From positions 1-64,000 of the forward strand of contig NZ_PPTT01000024.1 in the NCBI RefSeq assembly GCF_003339815.1: a stretch of DNA of 64,000 nucleotides, in the 5' to 3' direction. Every line of letters begins with the position of its first letter. The first letter of the stretch is position 1. Below, piece by piece: positions 1 through 64,000 of the stretch. A program made the translations under genes and the position numbers. Origin of the DNA: Eggerthella sinensis (GTDB lineage Bacteria > Actinomycetota > Coriobacteriia > Coriobacteriales > Eggerthellaceae). The notes under the pieces are model-generated. The model saw only the letters and a list, made by a program, of their open reading frames with translations, had not been told where the DNA came from and ran no database searches.

Positions 1-147
1 ACCCCGCTGCCCGCGCCCGAGCCCGCGGCCACGCCGTCCAACCCCAAGCCGCTCGCAAGCACCAGCGATCCCCTCGGCGCCGCAGTCGTCGGAGCCGTTG
101 CGATCGCCGCAGCAGCAGGAGCCGTCGCCGCGAGCGCCCAACGCTGA
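1..147 (+). CDS. C-terminal end of a surface or membrane protein (partial)
   Basis: An open frame enters from the left edge and stops with TGA at 145-147, giving 48 codons. The visible part is Pro/Ala-rich and then runs into an Ala/Val-rich hydrophobic stretch with a short tail ending in Gln-Arg. That looks like a C-terminal membrane anchor after a proline-rich spacer. Nothing upstream is visible, so no function is assigned. The frame carries no stop over its whole length and matches the high-GC codon use of the neighbours. Confidence 0.5.
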   Translation, partial: TPLPAPEPAATPSNPKPLASTSDPLGAAVVGAVAIAAAAGAVAASAQR

Positions 148-258
148 AAGACACTCCCAGCACGGAAAACGCTCCGCCGATGATATTATTGTCATCGTGT
201 TGGTTACGATTACCGTATTCCGGGACGCTGGACACATGACGCAGAGAGAGGTGGCTCC

Positions 259-819
259 ATGCATTCGCATGCAGACAGGATCGTGAAGGCGGCTCTCGTG
301 CTCGCCCTGCTCATGTCGTGCCTCCCGTCGATGGCCGCGTGCAACGGCATACAGGAAGATGACTGGCCTAAGCCGCCGGATACCAGCAGAGACGTGCAGC
401 CGGAAGGAGGCATAGCCGTTCTCAACAATGGCCTGATCTACTACGATCCCTCCAACGAGGACTTCTACTTCCTTCCGGAAGGCAAGACGACCTACGATGA
501 GGCGAGCGGGCAGACGATGACATCCAAGGGATGGAGCAACGACGACGTCTACCTGCACGAGGTCACAAAGCCCGCGCTCGTCGAGCTGATCCAGCTGAAT
601 CTCGATGCCGCGGAGAACGCCGCCGAAGACTTCTCGTCGATGAGTCCGCTGTCCGAATACTACAGTGAGTTCTGGCATCGGAGATGGACAAAGATTGCTG
701 CGGGGTTGAAGCCACTTCTGAAGAAGGTTGAGGCGACCGACGAGAACGACAACGATGCCCTCCAATCAGAATACGAGGAGTTCCATGACGCTATCGGGAT
801 AACAAGCAGCCTGGACTAA
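259..819 (+). CDS. putative lipoprotein, function unknown
   Basis: This encodes 186 residues, with AGAGAGG about 7 nt before the ATG. Residues 8-27 form a signal peptide: a basic start, a hydrophobic core rich in Ala/Leu/Val, then Met-Ala-Ala-Cys with Cys28 as a plausible lipidation site, although Met is not the usual lipobox leader. The mature part is acidic and soluble, has no motif I recognise, and is helical towards the end. It probably sits on the outer face of the membrane. It converges on htpG. Confidence 0.6.
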   Translation: MHSHADRIVKAALVLALLMSCLPSMAACNGIQEDDWPKPPDTSRDVQPEGGIAVLNNGLIYYDPSNEDFYFLPEGKTTYDEASGQTMTSKGWSNDDVYLHEVTKPALVELIQLNLDAAENAAEDFSSMSPLSEYYSEFWHRRWTKIAAGLKPLLKKVEATDENDNDALQSEYEEFHDAIGITSSLD

Positions 820-848
820 ACGTTGCGTTGCGGGCTTCATGTGACGGA

Positions 849-886
849 TAAAAAAAGGGGGGCTTGCATGTGCGAGCGCCCCCCTT
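849..886 (-). terminator. rho-independent terminator of htpG
   Basis: Read on the minus strand, a GGGGGGC / GCCCCCC stem is followed directly by six T residues. It lies just after the htpG stop codon at 895. Confidence 0.8.
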
Positions 887-894
887 CGCAGAAG

Positions 895-2835
895 TTACGC
901 CATCAGCTTGGTGACGGCGTTGGCGTAGGCTACCGGGTCGTCGATGGGCAGGCCTTCGACGAGTAGCGCCTGGTTGTACAGGATGTCGGTGTACAGCTTC
1001 ACCTTTTCGGCGTCGCCGGCCGCCTGCGCATCCTTGAGCGTGTCGAACACGGCGTGCTTCGCGTTGATCTCGAGCACGCGCTCGGACTTCGGGCCGTCGG
1101 CCCCGTCGGGCATCTGCGCCATGATGCGCTCCATCTCGAGCGACACCGGGCCCGCCGCGGTGATGCACGCCGGCGCATCGGTGAGGCGCGACGACACCGC
1201 CACCTTCGTCACCGCATCGCCCAGCGCTTCCTTCATGGCGGCGAACAGGTCCTCGTTGTCCTTCGTCACCGCTTCGGCGTCTTTCTTCTCCTCTTCGGTG
1301 GCCAAGTCGAGATCGCCCGACGCGACGTTCTTGAGCTCGAGCGGCTCGGGCGCGTCCTCGCCCTCGGCGTCTGCGGGGGCGTACGCCATCATGGCCTGGA
1401 AGCAGAACTCGTCGACGTCCTTCGTGCACAGCAGCACGTCGTAGCCCTTGCCCAGCACCGTCTTCACGATGGGCATCTTGCCCAGGCGCTCAAGGCTCTC
1501 GCCGGCTGCGTAGTAGATGGCCTTCTGATCGGCCGGCGCCGCGGCCACGTACTCGTCGAGCGTGACGAGCTTCTCCTGCTTGGCCGAGTAGAACAGCAGC
1601 AGGTCAGCCAGCTGATCCTTCAGCATGCCGTAGCTCGTGTAAATGCCGAACTCCAGGCCACGGCCGAAGTTCTCGAAGAACTTCTCGTACTCTTCGCGGT
1701 CGTTGTCGCGCATCTTCTTCAGCTCGGACGTGATCTTCTTCTCGATCTTCTTCGCAATGGCGCGCAGCTGGCTGTTGTGCTGCAGCGTCTCGCGCGAGAT
1801 GTTCAGCTGCAGATCCTGGCTGTCCACCACGCCGCGCACGAAGTTGAAGTGGTCGGGCAGCAGCTCTTCGCACTTCTCCATGATCAGCACGTTGGAGCTG
1901 TACAGCGCGAGGCCCTTCTTGAAGTCCTTGCTGTACAGGTCGTACGGAGCGCGACCGGGGATGAACAGCAGCGCGTCGTAGCTGAGCGCGCCTTCGGCGT
2001 GGATGGAGAACGTGCGCGCCGGGTCGGCGAAGTCGTGGAAGTCGGTCTTGTAGAACTCGTGGTACTCGTCTTCGGTGACCTCGGACTTGCTGCGCTTCCA
2101 GATGGGGATCATCGAGTTGATGGTTTCGACCTCGGTGTAGTCCTCGTACTCGGGCGTGTAGTCGTCGCCAGCGTCCTCGGGCTTCGGCAGCGCGCGCGAC
2201 TTCGACACCTCCATCTGCACGGGGTAGCGCACGTAGTTGCTGTAGCGCTTGATGAGATTCTTCAGGCCGAACTCGCTGAGGAACGTGTCGTAGTTGTCAT
2301 CGGTGGTGTTGTCTTTGAGCGTGAGGATGACGTCCGTACCGTGGTCTTCGCGCTCCGCCTGCTCGATGGAGTAGCCCTCCACGCCGTCGCTTTCCCAGGC
2401 CCAGGCTTCGTCGCTGCCGTACGCCTTCGACACGACGCGCACCTTGCTCGCCACCATGAACGCGGAGTAGAAGCCCACGCCGAACTGGCCGATAATGTCC
2501 ACGTCCTCGCCCTGGCTGTCGGCGTTGTCCGCCTTGAAGGCCATGCTGTCGGAGTGCGCGATGGTGCCGAGGTTGCGGTCGAGGTCGTCCTTCGACATGC
2601 CGATGCCGCTGTCCGATACGGTGATGGTGCGCGCGTCCTTGTCGAACGCCACGCGGATGCCCAGCTCGTCCTTGCTCAGCTGGATGTCCTTGTCGGTGAG
2701 GCTGCGGAAGTACAGCTTGTCCACCGCGTCCGACGCGTTCGAGATGAGCTCGCGCAGGAAGATCTCGCGGTTCGTGTAGATGGAGTTGATCATGAGGTCG
2801 AGCAGCTTTTTGCTCTCGGTTTTGAATTTGCGCAT
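895..2835 (-). CDS. htpG: Hsp90-family chaperone HtpG
   Basis: This is a 646-residue ATP-dependent cytosolic chaperone that remodels client proteins under stress. The N-terminal GHKL ATPase motifs are clear: NREIFLRELISNASDA near residue 20, DSGIGM and GQFGVGFYSAFM. The middle and C-terminal domains are full length for the family. The frame is open further upstream, but the ATG at 2835 is chosen because GGGAG lies 7-8 nt before it and the protein then starts as bacterial HtpG does. Upstream promoter and CIRCE-like sequences indicate heat-shock control by HrcA. Confidence 0.96.
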   Translation of the reverse strand: MRKFKTESKKLLDLMINSIYTNREIFLRELISNASDAVDKLYFRSLTDKDIQLSKDELGIRVAFDKDARTITVSDSGIGMSKDDLDRNLGTIAHSDSMAFKADNADSQGEDVDIIGQFGVGFYSAFMVASKVRVVSKAYGSDEAWAWESDGVEGYSIEQAEREDHGTDVILTLKDNTTDDNYDTFLSEFGLKNLIKRYSNYVRYPVQMEVSKSRALPKPEDAGDDYTPEYEDYTEVETINSMIPIWKRSKSEVTEDEYHEFYKTDFHDFADPARTFSIHAEGALSYDALLFIPGRAPYDLYSKDFKKGLALYSSNVLIMEKCEELLPDHFNFVRGVVDSQDLQLNISRETLQHNSQLRAIAKKIEKKITSELKKMRDNDREEYEKFFENFGRGLEFGIYTSYGMLKDQLADLLLFYSAKQEKLVTLDEYVAAAPADQKAIYYAAGESLERLGKMPIVKTVLGKGYDVLLCTKDVDEFCFQAMMAYAPADAEGEDAPEPLELKNVASGDLDLATEEEKKDAEAVTKDNEDLFAAMKEALGDAVTKVAVSSRLTDAPACITAAGPVSLEMERIMAQMPDGADGPKSERVLEINAKHAVFDTLKDAQAAGDAEKVKLYTDILYNQALLVEGLPIDDPVAYANAVTKLMA

Positions 2836-2873
2836 GTGGCGTCGCTCCCTTTCGTACCTGCCGGTCTGCCCCG

Positions 2874-2900
2874 TTAGCAGTCTCGGGCTTCGAGTGCTAA
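2874..2900 (-). promoter_or_regulatory. CIRCE-type HrcA operator of htpG
   Basis: TTAGCAGTC, nine bases, then GAGTGCTAA. The CIRCE consensus is TTAGCACTC-N9-GAGTGCTAA, so one base in one arm differs. It begins 39 nt upstream of the htpG ATG and covers the expected transcription start. Confidence 0.85.
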
Positions 2901-2906
2901 CACGTG

Positions 2907-2934
2907 ATTTTAGTACGGCGTTGGAAGATGTCAA
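2907..2934 (-). promoter_or_regulatory. sigma-A promoter of htpG
   Basis: On the minus strand TTGACA (2934-2929) and TAAAAT (2912-2907) are separated by 16 bases. The predicted start falls on the edge of the CIRCE element, so HrcA would block initiation. Confidence 0.8.
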
Positions 2935-2993
2935 GCAAGAGACCCCGCAATTGCAGAACAGCTGCACAAGCGGCGGGGACGAGCTACGGCGAA

Positions 2994-3009
2994 TGTTTCA
3001 CGTGAAACA
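2994..3009. promoter_or_regulatory. parS centromere site (ParB binding)
   Basis: The 16-mer TGTTTCACGTGAAACA is an exact match to the chromosomal parS consensus. It sits within a perfect 22-bp palindrome (2991-3012), in the non-coding gap upstream of htpG. ParB loads at such sites near the replication origin to segregate chromosomes. No parA or parB gene is in the window. Confidence 0.92.
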
Positions 3010-3265
3010 TTCGTTCGGGGGATGGCTTGCGCTGGAATGACGCCGGAGCGACGTTAGGAGGGCGTTGGAAACGCGTCGGATTCGCTTGCGAAACATGCTA
3101 GAACCGCACTCGATTTCCGCCAGAATCGTGCAAGGTCCAGGCGGCTTTACGTAGTGAGGCACGCCATCGAAGTGCAAGATGAGCTTGGTATCATGGAAGT
3201 ACGGATCAGCCGGGCGGCTTGGTGCCTCTCCCTCTCAGTATTCTAGATGGACGGAGGTGAAGACC

Positions 3266-3391
3266 ATGACCGTTTTGGAGTTTGTTGCTTTGGCAGCGTT
3301 GCTCTTGGAGTTCGTTTCCCGCGTCATCGAGCTGGCTTTGGTGATAAGGAGCGCGCTCCTAACCCGAAGGGGAAAGGAGCGCCAGCAATAA
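3266..3391 (+). CDS. small hydrophobic peptide, possible holin-like type I toxin
   Basis: This encodes 41 residues, with GGAGGTG 6 nt before the ATG. It begins MTVLEFVALAALLLEF, is one hydrophobic helix, and ends with a basic tail (RRGKERQQ). A longer in-frame start at 3179 lacks a ribosome site. Length, pattern and the Met-Thr-Val start resemble the small holin-like toxins (Hol_Tox) of Gram-positive bacteria, but this is resemblance only. A structured hairpin follows directly. Confidence 0.5.
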   Translation: MTVLEFVALAALLLEFVSRVIELALVIRSALLTRRGKERQQ

Positions 3392-3415
3392 ACCCAAACC
3401 GCCGAGGCGATCCGA

Positions 3416-3447
3416 GAGCCGTGGGGAGTTCACGCTCCCTGCGGCTC
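3416..3447 (+). repeat. stem-loop after the small peptide gene
   Basis: GAGCCG pairs with CGGCTC, and an inner GGGAG pairs with CTCCC, with symmetrical TG bulges and a 6-nt loop. There is no T-run, so it may be an mRNA-stabilising or antitoxin-RNA structure rather than a terminator. Confidence 0.45.
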
Positions 3448-3571
3448 GTCCATTATACAAAACGGCAAAGCATTCTGCAAAGCGCAAAGGCGAGGAGAAA
3501 CATGAACGACCCCCGCATTTCACGCCCCACCTTCGTTCGGGGGCCGGAGCGCCTCGTGGCGGCGCTCTTCG

Positions 3572-4549
3572 CTATTGCGTTGCCTCCGCGGTATCCTCCA
3601 GCTGGGGGGATTTGCGCTTTGCGAGAGCGCTTTCAATGCCGACGGCCGCGATGCCGCACCAGATGAGCGCGAAGCACACGCCGTGCGCGAAGGTGAACTG
3701 CTCGCCGAAGAACGCCACGGCCAGCACCATCGCGATGGTGGGGCTCACGTACTGGATGAACCCGAGCACCGTCATGGAGATGCGGTTGGCGGCAGCCGAA
3801 TACAGCAGCAGCGGAATAGCCGTGAGCAGACCGCAACCGACGAGCAGCGCGAAGTCGAGCGTCGGCGATGTGACCGCGATGAAGTCGGGGGTTGCAGGGG
3901 CCACCTGCCAAATCCAGGGAGCCACGGCACCCACCGCCAACGCGCCCGCCCCCAGCAAGCCCGTGAGCAGGGATTCAAGCGCCATACCCGGCAACGCGGG
4001 GTAGCCGCCCTTCTTCTTCACCGCGCCGTAGGCGCTGAACGACACCGCTAAGGCCAGGGCGATCCACACGTCGCCGCCGTGCACCACCATGAAGAACACC
4101 ACGCCCGCGGCGGCCAGCACGGTGGCCAGCTTCTGCATGGGCGTCAGCCGCTCTTTGAACACGAGCAGGCCGAATGCGATGTTACACAGCGGGCACAGGT
4201 AGTAGCCGATGCTCGTCTCAAGCAGGTGCCCGCTGTTCGTGGCCCACACGTACACGCCCCAGTTGCAGGTGACGATGAGGCCCGATGCCAAGAACGTGCC
4301 CACGGCGCGCGGGTCGCGCAGCAGGTGGAGGAAGCGCGTGCGCTTCACGAACGCGCACAGCAGCACGACGAACACGCAGGACCACACCATGCGCCACGAC
4401 AGCACCTCGAGCGCGGGAATGGCCGACAGCAGCTTCCAGTAGATGGGCATGATGCCCCACACCAGATGGCAGCCGATGCCCTGCATAAAGCCGATCCGCT
4501 CGGATCGGCTGTCGTTCGTCGTGATGGTTCCTTCGCTTGCCGCTTGCAC
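3572..4549 (-). CDS. rarD: RarD-type EamA-family transporter
   Basis: This is 325 residues with ten predicted membrane helices in the two-repeat EamA drug/metabolite transporter layout. The start GFMQGIGCHLVWGIMPIYWKLL-like region is typical of RarD, as is the length. The start is a GTG at 4549, preceded by GGGGAG with 7-8 nt spacing. Substrates of RarD proteins are uncertain. It stands alone, between the peptide gene and the cytochrome operon. Confidence 0.85.
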   Translation of the reverse strand: MQAASEGTITTNDSRSERIGFMQGIGCHLVWGIMPIYWKLLSAIPALEVLSWRMVWSCVFVVLLCAFVKRTRFLHLLRDPRAVGTFLASGLIVTCNWGVYVWATNSGHLLETSIGYYLCPLCNIAFGLLVFKERLTPMQKLATVLAAAGVVFFMVVHGGDVWIALALAVSFSAYGAVKKKGGYPALPGMALESLLTGLLGAGALAVGAVAPWIWQVAPATPDFIAVTSPTLDFALLVGCGLLTAIPLLLYSAAANRISMTVLGFIQYVSPTIAMVLAVAFFGEQFTFAHGVCFALIWCGIAAVGIESALAKRKSPQLEDTAEATQ

Positions 4550-4692
4550 GCTGCGTCTCCCCTAGCTCGTGTTGCCTCTGTCGTCGAATGCGCGTCCCGC
4601 CATGCTACATCCGAATGCCGGCCCGCGCAAATACATCGTAAGGGAGCCCTGTCCCGCCATAAACGATACGGAGGCAGACACCAGCAACGAAC

Positions 4693-4724
4693 AACCGGCG
4701 GCCGCCCGAAGGTGACCGCCGGTT
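4693..4724 (-). terminator. stem-loop terminator after the molybdoenzyme operon
   Basis: AACCGGCGG and CCGCCGGTT form a perfect 9-bp stem 30 nt after the cytochrome stop. The T-run is weak (GTT only). Confidence 0.5.
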
Positions 4725-4754
4725 TCCGAAAGCAGCGCCGTTGCAGCTGACGCT

Positions 4755-5369
4755 TTACTCCCCGGTCGGCAGCGCGGCGTCCTCGTCGGCCGTCAGCCAC
4801 CCTTGCGGCGTTTCGGCGTCGGCATGGCACTGCGAGCAGTAGTTCACCGACGCGCGGTGCGCCTTGTGGCACGATCCACACGAGATGTCGCCGTGGTACG
4901 CCAGGTGCGGGTTGCGCACCATGTCGGCCGTCGCATTCGCCAGGTCGTCGCGCGTGAGATTGTGGCACGACTCGTTCAGGCAGAACGTGTCGGGCTCCAA
5001 CCCCCGCGCCGCCGTCAGATCCTCGAGCGTCGCCTCCTGCAGCGGCACGCCGTAGCCGCCGGTCGCCCACGCCACGCCCTCGGTGAGCTGCTCGCCCAGC
5101 GTGGGCACGTGGCAGTCCAGGCACGTCTGGCCATCGGCCTTGTGCGCCACCGCCAACATGCTGGAAGTGTCGGCCACCTCGTTGCCCCACTTGTCCACGC
5201 CCGCCTGACCGACGGGCTGATCGTAGGTTTCCACGTAGGGGTCCATGGGCGTGTGGCAGATGGCGCCGCAGAAACTGGGCTGCTCATGCCACACCCAAAA
5301 TCCCATACCGGCCACCACCAGCACCAGCGCTACCGTGCCGACGACGATGGGCCATTTCCTCGGTTTCAT
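4755..5369 (-). CDS. membrane-anchored multihaem c-type cytochrome (NapC/NrfH-like)
   Basis: This is 204 residues: one N-terminal membrane helix (about 8-27) and a periplasm-side haem domain. Three normal CxxCH sites are present (Cys83, Cys164, Cys178), plus CGAICH at 34-39 (CX3CH) and CLNESCH at 130-136 (CX4CH). Such variants occur in Coriobacteriia cytochromes related to NrfH and Cgr1. It probably passes electrons from menaquinol to the adjacent molybdoenzyme. AGGGGA precedes the ATG, and the gene lies 12 nt after the catalytic subunit gene. Confidence 0.82.
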   Translation of the reverse strand: MKPRKWPIVVGTVALVLVVAGMGFWVWHEQPSFCGAICHTPMDPYVETYDQPVGQAGVDKWGNEVADTSSMLAVAHKADGQTCLDCHVPTLGEQLTEGVAWATGGYGVPLQEATLEDLTAARGLEPDTFCLNESCHNLTRDDLANATADMVRNPHLAYHGDISCGSCHKAHRASVNYCSQCHADAETPQGWLTADEDAALPTGE

Positions 5370-5381
5370 CGCGTCCCCTTC

Positions 5382-7634
5382 CTATGCGCGCTCAACCTGG
5401 CACAGACCCGATTTGAACGGCGGGTAGCCCGTCACGTGATCGAACTCGCGCGCCGTGAGCTTATTGACGTTCGCCTTCTCCCAGCCGTGGAAGATGTCCA
5501 CCACGCCGGGAAGCACGAGGTTCGTCACCTCCAGCTTAACCTCGATCTCGCCCAGCTGGTTGAACACGCGCACCTGCTCGCCATCTTCCAAGCCGCGCTC
5601 GGCCGCCGTCTTCGGATGCAGCCGCACGATGGGCTCGGGCATGAACTGGTTGAGCCAGGGGCAGTCGCGCAGCTTCGAATGCGAGTACATGGGCACGCGC
5701 GAGCCCGTGTTCAGGATGAGTGGGTAGTCCTTCGCCAAATCGGGCGTGCTGATAGGGCTGTACACCGGTTCGTTGTACAGGGGCAGCCCCTCGAAACCAC
5801 ACTCCTTCATCACCTCGGACACCAGCTCTATCTTGCCGCTGGGCGTGTTGAAGCCCGGCTGACCATCCTTGCGAATCTTGCCCGTCTCGTACTTCTTGGG
5901 CTCGTAGGGCGCCCCGCCCGGCACGGCGTAGCCGTCGGGGTTGTCGCGCAGATCCTGCATGGTCACGCCCAGCTCGGTGGTGCGCAGCACCTCGGCCAAT
6001 GCTTCCTCCACGCTGCCATTGAAGCACTCCTCGGCATAACCCAGGCGCGACCCCAGCTCCATGGCCACCTGCCAGTCCTCGCGCGCCTCGCCGCGCGGCT
6101 CGATCACCGGTTCGCGCAGGTATATCTTGCGGCCGAACACGGCAAAGGGCGCCATGCGTTCGTAGCACATCGCCGCAGGCAGGATGATGTCCACGTAATC
6201 GTGCGTCCACGGGCGGATGTAGTAATCGGCGGCGCAGGCGAAGTCCAGCTTGCCGATGGCCTCTTGGTACAGGTGGCTCTGCGGCCACATCATCGCGTTG
6301 CCGCCGAACATGACCATGGCCTTGATCTTTCCCTCGTCCACGTATTCGGGGAAGCGGTTCGTCTGCATCTGCTTCACGAACTTCGTCCAAACGGGGAAGT
6401 CCTCAAGGTCGTAGCGCTTGGTGGCGAGCTGGGCATCGTAGATGTCCTCGCGGTTGAAGGCGGGCGTGGCAGCGAACAGGTCGAACGGAAGTCCTGGATC
6501 AATCTGCAAGCCGCCGGCCACGTCCACGTTGCCCGCCAGCGCCACAAGCGACGAGATGGCGCGCATGTTGTTGCCGGCGTTGGTGTGGTGCACCTGGGGG
6601 CTGGCGCTCGTGATAAACGTGCCGGGCGTCTCCTCGCCCCACAGCTTCGCCGCGGCCTCGATCTTCTCGGCCGGAACCCACGTGATCTCGGCCACCTTCT
6701 CGGGCGTGAATTCCTGCACGTATTCCTTGAACTCGTCGAAACCGTGCGTCCAGTTCTGGCAGAACTCCTCGTCGAAGTAGCCGTCGCGCAGCATGACGTG
6801 CGCGATGCCCAGCGCCAGGGCGCCGTCGGTGCCAGGGCGCAGCTGCAAATGGATGTCGGCCAGACCGGTCACGGTCGGGGTGACGCGCGGGTCGACGATG
6901 ATGAACTTGCAGCCCTTCTCCTTCGCGTTCATCAGCTTGCCGAATCGGTTGGGCAGCGACCACGCCGGATTGAGCGACCAAATGAGGCACGACTTGGAGT
7001 TGTCAGTGGGATTGGCGCCCATCGTCTGCGCGCCGAACACGAGCCCCGTGCCAATGAGCGCCGCGTAGGCGCAGGTGGAGCTCTCGTTGCCGTAGGTGGG
7101 CGAGCCGAACAGGTTGGCCAGGCGGTTTACCGCGCCACGCGGCTCCTTCGGGTCGCCGCAGTAGAAGAACACGCCCTCGGGGCCCATCTCGTCTTTAACC
7201 TTGTTGAGCGCCGCGACGATGGTGTCGTAGGCCTCGTCCCAGGTGATCTGCTCCCAGCCGGCATCGCCCTGGCCCTTCGGCTTCGTGCGCTTCATGGGAT
7301 GCAGCAGCCGGTGCGGATCGTAGAGCTCCTGCAAGCTCGACAGGCCCTTCGCGCACAGCGGGTCGTTGGGGTAGTTCGCGCGCGACACGACGCGCACGAT
7401 CTTGTCTTCCTTCACCGTGGCGGTGATACCGCACTTCGGCGTGTGGTTGCACATGTCGCAGTACGTGTGCTTGGTCACTTCGGGAGCGTTCTCGTCGGCG
7501 AAGGCGTTCTCGGGATACACGAACTCGAAGCCGCCGTCCACCGCTGCGATGCCCACGGCCGCCGCGGCCGCTCCTTTGAGGAAGCTTCGCCGGGAAACGT
7601 TCGCGCAGGTCGCGTTTTCAATCGCGCTATTCAT
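5382..7634 (-). CDS. Tat-secreted molybdopterin oxidoreductase, catalytic subunit (DMSO reductase superfamily)
   Basis: This is 750 residues. A twin-arginine signal (SRRSFLKG, 14-21, then an Ala-rich helix) precedes a [4Fe-4S] motif CDMCNHTPKCG with a fourth Cys in PLCAKG. The molybdopterin-binding domains follow. The sequence NESSTCAYAA near residue 185 supplies a likely Cys ligand to Mo, as in polysulfide/thiosulfate reductase and catechol dehydroxylase relatives. The substrate cannot be read from the sequence. The partners are the FeS subunit, whose 3' end overlaps its start by 8 bp, and the haem protein downstream. A Crp-type regulator diverges from the operon. Confidence 0.88.
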   Translation of the reverse strand: MNSAIENATCANVSRRSFLKGAAAAAVGIAAVDGGFEFVYPENAFADENAPEVTKHTYCDMCNHTPKCGITATVKEDKIVRVVSRANYPNDPLCAKGLSSLQELYDPHRLLHPMKRTKPKGQGDAGWEQITWDEAYDTIVAALNKVKDEMGPEGVFFYCGDPKEPRGAVNRLANLFGSPTYGNESSTCAYAALIGTGLVFGAQTMGANPTDNSKSCLIWSLNPAWSLPNRFGKLMNAKEKGCKFIIVDPRVTPTVTGLADIHLQLRPGTDGALALGIAHVMLRDGYFDEEFCQNWTHGFDEFKEYVQEFTPEKVAEITWVPAEKIEAAAKLWGEETPGTFITSASPQVHHTNAGNNMRAISSLVALAGNVDVAGGLQIDPGLPFDLFAATPAFNREDIYDAQLATKRYDLEDFPVWTKFVKQMQTNRFPEYVDEGKIKAMVMFGGNAMMWPQSHLYQEAIGKLDFACAADYYIRPWTHDYVDIILPAAMCYERMAPFAVFGRKIYLREPVIEPRGEAREDWQVAMELGSRLGYAEECFNGSVEEALAEVLRTTELGVTMQDLRDNPDGYAVPGGAPYEPKKYETGKIRKDGQPGFNTPSGKIELVSEVMKECGFEGLPLYNEPVYSPISTPDLAKDYPLILNTGSRVPMYSHSKLRDCPWLNQFMPEPIVRLHPKTAAERGLEDGEQVRVFNQLGEIEVKLEVTNLVLPGVVDIFHGWEKANVNKLTAREFDHVTGYPPFKSGLCQVERA

Positions 7635-8451
7635 GGTCGTCGCCGCCTTTCGCCGTCTGATGATTGTCCGCCGTCGGGGCCGCGTTCTTCGCGCCCTTCG
7701 CGTTCTTCACGCCGATGCCGATGCCCGCACCCGCCGCCGCAGCAACCGCCACCGCTCCGATAGCGGCCGGGAGCGGGATGCCCGCCTCGGCCGGCTTGGA
7801 GTCCACGCCCTTATTCGCCACGGCCTGCACTTCGGCATGCGGAAGCAGATCCTTCGGCATGCCGTCCACGGGACGGTAGCAGAAGTGGGTGTTGCCCACC
7901 CGCACCACGCCGTCCTTCGCAAGAAACGCGCTGATGGGGCTTTCGGGATCGTCCAAATCGCCGAACACGCGGGCGTTGCCCGGGCAGTTCTGCACGCAGG
8001 CGGGCTGCAACCCCGCATCCACGCGACCCGCGCAGAAGATGCACTTCTCCACCACCTGCGTGCGCTGGATTCCTTCGGCTTCGTACGGCGCCTGCTCGGC
8101 GGTGTCGAAGAAGTTGCCTTCCACGTCGTTTTGCACGCGTGCGCCGAACGGACAGGCGTGCAGGCACGATCCGCAGTTGATGCACTGGTCGTAATCCACC
8201 ATCACGATGTCATCCTCGCGCACGTACGACGCGCCCGTCGGGCACACCTTCACGCAGGGCGCGTCCTCGCAGTGCATGCACGCGTGCGGCAGGTAGCACC
8301 GCCGGTTGTCGGGGTCCTCGCCCCATTCCTTCGCGTCCACGTGGCCCCACGCAACGCCCGGCTTGGTGTTGTTGTGCATTTGGCAGGCGACGACGCACGC
8401 GTAACACCCCGCGCAGCGCCGAAGATCGATTGCCATCCCCATGGTTGCCAT
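7627..8451 (-). CDS. four-cluster ferredoxin subunit of the molybdoenzyme
   Basis: This is 274 residues. Cys groups for four [4Fe-4S] clusters are visible: CAGCYACVVAC, CMHCEDAPCVKVCP, CINCGSCLHACP and CIFCAGR...CVQNCP. This is the DmsB/NrfC/PsrB-type electron-transfer subunit. A C-terminal Ala/Gly-rich hydrophobic helix (about 225-250) may anchor it. The frame is open upstream to 8592, but the ATG at 8451 has AGGAGGAG 7 nt before it. It is the first gene of the operon. Confidence 0.88.
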   Translation of the reverse strand: MATMGMAIDLRRCAGCYACVVACQMHNNTKPGVAWGHVDAKEWGEDPDNRRCYLPHACMHCEDAPCVKVCPTGASYVREDDIVMVDYDQCINCGSCLHACPFGARVQNDVEGNFFDTAEQAPYEAEGIQRTQVVEKCIFCAGRVDAGLQPACVQNCPGNARVFGDLDDPESPISAFLAKDGVVRVGNTHFCYRPVDGMPKDLLPHAEVQAVANKGVDSKPAEAGIPLPAAIGAVAVAAAAGAGIGIGVKNAKGAKNAAPTADNHQTAKGGDDHE

Positions 8452-8774
8452 ACTCAAACTCCTCCTCTCGTCCATGTGATACCCCTGTGAGCGGAAGGGG
8501 AAGGCGTCTCGTGAGGGAGGGATGGAAACCGCGAACGATCTGGGGGAACTTTGCGATTTCCTCGGGACGCCTTCCCGCTCCCAGCTCACCATTCACTCTA
8601 CGGAATCGCGGGGAGCGCAACTAGCAGCGCCGACACAAGTTGTACTTATCGTGCGAAACCTGCGCGCTTTCCCGCGATAGCGAAAAACCTTGCGCAGGAA
8701 ACATCCGGCAAGCGTCCGAGACGGGTTGGGATACAATAGGCCACGTCCGTGGAACGCGACGACAGGAGGGGTTC
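8452..8774. promoter_or_regulatory. divergent promoter region, molybdoenzyme operon / Crp-type regulator
   Basis: This gap holds no gene. TACAAT at 8732-8737 is a likely -10 for the rightward regulator. I see no convincing -35, and no Fnr-type operator that could be named with confidence. Confidence 0.4.
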
Positions 8775-9491
8775 GTGACGACCACGCAGGACTACGATGC
8801 CATTCTCATACCCACGCTTCCGTTCAAGAAGCTGAAGTTCGGCGACTACATCGACCAGGCGCGCAAGCGCAAGCTGTTCAAAGGCGAATACATCGACCTC
8901 GCCTGCGCCGACAAGGACGACCGCTACTTCTACTACATCGAAAAGGGTCAGATGAAATGCTGCTTCGAAAACGAAGACGGCATGCAGATCGTGCTCTACT
9001 ACCGCAACGAGGGCAATGCGTTCCAGTCGGAATACCGCCGGTTCGCCTCCATCGGGCAGAACCGGATGAAGTTCATCGCCACAAAGGACACCGTGGTGTT
9101 CGCCTTCACGCAGCACCAGCTGTTCGACATCGTGAGGGACGATTTCGAGCTGTTCGATGAACTTTTGTATGTGGTGCACATGAGCTTCGCCCAGATCGGC
9201 CACCGCATTGGCACCAGCGGCATCCACTCGTCGAGCAAGCGCATCCTCACGTGGCTGACGAAGCTGTGCGAAGTGCGCGAGCCCGACGAGCGCGGCGTGT
9301 ACGACATCGAGTGCAACCTCACCTTGCAGGCACTGTCGGACATCCTGTTGGTGCACATCACCACGTGCAGCAAGCTCATGACGGCGCTCGAGACGCAGGG
9401 TGTCGTCGAGCGCACGAAGAACCACCTGCTGGTGAAGGATTACGAGAAGCTGCTGGCCTACTGCAACGAGGAAAACCCCGTGCTGTATTAG
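8775..9491 (+). CDS. Crp/Fnr-family transcription regulator
   Basis: This is 238 residues from a GTG preceded by AGGAGGGG. The N-terminal half is a cyclic-nucleotide-binding-like beta barrel (FYYIEKGQMKCCFE, YYRNEGNAF), and the C-terminal half is a winged helix that begins around the SSKRILTWL segment. No Cys cluster of the Fnr type is seen at the N-terminus, so the signal is unknown. It diverges from the molybdoenzyme operon, which is its probable target. A longer open frame from 8640 is not used because it has no ribosome site. Confidence 0.8.
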   Translation: MTTTQDYDAILIPTLPFKKLKFGDYIDQARKRKLFKGEYIDLACADKDDRYFYYIEKGQMKCCFENEDGMQIVLYYRNEGNAFQSEYRRFASIGQNRMKFIATKDTVVFAFTQHQLFDIVRDDFELFDELLYVVHMSFAQIGHRIGTSGIHSSSKRILTWLTKLCEVREPDERGVYDIECNLTLQALSDILLVHITTCSKLMTALETQGVVERTKNHLLVKDYEKLLAYCNEENPVLY

Positions 9492-9536
9492 GCCCTACGC
9501 CGTCGCGGCCGCCGGTAGCGCCTGTTGAGAGGCACG

Positions 9537-10448
9537 TTAGAGCGACACGCGCAGACACGCGAATTCCTCATCGGTGAGGGTCCCGCCGGCAACTTGGCAC
9601 ACGCCGCCTGCCACGCGGTTCGCAAGCGCGAGCGCCGCTTCCCACGCGCGGCCCGCAGTGCGCGCAGCTGCAAGCGCGCCCAAGTGCGCGTCGCCGGCAC
9701 CGATGGTGTCCACGACCTGCACCGGCTCGGTGGGCACCACCACATGGCGCTCGCGTTCGAACACGTGCGCGCCCACGGCGCCCTCTGTGACGATCACCGC
9801 GTTGCCGCATGCCTCGACCAGGGCGAACCCCGCCTCCTCGAGCGACGATCGCCCCGTATACGAGCGCGCTTCCAAGTCGTTGAGGTGCCACACGGGATGC
9901 AGCGCGTTGATGCGCGCCGTCTTTTCGACCCCCACGCCCTCGATGCGCGGCCCGGGCGCGTAGTACAGCAGGATGTCGGGGTGCGCCTCGAAGAAGCCGA
10001 TGATGGCGTCGCCGCCCGCGCCCTCCACCTCGTAGCCGCTTGCGAAACCGCAGGCGAACCGCGACGCATCCACGCGCTCGAACCAGGCCTCCTCGAAGTG
10101 CCGCTCGACGCCGGGCAACGTGACCATGGTGCGCTCGCCGTTCGGCTCGACGAAGCACACGCAGCCGCCGCTGTCGCACGTGCCGAAGTGCGGCGCCTGC
10201 AGCCCGCGCGCATCGAGCTCGCGCTCGACGAAACCGGCGAAGATGCCCACGCCCACCGGCGCGAACAGCTCATGCGGCGCGCCGAGCTGCCTCATCACGT
10301 TCGCGGCGTTGAACGCGCACCCGCCAACCACGGCATGCGACTCGTCCACCACCACGCCCTCGCCCGACAACGGCAAGCGCCCAACCTGGCACACCATATC
10401 GACCATGATGGCCCCCACAGCCAGAACCGCATTCCCTTGCTCGGACAC
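9537..10448 (-). CDS. PfkB-family carbohydrate or nucleoside kinase
   Basis: This is 303 residues. The ribokinase fold signatures are visible: GGCAFNAANVMRQLG near the N-terminus and DTIGAGDAHLGAL near the C-terminus, with the catalytic Asp in GAGD. His replaces the usual Phe after that Asp. The start is the GTG at 10448 with GGGAG upstream. The phosphorylated substrate is unknown. It follows an APC permease on the same strand, with a 96-nt gap, so the two may be co-transcribed. Confidence 0.82.
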   Translation of the reverse strand: MSEQGNAVLAVGAIMVDMVCQVGRLPLSGEGVVVDESHAVVGGCAFNAANVMRQLGAPHELFAPVGVGIFAGFVERELDARGLQAPHFGTCDSGGCVCFVEPNGERTMVTLPGVERHFEEAWFERVDASRFACGFASGYEVEGAGGDAIIGFFEAHPDILLYYAPGPRIEGVGVEKTARINALHPVWHLNDLEARSYTGRSSLEEAGFALVEACGNAVIVTEGAVGAHVFERERHVVVPTEPVQVVDTIGAGDAHLGALAAARTAGRAWEAALALANRVAGGVCQVAGGTLTDEEFACLRVSL

Positions 10449-10544
10449 GACACGCTCCCTTCGCCGCACGAAACCAAAAACGGGCCCGAACGCATCGCCA
10501 TCGCGCACGTTCGGACCCGCCATCACTCAAAAACCTACTGCCCG

Positions 10545-11942
10545 TTACACGTCCAAATGCTTGAACGCTTCGGGGACTTCCTTGAAGCCCTTCGACTTCA
10601 CGGCGCCTATGATCAGGCCGATGATCAGCCAGGCGATGCCCACGCCGTACGTGGCGGCCTCGAACCCGGTGAACACGTATCCCAGGATGAAAATGCCGAT
10701 CCAGGGGCAGATCAGGTACATGAGCACGTCTTTCACCGACGTGCGCTGCTTCTGCTTCACGAAGAAGAACCAGAACACCGCGAAGTTCAGCAGGATGAAC
10801 GACGCAAGCGCGCCGAAGTTCACGAAGCCGGCCAGCGTGCCCATGTAGTCCTGCAGCGGCAGCGCCAGGCACAGCGTGACCACGCCCAGGAAGACGGATG
10901 CAACCCACGGCGTCTTGAACTTGGGATGCACCTTGCCGAACACGCGCGGGATCACGCCGTCGCGACCCATGGAGTACAGCAGGCGCGACGAGGCCATCTG
11001 CGCGTTGATGATGTTCGCGATACCCACGGCGATGATGTTCACCAGCAGCATGATCTTGTAGAACACCGGACCGCCCACCAGGTACACGGAATCGAAGAAG
11101 CCCATGTCGGGGTCGGTGGCCGCCCAGTCGGGCTGCACGATGGCGGCGATGTAGGTCTGCGCCACGAACACGACGATGATGATGGACAGCGCGATGATGA
11201 TGCCGCGGCCAATGTTCTTCTCCGGCTCGTGCGTTTCCTCAGCCAGCGTCGACATGCCGTCGAAGCCGAGGAACGACAGCGCGGCGATGGAGATGCCCGC
11301 CGCCACGAAGTGCGCGTCCACCTGGCCGGGCTGGTAAATCGGGTCGAGTACGAAGCCACCTGCACCGCCGCCGCCCAGCACGAAGTTCGTACCCAGCGCG
11401 ATGAATGCCACCACAGCCACGATCTCGACGACGAAGATAACCCAGTCCACGCCGCGGCTCATCTGGATGCCGCGGATGTTGACGAACGTGTTGAACGCGA
11501 TGAACGCGACGGCCCACAGCCACGCCGGGCTGCCCGGGATGAGCGCGATGCCCCAGTTCATCACCATGACGATGAGCAGGGACGGCACCAGGATGTAGTC
11601 GAGCAGGATCAGCCAGCCGGCGATGAAGCCCACGTGCGGGTTCATGCCGCGCTGCACGTAGGAGTACACGGAGCCCGCGATGGGGAACTTCTTGCTCATG
11701 CGCATGTAGCTCATGGCCGTGAACAGGATGGCCACGAAGCCGATGATGTACACGAGCGGCGTCATGCCGTGGCTGTTCTGCTGGATCGTGCCGAAAATGG
11801 ATTGCGGGGCGATGATCACCATGAACAGGACGCCGTACAGCACCACGTCCCACAGTCCCATGCCCCTTCGCAGCTCCTGCTTATAGCCGAACTGCTCGAT
11901 GTTCTCTCCGGACGCCTTCGCCGGAGCCTCGTTCTGTGCCAT
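10545..11942 (-). CDS. APC-superfamily amino acid permease
   Basis: This is 465 residues with about twelve membrane helices. The N-terminal part, including LYGVLFMVIIAPQSIFG and the following helix with PIAGSVYSYVQRG, matches the amino acid/polyamine/organocation family. The substrate is unknown. It is on the same strand as the upstream formamidase-like gene and the downstream sugar kinase. Co-localisation with an amidase suggests uptake of a nitrogen compound, but this is inference. Confidence 0.85.
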   Translation of the reverse strand: MAQNEAPAKASGENIEQFGYKQELRRGMGLWDVVLYGVLFMVIIAPQSIFGTIQQNSHGMTPLVYIIGFVAILFTAMSYMRMSKKFPIAGSVYSYVQRGMNPHVGFIAGWLILLDYILVPSLLIVMVMNWGIALIPGSPAWLWAVAFIAFNTFVNIRGIQMSRGVDWVIFVVEIVAVVAFIALGTNFVLGGGGAGGFVLDPIYQPGQVDAHFVAAGISIAALSFLGFDGMSTLAEETHEPEKNIGRGIIIALSIIIVVFVAQTYIAAIVQPDWAATDPDMGFFDSVYLVGGPVFYKIMLLVNIIAVGIANIINAQMASSRLLYSMGRDGVIPRVFGKVHPKFKTPWVASVFLGVVTLCLALPLQDYMGTLAGFVNFGALASFILLNFAVFWFFFVKQKQRTSVKDVLMYLICPWIGIFILGYVFTGFEAATYGVGIAWLIIGLIIGAVKSKGFKEVPEAFKHLDV

Positions 11943-12072
11943 CGCACCGCCCCCTTATACTCGTCTCGTTTCACGCAACCCCCGTTGCGCTTCGTCGGGT
12001 GCCACTTTACCACAGTAGAGTAGCACCCGCATCTCCCAACCACTATAGGTGCGCGTCGTTTCGTGCGCGCGC

Positions 12073-12978
12073 CTAACCCACCAGCGGCGGGAACTGCGGC
12101 AGCTTCGGCGTGCCGAAACGCAGGCTCAGCTGCACCTCGCACGGCTTGCATGCTTGGCTCAGTTCCACGTCGCTTTGCACCGACATGTACATGTACGTTT
12201 CCACCGCGTCCCAGCCCGTGATGCGCATGAGCAGGCGCTGCAGCTCTTTCGACGCGTTCATCAGGGCTTCGTCGAACTCCTGCGCGCTCGCGTTCACGTA
12301 CCACTTGCCCTGCGGGCCGAACGTTTCCAGCACGGGCCAGTTCAGCTCGAAGTTCTTCAGCAGCGACACCTTCACCGTGATCTCGGCGGCGATCTCGATG
12401 CCCGTGCCGCACAGCTCGGCGTCGCCCATCGTGGCGTGCACGTCTCCCATCTGCAGCAGCGCGCCCGGCACGCGCACGGGGAAGTACATGCGCGTCCCCT
12501 TCGTGACCAGCTTGTTGTCCAGGTTGCCGCCATGCGCGCCCACGAAACCGTCGATGACGTCCTCGCCGTCGGGCGCGGTGCCGATGACGCCGATCATGGG
12601 GTCGATGGGGAACTTCACGCCGTTGAAGTCGGCCATGCCGCCCTCGATGGGGATGATCTTGCTGCGATAGTCCGTGGTCTCGAACAGCGGTCCGCAGTGG
12701 TCGTCGGTGGCGATGACGCCCTGATCGGCCACGACGATGTCGTAGATGTCCACCACCAGCACGTCGCCCGGCTCGGCGCCTTCCACGTACACGGGGCCGG
12801 CCGCCGGGTTCGTGAACCCGTACGAGAAGTTGAGGTCCTTCATGGTCACGTCTTCGGAGGGGATGCGCCCGGCGAAACAGTCCTGCGTCTTGAACAGCAG
12901 CACCTCGCCTGGCTGCGCGGTATAGCACGGCGCGTTGTCCTTGGAAAACTTGATGACCTGATCTTCGATAACCTGCAT
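12073..12978 (-). CDS. acetamidase/formamidase family protein
   Basis: This is 301 residues beginning MQVIEDQVIKFS, with AGAGGAGG just upstream. The family core is visible as the beta-rich GDVLVVDIYDI segment, the DHCGPLFE region and the GDVHATMGDAE metal-site region, all typical of FmdA-type hydrolases. It would hydrolyse short-chain amides to ammonia and an acid. The in-frame ATG at 13011 lacks a ribosome site. Confidence 0.85.
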   Translation of the reverse strand: MQVIEDQVIKFSKDNAPCYTAQPGEVLLFKTQDCFAGRIPSEDVTMKDLNFSYGFTNPAAGPVYVEGAEPGDVLVVDIYDIVVADQGVIATDDHCGPLFETTDYRSKIIPIEGGMADFNGVKFPIDPMIGVIGTAPDGEDVIDGFVGAHGGNLDNKLVTKGTRMYFPVRVPGALLQMGDVHATMGDAELCGTGIEIAAEITVKVSLLKNFELNWPVLETFGPQGKWYVNASAQEFDEALMNASKELQRLLMRITGWDAVETYMYMSVQSDVELSQACKPCEVQLSLRFGTPKLPQFPPLVG

Positions 12979-13156
12979 AATGCCTCCTCTAGTTGATGGC
13001 GCGCTCGCCAACGCATGGTGCGGTTAGTATACCGCTGCGCCTTCGCTTTCTCTCGCGCAACCGATGACCAACAATGCGCGCTCCCCGCACCCGAAACGCG
13101 GTATGGTGAAGCGGAGCGCCGCGCTCACGACGCGGCAGACGTCGAGAGGAGCCTCC

Positions 13157-13585
13157 ATGAGCGAACCGCATGCCACCGACATCGCCGATGCCACCGACAA
13201 CCTGTGCCTCGTCGAAGGGCATCTGCCCGTAGACGAGACGGTCCGCCGCCTCAAGAGCGCGTTGGAAGCGCGTTCCATTCCCGTGTTCGCCACGTTCGAC
13301 CACGCCCAGAACGCCGAAGAGGCGGGGCTCGACCTGCGACCGACCACGGTGGTCGTGTTCGGCGCGCCCCAGGTGGGCACCGCCCTCATGCAGGCGAACC
13401 AGCGCTTCTCGATCGAGCTGCCCCTGCGTCTGTCCGTATGGGAAGACGCAGCCGGACGCACGTGGCTCGCGTTTCCCCGCATGAGCGCGCTTGCGGCTCG
13501 GTACGACCTCGGCAACCTGCCGGCCATTCCCAAGATGCAAGCGCTCCTGGAGAGCCTGGCCGCCGAAGCCGCAGGCAGCCGGTAG
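13157..13585 (+). CDS. DUF302-domain protein
   Basis: This is 142 residues from the ATG at 13157 with GAGAGGAG upstream. The central segment (TFDHAQNAEEAGLDLRPTTV, then VVFGAPQVGTALM) is characteristic of DUF302, a small alpha/beta domain of unknown role. No signal peptide or membrane helix is seen. It stands alone and converges on the NSS transporter. Confidence 0.85.
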   Translation: MSEPHATDIADATDNLCLVEGHLPVDETVRRLKSALEARSIPVFATFDHAQNAEEAGLDLRPTTVVVFGAPQVGTALMQANQRFSIELPLRLSVWEDAAGRTWLAFPRMSALAARYDLGNLPAIPKMQALLESLAAEAAGSR

Positions 13586-13606
13586 TCGCGGGCTACGACT
13601 ACCGGC
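13578..13606. terminator. stem-loop between convergent genes
   Basis: GCCGGTAGTCG and CGACTACCGGC form a perfect 11-bp stem with a 7-nt loop that overlaps the DUF302 stop codon. No T-run follows on either strand. Confidence 0.45.
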
Positions 13607-13617
13607 GCCCCCCTTCG

Positions 13618-15066
13618 CTACGCCATGCCCAACCAGGTGGCGAACTTCGGCACGTAGCCCATCACGAAGATCACGATGATGAGCACCGGAATGCCGAACT
13701 TGAGCCATAGGCGCGACCACGCCGGGAACCGCAAGCCCTTGCCCGTATCGGCCTCGGCCAGGAAGTTGTCCCAGCCCCAGCCGCCCTTCGTCACGCAGAA
13801 CAGCACGTACAGCAGGCTGCCCAGCGGCAGCAGGTTGTTCGACACGATGAAGTCCTCGATGGACTGGATGTCGCCGATGGCCGGAATCTGCACGCCCGCC
13901 AGCACGTTGAACCCGAGCGCGCACGGCAGGCTGAGCACCGTCACGATGAGGGCGGTGCGGGCGACGGCCGTCTTGCGCGACCAGCCCCACTTGTCCATGG
14001 ACCAGCTGATGAGGTTCTCGAACACCGCAATGATGGTGGACAGCGCGGCGAAGCTCATGAACACGAAGAACAGCGCGCCCCACAGCTGACCGAGCGGCAT
14101 CTGGTTGAACACGCTGGGCAGCGTGACGAACACGAGGCCCGGGCCGCTGTCGGGCTGCACGGAGAACGCGAAGCACGCCGGGAAGATGATGAGGCCGGCC
14201 ACGAGGGCAACCGCCGTGTCGAGGCCGCAGATGCGCAGCGCCTCGCCCGTGAGCGAGCGCTCCTTGCCGATGTAGCTGCCGAAAATTTCCATGGCCGAGA
14301 TGCCCAGCGACAGCGTGAAGAACGCCTGGCCCATGGCCGCGTACACGGCATCGCCGAATGTGGCCCACTGCTCGGCCGACGTCGCGCCCGCGAACAGCTT
14401 GCCGAAGTCGGGAATGAGGTAGAACTTGAGGCCCTCGAGGCCGCCCGGCAGCGTGACCGCGCGCACCACGAGCAGCGCCATGATGGCCAGCAGGCAGATC
14501 ATCATCACCTTCGTGATGCGCTCGACGCCCTTCTGCAACCCCAGGCTGCACACGAGAAAGCCCAGCACGATGACCACGAGCATCCACCCCACGAGCTCGG
14601 TGGGGTTCGCCAGCATGTCGTTGAACACGGCGCCGACGCCCGCGCTGTCCAGGCCGTTGAACGCGCCCGTGCCCATCTTCACCACGAACGACAGCATCCA
14701 GCCGCCCACCGTGGTGTAGAACATCATGAGCACCATGCACCCGATGTAGCCCCACCACGAAAACCAATGCCACTTCCGCGAGGGCTGCAGCGTGTCGAAC
14801 GCCACCGCCGAACTCTTCTGGCTCGCGCGGCCCACGGCGAATTCCATCACCATGACCGGCAAGCCCAAAATGACGAGGAACACGAGGTACATGAGCACGA
14901 AGGCCGCGCCGCCGTACTCGCCCGTGATGTAGGGGAAGCGCCACACGTTGCCCAGCCCGATGGCACAGCCCGCAGAAATCAAGATGAAGCCCAGTCGCGA
15001 GCCGAACCGCTCGCGGTTGACGACTCCCTCCGAGGGGGCGCTTGCCCGATCGGTCCCGTTACCCAT
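13618..15066 (-). CDS. neurotransmitter:sodium symporter (NSS) family transporter
   Basis: This is 482 residues with eleven or twelve helices. The first helix carries GCAIGLGNVWRFPYITG, the sodium and substrate site of LeuT-like transporters, and the second the conserved VMEFAVGRASQ. It imports an amino acid-like solute with Na+. The ATG at 15066 has GAGAGG 7 nt upstream. A second ATG two codons earlier (15072) is possible. Confidence 0.9.
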   Translation of the reverse strand: MGNGTDRASAPSEGVVNRERFGSRLGFILISAGCAIGLGNVWRFPYITGEYGGAAFVLMYLVFLVILGLPVMVMEFAVGRASQKSSAVAFDTLQPSRKWHWFSWWGYIGCMVLMMFYTTVGGWMLSFVVKMGTGAFNGLDSAGVGAVFNDMLANPTELVGWMLVVIVLGFLVCSLGLQKGVERITKVMMICLLAIMALLVVRAVTLPGGLEGLKFYLIPDFGKLFAGATSAEQWATFGDAVYAAMGQAFFTLSLGISAMEIFGSYIGKERSLTGEALRICGLDTAVALVAGLIIFPACFAFSVQPDSGPGLVFVTLPSVFNQMPLGQLWGALFFVFMSFAALSTIIAVFENLISWSMDKWGWSRKTAVARTALIVTVLSLPCALGFNVLAGVQIPAIGDIQSIEDFIVSNNLLPLGSLLYVLFCVTKGGWGWDNFLAEADTGKGLRFPAWSRLWLKFGIPVLIIVIFVMGYVPKFATWLGMA

Positions 15067-15086
15067 TAGCATACCTCTCCCGCAGG

Positions 15087-15137
15087 TTCTTGCACAAAAT
15101 TGCTCGTAAGCAAAACGTTACGATTGTAGCGCAAGAA
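15087..15137 (-). promoter_or_regulatory. promoter and possible operator of the NSS transporter
   Basis: TACAAT (15128-15123 on the minus strand) is a likely -10. It lies inside nested inverted repeats: outer TTCTTGC / GCAAGAA (15087-15093 and 15131-15137) and inner TTGCT / AGCAA (15100-15113). Confidence 0.45.
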
Positions 15138-15211
15138 TTGCGAGGATGGGACCCGAGCTGCTAGTTCACCGCGTCAACGACGAAAAGCGAGGCTTCCTGA
15201 TTCAAAACATG

Positions 15212-15760
15212 CTACTGCATCTCTTTCATGGCGCTTGATAGCCAGAGGCTGATCAGCAGGTCGGCGATGCCCTTCACGATGAGCAGCACGCCCAGCACCA
15301 GCACGAACATCACGGTGGTGTCGAAGGGGTTGACGATGATGACGACGCCGCCCAGCGCGATGATGATGCCGGCGATGAGCGCCGCCACCCACATGCCGCC
15401 CTGATAGCGCCGCAGCTCCATCGCGCGCACGGCGTTCACCACACCGCCGATGACCAGCAGCAGGCCCAGGATGAGCGAGAAGAAACCGGCAACCGCTTCC
15501 GGAAACACGAACACCACAAGCGCGAGAGCAAGCAACAGCACGCCGCTTGCCAGCGCGCCGAACGAACCCGAGCGGTCGCCCTTCGTGCGGAAGTAGGCAA
15601 TCAGCGACACGACGCCCGTCACCGCCAGGTAGAGCGCCAGCAGATAGACGATGGTGATCACCGTGATGTCGGGCCAAAACGCCAGCAGCACGCCCAGCGC
15701 AATGGACAGGATGGCCTGCGCGATGATATTGGAACGAACAGCCTTGAGAAACGATGTCAT
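15212..15760 (-). CDS. HdeD-family (DUF308) membrane protein
   Basis: This is 182 residues with six predicted helices arranged as repeated pairs. GVLLAFWPDITVITIVYLLA and a later repeat (GVVIIVNPFDTTV) fit the HdeD/DUF308 pattern. The family is linked to acid or general stress in enterobacteria, but its role here is unknown. GGAGG lies 5 nt before the ATG at 15760. Confidence 0.8.
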   Translation of the reverse strand: MTSFLKAVRSNIIAQAILSIALGVLLAFWPDITVITIVYLLALYLAVTGVVSLIAYFRTKGDRSGSFGALASGVLLLALALVVFVFPEAVAGFFSLILGLLLVIGGVVNAVRAMELRRYQGGMWVAALIAGIIIALGGVVIIVNPFDTTVMFVLVLGVLLIVKGIADLLISLWLSSAMKEMQ

Positions 15761-15898
15761 AGGAGCCTCCGTTACGTACAACCGAAGAATGCGTCCTCTT
15801 ATCATAGAACGTCAGGATGGCGAAGAGGAGGTCATCTGCGTAACGGGTTTCCGACGTTACGCGATTGGCAACGCCGCCGCGCGTTCGCTGCGATCGCC

Positions 15899-15904
15899 TA
15901 TAAT
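15899..15904 (+). promoter_or_regulatory. -10 element upstream of the membrane LuxR gene
   Basis: This is a perfect TATAAT, 55 nt before the start codon. No good -35 is seen, so an activator may be needed. Confidence 0.5.
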
Positions 15905-15959
15905 GGTGCGATCGCACGACGCGAACGCCGCCGGGGCGCGGCGACACGACGGAGGGGAT

Positions 15960-17453
15960 ATGACACCAGGGAGACAGCTGATCGATGTGACCTCGGGCGC
16001 GGCTCGCCGGCCGTTCCTCGTTGCCGTCCTTGGGTTCGCCCTGCTCTACGCGGTGTGCGTGTCGTTTTTCTACTCGAGCTGGCTGGTGGGACAGCCGGAC
16101 TTTTCCGTGACGATGTTCGACAACGCGCTGAACCCGTCCATCTTCCTCGCATCGGTGCTGTTCTCGTTCATCGTGGGGGCGAAGCTGCCGGTGAAGCGCC
16201 TGCCGCTGCTCGTCGTGGGATACGTCGCGTTCGCGGCGGCCATCGGCGGCATGATCGCTGCCGCCCTCACCGGGGCCGCACCCGGCCTCGTGTCGGGAGC
16301 AGCCATCGCCGCCGGGGTGGGCATGGGCTTCGTCATGCCGTTTTACTTCGAGCTGTTCGCACCGTACTCGTCGCGCGCGATTGCCGCAGCCTGCGGGATG
16401 ATGTCGTTGGGCGGCATGGCCATCGCCATGGTGGCCGACCTGCTTCCGTCGCCGGTGGGCTTCGCGCTGTACGCCGCATGCCTTGCGGGGTCGGCCTGCT
16501 GCTTCGCGTATGCCGCGCGTCGACGGGAGGGGGCGGGAGCGGGAGCTACGACGGCCCCGGCGGCGGGCGGCACGGCCGCTTCCCCGGCCTCGGCGCCCGC
16601 CGGCAAGGCGCTCTCGCGGCGGGACTTCCTCGACGTGTTCCTCGTGTCGGGCATCTGCACGTTCGCGCTGTCCATCGTGTACGGCATCGTGGACACCGCC
16701 GCCATGGGAGGCAGCTTCTCGCCCGAGGTTTCGCTGCTCATCTCGCAGTTTGGCGGCATCGCCGCCGCCATCGTGTTCCTGCTGTACTTCGGCACGCGGT
16801 CGAACCCTTCGCCGTCGCTGCTGTTCAACGTGGTGTTCGGCATTCTGGCCACGGGCATCCTGTTTCTGCCCTTCCTTTCGGGCGACTACGCCGTCTCGCT
16901 CAACATTCTGGCCGCGGCCGGGTGGAAGCTCGTCATGCTATCGTTGTTCTTCCTCGTGGTGGTCACGTACGCCCACGACGGAAAGCGGCTGCTCGTGGGC
17001 ATTTCGCTGGCGTACGCGCTGCCGCGCCTGGGGCTGTTCATCGGCCAGAACATCGCGCTGTTTCTGGGCATCGGCAGCACGGCCGACTTCGTGCGCATGA
17101 CCGCCGTGACGTTCTTCCTGCTGTACCTCGTGCTCATGGTTATCTGGATGGTGAACTCGCACGAACGCAAGAAGGCCGTGGCGCAGGCGCGCGTGGCCGA
17201 CGAGTTGCTGGACCGCATGGCCCACGAGCAGCAGGACGTGCGCCGCGCGCGCTGCGACGTGTTGGCCGACGAGCACGGGCTGACGAATCGCGAGAAGGAC
17301 ATCCTCTATCTGCTGGCGCAGGGCCGCGACCTCGCATTCATCTGCGAGACGCTGTTCCTGTCGAAGAACACGGTGAAGAGCTATCAGAAAACCATCTACG
17401 CGAAGCTTGACGTGCACAGCAAGCAGGAGATCATCGACCGCACGCAAGATTAA
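15960..17453 (+). CDS. LuxR-type regulator with multi-helix membrane N-terminus
   Basis: This is 497 residues. About twelve hydrophobic helices occupy residues 20-400. A C-terminal LuxR/GerE helix-turn-helix follows (GLTNREKDILYLLAQGRD, then FLSKNTVKSYQKTIYAKL). GGAGGGG lies next to the ATG at 15960. Such proteins are numerous in Eggerthella and usually sit beside secreted oxidoreductases or transporters. The membrane part is thought to sense a ligand. The downstream flavoprotein gene is the likely target. Confidence 0.88.
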   Translation: MTPGRQLIDVTSGAARRPFLVAVLGFALLYAVCVSFFYSSWLVGQPDFSVTMFDNALNPSIFLASVLFSFIVGAKLPVKRLPLLVVGYVAFAAAIGGMIAAALTGAAPGLVSGAAIAAGVGMGFVMPFYFELFAPYSSRAIAAACGMMSLGGMAIAMVADLLPSPVGFALYAACLAGSACCFAYAARRREGAGAGATTAPAAGGTAASPASAPAGKALSRRDFLDVFLVSGICTFALSIVYGIVDTAAMGGSFSPEVSLLISQFGGIAAAIVFLLYFGTRSNPSPSLLFNVVFGILATGILFLPFLSGDYAVSLNILAAAGWKLVMLSLFFLVVVTYAHDGKRLLVGISLAYALPRLGLFIGQNIALFLGIGSTADFVRMTAVTFFLLYLVLMVIWMVNSHERKKAVAQARVADELLDRMAHEQQDVRRARCDVLADEHGLTNREKDILYLLAQGRDLAFICETLFLSKNTVKSYQKTIYAKLDVHSKQEIIDRTQD

Positions 17454-17471
17454 GCGTTTCCCCAGGTCGAG

Positions 17472-17519
17472 CACCCCACCTCAAGGGGGGTTTCGACATT
17501 TCCCGCTCCAGGTGGGGTG
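17472..17519. promoter_or_regulatory. inverted repeat between LuxR gene and flavoprotein gene
   Basis: CACCCCACCT and AGGTGGGGTG are perfect 10-bp arms separated by 28 bases. They lie 89 nt before the flavoprotein start. This could be the operator for the neighbouring LuxR protein or a weak terminator. No T-run follows. Confidence 0.5.
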
Positions 17520-17607
17520 TGCGCGCCCCCGCCCGCGCCTATGGTGAACTCCAGAGCAGCACGTTGGAGGAACGTGCTCGGATCATCGATCGAGGAGGAT
17601 GCATCAC

Positions 17608-19206
17608 ATGAGGGAGATTTCGGCATCGACTGGTTCCACGGGCGTTTCGGGCGTTTCGGGCGTTTCGGGCGTTTCGCGTCGCTCGTTCATCACCGGCGCG
17701 GCAGCGGCCGGCGTCATGGCAACGCTGGGGCTTGCGGGCTGCGCGCCGCAGGGCAAGCAGGAGACCGCGGCTGCCGCGAACGGCGCGGACACGAAGTGGG
17801 ACGAAGAGTGCGACGTCCTTATCGTGGGCAGCGGCTACACTGGGCTTGCCGCAGCGCTTGAGGCGAAGAGCGCCGGCGCCGACGTCAAGGTGATCGAGAA
17901 GACCGGGCGCGTGGGCGGCAACTCGGCGCTTGCCGCGGGCGACTTCGCCGTGTGTAACTCGAGCGTGCAGGAGCGCGAAGGCGTGCAGGACTCCGTCGAC
18001 CAGTACGTGGACGACATGCTCGTGGCCGGCCTGTACCTCAACGACAAGGACAAGTGCCGCGTCATTGCCGAGAAGTCGAACGAAACGTGGGAGTGGACCA
18101 TGGAAATGGGCGCGACCTGGGACGTGAACGACGACGGCGAGCATTTTCTGTACCCGTACGGCGGCCACACCGTCATGCGCTCCATCGCGCAGGGTGCCGG
18201 CGGCGGCGCGAACGTCACGGGCCCCTTCGCCGAGAAGCTCAAGGAGATGGGCGTCGAGGTTGAGACGAAGCGCATGCTCACCGACCTGGTGAAGGATGAA
18301 AACGGTCGCGTGATTGGCGCCATCGTGCACGACAAACCCAGCGGCAACGACGTGGATAGCGGCACGCCCGTGGCCATCCGCGCCAAGAAGGCCGTGGTGC
18401 TGACGAACGGCGGCTTCGGGCGCGACCTGGCCTTCCGCCAGGCGCAGGACCCGCGTCTCGACGAGTCCGTCGACTGCACGAACCAGGAGGGCGCCACGGC
18501 CGAGGGCCTGCGCGCTTCGGTGGCCGCCGGCGCGATGACCGTGCACAACGACTGGATTCAGCTGCTGCCCTTCATGAGCCCCGACGAGCCGGGCTACGGC
18601 GTGGCCGCGTTCTACACCGACGGCCAGGCCAGCTACGCGCCCACGCTTGACGTCGCCACGGGCAAGCGCATCGTGAACGAGCTCACCGACCGCAAGCGCT
18701 ACGCCGACGCCATCCTGGAAACGGGCCAGCCCTGCGTGCAAATCACCTGCAAGAAGGCCCTGTACGACGGCGGCAGCGGCCTCGAAGGTGCCCTGAAGGC
18801 CGGCATCACGCTGGAATTCGCGTCCATCGAAGAGGCGGCCGAGCACTACGGCATGCCGGTGGATGCGGTGAAGGAAGAGATCGCGCGCTACAACACCTTC
18901 GTCACGAACAAGGTGGACGAAGACTTCAAGAAGCCCATCCCCGATGACGCTCAGACCATCGACGAGGCCCCCTTCTACGGCGTGCGCCTGTGGCCGAAGG
19001 TGCACCACTGCATGGGCGGCGTCAAGACCGACGTGGACTGCAAGGTGCTCGACATGGACCTGCAGGTGATCCCCGGCCTGTACGCCGCGGGCGAAGCGGT
19101 CGGCGGCATCCACGGCGCGTGCCGCCTGGGCTCGTGCGCCACGGCCGACTGCCTGGTGAACGGCCGCATCGCCGGTCAGAACGCCGCCAAGGAGCAAACC
19201 GCCTAA
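17608..19206 (+). CDS. Tat-secreted FAD-dependent fumarate-reductase-like oxidoreductase
   Basis: This is 532 residues from the ATG at 17608, 9 nt after GAGGAGG. An ATG at 17599 would abut the ribosome site. A twin-arginine signal (SRRSFITG) is followed by a lipobox-like LAGC. The FAD-binding motif is VGSGYTGLAAALEAKSAGA, with GGNS after it. The HHCMGGV and HGACRLGS segments correspond to the fumarate reductase active-site region, with Arg kept. It would reduce an extracellular organic acceptor, identity unknown. No haem domain is fused. The n-region carries four exact 9-bp repeats. Confidence 0.87.
   Translation: MREISASTGSTGVSGVSGVSGVSRRSFITGAAAAGVMATLGLAGCAPQGKQETAAAANGADTKWDEECDVLIVGSGYTGLAAALEAKSAGADVKVIEKTGRVGGNSALAAGDFAVCNSSVQEREGVQDSVDQYVDDMLVAGLYLNDKDKCRVIAEKSNETWEWTMEMGATWDVNDDGEHFLYPYGGHTVMRSIAQGAGGGANVTGPFAEKLKEMGVEVETKRMLTDLVKDENGRVIGAIVHDKPSGNDVDSGTPVAIRAKKAVVLTNGGFGRDLAFRQAQDPRLDESVDCTNQEGATAEGLRASVAAGAMTVHNDWIQLLPFMSPDEPGYGVAAFYTDGQASYAPTLDVATGKRIVNELTDRKRYADAILETGQPCVQITCKKALYDGGSGLEGALKAGITLEFASIEEAAEHYGMPVDAVKEEIARYNTFVTNKVDEDFKKPIPDDAQTIDEAPFYGVRLWPKVHHCMGGVKTDVDCKVLDMDLQVIPGLYAAGEAVGGIHGACRLGSCATADCLVNGRIAGQNAAKEQTA
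17641..17676 (+). repeat. four tandem copies of a 9-bp unit in the signal peptide
   Basis: GGCGTTTCG is repeated four times without error and encodes (Gly-Val-Ser)4 immediately before the twin arginines. Gain or loss of a unit would keep the frame. Confidence 0.95.
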
Positions 19207-19266
19207 CCCCGCCCGCCAACCAACCCGCGTCGCCCCGGCCTCCCCTCCCTCCGGCCCGCGACGATC

Positions 19267-19296
19267 AAGCCCCCAGCCCGCGCTGGGGGCTTTTTG
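19267..19296 (+). terminator. rho-independent terminator of the flavoprotein gene
   Basis: AGCCCCCAGC and GCTGGGGGCT pair, followed by TTTTT. It lies about 60 nt after the stop. Confidence 0.9.
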
Positions 19297-19447
19297 TGCA
19301 GGGAGGTCGCGCCCACTTCGGGCGCTTTATGTGACCAATTCTGGGCAGAAGAGCATAGCACAGCATGACCAACAAGGGTTGAACGAGACGAGGCGGGAAG
19401 GGTCGCCTATCGCGTCCCTCCCCGCCCCCGGATCATTTTTGGGAACG

Positions 19448-21061
19448 CTATCGCTCGAACACGGTTTCGCCTCCGACGACGGTGAGCACCACCGAAGCCT
19501 CCACGATGTCGTGCAGGCTGTCGAGCGCGAACAGGTTGCGGTCGATCACCACAAGGTCGGCCAGCTTGCCGGGCTCGAGCGTGCCCAGCTCGTGGTCGAA
19601 GCTTTCAACCCAGGCCGAGCCCTGCGTCATGCACTGCAGCGCTTCGCCCAAGGCCAGCGCGTACTCGCGATGGAAGCCCTCGGCCGGCTCGCCGTCGGGC
19701 ATGCAGCGCGCCACCGCGGCGTACAGCACCTGCAACGGCTCCACCATGGGGGCCGCCGGGAAGTCGGTGGACAATCCCAGGGGGACGCCCGCGTCACGCA
19801 CGGTGCGGAAGCGCCAGCAGCGCGACGCGCGGTCGGCCCCGATGCACACGTCGTAGAAGCCCGTGGACGAACCGAACGTCGCATGGAGCGGCTGCACGCT
19901 CGCGCCCACGCCGAGGGCGGCCATGCGCTCGATGTCCTCGTCGACGATGGTCTCGATGTGCTCGAGGCAGTGATGCAGCTCCTTGCGGCCGTTCGCCCGC
20001 TGCGCCTCCTCGTGCGCGTCGAGCGCCAGACGCGCCGCCGCATCGCCGATGCAGTGCACGCGCACGGCAAGCCCCGCCGCGTCGGCCGCGCGCACAAGCT
20101 CCTTGAACTGCGCAGGCGGCAGGTTCGTCTCGCCACGATGATCGGTGCCCTCGTACGGCTCCAGCATGAACGCCGTCTGAGCCTCAACCACGCCGTCGAG
20201 CACCTGCTTCACGCCTCCCACGCGCAAACGATCGCTCGCGAACGACGTCTTCATCTCCAGCGCTTCGGGGATTTCCAGCAGCGACGGGAAGAACGTGATG
20301 CGGCAGCTCAGGTCGCCTTCGTCCTCGATCTGCCGATACGTGTCGTAGATGTCGTCGTTCGACAAATCGCGCGGGAACATGTCGCCCACGGCCGTGATGC
20401 CCAGCCCGCGGAACACGTCGAGCAGGCGCAGGATGGAGCCCTTCAGGCCCTTCACCAGCAGCGCGAGGTCGGACACCTGCGTCGATGCCGGCTGCCCCAG
20501 CAGCAGGCCCGTGGGACGCCCCGAAGCGTCGCGCACGATTTCGCCACCTTCGGGCTGCGGCGTTTCGGCCGTGATGCCCGCTTTCGCCAGCGCCGCGCCG
20601 TTCACCCACGCGGCATGATGATCGAAGCTGCTCAGGCAAATGGGCTGCTCGGGCGCGAAGCAATCGAGCGATTCGCGGCTGGGGGTTTCGTGCTGCTCCC
20701 ACATGGCCGTATCCCAGCCCACGCCGTACACCCACTCGTTGTGCGGGTGCGCCTCACAGAAGGCGCGCACGCGCTCGGCGCACTCCCGCTCGCTCGTGCA
20801 CCCCATCAGGTTCACGCAAAAGTCGGGGTCGTTCAGCGCCGCCGCCGAGGCGAAGTGCAGGTGCGAGTCGTTGAATCCGGGGGCAATCAAGCGCGCGCCG
20901 TAGTCCTCCACGAGGGTATCGGGGCCGGCCAGCGCCATAACCTCGTCCTTCGAGCCCGCGGCCAGCACGCGGTTTCCCGCAATGGCCACGCCTCCCGCGA
21001 ACGGTTCCAGCGTGTTGCCCGTGAACACCGCCTCGGACAACAGAATGCGATCGGCAACCAT
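19448..21061 (-). CDS. YtcJ-like amidohydrolase
   Basis: This is 537 residues of the amidohydrolase superfamily (TIM barrel with metal centre). The N-terminal metal site is DSHLHF, and later ligands appear in HCIGDAA, EHIE and STDFPAAP. Members hydrolyse amide-like bonds or N-acyl groups, and the substrate here is unknown. The start ATG shares one base with the stop of the upstream MFS gene (TAATG), so the two are translationally coupled. The transporter probably supplies the substrate. Confidence 0.85.
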   Translation of the reverse strand: MVADRILLSEAVFTGNTLEPFAGGVAIAGNRVLAAGSKDEVMALAGPDTLVEDYGARLIAPGFNDSHLHFASAAALNDPDFCVNLMGCTSERECAERVRAFCEAHPHNEWVYGVGWDTAMWEQHETPSRESLDCFAPEQPICLSSFDHHAAWVNGAALAKAGITAETPQPEGGEIVRDASGRPTGLLLGQPASTQVSDLALLVKGLKGSILRLLDVFRGLGITAVGDMFPRDLSNDDIYDTYRQIEDEGDLSCRITFFPSLLEIPEALEMKTSFASDRLRVGGVKQVLDGVVEAQTAFMLEPYEGTDHRGETNLPPAQFKELVRAADAAGLAVRVHCIGDAAARLALDAHEEAQRANGRKELHHCLEHIETIVDEDIERMAALGVGASVQPLHATFGSSTGFYDVCIGADRASRCWRFRTVRDAGVPLGLSTDFPAAPMVEPLQVLYAAVARCMPDGEPAEGFHREYALALGEALQCMTQGSAWVESFDHELGTLEPGKLADLVVIDRNLFALDSLHDIVEASVVLTVVGGETVFER

Positions 21062-22284
21062 TACGCTTCGCTCCCTTCAAGCTCTTCGGGCGCGCCGGCC
21101 TTGCGCTTGCGGTCGAGCGAGCGCGGAAGCAGCAGCACGGGAATGAACGCGACGGCGAAGAAGATGCCCTCCAGGATGAAGTTCAGCGTGTAGTCGGTGC
21201 CGGCGATCATGCCGATGCCGATGGGCAGCACGTAGGAGATGATCAGGCTCACGGAGCCGATGACGCCACCCGCGGAGGCCGCGTACTTGAGGCCGATTTC
21301 AGGAAGCTGGAACGGCAGCGCTTGCAGGATGGGGCCCGACGCGGCGGAGAAGATGCCGTTGAGGAACAGGAGCACCCACAGGATGATGCCGATCGGCGAG
21401 AACCAGTTGGCAATCATCACGACGCCGCCAAGCAGGCAGATGATGACCAGCACGAGGCGCGGCTTGCCGGAGCGCTGGCACCACACCGGGCCGATGATGG
21501 AGCCGAAGATGGACACGATGGTGAGGAACGCCGCCATGTTGTTGGCAGCCATGATGTCCACGCCGCGCATTTCAACCATAGCCTGCGGCAGAATGCCGGA
21601 GTAGTTCGTGGCGGTGGCCATGCCCAAGCCCGTCGCGATGGCGATGAGCCACACGAACTTGTTCTTGATAGCCACGCCGAAGTACTGCATGACCGGCTCA
21701 GACGGCGGAACCTCAGCGCCCTTCGGCTGATTCTTCGCCAGCACGAACCACAGCACGAGGATCGCAGCGAACGCGATGGACGACCACAGGTAGGCATCCT
21801 GCACGCTCGGGAAGAAGGCGGACGTCGCCAGGCCGGCCGCGATGCCGCAGCAAGCGGCCGCGAAGTAGATGCCCATGGCGAAATCCATCTTGTCCTCGAA
21901 CCACGCGCCGAACAGCTTGATGGTGGCGGCTTGCAGCACGGACGGCGCGATGCCGGTGCCCAGCATCATGATGAGCATGACGGTGAAGTCGCCCGCCACG
22001 AGACGGCCGAAGGCGAGCACTACCGAGATTGCCGTCGCCACGCCCACGACGATCTTCGCGCCGAACTTGTCGGCAAGCGAGCCGCCCGGGATGGACACGA
22101 ACACGCCCGCCAGCAGCGGCGCGAGCAGCAGAGCAGAGAACTGAGCCACGTCGATACCCAGCGCGGGCATGATTTCGGTGGCCAATGCGGAAAGCTGGAA
22201 TTGAATGTAGTCCGCGATGAAGATGATGAGGCACGAAACAAGCAGTACCACCCAACGATACGAGGACAACGTACGCGATTCCAT
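21061..22284 (-). CDS. MFS transporter (OxlT-like)
   Basis: This is 407 residues with twelve helices in two halves. GVFVSIPGGSLADKFG between helices 2 and 3 is the MFS signature loop. It resembles the second MFS at 23372-24580, including the shared (L)SSYRWVVLLV / LSAYRWVILLV start. It is the first gene of an operon with the amidohydrolase and diverges from a LuxR gene. Confidence 0.87.
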   Translation of the reverse strand: MESRTLSSYRWVVLLVSCLIIFIADYIQFQLSALATEIMPALGIDVAQFSALLLAPLLAGVFVSIPGGSLADKFGAKIVVGVATAISVVLAFGRLVAGDFTVMLIMMLGTGIAPSVLQAATIKLFGAWFEDKMDFAMGIYFAAACCGIAAGLATSAFFPSVQDAYLWSSIAFAAILVLWFVLAKNQPKGAEVPPSEPVMQYFGVAIKNKFVWLIAIATGLGMATATNYSGILPQAMVEMRGVDIMAANNMAAFLTIVSIFGSIIGPVWCQRSGKPRLVLVIICLLGGVVMIANWFSPIGIILWVLLFLNGIFSAASGPILQALPFQLPEIGLKYAASAGGVIGSVSLIISYVLPIGIGMIAGTDYTLNFILEGIFFAVAFIPVLLLPRSLDRKRKAGAPEELEGSEA

Positions 22285-22390
22285 GATTTCCCCTCCTTAT
22301 TCGATGTGAATGCAATAGTTGATACGCCGGCATCACCAGGAAGTATAGGGACTGGCTTCAGCGCCCACCATCGACTGAACTTCGTATCTT

Positions 22391-22410
22391 TCTACGCAAA
22401 AAGGGGTAGA
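22391..22410 (-). promoter_or_regulatory. candidate operator upstream of the first MFS gene
   Basis: TCTAC and GTAGA are an interrupted palindrome 107 nt before the MFS start. The element TACGCAAA within it also occurs upstream of the second MFS gene (24651-24658), and TTCGTA precedes it in both places. Confidence 0.4.
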
Positions 22411-22513
22411 CGATGGTAGCAACACGCTATTTACCAGCGGAAACGTCAGCTTTTCCCGCGAGAAAGAATACGCGTTACGGGCGGTTGCCGCGGTGTCGGG
22501 AGGGGTTTCGGGC

Positions 22514-22519
22514 TATAAT
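22514..22519 (+). promoter_or_regulatory. -10 element of the soluble LuxR gene
   Basis: This is a perfect TATAAT, 71 nt before the start codon. The rest of the 305-nt gap (22285-22589) holds the divergent MFS control region and no gene. Confidence 0.5.
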
Positions 22520-22589
22520 GCCCCCATGGCAGCGGGTGCGTGCCGCGCGCCTTCCACACATTCTTCGGGGTACGGGGTAAAGAGGGGCC

Positions 22590-23375
22590 ATGTCAGACGA
22601 ACAATCCGCGACGTCGTTCAACCTGCTCACCGACGGCGAATGGCTGCAGCTCATCAAGATCATCGGCCTGGCAAACCGCCTCAACGAGGACTACGCGTTT
22701 CGCCGTACCATCCTCGAGCAGCTGCGCATCCTCATCCCCTACGAATCGGCTGCGTTCTTCCTCACCGATCTGTCGAAGGTGTCCACCACGCCCAACTTCT
22801 TCGCATCGCCCATCGGCATCGACTGCGAGGAGGGGCGTCTCGATGAGTACCTCGAAACGGCGTGGAAGGACGACAAGATTCGCGAGCTCGTTCCCACCGA
22901 CGAGTCGCGCGTCATCCGCGAAAGCGACTTCGTAACGAAGGAAGAGAAGCAATCGTCTGCGTACTACGCGGACTTTCTCGGTGGACGCAACGTGCTCACC
23001 TGCACCTTCGCCTGCGCGAAGGGGCCGCTCGGGTCCCTCAACCTCAACCGCAAGCTCGTCGACTTCAGCGACAAGGAAGTGTTCATCCTGGAAGTGCTCG
23101 AGCCGCACATCACCGAGCGCCTCACGCAGCATCGCCTGTCCGACGGCAGCCAACGCGACTTCGAGAAGTTTTTGCAGGACCACAGCATCACGGCGCGCGA
23201 GGGCGAGGTGCTGTCCTGCCTATTGCAGGGTAAAAGCAACGGCGAAATCAGCGAAGATCTGTGCATCAGCCCCGCCACCACGCGCAAGCATCTGGAGAAT
23301 CTCTACAAGAAAGCGGGTGCGAAAAGCCGCCTCGAACTGGCGATGTTCGCGCGCAAGCACATGCGCGTTCGCTAG
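22590..23375 (+). CDS. soluble LuxR-family regulator with GAF-like sensor
   Basis: This is 261 residues. Residues 20-185 look like a GAF-type sensory domain (LIPYESAAFFLTDL, with a later GSLNLNR strand). The C-terminal 65 residues are a LuxR helix-turn-helix (SITAREGEVLSCLLQGKSNG, then CISPATTRKHLENLYKKAG). AGAGGGG precedes the ATG. It lies between two related MFS genes and is likely to control one or both. Its stop overlaps the stop of the convergent MFS gene in a shared CTAG. Confidence 0.85.
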   Translation: MSDEQSATSFNLLTDGEWLQLIKIIGLANRLNEDYAFRRTILEQLRILIPYESAAFFLTDLSKVSTTPNFFASPIGIDCEEGRLDEYLETAWKDDKIRELVPTDESRVIRESDFVTKEEKQSSAYYADFLGGRNVLTCTFACAKGPLGSLNLNRKLVDFSDKEVFILEVLEPHITERLTQHRLSDGSQRDFEKFLQDHSITAREGEVLSCLLQGKSNGEISEDLCISPATTRKHLENLYKKAGAKSRLELAMFARKHMRVR

Positions 23376-24580
23376 CGGGTGCAGGGCGTCTCGCGCGGCT
23401 TCGACAACAGGGCGATGGGCACCACGGCCACGGCGAAACAGAGCGATTCCAGGATGAGGTTGAGCGAGTAGTCCGCGCCGGCCACGCCCGACACGGCAAG
23501 CGGAAGCGCGTAGCTGATGGCCAGGCTCACGCTGCCCACGAGGCCGCCGGCCGAGCCGGCGTACTTGTGCCCGATCTCGGGAAACGCTCCGGGAAGCGCC
23601 TCGAGCACCGGCCCCGCCGCCGAGCCCAGCGCGCCGTTCACCAGCAGCAACACCCAAACGCCCTCGCCGCCGAACAGCATCCAGCTCACCAGCTTCGCCA
23701 CGCCGCCCAACAGCACGATGGCCGCCAGCATGCCCTTGACGCTGCCAAGCCGCCGGCACGCAAGCGGACCCAGCACCGAGCCGGCTATCGAGCCCAACGA
23801 CAGCACGGCCGCCGTCACGCCGGCCGCTTCCGGATCAAGGCCGTGCACCTCGTACAGCGCTTGCGGGAACAGCCCCATGTACGCGGTGGACGTGGCCATG
23901 CCCAACCCCACGGCCAGCGCGATGAGCCAGACGTTTTTGCTGGTGGCGGCGGTTTTCAGGTAGCGCACGATGCGCTCGCCCTCGGGCGGTGCCTCGCCTT
24001 CGGGCACGTCGCGCGCGAACAGCGCCCAGGCCACGCCGCACAGCAGAAACAGCACCGAGGGCGCGAAGAACGCCGCGTCCATGGTGGGAAACAGGTTCGA
24101 CGTGGCCTGCGCGCACGCGATGCCCACCGACGCGCTGGCGAAGTAGAGGCCCATGGCCAGGTTGCTGGCTCCTTTGAACCAGATGCAGAACAGCTTGATG
24201 AGCGATGCCTGCAACACGGCCGGGCAGCATCCCAGCAGCAGCATCGCGCAGAACAGCGACGAGTAGTCCCCCGCCCCCACCCGCGCGAACCCGGCCGCCA
24301 CCGACACCGCCGTGGCAACGGCCACCACCACGCGCGGGCCGAAACGGTCGCACAGCACCCCGCCGGGGATGCTTAGGAACACGCCCGACAGCAGCGGCGC
24401 CAGCAGCAGGCTGGACAGTTCCACCGAGTCGAGCCCGAAGCGCACCACGATGAGCGGCGCGAGCGACGACACTTGGAATTGCAGGTAGTTCGTCATGAAG
24501 ATGAGCGCGCAGGCAACAAGCAGGATCACCCAACGGTACGCCGATAAACGTCGATCACTGCCATCTTTGCCGTCGCTCAT
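23372..24580 (-). CDS. MFS transporter, paralogue of the neighbouring MFS
   Basis: This is 402 residues and twelve helices, with the MFS loop GVFLSIPGGVLCDRFG. Residue order is close to the MFS at 21061-22284 throughout, which suggests an old duplication around the LuxR gene. The ATG at 24580 has AGGGGA 7 nt upstream. A longer frame to 24625 has no ribosome site. The substrate is unknown. Confidence 0.86.
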   Translation of the reverse strand: MSDGKDGSDRRLSAYRWVILLVACALIFMTNYLQFQVSSLAPLIVVRFGLDSVELSSLLLAPLLSGVFLSIPGGVLCDRFGPRVVVAVATAVSVAAGFARVGAGDYSSLFCAMLLLGCCPAVLQASLIKLFCIWFKGASNLAMGLYFASASVGIACAQATSNLFPTMDAAFFAPSVLFLLCGVAWALFARDVPEGEAPPEGERIVRYLKTAATSKNVWLIALAVGLGMATSTAYMGLFPQALYEVHGLDPEAAGVTAAVLSLGSIAGSVLGPLACRRLGSVKGMLAAIVLLGGVAKLVSWMLFGGEGVWVLLLVNGALGSAAGPVLEALPGAFPEIGHKYAGSAGGLVGSVSLAISYALPLAVSGVAGADYSLNLILESLCFAVAVVPIALLSKPRETPCTR

Positions 24581-24721
24581 GCAGCATCCCCTTGTATCGA
24601 ACCGAACCCCCGACGTGCTCATCATCCCAACTTGCAGGGTCGTTCGTAAGTACGCAAAGCGCGTATTTCCTTAGGGTAATATGCGTAGGAAGGAGGCGCC
24701 GGGTCGCCGCGAGAGCGGGCG

Positions 24722-25330
24722 TTACTGCGGCAGGCGCACCTGTTCGTCCATGTTCAAGCCGTGCAGCAGGCCGTGGAACGTGAGCTTCGTCAGCAGCTCG
24801 GCCATCGCGGCGGGAGGCTCGCGCAGGCCGCCGTTGATCCACTTCACCGTGATGCCGATATGAGCCGAGATGATGTACTGGATGAAGTAGTCGAGGGGCG
24901 CGCCCATGCTGTCCGCCTGCACCTTGCGGAAGATGTCCTGGTACGTGGCGTAGGCGCTCTCTTCGAACTTCTTGTTGAACAGCGGAGCGCCGTGCTCGCC
25001 CAGCATCGTCTGGAAGAAGTGCGCGTGATCGTAGATGTACTCGAAGTGCCGCTGGTAGTACGCGTGGCTCTCCCACTCGAGGCCCTTCTCCAGCTGCTCG
25101 GACGGGTTCGCGGCGCGGCGCAGGTCGCCCAGCACGTCGTCGATGATCTGGTTGAGGAAGCAGTACTTGTCCTCGAACTGGAAGTAGAAGGTGCTGCGCG
25201 ACACGCGCGCCCGCTTCACAATCTCGTTGACCGAGATGCTTTCGAAGTCCTTCTCGCGCATCAGGTCGAGCAGCGCGTCCGTCATATACTGCCGGCTGCG
25301 AGCCTTCCGCATATCGTTCGTGCGGTCCAT
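24722..25330 (-). CDS. TetR/AcrR-family regulator
   Basis: This is 202 residues. The N-terminal helix-turn-helix is clear (SVNEIVKRARVSRSTFYFQFEDKY as the recognition region), followed by an all-helical ligand domain. GAGGAGGGG precedes the ATG at 25330. It diverges from the decarboxylase-like amidohydrolase and probably represses it until a ligand binds. Confidence 0.88.
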   Translation of the reverse strand: MDRTNDMRKARSRQYMTDALLDLMREKDFESISVNEIVKRARVSRSTFYFQFEDKYCFLNQIIDDVLGDLRRAANPSEQLEKGLEWESHAYYQRHFEYIYDHAHFFQTMLGEHGAPLFNKKFEESAYATYQDIFRKVQADSMGAPLDYFIQYIISAHIGITVKWINGGLREPPAAMAELLTKLTFHGLLHGLNMDEQVRLPQ

Positions 25331-25478
25331 GATCCCCTCCTCGTGCATTCTCAACCAATTTTACTACATCTGTCCGAATTCGTACAATCTGTGTGATTTT
25401 GCAGATACCGGTCCGAAAATCCCGTTGCTAGAATGCGGATCATCGCAATCGATCCACTCACAAGGAGGCACACCCACC

Positions 25479-26531
25479 ATGGAGCACGAACTTCGCACCG
25501 AATTCATCGAGGACTACGTGGCGCCCTACGGCCAGGAAGTCACCCACGGCAAAATCGCGCTCGAGGAGCACTACGAGTCCCCCACCTGGGACGCAACCGG
25601 CGACCCCGAGAACGAGACGGCTCGCAACAAGGAGGACTACTTCGAGGCCGTGAAAGCGCGCCTGCATTCTCCCGAAATCCGCATCAAGGAGATGGACCGC
25701 AACGGCGTGGAGATGTTCATCATGTCGCTCACGCAGCCGGGTATCCAGGAGGTGCTCGACACCGACGAGGCCGTGAAGCGCGCGCATGAGATGAACATCT
25801 GGATCTACGAGAACTACGTGCAGAAGTACCCGACGCGCTTCAACGCGTTCGCCGCCGTGGCCCTGCAAGACCCCGAGGCCGCCTGCAAGGAGCTCGAGTT
25901 CTGCGTCAAGGAGCTGGGATTCGTCGGCGCGCTCATCAACGGCTACACGATGAAGAACGACAAGAACAACATCGAGTACCTCGACGAGAAGCAGAACTTC
26001 CCCTTCTGGCAGAAGCTTGTCGAGCTCAACGTGCCGCTCTACCTGCACCCCCGCGACCCCGCCCCGAACCAGCAGCGCGGCTACGAGGGGTACGAGGGCC
26101 TGCTCGGCTCGGCCTGGGGCTTCGGCGCCGAGACCGCGCTCCACGCGCTGCGCCTGCTGTGCAGCGGCCTGTTCGACGAGCTGCCCGAGGCCAAGCTCAT
26201 CATGGGCCACCTCGGCGAAGGCCTGCCCTTCGGCCTGCCGCGCGTGCAGCATCGCCTGAACAACCAGAAGCCCTGCGGCGCCCACAAGAAGCCCCTCACC
26301 GAGTACTTCGAGAAGAACGTGTACGTCACCACGAGCGGTCACTTCAACACGCAAGCGTTCCTGAACACCCTCATGGAATGCGACGCGTCGCACGTCATGT
26401 TCTCGTCCGACACCCCGTACGAGAGCCTCGACGAAGCCGCCCTCTGGTTCGACAACACCCCCCTGAGCTACGCCGACCGCGAGCAAATCGGCCGCCAAAA
26501 CGCCATCAACCTGCTGGGATTGGATTTATAA
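25479..26531 (+). CDS. amidohydrolase-2 family protein, gamma-resorcylate decarboxylase-like
   Basis: This is 350 residues with AAGGAGG upstream. The motifs match the 2,6-dihydroxybenzoate (gamma-resorcylate) decarboxylase group: KIALEEHY (Glu and His metal ligands), LYLHPRDP, IMGHLGEGLP and FSSDTPYES (Asp ligand). It may decarboxylate a phenolic acid or act on a related aromatic, so it is a possible enzyme of plant-phenolic metabolism in the gut. It is divergent from tetR and has a strong stem-loop after it. TAGAAT at 25429-25434 is a likely -10. Confidence 0.8.
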   Translation: MEHELRTEFIEDYVAPYGQEVTHGKIALEEHYESPTWDATGDPENETARNKEDYFEAVKARLHSPEIRIKEMDRNGVEMFIMSLTQPGIQEVLDTDEAVKRAHEMNIWIYENYVQKYPTRFNAFAAVALQDPEAACKELEFCVKELGFVGALINGYTMKNDKNNIEYLDEKQNFPFWQKLVELNVPLYLHPRDPAPNQQRGYEGYEGLLGSAWGFGAETALHALRLLCSGLFDELPEAKLIMGHLGEGLPFGLPRVQHRLNNQKPCGAHKKPLTEYFEKNVYVTTSGHFNTQAFLNTLMECDASHVMFSSDTPYESLDEAALWFDNTPLSYADREQIGRQNAINLLGLDL

Positions 26532-26543
26532 CATCCCCGCCAA

Positions 26544-26581
26544 GCAAGGGCCGCCGCGTCATCGAGCGCGGCGGCCCTTGC
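26544..26581. terminator. bidirectional stem-loop
   Basis: GCAAGGGCCGCCGCG and its exact complement form a 15-bp stem with an 8-nt loop. It lies between the convergent amidohydrolase and exonuclease genes. T-runs are poor. Confidence 0.7.
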
Positions 26582-26586
26582 TATTC

Positions 26587-27132
26587 CTACCTTTTGCCCC
26601 CGCCGAAGACGTAAAGCCTCGGAGCGGGCACCTCGGTTTCCTGGGCAAGTTTCCAAAACAATTCTCGACAAGCATTCGTATCGCACAAGGCGTCATGGTG
26701 CTGATCGAGGGAGATACCGTAGTAGTCGCAGCACATCGACAGCCCGTATTTCCGACCACCCAGCACCCGCTTCGCCATCTCGCCGGTATCGATGTAAAGG
26801 AGCTCGGGCATTTCGATTTCGACGTACTCGAGGCTCCGGTAGATGGCGGGACAATCCGCCGTTTTGGCACAATGTGCAACCACCACGTGAGACTCGACCA
26901 ATTCGCCAAGTGATTGGTTCCACACGACGTCGAAGGTCGGTTCCTGCGCCACCATCTCTTCGGTTATCCCGTGAACGCGCTGCGTCATCGGATCGAAATC
27001 GCACAGGGGATTCACCAAGTGATACTGGCTGTCGAGAAGGTCACCATCGTAGTTCGTCCGTTGATAGGCCACCGAGCAAATATGACGCCTTGCATCGGCC
27101 CACTCCACGTCCAAGAATAAATAGCCATCCAT
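26587..27132 (-). CDS. DEDDh-type 3'-5' exonuclease domain protein
   Basis: This is 181 residues forming a stand-alone RNase-T/DnaQ-like fold. FLDVEWA gives the first Asp and Glu, the segment HCAKTADCPAI the second Asp, and HHDALCDTNAC the His...Asp pair that makes the DEDDh site. Members remove nucleotides from DNA or RNA 3' ends. It follows the large helicase on the same strand after 136 nt, and base composition is lower in GC than the core DNA. A joint role with the helicase is inference. Confidence 0.75.
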   Translation of the reverse strand: MDGYLFLDVEWADARRHICSVAYQRTNYDGDLLDSQYHLVNPLCDFDPMTQRVHGITEEMVAQEPTFDVVWNQSLGELVESHVVVAHCAKTADCPAIYRSLEYVEIEMPELLYIDTGEMAKRVLGGRKYGLSMCCDYYGISLDQHHDALCDTNACRELFWKLAQETEVPAPRLYVFGGGKR

Positions 27133-27268
27133 GCCGACGGTCCTCCCCCAACGAAATAACGATCCAGATTGCAGTATATAATCATTTTTCGCTCAAGGAG
27201 CGCAACAGCACTTCGCGATCAGGCTCAATCGACCGAGTTCGAAAACCCGGCATTCAGCATCGGCGCGA

Positions 27269-30200
27269 TCATGATTCAAGCAGTTCCTGCATATGCGCAG
27301 CCAAATACGCACGAGCCTCGGCCGAATAGCACGGAGATATGTACGGACCCTTGGCGTCAGAGGATGAGAATTCGGAAATGCCGATGCTTCTACCTCGTTC
27401 CGACGGCTTTCGTTTGCGATAATTGCCGTCCTCAAGTACTTGATACCCAGCACTCACAAGACGCCGGTTCATATCCGCAGCGCTCACGTCTACCAACAAC
27501 TCGGCCAAAGCGGAGTCCTGACGCCACTCTTCAAGACATTTGGTGATGGACACGTTCTCGGATCCGGAATTACACGCATTTCGCTCATTGTGTCCAGGCT
27601 GCTTCGCGGGCGGCGTCGCCACGTGTTCACCCTCTTCGCCGAGATAACGAAGTAAGTTTTTGGCGGCGTTCTGAGTGTTAAGCCGCCGCTGCTTTTCGAG
27701 ATATTCCTCTATGGTCGGCGGCAGATAGTCGTTGGCAATAACCTTATTGGCGCCAAGTGCCAGGGCCTTCTCGTGAAGCGCCTCGGTTTCCCAAAACGTG
27801 CTGCCGTCGGACGGAATACGCAGAAACACGAAGTTTGCATCGGTGCTGATTTTGCTGGGAAAGCATTTCCAACTGGGCCAAGCGCTTCTCGGTGCACTTT
27901 TCGACGCAGATTCTCCCTCGATGGCTTCCGCGTTTCCCGTTTCCGTCGCGAGCGACCCCATGCGAATTTTGCCCAACCAGCAGAGATCCGCGCCGCACAC
28001 CTCTTTAGCCACGGCGTTCTTCGTCTCGTCGAGCTCGCGCTGCGAGTCATCAGGACGGCCGCTCTTGCGCTTGAAGCGATGCTGCATGCCATCAACTTCG
28101 ATGGCCATCAAAACGTGCTTGGAGTGGGATTCGTACAGAACAAAATCGTAATGAGCCTCATCGGATTTGATATAACGACCGGCACACGCCTCGCTAACCA
28201 GCGCGCCGTCTGACAGGCTGAGTTGATCGAGTTTAACGTTTTGCGCAACCGATACTCCTTCTACCCTCAAATCCTGCAGAGATTCCTTGATGCACGACTC
28301 TGGAGCCCACTCTTTGTTCCGCTTTCGCCCTTGTCTAAAGGGCACCTCGTCGAACACCGAAGTGATCACCGACTTGTGGAAACCGTAGTAGGCGTCGCAC
28401 CCGGACTGTCCCTCTTTCTCCGGAGCAAGGCGTCTAACGTATTCGACAAGGCGACGGACGTACATTTCCTGATTGTTCTTGTCGTCGGCTGCTCTCGCCG
28501 GTTGGGTGACGTTCGCGTTCCTCCCAGCAAGCCAGTATTGCGTATCGTCCTCCATAAGCTTCGTCGAGAGGATAACGACAAGCTCCTCTTTTGCCCTCGA
28601 GGCCGCGACGTTGACGAGTCGACGCCCTTGCGACCAGGGCCACTCCCAGTTGCCATCCTCGACGGGAAGCAGGTACACGGAATCGAACTCCCTGCCTTGG
28701 GACTTATGGATAGTCAGCGTGTAGATGGGGTCGTACACCCTCGGAGAGTCGCTCTCTTCCTCATAACTGGTTTCGAGGGCGATATCAGAGTCTTGAACAA
28801 TGCCGGCCAATATCCATTTCACAGAATTCATCAGCGCATATATCTGCCCACGGAAAGGCGAGAGTATACAGATAGACTTTCCAGCATGCGCAAGATCTTG
28901 AAGATGCGCAGCCTCTTCTTGTTCCAGGATAAGCAGTTGCTTACGGTTCACATAGGTGGACCGCTGCTTTTGATTCGGGTTTTCTTCCGGCGGAGCTTTG
29001 GGAGGCCAAACCCCTTCGCGGTAGTCCCCTTCGTACCAACAAATACGGATAGGACAGGGCGTCGCCAGGTTTTTCGGATGCGACTTGATGACCAATTCGC
29101 CACCGTACACTTCCTGATTGCAAAATCCGATAATGGCCGGATGGCAACGAAAATGTTCGTTCAGCATGGTCATGAGAACAGGACTGCGATCGCTAAACAC
29201 CTCATAGCACGAGGTAAGAAAGCTGAGGCCGTCTCGACTTATATCGTAAGGCGATGCGCCGCCCTTCTTGAACAGCTTTTTGCGTTTGGCGTAGGTGCTC
29301 ATGGCTTCTTGGTGCACTTCAGTGATCACCGGCGGCAACTGTTCCTCATCGCCCACGAGCACCATGCGTTTCGCACAACTCATCGCCACGATTCCAACTA
29401 TGAGATTCGTCTGCGACGCCTCATCCATTATTACTAAGTCGTACTTTTCGACATCTCCATCGGCGAAGCATTTTTTGAGCGAATGAACGGTGCTGGTGAC
29501 GAGAGGATGCTTGGCGGTAAATTCTCCATGCAGTTTGTTCTGCTCCCAGCCGGACATGCTCTCGCCGTCGGCGAATACATGGATACCGTGGTTTGTCTCC
29601 GCATCAAAAGCGAGCCACGCGCTGGTCACAGGATCTTCCGCTTTCGCACGCTTTTTCTTGTCGCCCAGGCTCGCATGCTTGCACGCCGCAGCGAAAGCAA
29701 GGTCGTTCGTCTCATGGAGGGAGAGCAGGTCGAAGGACGGAGGCCCGTAAAACCGCAAAGCCTCTCTTTCAAGTTTCTGGTCGACGTTCTCCACTGCCGC
29801 TTTGTTCGTGGAAACAACGGCCACGTTTTGGCCTTTGGCCACGGCCAGCGCGGCTATGCGCAAGATGGTTTCGGTCTTCCCGGTTCCAGGAGGGCCCTTA
29901 ATAATTGAGAAGGGGAAATGCAGCGCCTTATGCACCGCCTCGATCTGACGCGGGTTCAACGGATACTCGCTTTGGGGAAACATGGTGTCCAGCAGACGCC
30001 GTTCTTCCGCGCGTTGCGCATCGTCGATTCTCGGCGGATTAATGATTGCGGAGATATCGCCGTTCAGATATGCATCCAGCAGGGGGTTGAAGCATGGCGA
30101 TTTTGGGTCAAGATCGCGTTCGATGCAGTGTTCAAAATACCAAAGCAGCGAATAGAACGCCTGACCATTGGGATAGCACTTGTTCTGGATGACCGCTTCT

Positions 30201-30292
30201 TCGCTGGCTTGTCCGACATCTTTGGCCGCGTATGTGAAATATTTCACGAGTTTTTTCTGGGACGGATTCGACGCTTTCTTGTTTCGACCCAT
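27269..30292 (-). CDS. superfamily 1 (Dna2/Nam7-like) helicase fused to a DUF2726-like nuclease
   Basis: This is 1007 residues. Walker A GPPGTGKT lies at 133-140, followed by DEAS (motif II), GDEEQLPP (III), a segment around EHFRCHPAI (IV), TIHKSQGREFDSVYL (V) and NVAASRAKEELVVI (VI). After the helicase, YDFVLYESHSKHVLMAIEVDGMQH has the D...ExD spacing of a PD-(D/E)XK nuclease, as in DUF2726. The C-terminus has a small ADMNRRLVSAGYQ module I cannot name. The ATG at 30292 has GAGGTG 6 nt upstream. A TTG at 30367 is less likely because a -10 (TATACT, 30355-30350) lies within that extension. Low GC marks it as acquired; a defence role is plausible. Confidence 0.82.
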   Translation of the reverse strand: MGRNKKASNPSQKKLVKYFTYAAKDVGQASEEAVIQNKCYPNGQAFYSLLWYFEHCIERDLDPKSPCFNPLLDAYLNGDISAIINPPRIDDAQRAEERRLLDTMFPQSEYPLNPRQIEAVHKALHFPFSIIKGPPGTGKTETILRIAALAVAKGQNVAVVSTNKAAVENVDQKLEREALRFYGPPSFDLLSLHETNDLAFAAACKHASLGDKKKRAKAEDPVTSAWLAFDAETNHGIHVFADGESMSGWEQNKLHGEFTAKHPLVTSTVHSLKKCFADGDVEKYDLVIMDEASQTNLIVGIVAMSCAKRMVLVGDEEQLPPVITEVHQEAMSTYAKRKKLFKKGGASPYDISRDGLSFLTSCYEVFSDRSPVLMTMLNEHFRCHPAIIGFCNQEVYGGELVIKSHPKNLATPCPIRICWYEGDYREGVWPPKAPPEENPNQKQRSTYVNRKQLLILEQEEAAHLQDLAHAGKSICILSPFRGQIYALMNSVKWILAGIVQDSDIALETSYEEESDSPRVYDPIYTLTIHKSQGREFDSVYLLPVEDGNWEWPWSQGRRLVNVAASRAKEELVVILSTKLMEDDTQYWLAGRNANVTQPARAADDKNNQEMYVRRLVEYVRRLAPEKEGQSGCDAYYGFHKSVITSVFDEVPFRQGRKRNKEWAPESCIKESLQDLRVEGVSVAQNVKLDQLSLSDGALVSEACAGRYIKSDEAHYDFVLYESHSKHVLMAIEVDGMQHRFKRKSGRPDDSQRELDETKNAVAKEVCGADLCWLGKIRMGSLATETGNAEAIEGESASKSAPRSAWPSWKCFPSKISTDANFVFLRIPSDGSTFWETEALHEKALALGANKVIANDYLPPTIEEYLEKQRRLNTQNAAKNLLRYLGEEGEHVATPPAKQPGHNERNACNSGSENVSITKCLEEWRQDSALAELLVDVSAADMNRRLVSAGYQVLEDGNYRKRKPSERGRSIGISEFSSSDAKGPYISPCYSAEARAYLAAHMQELLES

Positions 30293-30475
30293 CTCCATCA
30301 CCTCGTTTATCGATTCTGCGTACCACGAACCTATCGTGTCCACAGGATCAGTATACCTGTTCAACAAGGATAGACCTACTCGGTTTTGAACACTATGCGC
30401 ATCAGACAGGGTGGGCGCTCCGAAAGACAGTATTATGAGCCGAACGATATCGCATCACGCGATGCGACGGATCCT

Positions 30476-30498
30476 AAAAAGGTTGGGACATGTGTCCC
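30476..30498 (-). terminator. terminator after the tRNA remnant
   Basis: On the minus strand GGGACA and TGTCCC pair, then an AACC stretch and TTTTT follow. The layout matches the terminator downstream of the intact tRNA at 40205-40233. Confidence 0.6.
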
Positions 30499-30500
30499 TC

Positions 30501-30560
30501 CCTGTTAGGTTCATGGTCACGAGAGCGGGGTTTGAACCTACGGCCTCCGGGCTATGAGCG
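30501..30560 (-). repeat. decayed copy of the 3' half of tRNA-fMet (attachment-site remnant)
   Basis: This stretch matches 40232-40290 from the CAT anticodon loop to just past the CCA end. Exact blocks include CCTGTTAGGTTCA, TTTGAACCTACG and CCTCCGGG (plus-strand letters), with scattered changes between. It breaks off after the anticodon loop. Both copies have the same orientation and lie 9.7 kb apart, as left by integration of an element at the tRNA 3' end. Confidence 0.8.
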
Positions 30561-30657
30561 AATAAGGGTATGCGTTCATCGTAATCAGATTGATAAGGAG
30601 AATCGTATGTAGTCTTTTGACCTGCATTTTTCCCTGTATCATGATCAATAACTCCAA

Positions 30658-32278
30658 ATGATCCAAGAGTTCTGCAACGAGCGGAAAATAGAATCAAGCA
30701 AGACACTCAGGGAGCTGTCTGATAGCGACCGACGCGAATTCCTGTACGGTGAGAGTGCGAACAAATTCTCAATCCGCTACAAGAAGGCTGGCGCGCATTC
30801 GCGCAGAACCATGAAGTTCTATGGCGTAATGACTGGCGAGCCGATGATGGTCGGATTCGATCCCTCGAAGAAGCTCTATAGCGATGTCGCATGCGAGAGC
30901 TGCCACGGGGAAAGATTTGCTCTGTTTTTTGATGATTACAAGGTTGAGGGCTTGTCCATAGGCGAATTCATGGCGCTGCCATTCGGCGAGCTCGTAAAGC
31001 ATGTGGAGCAAATCAGAGATGATGGTGGCTCCTCAGGCGTGGCGTTTGCCATCAAGGGCATAATACATGCCTTTCTTTCGAAGGCAGTGGAGCTCAATTC
31101 GGGACATCTCAACCTAAACCGCTCGATACCGACACTTTCGGGTGGAGAGTTGCAGAGATTGAGAATGGTGCAGCTCTTCAACGCGCAGCTGTCGGACATG
31201 CTCGTCGTGCTAGATGAGCCACTCGCGGGGCTTTCCGGAGAAGAGCGCGATTCGGTGTTCGAAAATATCGTGGGACTTGCTTCCAGGCACACGATAGTAG
31301 TCGTGAACCACAGCGAGATGTTCGTCGACCGCGCGCAGAACATCATTGCCCTGGGCGAGGGCGGCGGCAGGAACGGCGGGAAGCTGATAGATGCTGATGC
31401 GTTTCTAGATCGCCAGAGGAGAAGTCTCGACGTTGCCGCCGGCCAACCGAATCGCATGGTCCATCTAACATCAAGAAACCATGCGTACAACTTCACAGGC
31501 ATCGACGTCAGCATAGGGGAAGGCTCCCTCAATCTCTTGTCGGGAACATCGGGGGTAGGCAAATCGACCCTGCTTCGTGAATATTTGCCGCAGCACTTCG
31601 ATCGTTACCTCCGCATCGACCAGAAGCCCCTCGCGGGCAATAAGTATTCCCATGCCGCCACGCTGCTCGGCATCTTCGTACGCACAACAGGACCGTTTGC
31701 GGCGAAGCACGAGAAGGACAGGAATTCTTCACCAACCAGTTTGGGTGCAACGGCGCCTGCCAGTTTGCTCGGGCGCAGGCTATCTAGAGTATGGCGATGA
31801 TGTTTCAAGTCGCGCATTGAATGCGGGGGGATGCGGCGGCACGGGCTTCCACAAGCTGCTGGCCAAGCACTCGCTCGATGGAAAGACAATGCTTGACGCG
31901 TGGAGGATGACCATCGACGAAGCAGCCGAGTTCTTCAAGGGCAAAGACGATCGCATAGCCAAACCGCTGATTGTCGCCTCCAGGCTCATGCTTGGGCACC
32001 TCGTACTTGGTCAGCCATCGGAGTCGCTGTCGGGTGGCGAGAACATAAGAATTAAGCTGCTTACGGCTATGGGGACAACATCGAAGTTCATCGGTGTTGA
32101 TGAGCCGTTTAGAGGGCTTAGTAATGAGGGAATTTTTCAAGTGGCTAAGTACCTAGATGCATTGTGAGAAAAAGGTAAAGCCATTATCGTGGTCGATCAC
32201 ACCGATGCGGCAGAGAAGTATTTCGGCGTTCACATTGTGCTGAAGAGCAACGATGGCGTGCTGACGGACCATCTTTAG
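30658..32278 (+). pseudogene. UvrA-like ABC ATPase, truncated and frameshifted
   Basis: The first frame (30658 to about 31725) has a CESCHG zinc pair, the ABC signature LSGGELQRLR, Walker B MLVVLDEP and a second Walker A, GTSGVGKST. The frame then breaks twice: near 31724-31728 and near 31764-31767, where adding one T in each place restores a run through the second zinc module (CNGACQF, CSGAGYL, GGCGGTGF). It continues with LSGGENIRIKL and VDEP, an in-frame TGA at 32165-32167, and EKGKAIIVVDHT to a final TAG. The first Walker A domain is absent, so the 5' end is lost too. It resembles the shorter UvrA-like proteins. Confidence 0.8.
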
Positions 32279-32540
32279 AAACCGCTCTTGCATTGCCACT
32301 TGACTAGTTCCAAAACGTGACCGAAAAATTTGGTTACATTTTGGAACTAAGGAGAGCATCGCGCCCATACATGAATAATACCGCACAAACTGCAAGCGAA
32401 GATTCCTCTGTCGATGACAAGCCTATCTCCACCTCACCCGATCCCAGCGTTGACCTGATTCATGAAGTAGTGGCGGCTGTCTACGACCCTTACGTCATCT
32501 GCATGCCTGACTTCTCGCCCTTGAACGGACGCGGGCTTGA

Positions 32541-32750
32541 ACCCTGTCTCTGCGCGACCGGAAGCCTCCGCGATTGTCTGAGCATGAAGGATTGGCGCGC
32601 AAAGAATTTCTCAGAGGTGCCCAGCGTTTCGATCGTTTGGGGACGTGCGATGTCGAGAAGGAGGCAAATGCACTTGCCTCCGCATTTCTCATGCCAAGCC
32701 GCGGCTTCCGCTTGAAGAGCCGCGAGGGCTGTCACTCAGTAATGTCATGA
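32541..32750 (+). pseudogene. possible fragment of an ImmA/IrrE-type metallopeptidase
   Basis: A stop-bounded frame without a start reads ...LSEHEGLARKEF... and then DVEKEANALASAFLMPSRGF. The second segment is close to the family motif ExEAN-FAA-LLMP of ImmA/IrrE peptidases, which cleave repressors in mobile elements. The upstream HExxH zinc site appears only as HEGLA, so the protein would be inactive. The overlap of other small frames makes this tentative. The remaining gap 32279-33116 holds no convincing gene. Confidence 0.3.
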
Positions 32751-32864
32751 GGGCCAAGCAGTTCTGGAAGGTGTCGACATTTGCGACCTCATTTGTCGCA
32801 CATACTGAATCTTGTGAGCGATTAGCAATATCATGGTCTATGCAAGAAATTGGGCACACGAGAC

Positions 32865-33092
32865 ATGAAGACAAAAGAGCCTAACGTCATAGAGTCGGAG
32901 CGCTCTCAGATTGCAGACAAGGTTTTGGATCTTGAGAAGGATAGCTCTGGCAACGTCTTTGAAATTGCCAACGCTACGAATATCCCGTTCCAGCTTATCC
33001 AAAGCCTTGCTTTCCATCCGCCTATAAATGTTATCTCTGGCGGCAAACGCGACTCCTCGTCGGGTTTAGAACAGTCCCGGCACTCAAGGTAA
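32865..33092 (+). CDS. small hypothetical protein
   Basis: This would encode 75 residues beginning MKTKEPNVIESER, hydrophilic at the start with a Ser-rich end. No family is recognised and no strong ribosome site is seen. It lies in the debris between the broken UvrA gene and the restriction operon and may be chance. Confidence 0.2.
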   Translation: MKTKEPNVIESERSQIADKVLDLEKDSSGNVFEIANATNIPFQLIQSLAFHPPINVISGGKRDSSSGLEQSRHSR

Positions 33093-33116
33093 TATGCACG
33101 GACAGGACGTAGAGCT

Positions 33117-33479
33117 ATGCACCATTGTGAACATGTTGCGATTGTCAATCTCGAACACCGACCAGAATGCAACCACCGTGCCTATCTCGACCGGGATGAC
33201 CACTGGAATGGCTGGATATGCCCTTACTTTGAGAAATCCGAAATTGAGCGCATGACAGCATTGCTGCCAGAATTCGATGACGGCCTCGTATACGCCTCTG
33301 AGGCGATACGTTCACCACGACGTACGGCCCAGATAATCCTGGCATTCCCCGGTGCAGATGTCGACACCATGCATCTATATCCTATCGGCACCAGATTCCG
33401 GACGTGGGTAATCGTCGAAGGGTTATCACCAGCAGCCGGCTTACCCGATGATCGTAAGCAGACTGGCGCTATCGAGTGA
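33117..33479 (+). CDS. hypothetical protein, mobile-element type
   Basis: This is 120 residues with a compact soluble pattern: DDHWNGWICPYFEKSEIERM in the first half, then HLYPIGTRF near the end. Short proteins with a W-NGW--PYF start and a YPIG end recur in mobile elements of gut bacteria, with no known role. The 3' end overlaps the convergent LlaJI-like nuclease gene by 39 bp, so its true end may be altered. Confidence 0.4.
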   Translation: MHHCEHVAIVNLEHRPECNHRAYLDRDDHWNGWICPYFEKSEIERMTALLPEFDDGLVYASEAIRSPRRTAQIILAFPGADVDTMHLYPIGTRFRTWVIVEGLSPAAGLPDDRKQTGAIE

Positions 33480-34895
33480 TGAATCAGACAAGTAGGCGTC
33501 GAAAACTCGCGTTGCGGGAATCTTGAACAGCTCGACAACATTGGAGAGCGGCTCCTTCTCCTCAGGTATGACCATGGGGAAGCTTACGCGTCCCGAGTGC
33601 TGGATGCTGCCCTCCGATGTCGGCGCGATGAACGCATTGACCACAGAGTCGAAGCCGTTATCCTCTATGAACTTGCGATATGCGGCCTGGTAGAGGAACT
33701 GCTTCGTCACCGATTCGACGCCAGGCGCCCCCGTCACCTTATCACCGAGCATGGGCGTGTAGTATTTTGCATCCAATATTGCGAAGACGCTTCTCCCCTC
33801 AGCGTCATGCGCTAGCAGCACCGTATCCGGAATCAGAGTCAGGACTTCCCCATAAGGAACACCGTATGCTGAGGACCATTTTGGCCTCGGTATGATTCCA
33901 AGCACCGTCTCGTTCTTCCTAGCAGCCCAATCTTTCGCAAGATCAAGACCAAGATCGCCAATCCTCTTACCGAGAACGTCATTGAAGGCCACTTTGCACG
34001 CTGCTTCCCAGACGTGATAGAAGGATGATGATCCGAGGCATAGCGGTGCATCAAGCTGCACTGTTGAGTCACCCTCGCCCACATAGCGCAGCAGAAGGTC
34101 GATGACATCCTGCTTCCATGTCACGTACTGAACGGCACGCTCCTGTTGCAGACAGTATATGATGAAGTCAGCGTCTCCGAAATCCCCTACTTCGGCGTCA
34201 GATAGCCACACCTCATCGAGCGCGAGGAGATCTGCGAGCCCGCTGTCTTGCATGAACGCTGAACACCTGGTCAACACGCACTGATGTAGCCGCATGACGA
34301 AGTCTGCGGCATCTTGGTCGCTCTCGTCGGTTTTGTATTGCATGTATATCGGCCTGCCGCTGGTCAGATATGGGAGGTTAGCGTTGATAGTACGCTCCCA
34401 ATTGATGTTGCCAGGACCATTGTCTGCAAGGGTGCGTACGTAATTCGAGTAAACGCCATACTCGTCGTAATACTCAAGCAACGCAAGCATTAGCGCAAGA
34501 CGGTCATTAGCCCGCAACCCCTCCTCGGTCATAGCTGCAATCTGCGAGTAGCTGCCACCTCTCTTGCGTAGCACGCGGAAAATCTGCCGCATTGCCGCCT
34601 TCGCGTCTTCACCGGGATCATGCGCATCTGCCAAGGGTAGATACTTCGGATATACGATGAAGCAGAGGTCATCCACCATAGCAAGACCGACATAGGCGAA
34701 CTGATACTTTCCGCGTACGTCATCCCCGAAGTCGGCGTCGTACTCTTCGCCGTCGTTGTCCGTGCTCAGTTTAAGCACCCCGTGCGCACAGAGCCGTTCG
34801 ATGAGCCGCTGCGTAGCAGTGGCGTCAATCGAGAGTAATCTCGACAAACTCTGTGGGGAATGGAAGGATAGCTCGCGAACGTAGACCGTCTGCAT
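33441..34895 (-). CDS. LlaJI-type restriction endonuclease subunit (R2)
   Basis: This is 484 residues. The N-terminal part is a winged-helix-like DNA-recognition region. The C-terminal third holds a PD-(D/E)XK nuclease core: LIPDTVLL, then about 15 residues, then VFAILDAKYY (Asp...Asp-Ala-Lys). Length, gene order and motif fit the LlaJI R2 protein (RE_LlaJI family). GAGGAG precedes the ATG at 34895, five bases after the stop of the GTPase gene, so the two are coupled. It needs the McrB-like partner to cut. Confidence 0.8.
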   Translation of the reverse strand: MQTVYVRELSFHSPQSLSRLLSIDATATQRLIERLCAHGVLKLSTDNDGEEYDADFGDDVRGKYQFAYVGLAMVDDLCFIVYPKYLPLADAHDPGEDAKAAMRQIFRVLRKRGGSYSQIAAMTEEGLRANDRLALMLALLEYYDEYGVYSNYVRTLADNGPGNINWERTINANLPYLTSGRPIYMQYKTDESDQDAADFVMRLHQCVLTRCSAFMQDSGLADLLALDEVWLSDAEVGDFGDADFIIYCLQQERAVQYVTWKQDVIDLLLRYVGEGDSTVQLDAPLCLGSSSFYHVWEAACKVAFNDVLGKRIGDLGLDLAKDWAARKNETVLGIIPRPKWSSAYGVPYGEVLTLIPDTVLLAHDAEGRSVFAILDAKYYTPMLGDKVTGAPGVESVTKQFLYQAAYRKFIEDNGFDSVVNAFIAPTSEGSIQHSGRVSFPMVIPEEKEPLSNVVELFKIPATRVFDAYLSDSSLDSASLLTIIG

Positions 34896-34899
34896 CAGC

Positions 34900-36798
34900 C
34901 TACTCCTCGGCGTCGACGATGTCGGCATCCTCCGTCACTTGGTCATGCAGTCCTTCGGAAGAGAGAGGTTCGTCCTTCCAGTTGAAGGCAAACTCGCCCT
35001 TCTCGCGAAAGTCGGCGCACACCTGAGAGTAGGTGAACGTCCCGTCGCGCTTGAACACCTTCGACTTCTTCGTCTTGGCTGCATCCTCGAAGAGGTAGAG
35101 CAGCACCTTGTCCTGGAATGTCTCGGTAAAGCGCTCGGCGTCCTTGAGACGGAAAGGCGGGATGAAGAAGGGGCCGAGCAACTTGTCCTCGTTCACGCCC
35201 GCGCTGAGAAGCACGTTATTGATCCCGCGACGAAACTTGTCCCAGCTCACAGGATGCGAGTGCCCCGCTACGGGTACGCAATATTGCGCAATGACAGAAC
35301 TGCCCGCATCGATATCCATGTAACGGAAGTCCCAACGACGCTTGAATGCCGTATCCATCGGGAACACACCTTGGTCGGCGCTATTCATGGTTGCCCAGAT
35401 ATACATGTTGGGAGGCAGGCAGAGTCGTTCGCACTCCTCCTTCAACCGTAACCGCTCAGAGAACAATTTTGCCGGGTTGCTTATGTGCGCGTTGGTCGCA
35501 TATTCCGGCAGAAAGGCCTTGAGATAGCTGCGCATCTCTATGGGCACAGCGATTTCGTATTCGCTCATGCCGCCTTCCTTGCGGTCAAGCAACTGAAAAA
35601 TGTCGCCGAACGTCGCGGTAAGGTTTGCACGGTTGATCTCCTCAATAATGAGCAGATAGTTAGTACCGGGGTTCTGAACGGCCTTGATATAGGTTTCCAG
35701 AAACGGTCCCGGCACGAAGCGGTAGGTGATTTCCTCCTCTATCTTGCTCGCAGCATCATCCCCGCCCTGCTCCTTTACGGCGGAGTAGGGCTTAAAGCAG
35801 CCAACAAATTGAGCATAAGTATAATCGTAGTGGAAGGTAACTCGCGTTATATTCGCCTGGTCGAAGCATCCCAGCTCCTCGTCGGTGCCAATGGCGAGCT
35901 TGTTCAGCTCGTATGACTTGCCCGTGCCCGGGGCACCAAAGAAGATGAGGTTGCGTGGCTCGTGAATGTCAAGGGACTTCTCCACAGGGACGCGCAAGGA
36001 GTCATCATCTCGCCCACATAGCTCCATGAGAAAGACGAGGGGATCACTGTACCCAGAGTAGGCATCGCTGTAGTCCAACGACAGCTTGCCCATGAGCTCT
36101 TGGATCTTTCCGGCACCGCTCTCGTAGTCGAATGCCTCGTTGCCGAGGTAGATATCGCGGTAGTAACCCAAGGTCTCACGAGCATAGATAGGCAGGTTGA
36201 CTTCATCGGCTAGAGAGACGATGTCCTCGATTCTGCGCAAGTAATCGAGCTTGAAGAATTGCTGATTGCCTTCCACTGTATCCCTTTGGGAGGTCACGCC
36301 CTGCCTCTTCGAAAGTCCGCCCTCGAAAACGAAGTCTTTCGGTATAAAAGTTACCGTGTTCGTTTTGCCACGATCAACGTCAAGCCACATCGAACGAAGC
36401 CAGTAGTTTTCCGTAGTGAGCGGCGAGACCATGATGGATACCGCCATGTTGCGCCCGCATGTTTTGGGAAGCATCAGTGCTGCGGCTATGAGGAGGTTTG
36501 GGTTTACTTTCCCCTGCACGCCGAGTTTCATGCTCTGGCTACCGGCACCTCGTGGAAATATTTCATATGAGCCGCCGCCATTGTTACTGAGGTCGATTAG
36601 CTGATCTCGGAACCGAATAGCGAAGCCAACAGTACGACCCTCAAGTTCGCTCGATGATGCGGACACTCCAGCTGCATCGACGATCTTCCCACCCAGAAAC
36701 GCTTGTCCACCACCGCTGTTAGCGTTGAAGTCATAGTGGAACTCGGAGTCGTGCCCTAAGTACGTTTGACAATCGGAGATCTTCTTGAAGTACGTCAT
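34900..36798 (-). CDS. McrB-like AAA+ GTPase, restriction subunit (R1 of LlaJI type)
   Basis: This is 632 residues. A divergent N-terminal 270 residues, probably for DNA binding, precede a McrB-type AAA+ motor: Walker A GAPGTGKS at 288-295, Walker B YLLIIEEINRAN, and the family signature ATMNSADQGVFPMDTAFKRRW. In LlaJI and McrBC the motor translocates DNA and activates the nuclease encoded next to it. GAGGAAGG precedes the ATG. It lies 28 nt after the second methyltransferase gene. Confidence 0.88.
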   Translation of the reverse strand: MTYFKKISDCQTYLGHDSEFHYDFNANSGGGQAFLGGKIVDAAGVSASSSELEGRTVGFAIRFRDQLIDLSNNGGGSYEIFPRGAGSQSMKLGVQGKVNPNLLIAAALMLPKTCGRNMAVSIMVSPLTTENYWLRSMWLDVDRGKTNTVTFIPKDFVFEGGLSKRQGVTSQRDTVEGNQQFFKLDYLRRIEDIVSLADEVNLPIYARETLGYYRDIYLGNEAFDYESGAGKIQELMGKLSLDYSDAYSGYSDPLVFLMELCGRDDDSLRVPVEKSLDIHEPRNLIFFGAPGTGKSYELNKLAIGTDEELGCFDQANITRVTFHYDYTYAQFVGCFKPYSAVKEQGGDDAASKIEEEITYRFVPGPFLETYIKAVQNPGTNYLLIIEEINRANLTATFGDIFQLLDRKEGGMSEYEIAVPIEMRSYLKAFLPEYATNAHISNPAKLFSERLRLKEECERLCLPPNMYIWATMNSADQGVFPMDTAFKRRWDFRYMDIDAGSSVIAQYCVPVAGHSHPVSWDKFRRGINNVLLSAGVNEDKLLGPFFIPPFRLKDAERFTETFQDKVLLYLFEDAAKTKKSKVFKRDGTFTYSQVCADFREKGEFAFNWKDEPLSSEGLHDQVTEDADIVDAEE

Positions 36799-36826
36799 GA
36801 TTCCTTCCTCAGGACAATGCAGGGCT

Positions 36827-37714
36827 CTATTCTTCAGCGTAATCCTTTATGCAGGTCGCGACATATTTCGAGAGATTTGGCGGGACGGCATTGCCGATTG
36901 CAAGTTCCACATCAGTCTTCGCTCCGGGAAACTCGAACGAGTCGGGGAACGTCTGCAAGTAGCCACGCTCACGCGTCGTGAGCGCCCTCACGCCATCGGA
37001 AATATCTGCCTTGTCAGCGTGGTGGTGTTTATAGCTCTCTGGAATCGGCCGATTGATGCCGCGAATCGTTGCCGATGGTTCATCGATAGAGAATACAGCG
37101 CGACGGTTATAGCTGCGGGGATGCATGTAATAATACTGCGTCCCAAGTTTATCGCCAAGATAGTCGCGAACGGTCATCTGCTTTTTCGAGAAGTTCGCAA
37201 CGATCGCATCGTCGAAGAAGCCATCCTTCTCTCCGAGTTTGCCGATCAGGAAAAAACGCCTGCGCTTCTGCGGCACACCACAACGGCTTGCATCAAGCAC
37301 ATGCGTGGTGATTCCATATCCGGCGTCACGAAGCCTCTGCTCCATCTTCGGCAACGTAGGGAAGCGCTCGATGTTGTAGACGTTCTCGAAAACGACCCAG
37401 GTCGGCTTGATAGCGATGACGAGCTCGGCGTACTTCACGGTAAGGTTCGCACGCTCACCGATCTGCCTCTTCCCAGCAATCGAGTAGTCTTGGCAAGGAG
37501 GCCCGCCCACAATGACATCGGGCTTCAGCTTGCGAACCGTCGGAGTGATGTCATCGATACTGAGGTCACGCTTGTATATGGGGTGGTCGAAGTTAGCCTC
37601 GTAAATCCTGATGGCAGAGTCCCAGTTGTCGAAGGCGGCAACGACGTCGAAGCCCGCCTGCTCGAACCCGTACGACATGCCACCGCATCCTGCAAAAAGG
37701 TCAACTACGCGCAT
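36827..37714 (-). CDS. DNA (cytosine-5) methyltransferase, first of a pair
   Basis: This is 295 residues. Motif I is VDLFAGCGGMSYGFEQAG, motif IV GGPPCQDYS with the catalytic Cys, motif VI FENV, motif VIII QKRRRFFLIG and motif X IGNAVPP. It is short for the class, with a small target-recognition region. The ATG at 37714 has AGGAGGGAG upstream and overlaps the end of the other methyltransferase gene by 14 bp. It protects one strand of the recognition site. Confidence 0.92.
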   Translation of the reverse strand: MRVVDLFAGCGGMSYGFEQAGFDVVAAFDNWDSAIRIYEANFDHPIYKRDLSIDDITPTVRKLKPDVIVGGPPCQDYSIAGKRQIGERANLTVKYAELVIAIKPTWVVFENVYNIERFPTLPKMEQRLRDAGYGITTHVLDASRCGVPQKRRRFFLIGKLGEKDGFFDDAIVANFSKKQMTVRDYLGDKLGTQYYYMHPRSYNRRAVFSIDEPSATIRGINRPIPESYKHHHADKADISDGVRALTTRERGYLQTFPDSFEFPGAKTDVELAIGNAVPPNLSKYVATCIKDYAEE

Positions 37715-38648
37715 CGCCGGCTCCCTCCTGCTTGCTGACAACGTAGCGCATAAGAGCGTTGCCAACGTATGAGGCAAGATTCACTGGAACGGCGTTGCCG
37801 ATCATAGTGTTCATGTCTGACTTGCCACCGAAGAACTCGAAATCCTCGGGAAAGGTTTGTATGAGGCTGCGCTCCTTAGGAGTAAGCCCCCTGACCTCGC
37901 TCACAGGTACGGGATCGCTGGGATGACCCTTGTATCCCTTCGGGATAGGTCGGTCCACGGCGCGAATGGTCATAGATGGCTCGTCTATGCTGAAGACCCC
38001 TCTACGCGTATAGTTCGTCGGTACGCGGAAGTAGTAGTCGATTCCGAGAGAATCCCCGAGGTGGTCGCGGATGGTCATGGGTTTATCGGCGAACCCTCGC
38101 TCAAGTTCTTCGTCGAGAAAACCATCATCGCCGCCAAGCTCGCCGACTACGAACATACGCTTGCGCGTCTGCGGGACACCGCAGTATGCGGCGTTGAGCA
38201 TCTTCTGCGTAAGCCCATAGCCTGCCTCTTTGAAGGCAACGATCACCTTACGAAACGATTCAGTGTTTCGAATCGTGGCAACGTTCTCCATGACGAAGTA
38301 GTGCGGCTTCACCGCTGCCACTACACGTGCGTAGCAGACGGAGAGAATCGCCCTCCCACGGGTCTCATCCTGGTAGCCGGCAGTTGAAAAGTCCTGGCAG
38401 GGCGGGCCTCCAATGACGATGTCCGGGTAGTAAGCTCTTATCTTTTCGACAGACTCATCGACCTTCGAAAGGTCCTGCTCCACAACAGGATGCGAAAAGT
38501 TCGCTTTATAGACATCAATCGCTGGCCTCCAGAACTCGAACGCTGCCGAAATATCATAGCCAGCGTTTTCGAAGCCTTTGGACATGCCTCCGCATCCCGC
38601 GAACAAGTCCACGGCTCGCAGCTTGACAGTCTTTCCAGCAATCGGCAT
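37701..38648 (-). CDS. DNA (cytosine-5) methyltransferase, second of the pair
   Basis: This is 315 residues and a clear relative of the next gene. Motif I is VDLFAGCGGMSKGFENAG, motif IV GGPPCQDFSTAG, then MENV, QTRKRMFVVG, a segment with LIQTFPEDFEF and MIGNAVPV. Two C5 methyltransferases are required when the target is asymmetric, as for LlaJI (GACGC). It is the first gene of the four-gene operon. TATACT at 38727-38722 is a possible -10. Confidence 0.92.
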   Translation of the reverse strand: MPIAGKTVKLRAVDLFAGCGGMSKGFENAGYDISAAFEFWRPAIDVYKANFSHPVVEQDLSKVDESVEKIRAYYPDIVIGGPPCQDFSTAGYQDETRGRAILSVCYARVVAAVKPHYFVMENVATIRNTESFRKVIVAFKEAGYGLTQKMLNAAYCGVPQTRKRMFVVGELGGDDGFLDEELERGFADKPMTIRDHLGDSLGIDYYFRVPTNYTRRGVFSIDEPSMTIRAVDRPIPKGYKGHPSDPVPVSEVRGLTPKERSLIQTFPEDFEFFGGKSDMNTMIGNAVPVNLASYVGNALMRYVVSKQEGAGDARS

Positions 38649-39074
38649 CCAATTATCCTTCTCAATACGGAGACGAGCGCATCTGCCAAGACACGCTCGG
38701 AAGAGGCAAATCCAGCTGAAAAGTATAACGGAAACCCTGCTGCCCTCATACCCCCAAAACGGTTAGCAGGAAAAAGACATTCTACCACGTACTGCGAGTG
38801 CTTCTGCCAGCCATAATATCCACTTATGAGAAGAACGACAAGCTCGCGTTACCAACAAGCGAGAAGAACGATGCACTCTTAGCTCATCCACGCAGAAGAT
38901 AAAAGCCCGCTATATAAATATGCGTTGAATTATCATCGAATATACAAGTCGCCATATTTATCTGTCTGCGAAGCGCGTGGCACAGCCACTACCGCACGCA
39001 AGCCCATCGAAGGTTGTCCGCGTCCGGCGTAGCGGGGTGTGCACCAAGTCCCCGCAGGCAAACCCCACTTCAAG
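38649..39074. other. AT-rich gap upstream of the restriction operon
   Basis: This holds the likely leftward promoter of the methyltransferase genes and several short frames without ribosome sites. I see no gene, repeat or integrase remnant. Confidence 0.4.
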
Positions 39075-39257
39075 TCATGGGCAGCAGCCTATGGTCATCA
39101 AAGTGTTCGCGACCACACTCCCTTCATTGGGAAGAGAGGTATAGGCATCAAGGGTATCTTCATAAAGGATCACGTCTAAGATGCCCCCATACGCCTCCGT
39201 CCTCTTTTGAAGGGGTTTGCGCTTTCTGCAAAAATCACAACCGTCTGATGCGTCCAT
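39075..39257 (-). CDS. small Cys-containing hypothetical protein
   Basis: This is 60 residues beginning MDASDGCDFCRKRKPLQ, with one CxxC pair followed by a basic stretch and an acidic second half. It resembles short proteins of unknown role in phages and integrative elements. An 11-base G tract ends 6 nt before the ATG and takes the place of the ribosome site. It is directly downstream of the broken metallophosphoesterase gene on the same strand. Confidence 0.4.
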   Translation of the reverse strand: MDASDGCDFCRKRKPLQKRTEAYGGILDVILYEDTLDAYTSLPNEGSVVANTLMTIGCCP

Positions 39258-39263
39258 GAAGAA

Positions 39264-39274
39264 CCCCCCCCCCC
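39264..39274 (-). repeat. 11-base poly-G tract at the ribosome site of the small gene
   Basis: Eleven C on the plus strand, G on the coding strand, placed where a Shine-Dalgarno sequence should be. Slippage would alter its distance to the ATG. Confidence 0.9.
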
Positions 39275-39284
39275 ATTCCATTTT

Positions 39285-40096
39285 TCAATTTCGAAGCCAG
39301 CTTGCAACCGCGTCTTCCCAAGGCTCCAACTCACAATCGTCCCCTCCACCCACGACGGAAACATTTTCGTCGTCAATGAGCAGCATGCTCCTGTCCCCGA
39401 GCGGTCGCATGCTGCTGTTCAGCGAGAACGTATCGCAGAACCATAGTCGTTCGTCTGCATCAAAAGCATCGAATCCTCCATCGCCCGATTCGCATGTGCT
39501 CAAAGGAGTATGTCCGACTATTTGGCCGATGCCGGGAAAGGGGTCTTCCCTTAGCTCCTCGCAATCGGTCCACAAAGGACTCGGCGTATCCCAACCTCCT
39601 CTGCCCGGACCGCATGCGGCCAGCACACGGTGATCTGGGAACTTTGATACATGTCGTTAAGCTGAACGTATGCGTCCGCAGCATCGCAAGGCTCGTCAAG
39701 GCAGCGCTCGGCCCAACCATCGGTTACGCCGGCATGGATAAACAAAAAACCCGTCGATCTCGACGGCAATAACGGGTTCAAGATCAATCAGAAAGGCACG
39801 CACCATGCCCATGAGGCCAGCATGGGGCCCGGTCCCTCTCCTCCAGGAAGATATTGGTAACCGTGGTTCCCCAGCAGCACGTCAACCCGCAAGCCCGGAG
39901 ACCGGCACTCGTCCACCCAATCGGCAAGGCAGTACAGGCCCCTCATGCACATGTCGTTGTCCGCGTGGCATTCGTCGCAGCAGTCGCCAAGCAGCACTAC
40001 GCAATCAACCTCGTACCGCTCTGCCAACACGACAATCCTCGGCAGGATGATCTCCTGCTTCAAGTGCATATCCCCAATGGCAAGCACCTTAAACAT
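39285..40096 (-). pseudogene. metallophosphoesterase, broken
   Basis: GGAGGGAG precedes the ATG at 40096. The first frame has GDMHL, the LLGDCCDE segment and LLGNHGY, the metal sites of the calcineurin-like phosphoesterases. A TGA at 39788-39790 interrupts it. The same frame then gives FLFIHAGVTDGW. Near 39640 the frame shifts, and the rest (GRGGWDTPSPLWTD, then IGQIVGHTPLS) continues in another frame to the stop at 39285. One nonsense and one frameshift make an intact enzyme unlikely. Confidence 0.75.
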
Positions 40097-40204
40097 GGCT
40101 CTCCCTCCGCACGCTTATTCACAGCCCGTGATACAGGGTGCTCGCATATCCGAAAAGGGAGAAGTACAAAAAACGTACAAAACAAGGCGCAGTCAAAGAT
40201 GAAA

Positions 40205-40233
40205 CAAAAAGGTCGGAAGCTTAGCTTCCGACC
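40205..40233 (-). terminator. terminator of the tRNA-fMet gene
   Basis: On the minus strand GGTCGGAAGC and GCTTCCGACC form a 10-bp stem followed by TTTTT. It lies 12 nt past the tRNA CCA end. Confidence 0.9.
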
Positions 40234-40245
40234 TGTTAGGTTCAA

Positions 40246-40322
40246 TGGTCGCGGGGGCAGGATTTGAACCTACGACCTCCGGGTTATGAGCCCGGCGAGC
40301 TACCAGACTGCTCCACCCCGCA
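40246..40322 (-). tRNA. initiator tRNA-Met (CAT)
   Basis: This folds as a complete 77-nt tRNA with CCA encoded. The anticodon loop is CTCATAA on a stem ending in three G-C pairs (GGG/CCC), the hallmark of initiator tRNA. The first acceptor pair is U1-G72, a non-Watson-Crick pair as expected for an initiator (C1-A72 in E. coli). Its 3' half is duplicated at 30501-30560. Confidence 0.9.
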
Positions 40323-40470
40323 CCGTTATGTTGCGCCTACCCTTCCTGCCCGAATAGCTTTCAAACAGGAAAAGCGGCAAGAAAGGATATTACTCTTCTC
40401 CTCCTTGATGAGCAAACATTATCTCGCTACTTCACAAAACGTTCATAAATTTCCGCTCATGGTTTCGCGC

Positions 40471-40476
40471 TATAAT
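40471..40476 (+). promoter_or_regulatory. -10 element of the second membrane LuxR gene
   Basis: This is a perfect TATAAT. Its position 38 nt before the GTG at 40509 makes the upstream ATG (40488) an unlikely start. Confidence 0.5.
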
Positions 40477-40508
40477 GGCATCTCGCCATGAGACGAAAGA
40501 GGGGGTTC

Positions 40509-41942
40509 GTGGAACGTAGCGTAGCGCATCCGTGGTGGCTGCTGGCCGCCGTCATGCTTGGTGACGGGGCGTTCGTCGTACTGCAAGTGCCGTCTCCTAG
40601 CTTTGGGGCGTTCGGTCTGACGCCCTTTCCCCTGCTCATCGCCGAGACGCTCACGTACCTCGTCGGCGGATACCTCGCGTACCGCTTCCGCGCGCACTCG
40701 TCGCGTGCGCTGTACTTCATCTGCGCTGCCGCGTGCGCGCTTGCCATGGTAGCTCTCGCCTCGGGCATGTTTCCCAACAGCCTCGTCATGCCGCTGCAAA
40801 CCGTCGTGTACATCGCCCTCGCGCTGCTCAACCTGTGCTGGGGCGTGTGCTTCGCCTCGTTCATTCCCGCCGTCTCCACCGTGCTCGTGGCGGGCGCCTA
40901 CCTGCTATGGAGCACGTTCTCGCTGCTCATCTCGCTGAGCACCGGCACCGATGCGGGAACCGCCATGCAGGCGGTGCTGCCCGTAGCGTCAGTGCTGCTG
41001 CTCGGGTGCTGCTTGGCGAAGCTCGACTTCAGCATGAACGCCGTCGAGGCGCCCCGCTCGGACGCACCCGCCCGCCTATCGTCGTTCACGAAGGTGTCGC
41101 TTGTGGGCAGCTTCGCGTTCTCGTTCCTGTTTGGCACGATGATGCAAATCGACGCGCTCATGGCGTCGGAGCAGTTCATCACCTCGCCCGAGGTGCAAAT
41201 TGGCATCATCGCCATCTCGCTCGCCGTGCTGCTGTACGCCATCAAAGCGAAACCCAGCTCGAGCGTCGTCGTCATGATCATCGTTCCCATCGTGCTGGCC
41301 ACCGTGCTCATGGGTCGCTCGCTTGTCACCGACCAATCGTTCTTCACGAGCGGCTTTCCTGCGGTGCTGTTCAACTTCTTCGGCCTGTTCGTGTGGGTGG
41401 TGTTCGCCTGGGAGGGGCATCGCAGCCCGCTCGGCGGCTTCGTCATCTACGCGCTGGGGCTGGGCACCATGCGCCTGGGGTTGCTGGGCGGTCGCGGGCT
41501 GGCCATGGCGCTGTCGAGCGCGGGGCCGCTCTCGCCCGCGGTCGCGAGCGCGCTGTCCACCGTGAGCCTGTGGATTCTGTTCATCGGCTGCTTGGCCATC
41601 GGGCTGTACGTGTTGAAGCAACAGCGCACCGAGCAGCTGCTTGCCAGCCCGAACACCGCCGCATCCGGAGCGGCCACCGAGCACCTCGAGGATGCAAGCG
41701 ACCTCTTCGCCGCCCGCTTGGCCGCCGTCGCCGAACCGGCCGGCCTCACATCGCGCGAGCAAGAGATCCTCGGATTGTACGCGCAGGGCCGCAGCGCCGT
41801 CTATATCGCCGAAAAGCTTGTGCTGTCGAACTACACGGTGAAGACGCACATCCGTCGCGCCTATGCGAAATTGGACGTACACTCCCGGCAAGACTTGCTC
41901 GATCTGCTGCAAGGCGCGCAAAGCGACGAAGAAAACGCCTGA
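40509..41942 (+). CDS. LuxR-type regulator with multi-helix membrane N-terminus
   Basis: This is 477 residues from the GTG at 40509, with GAGGGGG just upstream. About twelve helices span residues 10-390, and the C-terminal LuxR domain has GLTSREQEILGLYAQGRS, then LSNYTVKTHIRRAYAKL. It has the same architecture and setting as the protein at 15960-17453: a Tat flavoprotein gene follows on the same strand. It probably senses the substrate of that enzyme. Confidence 0.87.
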   Translation: MERSVAHPWWLLAAVMLGDGAFVVLQVPSPSFGAFGLTPFPLLIAETLTYLVGGYLAYRFRAHSSRALYFICAAACALAMVALASGMFPNSLVMPLQTVVYIALALLNLCWGVCFASFIPAVSTVLVAGAYLLWSTFSLLISLSTGTDAGTAMQAVLPVASVLLLGCCLAKLDFSMNAVEAPRSDAPARLSSFTKVSLVGSFAFSFLFGTMMQIDALMASEQFITSPEVQIGIIAISLAVLLYAIKAKPSSSVVVMIIVPIVLATVLMGRSLVTDQSFFTSGFPAVLFNFFGLFVWVVFAWEGHRSPLGGFVIYALGLGTMRLGLLGGRGLAMALSSAGPLSPAVASALSTVSLWILFIGCLAIGLYVLKQQRTEQLLASPNTAASGAATEHLEDASDLFAARLAAVAEPAGLTSREQEILGLYAQGRSAVYIAEKLVLSNYTVKTHIRRAYAKLDVHSRQDLLDLLQGAQSDEENA

Positions 41943-42121
41943 TCGCAGCCTCGTACCTCCTTTTGGTCGACCACGTCGCACCCCGGTTTTTCCCGAAAAT
42001 AGCTCCAATGGTGGTACACGCATGTTTCCGCAACCTGCCATGCTCCCCTCGACACTTGCACCGGCCGTCCGCGACGGGTGCACTACCAAGCGCATACGCG
42101 CATGCAATCGGGAGGATGCAT

Positions 42122-43681
42122 ATGAACACGCAGATGGGGAGAAGGAATTTTCTGAAGGGGCTCGCCGTTGGGTCCGTGGCGCTCGCGGGGGCGGGCCTGG
42201 CTGGCTGCGCGCCGAAGAACGCGGACGCCGCGTCCGCGCAACCGGGTTCGGGCACGGGGCTGCCTGCGTCGTGGGACGAAGAGTGCGAAGTGCTGGTTGT
42301 CGGCTCGGGCTACGCGGGACTTGCCGCGGCGTACGAAGCCAAGAACGCCGGTGCCGACACGAAGGTCATCGAGAAAATGGGCACGCCGGGCGGTAACTCC
42401 ATGATCGCCGACGGCGACTTCGCCGTATGCATGTCGTCCGCGCAGAAGGCCAAGGGCATCGAAGACTCCGTGGACAAGTACGTGGCCGATATGATGGCCG
42501 CCGGCTTGAACATGAACGACGAAGAGAAGTGCCGCACCATCGCCGAGAAGTCCAACGAGACATGGGAGTGGACGCGCGACGTGCTGGGGGTGGAGTGGGA
42601 CACCGACGAAGCGGGCAACGTCAACGTCATCCCCTACGGCGGCCACAACACCGTGCGCACGCTGCATCCCAAAATCGGCCACGGCTCGGCTATGGTGCAG
42701 CCGCTTCTGGACAAGCTGTCCGAGATGGGCGTGGAAGTTGAAACCGGCCGCATGCTGACGAAGCTCTTCCGCGACGATGCCGGCCGCGTGGTGGGCGTGC
42801 AGGTGAACAAGGGCGCGAAGAACAACGACCCCTCATCGGGCACCCCCTACACCATCAAGGCGTCGCGCGCCGTGGTGATGGCATCCGGCGGCTTCGGCAA
42901 CGACGTGGTGTGGCGCTCGAAGCACGACCCGCGCGTGGGCGAGGACGTGGACTGCACGAACCAGCCGGGCGCAACGTCCGAGGCTTTGGCCGCCGCGATG
43001 GCATCCGGCGCGCTGCCCGTGCATCTCGACTGGATTCAGCTGGGCCCGTGGTGCAGCCCCGACGAGGTGGGATACGGCAAGGGCCCCAGCTACATCGACG
43101 CGAACGTGGCGTACTGCCTCACCGTCGATCCGCAAACCGGCAAGCGCGTGGTGAACGAGCTGGCCGATCGCCGCGTGTACTCCGACGCCATCGTTGCCAA
43201 CGGCGTGCCGCTCATTCAGATTGTGGACGAGCAGAACATTCCTGCATGGAACTTCGAGGCGAACCTGCAGCCCGCCATGGACAACGGCATCACGTGGAAG
43301 ATGGACAGCGTCGAGGACATCGCCGCGAAGTTCGACATTCCGCTCGACGCGCTCAAGGCTGAAATCGACCGCTACAACGGGTTCGTCGAAGCGCGCAACG
43401 ACGAGGACTTCCACAAGATGATCCCCGAGGAGGCCAAGCCGGTGTCCGTGCCGCCGTACTACGTCACGCGCGTCTGGCCGAAGGTGCACCACACCATGGG
43501 TGGCCTCAAAACCGACACGAACGCGCAGGTGCTCGACGTGAGCCTGAATCCCATCCCCGGCCTGTACGCCGCGGGCGAAGTGACCGGCGGCGTACACGGC
43601 GCCTGCCGTCTGGGGTCGTGCGCTACGGCCGACTGCCTGATCAACGGCCGCGTTGCCGGTCAGCAAGCGGCGCAGGCGTAA
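42122..43681 (+). CDS. Tat-secreted FAD-dependent fumarate-reductase-like oxidoreductase
   Basis: This is 519 residues. A twin-arginine signal (GRRNFLKG) is followed by an LAGC lipobox-like end. The FAD motif is VGSGYAGLAAAYEAKNAGA, with GGNS after it, and HHTMGGL and HGACRLGSCATADC cover the active-site end. It is a paralogue of the protein at 17608-19206, with similar residues along the whole length. No haem-binding motif is present, so electrons must come from a separate donor. An ATG 6 nt earlier abuts the GGAGG and is less likely. Confidence 0.87.
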   Translation: MNTQMGRRNFLKGLAVGSVALAGAGLAGCAPKNADAASAQPGSGTGLPASWDEECEVLVVGSGYAGLAAAYEAKNAGADTKVIEKMGTPGGNSMIADGDFAVCMSSAQKAKGIEDSVDKYVADMMAAGLNMNDEEKCRTIAEKSNETWEWTRDVLGVEWDTDEAGNVNVIPYGGHNTVRTLHPKIGHGSAMVQPLLDKLSEMGVEVETGRMLTKLFRDDAGRVVGVQVNKGAKNNDPSSGTPYTIKASRAVVMASGGFGNDVVWRSKHDPRVGEDVDCTNQPGATSEALAAAMASGALPVHLDWIQLGPWCSPDEVGYGKGPSYIDANVAYCLTVDPQTGKRVVNELADRRVYSDAIVANGVPLIQIVDEQNIPAWNFEANLQPAMDNGITWKMDSVEDIAAKFDIPLDALKAEIDRYNGFVEARNDEDFHKMIPEEAKPVSVPPYYVTRVWPKVHHTMGGLKTDTNAQVLDVSLNPIPGLYAAGEVTGGVHGACRLGSCATADCLINGRVAGQQAAQA

Positions 43682-43689
43682 ACCGATTG

Positions 43690-43732
43690 CGGGGACGCGG
43701 TGCCGAACGGGCCGCGCCCCTGCCTTTTCTGC
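43690..43732 (+). terminator. terminator of the flavoprotein gene
   Basis: GCGGGG-CGCGG and CCGCG-CCCC pair imperfectly and are followed by TGCC and TTTT. Confidence 0.5.
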
Positions 43733-43745
43733 GCACCCCTCACCT

Positions 43746-44465
43746 CTACCCCACGGAGTCCAGAGCGAAGGAGCCGCTGGCCATGCGGGCGGTGATGCGG
43801 GCGGAGCCGTCGCCGTGGCGGTATGCGCCGCCGCTTTGCTCGAGCGGGAAACCGCTCGAGAACCTGCCCGACGCTTTCGTGATGCGCGCGGTGAACCCCG
43901 CCGTGGCAGGCAGCGCCACGTGCACGCCGCCGCTCGCGATGGTGGTATCGATGGTGCGCGGGCACAGGCCGTCGCACGCGATCCACGCCTTGCCCGACGC
44001 CGCATGCACGGCGACGCTGTCCTCGAAACGGCCCGAAGCCGACACCTGCCCGCTTGCCACATCGACGCTCAGCGCGTGCGCCGCCACCTGCTGAACGTCG
44101 ATCTTTCCCGAAGCCAATTTGAGCCGCAGCGTGCCGCATCCGACGCCACGCACACGGTACGAGCCCGATGCCCCATCGATGGTCACCCGCTCGAAGGCGC
44201 TCGCGTATGCGCGGGGGATGCGCACTTCGAGGTCCTTTCGCCACACCATCATGCATTCCAACCAGGAACCGTAATCGATCTCAAGCGTGCCGCCCACAAC
44301 GCGCCACCGCATCTGCTGCCCCTCGAACAAGGGGCGCGATGCCGTCTCGGTCAGCTCGATGGCGTCGCACGTCCCGTCGTCCACCACAACCACGTCAACC
44401 GCGCCCGATGCCCACTTGATTTCCAACCCGGTGATTCCCGCCGCCTGCACCCGCACATCTGCCAT
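43746..44465 (-). CDS. DUF4097-type beta-helix protein
   Basis: This is 239 residues with AAGGAG before the ATG at 44465. It is built of short repeats around ASG (WASGAVDV, GASGSYRV, LASGKIDV, VASGQVSA, AASGKAWI, IASGGVHV, KASGRFSS, MASGSFAL), which form a right-handed beta-helix-like adhesin fold, DUF4097. No signal peptide is seen. Function is unknown. A related protein often sits near stress regulators in Gram-positive bacteria. Confidence 0.75.
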   Translation of the reverse strand: MADVRVQAAGITGLEIKWASGAVDVVVVDDGTCDAIELTETASRPLFEGQQMRWRVVGGTLEIDYGSWLECMMVWRKDLEVRIPRAYASAFERVTIDGASGSYRVRGVGCGTLRLKLASGKIDVQQVAAHALSVDVASGQVSASGRFEDSVAVHAASGKAWIACDGLCPRTIDTTIASGGVHVALPATAGFTARITKASGRFSSGFPLEQSGGAYRHGDGSARITARMASGSFALDSVG

Positions 44466-44726
44466 GAAAGCTCCTTTGTCGTTTCTTTGCATCCCATAGT
44501 AGACGGGCGGGAGCCGGTTGCACCAGCATATCTGGTGGGCAAAAGCCGCAAGTATTGGTTGCGGCGGCCAAGCGACGCCCTCAAATCCCCAAGAACCGCG
44601 CTTTGATTAATGCGACGACGGCACCGATGCTCTACAATCGGAAGGCGAAACACGAAACGGGTCGCAAGGCCCCGCCCGGCACCGCCGGCACCATCCTAAC
44701 GAAGTCGCAGCGAAGGAGCATTCCCC

Positions 44727-45521
44727 ATGGCCGTCATCGATGCCCATGCCCATATCTATCCCGAGAAAATCGCGCCGAAAGCCGTCGACGCCGTCGGCGA
44801 TTTCTACCTGGTCGACATGTTCGGCGAAGGCACGGTGGAGCACCTGCTGTCCGCGCAGGAGCAGGCGCCCATCACGCACTTCATCGTGCACTCGGTGGCA
44901 ACCACGCCGGGCAGCGTGGAATCCATCAACAACTTCATCGCCGAGCAATGTCGGCTGCACCCCGAGTTCATCGGCTTCATGGCCATGCATCAAGATTATC
45001 CCGAGCCGGAAAAAGAGATCGAGCGTGCCATCGGCCTCGGCCTCAAGGGCATGAAGCTGCACCCGGACACGCAGCACGTGAACATGGACGATCCGCGGCT
45101 CATGAACATCTACGAGATCATCGAGGGGCGCCTGCCCATCGTCATCCACACGGGCGACTACCGCTACGATTACTCGCACCCGAATCGCCTCATGAACGTG
45201 CTCAAGGCGTTCCCGAACCTCGTGGTGGATGCCGCCCACTTCGGCTGCTGGTCGCGCTACGAAGTGGGCTACGATATTCTGCACAACGCCGAGAACCTGT
45301 TCGTGGACGCCTCAAGCTCCCAGTTCTTCCTGGGGCAGCGCCGCACGGTGGAGCTCGCGCGCATGTGGGGCACCGACCGCATCATGTTCGGGTCGGACTA
45401 CCCCATGTGGAGCCCCGCGGCCGAGTACGACCAGTTCGTCACGGCAGGCTTCACCGAGGACGAACTGGAGAACATGCTCTGGCACAACGCCGAACGCTTC
45501 GCCGGCGTGACGGTGAGCTAG
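44727..45521 (+). CDS. amidohydrolase-2 family metal hydrolase
   Basis: This is 264 residues with AAGGAG upstream. The TIM-barrel metal site is DAHAHIYP at the N-terminus, with later His in KLHPDTQ and VIHTGDY and the catalytic Asp in FGSDYPMWSP. It may be a hydrolase or decarboxylase of small organic acids. The substrate is unknown and no transporter is adjacent. It converges on the CBS-domain protein with 3 nt between stops. Confidence 0.82.
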   Translation: MAVIDAHAHIYPEKIAPKAVDAVGDFYLVDMFGEGTVEHLLSAQEQAPITHFIVHSVATTPGSVESINNFIAEQCRLHPEFIGFMAMHQDYPEPEKEIERAIGLGLKGMKLHPDTQHVNMDDPRLMNIYEIIEGRLPIVIHTGDYRYDYSHPNRLMNVLKAFPNLVVDAAHFGCWSRYEVGYDILHNAENLFVDASSSQFFLGQRRTVELARMWGTDRIMFGSDYPMWSPAAEYDQFVTAGFTEDELENMLWHNAERFAGVTVS

Positions 45522-45524
45522 CGG

Positions 45525-46847
45525 CTAGTCGGCGTCGCCCTCCGGGGCGCGCTCGAGCACGACGCGAATCTTGTCGATGCGATGGCGGTCCATGTCAACC
45601 ACGGTAAACGTGGCTTTGGCGCGGTCGCCGTCCTCAACCGTGACGGAGTCGCCCTCGGCGGGGATGCGGTCGAACACGGTGAGCAGCAGGCCGCCGGCCG
45701 TCTCGCATTCCTCGGACTCGACGGGCTCGAAGCCGATAAGCTCGCCCACCTCGTCGATGGGCAGCGAGCCGTCGATGAGGTAGCTGCCGTCGTCAAGCTG
45801 CACCACTTCGTCCGAGCCGCCGTGCGCGTACTCGTCGTCGATGCGGCCCACGATCTGCTCCATGATGTCGCTCATCGTGACGATGCCGGCCGTACCGCCG
45901 TGCTCGTCGATGACCACGGCAATCTTCGTGCGCTTCTCCTGCAGCGTCTGCAGGAGCTTCGCGATGGGCACGCTCTCGGGCACCGCCTGAATCATGCGGA
46001 TGCGCAAATCCTCGTTGGTGCTATGGGGCGGCAGCGTGTACAGGTCTTTCACGTGCACGAAGCCGACGATGCGGTCCTTGCTGCCGCGGCACACCGGGTA
46101 GCGCGTGTACTTGTACTGCAGCACCGTTTGCAGGTTCTCCTCGAGCGGGTCGTCGAGGTCGATGCACACCACATCGGTACGCGGCGTCATGATGGCCTCG
46201 GCGTCTTTGTCGCCCAGGTCGAAGATGTTGTCCACGTATTCGTTCTGCTCGGGGTCGATGAGGCCGCTTTCGGTACTCTCGTCGATGAGCAGCTTGATTT
46301 CCTCGTCGGTGTACACCTCGTGCTCGTTGGCCACGTCATGGCCGAGCAGCTTCATCACGCCGTTCGTGATGCTGTTGAACAGCCACATGATGGGGTACGT
46401 GATGCGGTAGAACCACACCAGCGGCGTAGCCGTGAACAGGGCATATCGTTCGGTGGAGAAAATGGCCAGCGACTTCGGGATAAGCTCGCCCACCACGATG
46501 TGCAGCGCCGTGATCACCACGAAGCCGATGACGAGGGCGATGGCGTGGATGGCTGCCTCGGGCAGGCCGAAGGCGGCAAGCAGCGGGCCGATGAGCTCGG
46601 ACACCGCGGGTTCGCCCAACCAGCCGAGAGCGAGCGATGCCAGCGTGATGCCAAGCTGGCAGGCCGACAGGTACGCGTTCACGTTGTCGGCGACAAGCTT
46701 GGTGTTCTTGGCGCCCTTGCGACCTTCGTCGACAAGGATTTCAACTTGCGACTTTCGCACGCGCACGAGCGAGAACTCGGCGGCGACGAAGAACGCATTC
46801 ATGAGCAGGAAAAACAGGACAAGAAGCAAACTGACTGCTGGGTGCAT
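45525..46847 (-). CDS. CNNM/CorC-type membrane protein (hemolysin-family, DUF21-CBS)
   Basis: This is 440 residues: four N-terminal membrane helices (DUF21, with LACQLGITLASLALGW-like repeat), a CBS pair in the middle (MTPRTDVVCID, then VVIDEHGGTAGIVTMSDI) and a C-terminal CorC_HlyC domain (YLIDGSLPIDEVGELIG). Members are linked to magnesium or cobalt efflux. AGGAGG lies 13 nt before the ATG, a long spacing. Confidence 0.87.
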   Translation of the reverse strand: MHPAVSLLLVLFFLLMNAFFVAAEFSLVRVRKSQVEILVDEGRKGAKNTKLVADNVNAYLSACQLGITLASLALGWLGEPAVSELIGPLLAAFGLPEAAIHAIALVIGFVVITALHIVVGELIPKSLAIFSTERYALFTATPLVWFYRITYPIMWLFNSITNGVMKLLGHDVANEHEVYTDEEIKLLIDESTESGLIDPEQNEYVDNIFDLGDKDAEAIMTPRTDVVCIDLDDPLEENLQTVLQYKYTRYPVCRGSKDRIVGFVHVKDLYTLPPHSTNEDLRIRMIQAVPESVPIAKLLQTLQEKRTKIAVVIDEHGGTAGIVTMSDIMEQIVGRIDDEYAHGGSDEVVQLDDGSYLIDGSLPIDEVGELIGFEPVESEECETAGGLLLTVFDRIPAEGDSVTVEDGDRAKATFTVVDMDRHRIDKIRVVLERAPEGDAD

Positions 46848-47073
46848 AATTGCGGATGGTCCTCCTTTGTATGACTATTCGCCTTGCAATCGTACGGCAT
46901 TGTTGCACCCGGTCATATGTCCGTTACCTGAAACCCGCATGTTTCCACAAGTGCGACACTCCCTTATGTCAAAGTGACGAAAATGTAAGGGAAACGGTGG
47001 GTTTTGTCATGTTCTCGCAAAGCGGGACGGGTAAGGTGGAAGGCGTCACGCACCGCAACGAAAGGAAGCGCGC

Positions 47074-47172
47074 ATGAGCACTCCCATGAAAGTCATCATC
47101 CCCATCGCCGCCATCGGCATCCTTGGCCTCTGCCTCGTAGCCCAAGTCCCCGTTCTCACAAAAGCCCGCTAG
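47074..47172 (+). CDS. 32-residue single-helix membrane peptide
   Basis: A short frame begins MSTPMKVIIPIAAIGILGL and ends with a TAG, with AAAGGAAG 6 nt before the ATG. It is one hydrophobic helix with a Lys at the inner end. It lies alone in a gap between two minus-strand genes. No family is recognised. The strong ribosome site and isolated position support expression. Confidence 0.45.
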   Translation: MSTPMKVIIPIAAIGILGLCLVAQVPVLTKAR

Positions 47173-47212
47173 AAAGGCAGCCCTCGTCGCGAGCCATCCC
47201 ACCGCGCCGTCT

Positions 47213-48598
47213 CTACGCCGGCGCGAGATCACCATCCTCTTCGAGGACGGGAACATCGCTCGACGTCTCACCCTCGGCTGCAACTGCGTCGTTCGTGCCG
47301 GCATCCTTCGGCAGCACGAGGTTCGCCACGACGGCTACCAGGAACACGACGGCCACGCAGTTCTGCGCGAACACGCTTTGCACGAGCGCCGGGAAGCTGG
47401 CGAACAGGGCCGACACCTGCGTGAAGCCGATGCCCACGGCCAGCGACAGCGCGGCAATCAAAATGTTGCGCTGCGTGAAACCCGCCCGCGCGATCATCTG
47501 GAACCCGCTCACGATGATGTTGCCGAACATCATAATGGTGCAGCCGCCCAGCACCGCCTCGGGCAGCGACGCGAAGATAACGCTGATGATCGGCAGGAAC
47601 GCCGCCAGCACCATGATCACGGCGCCCGTGGCGATAGCCTTGCGGTTCACCACCTTCGTCATGGCCACGAGACCCACGTTCTGCGAGAAGGACGTGATGG
47701 GCAGGCAGCCGAAGCACGCGGACAGCGAGCTGACGAAGCCGTCGCACGCGATGGAGCCCGTGAGTTCCTTCTCCTTCACCTCGCGATTGAGGCCCACCAT
47801 CGTCAAAGCCGACGTGTCGCCGATGGTCTCGGTAGCCGACACCAGGAAGATGAGCGTCACCGACACGATGGCGCCCAGGTCGAAATCGGGGGCGAACGGC
47901 ATGAGCTGCGGCAGCGCGAACAGCTGCAGGTTCGCGAACCCGCTGAAGTCCACCGCGCCCACCACCACGGCGCACGCGTACCCGATGACCAGGCCGAACA
48001 GGACCGACAGCTGCTTCGTCTTCCCCTTCGCCAGCACCTGGAATACCAGGCACGACACCAGCGAGATGGTACCCAGCAGCAGGTTCTGCGGCGAGCCGAA
48101 GTCGGCCGCCCCGCTGCCGCCGCCGAATGAAGACGCACCCACGCCCAGCAGCGAGAAGCCGATGGCCGTCACCACCACCGCGGCCACGATGGGCGAGATG
48201 ATGCGGCGCCAATACTTCGCGAACAGGCCCAACACGCCCTCGATGAGACCTCCCACGATGATGGCGCCAATGGCCACGTTGTAGCCGTACGTTGCCACGA
48301 TACCCGTGAGCACGGTGACGAACGTGAAGCTGATGCCCATGACGATGGGCAGCCCCGAGCCGATACGCCACAGGGGAAACAGCTGGATGAGCGTGCCGAT
48401 GCCCGCGATGAGCATGGCGCTTTGCACGAGCATGCCAATTTGGTCGTCGGCGAGCCCCGCCGCCGCGCCTACGATGAGGATGGGCGCGAGGTTGGCCACG
48501 AACATGGCCAGGATGTGCTGGATGCCATACGGGATGGCGCGCACGACGGGGATGTCGCCGTCGAGCTTGAACAGGTTCTCGTGTGCGAATGGCTTCAT
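47213..48598 (-). CDS. pbuX: NCS2-family xanthine/uracil permease
   Basis: This is 461 residues and about fourteen helices. The family signature [13 protein letters not shown] and the [20 protein letters not shown] segment of nucleobase:cation symporters are present. It takes up xanthine or a related purine with protons. Its start overlaps the end of xpt by 4 bp (ATGA), which fixes the role in purine salvage. Confidence 0.87.
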
Positions 48599-49170
48599 CG
48601 GAACGCGATCTCCCCCGTCTCGGGGTTCATGCCGTCCACGATGGCCAGCGACTCGAGGCGGTACCCACGGCGGCGCAGGTCATCGCCGCCCGGCTGAAAG
48701 CCCTTCTCGATGGCGATGCCGATGCCCTCCACCGTGGCGCCGGCCTCGTCAACGAGCTCGATGAGCCCGTTAAGCGCGCAGCCGTTCGCCAGGAAATCGT
48801 CGATGATCAGCACGTGGTCGTCGGCACCGAGGAATTTCTTGGACACGATGACGTCGTACACGCGGCTGTGCGTGAACGATTCGATGCGCGTCGTGTACAT
48901 CTCGCCGTCGAGATTGATGCTTTGCGCCTTCTTCGCGAACACCACCGGCACGCCGAAGTGCCGCGCCACCACGCATGCGATGCCAATGCCGGACGCCTCG
49001 ATGGTGAGAATCTTCGTGATAGGCGCGTCGGCGAACAGCCGCTTGAACTCCTCGCCCATCGCGTCGAACAGGTCGATGTCCAGCTGGTGATTCAGAAAGC
49101 TGTCCACCTTGAGCACGCCCTCCGACTTCACCACCCCGTCGTGCTTGATGCGCTCCTCTAAAAGCTCCAT
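48595..49170 (-). CDS. xpt: xanthine phosphoribosyltransferase
   Basis: This is 191 residues. It transfers phosphoribose from PRPP to xanthine, giving XMP. The PRPP-binding motif [14 protein letters not shown] and the start [12 protein letters not shown] are typical of Xpt. It is the first gene of the xpt-pbuX operon. The leader is only about 80 nt to the next gene boundary, and no purine riboswitch core is visible in it. Confidence 0.92.
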
Positions 49171-49251
49171 GCGTTTCCTCCGTCAGCCGCCCGGACCCGA
49201 AAATGTCGTGTACCGTTCAGTGTACCCGAGCGAGCGGCCGAGCGGGAGGGG

Positions 49252-49656
49252 TCAACCCAACGCCTCGGAAGGCGGCAACATGTTCTCATGCAGGTACGTG
49301 CGCAGGAAGGCGCGCCCCTCGTCGGTAATCTGGTAGGCGCTCTCCCGCTGACCGCCGTCTTCGCGAAAGCAGGCGATCACTCGCACGCACCCGCACCGCA
49401 CAAGCGTGTACAGCACGTTGCGCAGACGTCCGGGCGTGATGCCAAGCTCGCACTGCAGCACGTGCCGCGAGACGATGGCGAAGGGGCCGTCGGGGCGTTC
49501 GTGCTCCGCGAGGTACTGCAAGACGCGCGCCATGACCCGGCGTGTTCTGGCCTGCGGCTTCGCAAGCGGGCCTTCGTAGGGAATAGGGTCGCCCGGCACG
49601 ATGCGCTCGACGGAGCGCACGCCCTCGCGCGCAACCGCGTCCGTCAGCTCGCCCAT
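49252..49656 (-). CDS. winged-helix regulator
   Basis: This is 134 residues. The middle (VLQYLAEHERPDGPFAIVSR, then ELGITPGRLRNVLYTLVRCG) forms a winged helix of PadR/MarR-like type, and the end (ESAYQITDEGRAFLRTYL) is the wing. GAGGACG precedes the ATG. Its promoter contains a poly-G spacer (see 49695-49733), so expression may vary between cells. Confidence 0.65.
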   Translation of the reverse strand: MGELTDAVAREGVRSVERIVPGDPIPYEGPLAKPQARTRRVMARVLQYLAEHERPDGPFAIVSRHVLQCELGITPGRLRNVLYTLVRCGCVRVIACFREDGGQRESAYQITDEGRAFLRTYLHENMLPPSEALG

Positions 49657-49694
49657 CGTCCTCGCGCCTCCCTCCGTGCGACATTTCCTTACCC

Positions 49695-49733
49695 ATCCAC
49701 ATATAATGCCCCCCCCCCGATCATTTTGTCAAG
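49695..49733 (-). promoter_or_regulatory. promoter with a 10-base poly-G spacer
   Basis: On the minus strand a perfect -35 TTGACA is followed by AAATGATC, ten G, then CATTATATG. With CATTAT as -10 the spacing is 18. With TATATG it is 21, and it would be ideal if the tract lost three or four G. The G tract is at 49709-49718. Confidence 0.6.
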
Positions 49734-49789
49734 TGGGAGGGTAAGGATTGCAGGGAGCACGGGCGGGGTGAGCCTCCTTCCCCAAACAA

Positions 49790-49828
49790 CGAGGAGGCCC
49801 GCGCTTGCAGTTTGCGCGGGCCTCCTCG
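49790..49828 (-). terminator. stem-loop terminator of the permease gene
   Basis: CGAGGAGGCCCGCGC and its exact complement form a 15-bp stem with a 9-nt loop, 30 nt after the permease stop. The tail TTGTTT is weakly T-rich. Confidence 0.75.
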
Positions 49829-49857
49829 GGGAGGGTCGATGTCGAAGGGCGGCGGCG

Positions 49858-51366
49858 CTACAGCACCACTTGCCCCGTGAGCAGCAGCACGAGCGAGATC
49901 ACGGCGGCAATCAGGATGATGGCCACCACCACCTTGTCCACCGTGCTCTTCAGGTACGGCTCGTTGCGCTCCTTCTTTCCCCAGATGTACATCACAATGC
50001 CGGGCGCGTACAGCAGCGACATGAGCGTGAGGCCCACCGCTCCCGACGCCCACGCCAGGAAGAAGCTGTACACCACGCCGAAGATGCCGAAGATGCGCCA
50101 CAGGATGAGCGCGCCGCCCACCTTGCCCTTGAACGCCTCAGGCTCGGTGAACGTGATTTTGGCGAAGTACGCCGCCGACAGCAGGTACGGCAGCAGAATC
50201 ATGCCGGCCGACAGCGCGTAGAAGAACTGGTACGTGCTGTCCGAGAACAGCATGGCGATGAGGAACACTTCCACGACGATGTTCGTCACCACGAGCGTGA
50301 CGATGGGAGCGCCCTTCTTGTTCGTTTTCGCGAACGCCTTGATAAACACGCCCTGCTCGGCGGCCTCGTAGGGCGACTCGCTCGACAGCACCGTGTAGCC
50401 CAGCATGGCGCCCACGAGCGACAGCACCACGCCGCCGTTGATGAGGATGGCGCCCCACTGCCCCACCGCGTGCTCCAGCACGCCGGCAAGCGCCGGGTTC
50501 GGCAGCTCGGCCAGCTCGGACAGCGGCATAACGCCCATGCTGAGCATGCTCACCATAAGATAGATGGACAGCACGCACACGAACGCGATGATGGTGGCCT
50601 TGCCCACGTCGCGCTCTTTCTTGGCACGACCCGAAATAGCCACCGCGCCCTCGATGCCGACGAACACCCAGATGGTGATCATCATGGTGCTGCTCACCTG
50701 GTCGAAGAACGGCAGGCCGGGATCGGCGCCGGTGGTCATGTTCGCCATGAAGATGCCCAGGTCGAACTTCTGGAAGAAGATGATGGCCGTGATGCCCACG
50801 AAGATGGGCACGAACTTCGAGATGGTGATGACGGCGTTGACGCCCGTCGCCTCCTTGATGCCGCGCGACACGAGGAACACGTAGAACCAGATGAGACAGC
50901 TTGCCGCGATGACCGAGGGAAGGTTCGTCCCCTCGCCGAAGATGGGGAAGAAGTACGCGAGCGCGCCGCACAGCAGCGCCGAGAAGCTCACCGTGCACAG
51001 CAGCGCGCTGATCCAATAGCCCCAGGCGCTGTTGAAGCCCAGGAAGTCGCCGAAACCGGCGCTTGCATAGCTGTAGATGCCGCCCTTCAATTCGGGCTTG
51101 ATGCGCGAGAGCGCGAAGAACGTCATGACCAGGCACAGAACGCCGATGCCCGAGATACTCCATGCGGTAAGGATAGCTGCGCCACTGGCGCCACCTGCTG
51201 CCTGGTCGCCTGCCAGGGTGAACACGCCACCGCCAACGATGAGCGTGATAACCGTGGTGACCAGGCGGAAGATACCTAAACCGCCTTGGGGTCGGGGAAT
51301 GTCCGGAGACGCGGACGACGCAGCCGAAACTGCCGTGGTCGGGTGGTGCGATGCGGATTCGCTCAT
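49858..51366 (-). CDS. APC-family amino acid antiporter, possibly arginine:ornithine type
   Basis: This is 502 residues, about thirteen helices. The first helix has LIVGGGVFTLAGDQAAGGASG, close to the basic amino acid/polyamine antiporter group that includes ArcD-like exchangers. Arginine use through the deiminase pathway is known in Eggerthella, which fits, but no arc genes are nearby. The ATG at 51366 is taken because the protein then starts like its family, although its ribosome site (GAGGAAA) is distant. Confidence 0.7.
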   Translation of the reverse strand: MSESASHHPTTAVSAASSASPDIPRPQGGLGIFRLVTTVITLIVGGGVFTLAGDQAAGGASGAAILTAWSISGIGVLCLVMTFFALSRIKPELKGGIYSYASAGFGDFLGFNSAWGYWISALLCTVSFSALLCGALAYFFPIFGEGTNLPSVIAASCLIWFYVFLVSRGIKEATGVNAVITISKFVPIFVGITAIIFFQKFDLGIFMANMTTGADPGLPFFDQVSSTMMITIWVFVGIEGAVAISGRAKKERDVGKATIIAFVCVLSIYLMVSMLSMGVMPLSELAELPNPALAGVLEHAVGQWGAILINGGVVLSLVGAMLGYTVLSSESPYEAAEQGVFIKAFAKTNKKGAPIVTLVVTNIVVEVFLIAMLFSDSTYQFFYALSAGMILLPYLLSAAYFAKITFTEPEAFKGKVGGALILWRIFGIFGVVYSFFLAWASGAVGLTLMSLLYAPGIVMYIWGKKERNEPYLKSTVDKVVVAIILIAAVISLVLLLTGQVVL

Positions 51367-51535
51367 AAAATCACCGTTTCCTCGTTGTACGACTGGTAGC
51401 ATGATACTCCACAACGCTGCAATCCGGCACACCGTTATGCAACATTTTGCATGCAGGGCAATCCCAATCGAACATGCACGAGCACACGTACGGGATCCTT
51501 CGGCACGCTTCGCTCGCTCAGGGTGACAAGAGGGG

Positions 51536-54424
51536 TTATTCGATGACCATGCGCTCTACGAGCACGCCGTCCAGCACCGATCGGTTGAGGTCGCAGCCCA
51601 ATCCGGAACCGTATCCCTCGCGATTGAGCGTGACCATGCCGCGCTCGGCCGTGTACGGCGGGTCGGTGATGTCGCTGGAGAAGTAGCGCGCCGTCGCGCC
51701 GATATCGCCCGGCGACCCCACGGCGGGCAGCGTCTCGAACGCGGCATGCAGGCGCTTGGAAACGCCCGTGTCGTACATCCCGCCCATCCACACGTCGATG
51801 CCGCGCGTCTGCGCCATACGCAGGAAGTCGAGCGCCGGTTGCACGCCGCCGCATTTGCCCAGCTTGAGCGCGTAACAGCGCAGCTCGGGATGCGCGAGCG
51901 CGCGCGGCAGGTCGTCGGGGCGCGCGATGGATTCGTCGAGGCAGAGGGGCGTGCGCATCCCCCGCTGCAGGCGCGCGAGGCGGCTGAACAGGTCCGTCGG
52001 GCCGACGGCGGGCAGGCGGCGCGGGTCGAGCGGCTCTTCGATCCAGGCGACGTTCAGGCCGTCGAGGGCGCGCAGCTCTTCGGCTTCGCGCTCCGAGAAG
52101 CTTTGGTTGGCGTCGAGCGTGATCATGATGTCGGGCAACGCGGCGCGCACCGCCTGCACGCAGGCGAGCGCCGAGCCCGGCTTCACCTTGAGCTTCACGC
52201 GCTTGTAGCCCGCATCGGCGCAGCGGCGCGCGGCGGCCACCGTTTCCACTGCCGAACCGAGGCCGAGCACCGCCCCGGCCGGCACAGCGACGCTGCCGCC
52301 CTTGACGGCGGCGCCCGCGGATGCGTTCGCACTCTCGGGCGTACCCCCGATGAGCTGCCACAACGGCTTCTCCACGATCTTGCCGTACAGGTCCCACAGG
52401 GCGGGCTCGAGCGCTCCGCACGCAAGCGGGAACGCCTTGAGTTCGGGCACCGCGGCGAACGTGGCGCTCACCTCGCGCGGATGGAGGAACATCTCGTGCA
52501 GCACGAGCGGCGCAAGCACGTCGTGCAGGATGCGCACGTCCTGGTCGAGCGTCTCGGGCAGGTACCAGTCGGTGGGGAACGCCACGCATTCGCCGAGGCC
52601 CGTGCGGCCCTGATGGTCGGTCACTTCCACGATGACCGATTCGCGGTGCGTCAGCGTGCCCTTCGCCGTTTTGAAGGGCGTGATGAACGGCAGGCGGATG
52701 CGGTGCAGCGTGACGCGCACGACCTCGATGCGCTGGTCGTACGCCTGCTCGAGCGCGGCGCGGTTGACTTTGCCGATGCCCGTGCGCGGAAACTCGTCGA
52801 GCACGCACACGTGCTTGGGCAGGTACAGCTTCGACAGGCGCGGTGCCAAGCTCGCGCGAATGGCGGCGGCAAGCTGGCGGTTCGACAGGTTCGCAAGCCC
52901 GGCGGCTTGAGCCTGCGCCTGCTGCGCGTAGCGGCTCGTTGCCTTCTGCGGCTGACGCGGCTTTTCGCGCTCCACGAAGGCGATGGGACGCCGCCCCCAT
53001 CGCGCGTCGGGCGCGCCGAACACGTGCGCGTCGGCCACCCCGGCCACGCGCAGCAGCTTTTCCTTGATCTCGGCCGGGTACACGTTCTCGCCACCCGACA
53101 CGAACATGTCTTCCGTGCGCTCCTTCACGAACAGCCGCCCGCCGTACAGCGCCGCCGTGTCGCCCGTGAGGAAGAACCCGTCCACCGTGTACGCCGCGCG
53201 CGCGTTGAGGTACCCGCCGAACAGGCCCGGGCCCTTCACGGCAAGGCGGCCGAACCCGTCCTCGCCCGGGTCCACGATGTGGGCCTCGTACCCGGGCAGC
53301 AGACGCAACCCGCCCGTGAACGAGCCGGTCACCTGGGCGTGCGCAATCTGGCTCGACGTCTCGGTCATGCCGTAGCTCGCGTACACCCGCGCGCCCGCGC
53401 GCTGCGCGCGATCGAGCGTCTGCGGGTTGAGGGCGCCGCCGCCCAGCAGGATGCAGGCGTAGCGCGCCACCGTTTCGGCATGGTCGAGCGCCAGCATGTC
53501 CTGCAGCATCTTGTCCACCACCGACACATGAGTGGCGCCCTTCTTCGCCGCGTCGGCCAGCAGGCGCTTCGCGTCGAAGCGCGCGTACAGCGCGAACGGG
53601 CAGCAGTTGAGGATGCTGCGCACAATCACCTGGAAGCCGCCGATGTGGTAGAGCGGCAGCACCGCCTGCCACAGGCCTTCGCCGTGACGGTTGAGGGCGG
53701 TGTTGGAAGCAAGGGATGCCCCGCAGATGTTCGACCAGGTGAGCGACACGGCTTTGGCGCGACCGGTGGTGCCCGAGGTGAACATGACCACGGCGCGCGC
53801 GTCGAGGTCGAACACGTGCGAGGCATGCTCGGCGAAGTGGATGACGCTCTCGGCGGCGTCCTGTTGCGCCACTTCGTTGCGACGACGCAGCGAGGCGCGG
53901 CCCGTGCTTGCGCGCCCGAGCGCTTTCGTGGTGCGCGCCTCAGCGGTGGCCGCGTTGGCACGACCTGCGAAGCTCGTGCGCGGCGCGCGGCCCGCCGTGC
54001 GCGAGGCCACCCCGGAGCTCACCTGCATCTCGCCCGCAAGCAGCGCCTGCGCGCTGTCCACGAGACGGCTCGCGTTGCTTCCGTCGATGCGCAGGGACGC
54101 CAGTCGCACGTCGGGCTTGCGCTCGATGTCGAGCAAGCGGCTGAACTTCTCGGCATCGGTCAGGCGATTGTTCAGCGTGACGAGGGCGAATCCGCCGTAC
54201 GCGGCGGCCAGCATGAGCATCACGTACTCGGGGCAGTTCGGCAAATCGACGGCCACGCAGTCACCCGAACGCACGCCGCGATCGAGCAGGAGCCGAGCAA
54301 GCGCAGCGGACAACATACGCGTCTCGCGATACGAGTACGCTGTCTCGTTGCCCGCTTCGTCAACGTACGTGAAGCATGTGCGCTGCGGACACTGCCGCAC
54401 CATGCTTTCAAACGCGCCGATCAT
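51536..54424 (-). CDS. menE-menC: MenE-MenC fusion: o-succinylbenzoate-CoA ligase / o-succinylbenzoate synthase
   Basis: This is 962 residues. Residues 1-560 are an AMP-forming ligase: FTSGTTGRAKAV (215-226), ASYGMTETSS (349-358), GD at 421 and GKVNR near 552. Residues 570-962 are an enolase-superfamily o-succinylbenzoate synthase: KLKVK (744-748), LDANQ, WIEEPL, LCLDES and KLGKCGG. One protein thus makes o-succinylbenzoate and activates it with CoA. Residues 133-190 are an Ala/Arg/Thr-rich insertion not found in ordinary MenE. The gene follows menB. Confidence 0.9.
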   Translation of the reverse strand: MIGAFESMVRQCPQRTCFTYVDEAGNETAYSYRETRMLSAALARLLLDRGVRSGDCVAVDLPNCPEYVMLMLAAAYGGFALVTLNNRLTDAEKFSRLLDIERKPDVRLASLRIDGSNASRLVDSAQALLAGEMQVSSGVASRTAGRAPRTSFAGRANAATAEARTTKALGRASTGRASLRRRNEVAQQDAAESVIHFAEHASHVFDLDARAVVMFTSGTTGRAKAVSLTWSNICGASLASNTALNRHGEGLWQAVLPLYHIGGFQVIVRSILNCCPFALYARFDAKRLLADAAKKGATHVSVVDKMLQDMLALDHAETVARYACILLGGGALNPQTLDRAQRAGARVYASYGMTETSSQIAHAQVTGSFTGGLRLLPGYEAHIVDPGEDGFGRLAVKGPGLFGGYLNARAAYTVDGFFLTGDTAALYGGRLFVKERTEDMFVSGGENVYPAEIKEKLLRVAGVADAHVFGAPDARWGRRPIAFVEREKPRQPQKATSRYAQQAQAQAAGLANLSNRQLAAAIRASLAPRLSKLYLPKHVCVLDEFPRTGIGKVNRAALEQAYDQRIEVVRVTLHRIRLPFITPFKTAKGTLTHRESVIVEVTDHQGRTGLGECVAFPTDWYLPETLDQDVRILHDVLAPLVLHEMFLHPREVSATFAAVPELKAFPLACGALEPALWDLYGKIVEKPLWQLIGGTPESANASAGAAVKGGSVAVPAGAVLGLGSAVETVAAARRCADAGYKRVKLKVKPGSALACVQAVRAALPDIMITLDANQSFSEREAEELRALDGLNVAWIEEPLDPRRLPAVGPTDLFSRLARLQRGMRTPLCLDESIARPDDLPRALAHPELRCYALKLGKCGGVQPALDFLRMAQTRGIDVWMGGMYDTGVSKRLHAAFETLPAVGSPGDIGATARYFSSDITDPPYTAERGMVTLNREGYGSGLGCDLNRSVLDGVLVERMVIE

Positions 54425-54463
54425 CGCTGCCGGATTCCTGCCTCTCGACGTGCCGCTTCGATC

Positions 54464-55303
54464 CTAGGGGAATTTGGGGAACTGGGTGAAGTCGGGAGCG
54501 CGCTTCTCCTTGAACGCGTCGCGACCCTCTTTCGCCTCGTCAGTGGTGTAGTACAAAAGCGTCGCGTCGCCGGCGAGCTGCTGAATGCCTGCAAGCCCGT
54601 CCGTCGCCGCGTTGAACGACGCCTTCATGAAGCGCAGCGCCGTGGGGCTGAACTGCAGCATCTCCTGCGCCCAGCTCACGCACTCCGCTTCCAGGTCATC
54701 GAAGGGAACCACTTTGTTGACGAGGCCCATCTCAAGCGCTTCGGCCGCCGAATACTGACGGCAGAGGTACCAGATTTCGCGCGCCTTCTTCTGGCCCACG
54801 ATGTCGGCCAGATAGCCGGCGCCGTAGCCCGCGTCGAAGCTGCCCACCTTCGGACCGGTCTGGCCGAACTTGGCCGTTTCGGCCGCGATGGACAGGTCGC
54901 ACAGGATGTGCAGCACGTGCCCGCCGCCGATGGCGTAGCCGTTCACCATGGCGATGACGGGCTTCGGCACCACGCGGATGAGGCGCTGCAGGTCGAGCAC
55001 GTTGAGGCGCGGGATGTTGTCCTCGCCCACGTAGCCGCCGTTGCCGCGGATCTTCTGATCGCCGCCGGAGCAGAACGCCTCGTCCTCGTGACGGCCGCCG
55101 TGGTTGGCGCCCGTGAGGATGATGACGCCGATATTCGCGTCGTCGCGCGCTTCGCTGAATGCGTCGTACAGTTCGTTGACGGTGAGCGGGGTGAACGCAT
55201 TGCGTCGCTCGGGCCGATTGATGCTGATTTTGGCGATGCCGCCTGCTGTTTCGTAGATGATCTCGCGGTATGCCTTGCCCGCCTGCCACGCGATGTCGCC
55301 CAT
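54464..55303 (-). CDS. menB: 1,4-dihydroxy-2-naphthoyl-CoA synthase
   Basis: This is 279 residues of the crotonase fold. [16 protein letters not shown], the oxyanion-hole and active-site segments ([22 protein letters not shown]) and the [14 protein letters not shown] segment are typical of MenB, which closes the second ring of the naphthoquinone. The ATG at 55303 has GAAAGGA upstream. An in-frame start at 55363 is less supported. Confidence 0.93.
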
Positions 55304-55477
55304 GGCCGTCCTTTCGTCGCGCACGCTGATGCGGCGGCGCGGTGTGTAGAAGGGGATCTCCAACTAGATACCTCGTATAGTACCGCGTATTCCGCGTTCT
55401 CGCACCTCATAGCAAAATTTCTCCGAAAAGAGGAGCAATATTTCGACAATGGTTGAGGGTGGGGCGGGCCCCTGTCC

Positions 55478-58261
55478 CTACCCCGTGTTCTGCAGGCCGG
55501 CGGAGACGCCGGTCACGGTGGCCAGGATGAGCGCCAGGTACTCGGCCTTCGCCTCGTCGGACAGCTCCTCGCGCTGGCTGCGCACGAAGCGCAGCGCGCG
55601 CACCTGCGCCAGCGAGAGCGCGTCCACGTACGGGTTGCGCACGCGGATGGCGCAGCCCAGCACGCGGCGGTGCTCGAGCGGCCACTCGTCGCCCACGATG
55701 GCCAGCGCCCACGAGCGCGTCAGCTGCATCTCGTCGAACACCGTTTGCGCCAAATCATCCCGGTCGCCCAAGGCCAGGTACATCTTCGCGATGCGCCCGT
55801 CCGTCTTGGCAATGGACATCTCCACGTTGTCGATGAACGTGCGGAACAGGGGCCATTCGCGATAGGCGCGCCGCAGCAGCTCGAGGTCGTCCAGCTGCTC
55901 GCACGCCGTGCCCAGGCCGTACCACGCGGCCAGGTTGATGCGCGCTTGCGACCACGAGAACACCCACGGGATGGTGCGCAGGTCGTCGAGCGATTGGGCG
56001 CCGAGGCCGCGCTTGGCCGGGCGGCTGCCGATGGGCAGCAGACCCACTTCGGTGAGGGGCGTGACGGTGGAGAACCACGGCGCGAAGCCGTCGGTGTGCA
56101 GCAGGTCCAGGTAGCGCTCGTGCGCGGCCTCGTTCAGGCGGGCGGCCGCGTCGGCGTAGCGTTCGGTGGCCTCGGTGTTGACGCGCTCCACCGACGGCGC
56201 GGAGTTCAGCAGCGTCGCCGCCGCCACGCTTTCGATATGGCGCAGCGCGAGCGAGCGGTTACCGTAGCGCGCGAAGATGACCTCGCCCTGCTCGGTCACC
56301 TTGAAACGGCAGTTCACCGACCCCTTCGGCTGCGCGAGCACCGCGCGGTTCGCCGGGCCGCCGCCGCGTCCCACGGCCCCGCCGCGGCCGTGCATGAGCA
56401 CGACGTCGATAGCGTGCTCCTCGGCCCAGCGGGCGATGCGCTCCTGTGCGGAGTGCAGGGCGAGCGTGGCCGTCACCGGGCCGGCGTCCTTCGAGGAATC
56501 CGAGTAACCCAGCATGACCTCCATCCGACGGCCCGTCTGCTCCAAGCGGCGCTGCACGGGCGGCAGCTGCAGCATCTCGTCCAGCACGTCGACGCAGTTC
56601 TCCAGGTCTTCTAACTGCTCGAACAGGGGAATCACGTCGAGTTCCGGCACGTCCTGCGCGTGGGAGAACGCGAGCTGCGCCAGCTCGTACACGTCCGCCA
56701 TATGGGCGGCGCTCTTGGTGAACGACACGATGTAGCGGCGGGCCATCTTCTGCCCGTAGCGCTTCTGAATGGCGCCGATGGCGCGGAAGGTGTCCAGCAC
56801 CTCGCGCGTGACGGGATCGAGCGTGCCGTGCACGCCGTGGGCGCGGATGTCGGCCAACGCGCGCTCGTGCACGAGCGAATGCTGTCGGAATTCCATTTCC
56901 ACCATATGGAACCCGAACGTCTCCACCTGCCAGATGAGCGTTTGCACGGGGCCGTACGCGGCGCGGTTCGCGCCGGCGCGCGCGAGCGAATCCTGCACCG
57001 TGCGCAGGTCGGCCACCAGCTCCTCGGGCGCGTGGTACATGATGTCGGTGTTGCGCCCCGCGGTGCCCTCCAGACGCGCGGCCATCACCAGCATGACGGC
57101 GCGATGCGGCTCGAAGCCCAGGTCGGCCGCCACGCGCTCCGTCAGCGTCTCGCTCATCTCCACGAGATGGCTCCACAGGTTCATGAGGTCTTCGGAGGGC
57201 GCGGTGTGCCTCGATTCCAGCGTGAGGTTGCGTCCGATGGTGCGGCACGCCTCGGCCAGCTTGGACACCATGTGCGCGAAATACTTCGCCGCCACGCGAC
57301 GCGACACCTTCGCCGTGACGTTCGGGTTGCCGTCGCGGTCCGACCCGATCCAGCTGCCGGGACGGAAGAACGCCGGGCACACGGGCGGCACGCTGCCGGC
57401 GTCCTCGCCCAGCACCCAGTCGTCGAACCGGCGATACACCTGCGGTACCGTGTCGAACAGCGTGTTGTCGAAGATGTCGATGATGGTGTCGGCCTCCTCG
57501 AGCGGCGTCGGCTTCTTGAGCTCGGTGGGCGACGTGCGCACGAGCGCGTCGATTTCCTGCAGCATGTGGCGCTCGTTTTCCACGAGGGCCGATCCGCCCA
57601 GGTGAGGATGCTGGTCCAGCAGCGCGGCGATGCGGCGGATCTTGCCCTCGACCGCCTTGCGGCGCGCCTCGGTGGGGTGCGCGGTGAACACGGGGTGGAA
57701 CTCGAGGCGGCCCAGCAGCGCGGCCGTGCGCTCGGGACCCACCTCCTCCAACAGACGGTTGTACGCCACGATCAGCTCGTTCGAGGTGTCGACGGCCGAC
57801 TCCATCGACACGTCGCGCTCCAGCTGGCGCAGCGTTTCCACGCGATAGTTCTCTTCGGACAGGTTCGCCAGATGGAAGAACGACGTGAACGCCCGCACCA
57901 CCACCTGAGCCTGATCGACCGGCAACGCGTCGATGAGCTCGACGGCCTGACGAAACGCCTGCGCGCCGTCGGTGTCCGCCGTGGGAATGCCCTGCCCGTC
58001 CGTGGGCTCGTCGGCTGCAACCGTGCCGGGGTTGCCCTCGTTCGCCCTGATCACGCTATTGAAGAGGCGGTCGAACAGGTCGCAGATGACGGGATCGTAC
58101 TCCTTGAGCACCTTGCGCTCCAACCGCAGGAACAGCGCCAGGTTGTCGCGCAGGCTCTCGGGGATCTCGATTTCCGTGTAGGACGCGATTGCCTCGGCGG
58201 TATCCGACGCGCCCAGATGGCGGTCGAGGGAAAGGGGTGTTCCGCCTTCGAGATCGGCCAT
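55478..58261 (-). CDS. ppc: phosphoenolpyruvate carboxylase
   Basis: This is 927 residues, the usual length. It adds bicarbonate to phosphoenolpyruvate to give oxaloacetate. The conserved VFTAHPTEARRK, GSWIGSDRDGNP, GYSDSSKDAG and HGRGGAVGRGGGP active-site segments are present, and it ends in the C-terminal QNTG. AGGAGA precedes the ATG at 58261. It lies inside the menaquinone gene group on the same strand, 37 nt after menH. Confidence 0.95.
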   Translation of the reverse strand: MADLEGGTPLSLDRHLGASDTAEAIASYTEIEIPESLRDNLALFLRLERKVLKEYDPVICDLFDRLFNSVIRANEGNPGTVAADEPTDGQGIPTADTDGAQAFRQAVELIDALPVDQAQVVVRAFTSFFHLANLSEENYRVETLRQLERDVSMESAVDTSNELIVAYNRLLEEVGPERTAALLGRLEFHPVFTAHPTEARRKAVEGKIRRIAALLDQHPHLGGSALVENERHMLQEIDALVRTSPTELKKPTPLEEADTIIDIFDNTLFDTVPQVYRRFDDWVLGEDAGSVPPVCPAFFRPGSWIGSDRDGNPNVTAKVSRRVAAKYFAHMVSKLAEACRTIGRNLTLESRHTAPSEDLMNLWSHLVEMSETLTERVAADLGFEPHRAVMLVMAARLEGTAGRNTDIMYHAPEELVADLRTVQDSLARAGANRAAYGPVQTLIWQVETFGFHMVEMEFRQHSLVHERALADIRAHGVHGTLDPVTREVLDTFRAIGAIQKRYGQKMARRYIVSFTKSAAHMADVYELAQLAFSHAQDVPELDVIPLFEQLEDLENCVDVLDEMLQLPPVQRRLEQTGRRMEVMLGYSDSSKDAGPVTATLALHSAQERIARWAEEHAIDVVLMHGRGGAVGRGGGPANRAVLAQPKGSVNCRFKVTEQGEVIFARYGNRSLALRHIESVAAATLLNSAPSVERVNTEATERYADAAARLNEAAHERYLDLLHTDGFAPWFSTVTPLTEVGLLPIGSRPAKRGLGAQSLDDLRTIPWVFSWSQARINLAAWYGLGTACEQLDDLELLRRAYREWPLFRTFIDNVEMSIAKTDGRIAKMYLALGDRDDLAQTVFDEMQLTRSWALAIVGDEWPLEHRRVLGCAIRVRNPYVDALSLAQVRALRFVRSQREELSDEAKAEYLALILATVTGVSAGLQNTG

Positions 58262-58298
58262 GGTGTCTCCTGTTCTCCTGCGCTTGTTCATCCCGCCA

Positions 58299-59213
58299 TT
58301 ATACGCATCCCGCGCCGGGAGACGGCAGCCGTAACTCAACGAGCAGAAAGGAAGGCTCCACTTCGCGGACGAAGGCGGCAGGGGCCTCGAGGTGCGTATT
58401 GTGGCCGGCACCGGGGACGATGCAGGTTGCGGCATGCGTGGCCGCAGCGAAGTCGTGGGCCTGCGCGCGGTATTTCTGGTCGTGCTCGCCGGCGAGGTAG
58501 AGCAGGGGAAGCGGCTGCGCGTGCGAGGATGCGAGGGCAGCGAGCGTCGCGAGGTTTGCTGCGCGGTCGGGCATGACGTGCTGGCCGGCGTGCTCGAAGG
58601 TGCGCGCGAGCGCTTCGGCGTCGTTGGCCATGCGGGCGGCATGCAGGCGCTCGCGCACGTCGGCGGGCAGCGTGCGCTGCGTGGCGAACAGAGGCAGCTG
58701 CTCCCAGAAGTCCATGAAGGCGGCAAGGCCGTCGACGCGCAGGCGGGCGGCGCAGCGTGCGTCGCGCTCGGCCGCGGCGGCGCGCTCGGCCGGGGAGGCC
58801 GGGCCGAGGCCGGCGGCTTCGAGGATGACGGCCGAGAACGCATGTGGATCGCTGCTCAGCGCGGACAGCGTCACGCGACCGCCCATCGAGTAGCCGAGGA
58901 CGGCGGGACGCGCGTTCTCGACAGCGGCAACGTGGTGCGCGAACGCGCACAGGGCGGCGCCTTGCGCATCGAGCGCGTAGGCCTCCGGATTGTCTGGCCG
59001 GTCGCTTGCGCCGTGACCGACGAGGTCGAGCGCGTACACGGGGCGCGTCGCTCCAAGCTGCACGGCAACATCGTCCCAGGAAGCGGCGCTCTGCGAGAAG
59101 CCGTGCAGCAGGATGAGGGGCATCGCAGGCGCGGCGGCGGACGCGGGCGCGCCCCACCGCTCCACGCCGTAGCGCACGCCATCGTGCACGAAGGGGGTTT
59201 GTGAACCCTGCAT
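58299..59213 (-). CDS. menH: MenH-like alpha/beta hydrolase (SHCHC synthase)
   Basis: This is 304 residues. LLHGFSQSAASWDDV forms the oxyanion loop, GYSMGG carries the nucleophile Ser, and GEHD and GAGHNTHLE carry Asp and His. In menaquinone synthesis MenH removes pyruvate from SEPHCHC. The position directly after menD (3 nt between stop and ATG) supports that role over a general esterase. Confidence 0.85.
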   Translation of the reverse strand: MQGSQTPFVHDGVRYGVERWGAPASAAAPAMPLILLHGFSQSAASWDDVAVQLGATRPVYALDLVGHGASDRPDNPEAYALDAQGAALCAFAHHVAAVENARPAVLGYSMGGRVTLSALSSDPHAFSAVILEAAGLGPASPAERAAAAERDARCAARLRVDGLAAFMDFWEQLPLFATQRTLPADVRERLHAARMANDAEALARTFEHAGQHVMPDRAANLATLAALASSHAQPLPLLYLAGEHDQKYRAQAHDFAAATHAATCIVPGAGHNTHLEAPAAFVREVEPSFLLVELRLPSPGAGCV

Positions 59214-59216
59214 CGC

Positions 59217-61028
59217 TTACGACCAGTACGGGGCGTAGCGTTCGGGCAGGCCTTCCAGCGGCACGCGCACCTCGATGAGCGAGATGCCCGGCACGTCGAG
59301 CGCGGCGCGATATGCCTCGTCGAACGCCGCCACCGTCTCGGCTGCCGCATACGGCACGCCGAACGCCTGCGCAGCCGCGCCGAAGTCCACGTCCTGCGGC
59401 GTGAGGAACAGCCGCTCGAAATACGCCTCGCTCGAGCGCTGCGGTAGCATGTCGAAGATGCCGCCGCCGTTGTTGTTCAGCAGCACGATGACGATGGAGG
59501 GGGCCGCCCCGCCCGCGTCGCGCTGCACGCGCAGCTCACGCTGCAGCGCGAGCGCGTTCAGGTCGTGCAGCAGCGTGAGGTCGCCCGTAAGCAACGTCGT
59601 GTGCGCGAAGTACTGCGCCGCGCCGAGCGCCGTGGACACCGTACCATCGATGCCGTTCAGCCCGCGGTTGCACAGCACCGTGAGGTCTTTGCCGCCCTTC
59701 ATGTAGAACGTGTCGAGCGCCCGCACGCTCATGGAGTTGGCCGCGAACAGGCACGATCCGTCGGGCGCGCGATCCACCACCCGACGCACGAACGCGCCCT
59801 CGAAGCCCTCCTCCGCCGCATCGACAGCGTCGATGCGCGCCGCGGCCGCATCGTTCGCGCGCACCCACTCGTAGGCGAACTGACGCTGCCGATCGTTCAG
59901 CATCGTCTCGCGTTCAACGCCGCGCAGCCCCGCCAGCAGCGACTGCGAGAAATCGAGCGGCGTGCAGCGCAGCAGCAGGTCGGTTGCGCTGTTGTAGTCG
60001 CGCGTCTCGTACGGGTCCACCACGATGTTCACCGCGTCGGCTTGCGCCATGAACGTCGTGGCGCGCTTCGACACCGGGAAGCGGCCGAAGCGGATGACCA
60101 CCTCGGGGGTCAGGTCGTCCGCCGTAGTGGCGAGCACCGTATCGTAATTGTCGATGATCAGCGGGTCGCTCACGCTGCGCAAGCCCGACAGCGGGTCGGC
60201 AAGCACCGGGTACCCGAACGCGTCGGACCAGGCAAGCAACGCGTTCGCCTCGTTCAGCGTGGCGACGGAGCCCTCGCCGGCAAGCACGACCACGCGGCGC
60301 TCGCGCAGCAGGTCGAGCACGCGGCGCGCGTCGACGGGGTCGAGGTACGACGGCAGGTTGACGGCACGCAGGTCGGGCAGCACGTCGGAGCGGCGTCCGG
60401 TTTCGAACAGCCCCTCGGCTTGCAGGTTGGGCTTGAGCGGCTCGTCGAACGGGAAGTTGAGATGCACGGGTCCACCCAGGCATGCCCCGGCCGCGCGCGA
60501 CTCGCCCGCGAAGGGGGCAGCCTCGCGGCCGGCCGCGGCGCATGCCTCGCGCGCCGCCTGGCGCGCGAACGCGAGGGCGGCGGGCTCGCCGGTGGGAAGG
60601 GGCATCTGGCGGAATGCCCGGACGTGGGAGCCGTAGGCGTTCAGCTGGTCGCAGGTTTGCGGCGCGCCGAGACCTTGCAGGCGCGGCGGGCGGTCGCCCG
60701 TCAGCACGATGAGCGGCACGCGCGACGATTCCGCCTCGAGCACCGCGGGATAGTAGTTCGCGATGGCGGTGCCCGACGTGCAGATGACCGCCGCGGGATT
60801 GCCGCTCACCTTCGCCAAACCCAGCGCGAAGAACGCGGCACCGCGCTCGTCAACATCCACGTACAGGCGCATGCGCTCAGGAAAGCGGCAGGACAGCTCG
60901 TGGGCCACCATGCTCAGCGGCGTCGAACGCGACCCAGGGCTCACCACCACGTCGTGCACGCCCCAGCGCTCGAGCTCGTCGAAGAATGCGCCCAGGAACA
61001 GGGCGCTTGCCGTAGGGTCCACACTCAT
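59217..61028 (-). CDS. menD: SEPHCHC synthase, thiamine-diphosphate enzyme
   Basis: This is 603 residues. It joins isochorismate and 2-oxoglutarate. The N-terminal VSPGSRSTPLSMVAHE, the CTSGTAIANYYPAVLEAE segment and the C-terminal NNNGGGIFDMLPQ are MenD signatures of the ThDP fold. The start overlaps the end of menF by 4 bp (ATGA). Confidence 0.95.
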   Translation of the reverse strand: MSVDPTASALFLGAFFDELERWGVHDVVVSPGSRSTPLSMVAHELSCRFPERMRLYVDVDERGAAFFALGLAKVSGNPAAVICTSGTAIANYYPAVLEAESSRVPLIVLTGDRPPRLQGLGAPQTCDQLNAYGSHVRAFRQMPLPTGEPAALAFARQAAREACAAAGREAAPFAGESRAAGACLGGPVHLNFPFDEPLKPNLQAEGLFETGRRSDVLPDLRAVNLPSYLDPVDARRVLDLLRERRVVVLAGEGSVATLNEANALLAWSDAFGYPVLADPLSGLRSVSDPLIIDNYDTVLATTADDLTPEVVIRFGRFPVSKRATTFMAQADAVNIVVDPYETRDYNSATDLLLRCTPLDFSQSLLAGLRGVERETMLNDRQRQFAYEWVRANDAAAARIDAVDAAEEGFEGAFVRRVVDRAPDGSCLFAANSMSVRALDTFYMKGGKDLTVLCNRGLNGIDGTVSTALGAAQYFAHTTLLTGDLTLLHDLNALALQRELRVQRDAGGAAPSIVIVLLNNNGGGIFDMLPQRSSEAYFERLFLTPQDVDFGAAAQAFGVPYAAAETVAAFDEAYRAALDVPGISLIEVRVPLEGLPERYAPYWS

Positions 61029-62290
61029 CGAGCGACCTCCTCCTCGCCGTCGAACGCCGACAGCACCGTTTTCAGTTTCATGCCAATCTCGTCGTACTCG
61101 TCATCGGCCACGCTGCCGGCCACGATGCCGCAGCCGGCGTACACCCAGCCCACTTCGCCGTCGAACACACCGGTGCGCAGCGCCACGGAGAACTCGCCGT
61201 CGCCCGCTCCGTCCACGTAACCGCACGCGCCGGCGAAGAAGCCGCGGTTGTACGATTCGATGCTGCGGATGAGCATGCTCGCCTCGCCAACGGGCGTGCC
61301 CGACACCGCCGGCGTGGGATGCAGGTCGTCCTTCATGGTCCACAGATCCACGCCTTCCAGCATGCGCGCGCTCGCGGGCGTGCACAGGTGCTGCACGTGC
61401 GTGAGCGGCAGGATGCCCGGCGTTGCGGGAACGTCCACGTCGTAGCACGTGCGGCGGAACACCTCGCGGATGAACTGCACCACGTGGTCGTGCTCGGCGC
61501 GGTTCTTCTTGTCGGCCATCAGCTCGTCGGCAAGGCGCAGGCGCTCCTGCTCGTTCGCCCCGGCAGGACACGTGCCCGCCAGGCACATGCTTTCCACCTC
61601 GTTGCCGCGCTTGCGCACGAGCAGCTCGGGCGTGCAGCCGCAGAAGAACACGTCGGCGTAGCGGTACAGCAGCACGGTACCGCGCGCCGGGCCGTCGATA
61701 AGGTTCACCAGCAGGTCCTTCGACGAGAACGGTTCGAGCGCCACGAGGCGCTGCCGACGCGACAACACCACCTTGCTGATGCGGCCGCGCTCGATGGCGT
61801 CGAGCGCCGTTTCCACGTTCGCGCGCCACACGGGGCGCGGGTCGGGTTTCAGCTTGAACGGGATGGTGCGACGGGTGCGGCGCGGGGCGTTCAGCGCTTG
61901 TCGCGTGAAGCGCTCGATACGGCCCGGATACACGGGGCTCAGCGAGTTCACCTGCAAGTACGAGCCGCGCTCGTCCTCGATGAGAATCACTTCGGGCAGC
62001 ATGAACTTCAAGCGCGGAAAGGCCTCGAACAGCTCGTCGGTCGGCACCGGGTTTTCCGCGTCGAAACGGTTGAACGAGAAGAAAATAGGCTGCTGATCGG
62101 CGGGTCCTTCAAGTTCGCACTCCACGTTGTCAAGCGTGGGAAGCGCGATGCAGCGTCCCATGCCCATGAAGCGCGTCGGGCGGTCTTTGCGGTAGTAGAC
62201 GAACTGATCGGTGAAACCCTTCTGCAGCACGCAATACGCATCGACGATGTCGGCTCCGATCGGCTGCGTGAATGAAAAGATCTTCGTCAT
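61025..62290 (-). CDS. menF: isochorismate synthase
   Basis: This is 421 residues of the chorismate-binding family. GTCPAGANEQERL, KNRAEHDHVVQFIREVF, HPTPAVSGTPVGEA and the ESYNRGFFAGACGYVD segment make the active site. It opens the menaquinone pathway from chorismate and is the first gene of the menFDH group. It diverges from mscL across about 160 nt. Confidence 0.93.
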   Translation of the reverse strand: MTKIFSFTQPIGADIVDAYCVLQKGFTDQFVYYRKDRPTRFMGMGRCIALPTLDNVECELEGPADQQPIFFSFNRFDAENPVPTDELFEAFPRLKFMLPEVILIEDERGSYLQVNSLSPVYPGRIERFTRQALNAPRRTRRTIPFKLKPDPRPVWRANVETALDAIERGRISKVVLSRRQRLVALEPFSSKDLLVNLIDGPARGTVLLYRYADVFFCGCTPELLVRKRGNEVESMCLAGTCPAGANEQERLRLADELMADKKNRAEHDHVVQFIREVFRRTCYDVDVPATPGILPLTHVQHLCTPASARMLEGVDLWTMKDDLHPTPAVSGTPVGEASMLIRSIESYNRGFFAGACGYVDGAGDGEFSVALRTGVFDGEVGWVYAGCGIVAGSVADDEYDEIGMKLKTVLSAFDGEEEVAR

Positions 62291-62447
62291 ATTCCTCTCC
62301 CGTCCTCAACTGCCCTGCGCCCAGATCAGCGAATAGGCAACAAATCGGCGCATCCATCGCATTCTAGCACGATGGATTCTACACTGATCTCATAGGGCGG
62401 CAGACGCGAAAGCCACCGTCCCCGCAGGCACGCAAGAAAGGCACAAC

Positions 62448-62897
62448 ATGAAGAAGTTTTTCGAGGAGTTCAAGGAGTTCATCAACCAGGGCAACGTCAT
62501 GGATTTGGCCGTTGCGGTTGTCATCGGCGCCGCGTTCACCGCCATTGTGAACTCGGTGGTGAGCGACCTCATCATGCCCCTCATTTCGCTCGTCACGGGC
62601 GGCGTCAATTTCTCGGATATGAAGATTTCGCTGGGCAGCGGCCCCGATGCCGCGGCGTTCACGTACGGCAACTTCATCAATGCGGTCATCCAGTTCGTCA
62701 TCATCGCGTTCGTGGTGTTCCTCATCGTGAAGGCGATGAACCAGGCGCGCATGTTCGCACGGCGCGGCAAGCACGCCGAGGAAATGGATGCGCCCCACTG
62801 CCCGTACTGCCTCGAAGAGGTTGCCGAAGGTGCCACCCGGTGCCCCCACTGCACGTCCGAGCTGCCCGCTCCCGCCGCGCCCACGCCGAAAGCGTAG
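62448..62897 (+). CDS. mscL: large-conductance mechanosensitive channel with a C-terminal zinc ribbon
   Basis: This is 149 residues. Residues 1-105 are a normal MscL: FKEFINQGNVMDLAVAVVIG as first helix, a periplasmic loop, and a second helix with FVIIAFVVFLIVKAMN. Residues 117-140 add CPYC and CPHC, separated by 13 residues, a zinc-ribbon pair that is absent from classical MscL. It releases solutes on osmotic downshock. Confidence 0.93.
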   Translation: MKKFFEEFKEFINQGNVMDLAVAVVIGAAFTAIVNSVVSDLIMPLISLVTGGVNFSDMKISLGSGPDAAAFTYGNFINAVIQFVIIAFVVFLIVKAMNQARMFARRGKHAEEMDAPHCPYCLEEVAEGATRCPHCTSELPAPAAPTPKA

Positions 62898-62899
62898 GG

Positions 62900-63250
62900 C
62901 TAACGAACCGGCTCGTAGTCGAGGGTTGAAGGCTCGTCGGTTGCTTCCAGCTTGAAAATCACCGGGCGCAGGCCGTCGTTGCAGCTGCAGATGGCCACGC
63001 CCGGCGTGCGAATCCAGTCGCCGTAGTAGAACAGCCCGCCGTCTTCGCCCACCCCGTGCGCCAGCGCGAATACGTACTGGTAGATGGCCTTCCACGCCTC
63101 ATCGCAGAAGCCATCGGGCTTCGCGTAGTCCGCGTAGAAGGTTTGGCCCGCTTGCAGCATGGGGCAAGCATCGAGCCCCACCACCCCATACTCCGCCGCC
63201 AACTCCTCGTCAAGCGTAGTCTTGAGCACAGTGATTTTGACCTTGTTCAT
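62900..63250 (-). CDS. TIGR04076-like protein
   Basis: This is 116 residues beginning MNKVKITVLKTTLDEEL. The Cys in GLDACPMLQAGQTF, the DGFCDEAW segment and a final Cys cluster (ICSCND) fit the TIGR04076 family, which has no known role. GGGAG precedes the ATG at 63250. Stops of mscL and this gene lie 2 nt apart. Confidence 0.75.
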   Translation of the reverse strand: MNKVKITVLKTTLDEELAAEYGVVGLDACPMLQAGQTFYADYAKPDGFCDEAWKAIYQYVFALAHGVGEDGGLFYYGDWIRTPGVAICSCNDGLRPVIFKLEATDEPSTLDYEPVR

Positions 63251-63408
63251 TGTTCGACTCCCTTTCTCCCTTTTTATGCGCCCGCGGGGGACTCCCGGAC
63301 CTACGCGCTTTCCCGGGCGCAACCAGTATCTCTCACGGATTGCGCCTGTCCCCGTCTCTTCCAACCAAGAACGCCATCGTCAGGCGCATGGGGAGAGGGG
63401 AGGGAGCC

Positions 63409-64000
63409 CTATTCCCCCTCTTCCTCCGTCACGGCTCGCAGCACTACGAAGCCTGCGATTCCGGCCAGCAGCGAGGCGGCCAGGATGGCCGCTTTCGCCA
63501 TGGCGATCATGCTCGGGTCCACGAACGCCAGATTCGTCACGAAGATGGCCATGGTGAAGCCCACGCCGCCTAGCACCGACACGCCCACGATGTGGCCCCA
63601 GTTCACGCCCTTCGGCAAATCCGACAGCTTCAGCTTCACCGTCAGCCACGTGGCCAGGAAGATGCCCAGCGGCTTGCCCACCAGCAGGCCGAAGAACACG
63701 CCGATGGTCACCGGATTCGTGATGATAGCCAGCGGGTCCATGCCCACCAGCACCACGCTCGCATTCGAGAAGGCGAACAACGGTAGAATAAAGAAGTACA
63801 CGGGCACGTGCAGACGATGGTCCAACCGCGTGATGGGAGGAATCGACAGGCGCGACACGCGTTCGATTTCGCCCACTTCGGACAGATATTCCTTCTGCAC
63901 GATATCGGGCTCGCCGGGGTCGTAGCGATCCTCGGCCGTGCGCGCCCGCGCCTCGAACCAGCCGGTGACGCGATCGAGCTTCACCTGCGAGCGCGCCGGG
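63409..64000 (-). CDS. nhaA: Na+/H+ antiporter NhaA (C-terminal part)
   Basis: The frame stays open to the right edge, so the N-terminus lies outside. About 197 residues are seen. Helices carry VYFFILPLFAFSNASVVL and GLLVGKPLGIFLATWL, and GVGFTMAIFVTNLAF, all typical of the NhaA C-terminal half. It exchanges sodium for protons to control pH and salt. A soluble stretch (residues near the first visible part) precedes the helices, which is unusual in length. Confidence 0.88.
   Translation of the reverse strand, partial: PARSQVKLDRVTGWFEARARTAEDRYDPGEPDIVQKEYLSEVGEIERVSRLSIPPITRLDHRLHVPVYFFILPLFAFSNASVVLVGMDPLAIITNPVTIGVFFGLLVGKPLGIFLATWLTVKLKLSDLPKGVNWGHIVGVSVLGGVGFTMAIFVTNLAFVDPSMIAMAKAAILAASLLAGIAGFVVLRAVTEEEGE

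Follow-up and report, generated by a model that had tools for sequence, protein, structure and literature searches.

Among bacterial promoters containing a homopolymer, the porA promoter of Neisseria meningitidis comes closest to the locus presented here: its poly-G tract lies between the -35 and -10 hexamers, and the dependence of the promoter on tract length has been measured (PMC3899988). Tract length also alters the transcript level from the poly-C promoter of Neisseria opc (PMC6389960) and from the Bordetella fim2, fim3, and fimX promoters, which carry a C-stretch (PMC1891110). Replication slippage in a G-tract underlies the sortase-pilus switch of Bifidobacterium breve, whose authors mention further G-tracts in promoter spacers, without detail (PMC9187656), and Eggerthella lenta switches its capsule by large inversions (PMC13174815).

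The locus considered here lies within a stretch of 64 kb from Eggerthella sinensis, which we call the window. An earlier note on this DNA had described a perfect TTGACA, a weak -10 and a spacer containing ten G, and all of these are found on the minus strand between positions 49732 and 49703 (table 1), forming the arrangement TTGACA-18-CATTAT with G10 inside, that is, a mononucleotide tract between recognisable hexamers at workable spacing. This is the arrangement of porA, for which a change of one G is expected to alter transcription; unlike porA, which encodes an outer-membrane protein in a Gram-negative organism, the predicted promoter precedes a regulator gene in a member of the Coriobacteriia and has a perfect -35. 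It shares with opc and the fim genes the presence of a homopolymer in the promoter, and differs from the latter, in which the C-stretch sets the distance between an activator site and the -10, in having a consensus -35; a promoter of fim type can be set aside, since this perfect -35 lies upstream of the tract and is conserved. With B. breve it has in common a slippage-type G-tract, the gut habitat and the phylum, whereas the tracts described in that organism lie in coding sequence and act by frame-shift. A frame-shift switch of that kind does not apply to our locus, in which the tract ends 52 nt before a conserved start codon, and a ribosome-binding stretch followed by ATG lies in between. The E. 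lenta capsule, probably from the same genus, resembles the locus in the reversible phase variation proposed for it, but its mechanism is DNA inversion rather than slippage, and homopolymers are not mentioned in that report (PMC13174815).

Table 1. Position of the promoter elements and surrounding genes in the window
Feature	Position	Strand	Remarks
pbuX-like xanthine/NCS2 permease	47213..48598	minus	neighbour
xpt, xanthine phosphoribosyltransferase, next gene downstream	48595..49170	minus	neighbour; operon with regulator a candidate only
Winged-helix regulator, 134 aa	49252..49656	minus	fold model, weak profiles; orthologues with 64-65% identity
-10 hexamer CATTAT, abutting the tract directly	49703..49708	minus	sister species keep CATTATATG
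G10 tract, slippage-prone part of the spacer	49709..49718	minus	G10 and G11 in sister species
Whole spacer, AAATGATC + G10, 18 nt	49709..49726	minus	
-35 hexamer TTGACA	49727..49732	minus	perfect consensus (6/6); identical in both sister species
GC-rich hairpin, likely antiporter terminator, between antiporter gene and promoter	49791..49827	minus	read by eye
Arginine/ornithine-type antiporter gene, upstream of promoter	3' end at 49858		

The promoter scores 10/12 in a sigma70-type scan of the window. Its -10 hexamer matches TATAAT at four of six positions, including A2 and T6, and its placement straight after the G-tract is the register seen at the family-wide sites discussed below. From this hexamer to the ATG of the regulator (49656) there are 46 nt, so that the leader, in which purine-rich ribosome-binding stretches are present, would measure about 40 nt. 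The hairpin upstream is absent from a simple terminator scan because its tail is insufficiently T-rich. Apart from the tract, the window contains a single C or G run of seven or more, the C11 at 39264-39274. This run (G11 on the minus strand) separates two short ORFs and lies upstream of a pair of adjoining cytosine-methyltransferase-like genes (36827-38648); at a promoter-like distance before it stands TTGAAA, a convincing -10 is missing after it and an ATG follows 6 nt after the run.

The earlier note had also placed a winged-helix gene behind the promoter, and the predicted fold agrees with this. A single-sequence AlphaFold2 model (pLDDT 70) has the order H-E-H-H-E-E-H and resembles the folds of PadR and MarR with probability 1.00 (best E 1.2e-3), suggesting the winged-helix fold of a PadR/MarR-like regulator. 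Matches of the regulator to the IclR, PadR, and HTH_34 profiles of Pfam all fall below the curated cut-off, so that no named family can be given for it; IclR, PadR, and MarR-type helix-turn-helix profiles weakly match the regulator or its relatives, which have a DGGQ...AY wing in common. Nine of the 11 loci carrying such relatives (L034-L042, L045, and L046) lack any G or C run of seven or more, and the runs in the other two, C9 in L034 and C8 in L042, lie several hundred bases from the match; hence, the tract does not characterise the regulator family.

Orthologues of the regulator occur in the sister species G002 and G003, two of the three further genomes in the genus; both retain the gene order and the promoter, which reads TTGACAAAGCGTCGC-G10-CATTATATG in G002 and TTGACAAAGCGTCC-G11-CATTATATG in G003, the spacer being 19 nt in each. 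Upstream of the -35 the sister sequences align poorly with the window, and xpt differs from its sister copies at 20-25% of third codon positions. The -35, the uninterrupted tract and CATTATATG are therefore conserved where the bases around them have diverged, and this arrangement is not due to chance. In the third genome, G001, the antiporter gene and xpt adjoin, while regulator and tract are both missing, and so the two form one cassette that is present or absent as a unit. Since xpt is kept there without the regulator, it probably has a promoter of its own, and the switching of an operon including xpt is disfavoured. A search of the whole window against Rfam returned one tRNA only, hence no purine riboswitch before xpt, and a viral sequence collection contained no match to the locus or to the strict promoter pattern.

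The sister sequences also bear on the opposite strand. A plus-strand promoter can be read across the same bases, with a perfect TATAAT (49702-49707) and GCGACA 18 nt upstream, placing the C-tract at or near the transcript start; it likewise obtains 10/12 matches in the sigma70-type scan, and the conservation of CATTATATG in the sisters preserves its TATAAT there. Yet neither sister has a recognisable plus-strand -35, whereas the minus-strand TTGACA is maintained in both, and what follows on the plus strand is no gene but the 3' end of the opposing antiporter gene. Disfavoured above all by the missing -35, this reading appears very improbable to us.

Could the run and the hexamers have come together by chance, the run being devoid of function? 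Long G runs are indeed common in these organisms: the 4.0-Mb genome of E. sinensis has 58 tracts of nine or more G, and each of the three further genomes in the genus has 50-69. Taken alone, the G10 run is unremarkable; what stands out is that two promoter hexamers flank it and that three species retain this placement. We scored the 176 tracts of at least nine G with usable flanks in the four genomes (few from G003) for their match to TTGACA and TATAAT on either side of the run, allowing a spacer of 15-21 nt. A joint score of 10 is reached solely by the tract in the window and its two orthologues; the mean in composition-preserving shuffles of the flanks is 0.01 (100 shuffles of all 176 tracts), and the poly-C reading of the same tracts never attains it. 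Scores of 8 or more are found for 11 tracts, where the poly-C control has one and the shuffles give 1.0, which implies that promoter spacers make up a minority of the tracts and that the majority are of another kind. The notion that every G run is a switch is thereby ruled out, promoter-like flanks being absent at most tracts of the genus. That general abundance of runs without promoter-like flanks is what speaks for mere coincidence at our locus; against it stand the conservation in three species, the shuffles and the family-wide excess of the same architecture, so that coincidence can be given hardly any weight. On several contigs of E. sinensis (C3, C11, C16, C25, C35, C51, C52, and C55) tracts of nine or more G lie less than 60 nt from the contig end; the assembly thus seems to break at poly-G, and tract lengths there are unreliable.

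The excess is apparent at each taxonomic level. Within the genus there are 12 occurrences of G8 with NATNNT after it and one of the reversed pattern; among 138 genomes of the family, G9TATNNT is found 45 times, distributed over 28 genomes, and the reversed pattern twice, and among 396 genomes of the class the counts are 68 and three. An independent count, in which overlapping starts were counted, gives 108 against 28 for TTGA 8-12 nt ahead of G9. TTG at a spacer of 15-21 nt is present at 20 of 28 distinct sites, where 3.0 are expected and 5000 shuffles give at most 10; the eight sites without it indicate that several of the family sites may be due to chance. Behind the sites, assigned at some of them by position only, lie genes for a beta-helix-like protein, an InlB-type repeat protein, a LytR_C lipoprotein, and GGDEF or GGDEF/EAL enzymes, as well as others whose N termini, read by eye, are signal-peptide-like or lipoprotein-like. 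Many of the sites thus appear to precede secreted proteins or c-di-GMP enzymes, and the promoter of the regulator would be part of this family-wide set. The earlier note had stated that such promoters have hardly been described in Coriobacteriia. This stands for the literature, our search of which retrieved no description of homopolymer promoters in Eggerthella or Coriobacteriia, but not for the sequences, in which the class does not seem rare; the homopolymer spacer is, therefore, a known device that is apparently undescribed in this class of bacteria.

Some individual sites deserve mention. A conserved poly-G promoter of a GGDEF enzyme is found in three genomes of the genus (L101, L102, and L103, around position 1500); only 6 nt separate the -10 from the ATG, and the mRNA is therefore probably leaderless. 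Contig C70 of genome G082 has six G10 sites within 28 kb (3309-30958; L119 and L142) of the form TTGAAAA...-G10-TATCAT (one TATTCT); the two that we read each precede a copy of a secreted, beta-helix-like protein, and the six sites may mark a tandem set of surface proteins subject to phase variation. At around position 1498 of L106 (G001 C1:823161), G11 followed by TATGAT lies apparently inside coding sequence, with a similar case of G10 in L132, and this tract is a candidate frame-shift switch.

Beyond the class, a scan of named genomes for TTGACA-N7-9-G9-NATNNT yields at least 120 stretches, mostly from gut Clostridia, Bacilli, and other host-associated bacteria, and hence poly-G spacer promoters are widespread outside Coriobacteriia. 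Among the matches listed, the first -10 position is T at 110 of 122 sites, and the exact TATAAT is present at 53 of 122. Also among the matches listed, perfect TTGACA, often with perfect TATAAT, is seen in many gut Clostridia, Bacilli, and spirochaetes (L143-L262), and spacers of 16 nt (38) and 18 nt (63) exceed those of 17 nt (20), within a pattern that restricts the range and with redundancy kept.

Differences in tract length are found at comparable promoters. The GGDEF promoter, TTGCTC-N9-G-TATACT, which in G001 lies at C1:442437-442451, carries ten G there and 11 in G002, the tract being the one gap, alongside 34 substitutions, over 3 kb; the promoter of a secreted protein has G10 in G104 and G11 in G105, the sole indel, with two substitutions, in 3 kb. 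Altogether, three of five orthologous tracts differ in length between G001 and G002 in regions that are 97-99% identical. At the locus of the regulator the lengths are G10, G10, and G11, from one genome per species. All these comparisons are subject to the error-prone nature of homopolymer lengths in assemblies (PMC9187656). MutS and NucS have no match in the four genomes of the genus, while control genomes do match. Without MutS, slipped loops escape repair by the classical route.

These data have to be weighed against a further possibility, namely that the promoter is real and that its G-rich spacer has been retained because it serves a fixed purpose, such as helix geometry, promoter strength, or a protein-binding site, with no switching in practice. 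The conserved architecture fits a fixed function too, and both sisters arrive at a total of 19 nt despite G10 in one and G11 in the other, since a neighbouring C/G change compensates. However, unrelated promoters of the family have uninterrupted tracts of G9-G12 with different adjacent bases, an interrupted G-rich spacer would do the fixed job without instability, and both the length changes at comparable promoters and the lack of a MutS match are at odds with it. We regard this possibility as unlikely, albeit the one to be taken most seriously among the alternatives.

The best explanation is probably that of a sigma70-type promoter with a slippage-prone G10 spacer, phase-variable in the manner of porA. 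The earlier reading of the locus as such a promoter finds good support for the architecture, from the sister conservation, the family-wide excess and the absence of MutS and NucS, and in part for the mechanism. Most known switches drive surface structures, and the regulator as a target counts against a switch, as does a -10 matching four of six positions. Replication slippage would add or remove single Gs and thereby shift the spacer in steps of 1 nt, from the 18 nt of the window to the 19 nt of both sisters, or to 17 nt with G9. If transcription starts from the TTGACA/CATTAT promoter, tract length varies within a population and expression follows that length, a lineage would make more or less of the regulator; the latter may in turn shift other genes, a switched regulon being a guess. 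The outcome would be a heritable, reversible bet-hedging switch. Sigma70 promoters are strongest with a spacer of 17 nt, intermediate with 18 and weak with 19, and by this rule the window would represent a middle state and each sister a low state; a poly-G spacer may have its optimum elsewhere than at 17 nt, and we have consequently left ON and OFF unassigned.

In broader terms, we put forward tentatively, as a possibility short of even chances, that the Eggerthellaceae, lacking recognisable mismatch repair, might randomise surface proteins, c-di-GMP enzymes and, in the case presented here, a regulator by means of dispersed poly-G spacer promoters, one slip re-setting a whole expression programme. 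Because the promoter drives a regulator, the effects of a single site could extend to many genes. Eggerthella and its relatives transform drugs, bile acids, and plant compounds, with variation from strain to strain. If the proposal is true, a class of promoters altered by the slip of one base would escape comparisons of gene content and be easily mis-assembled; it would also be directly testable by counting Gs, and the sites listed allow an immediate test in cultured strains.
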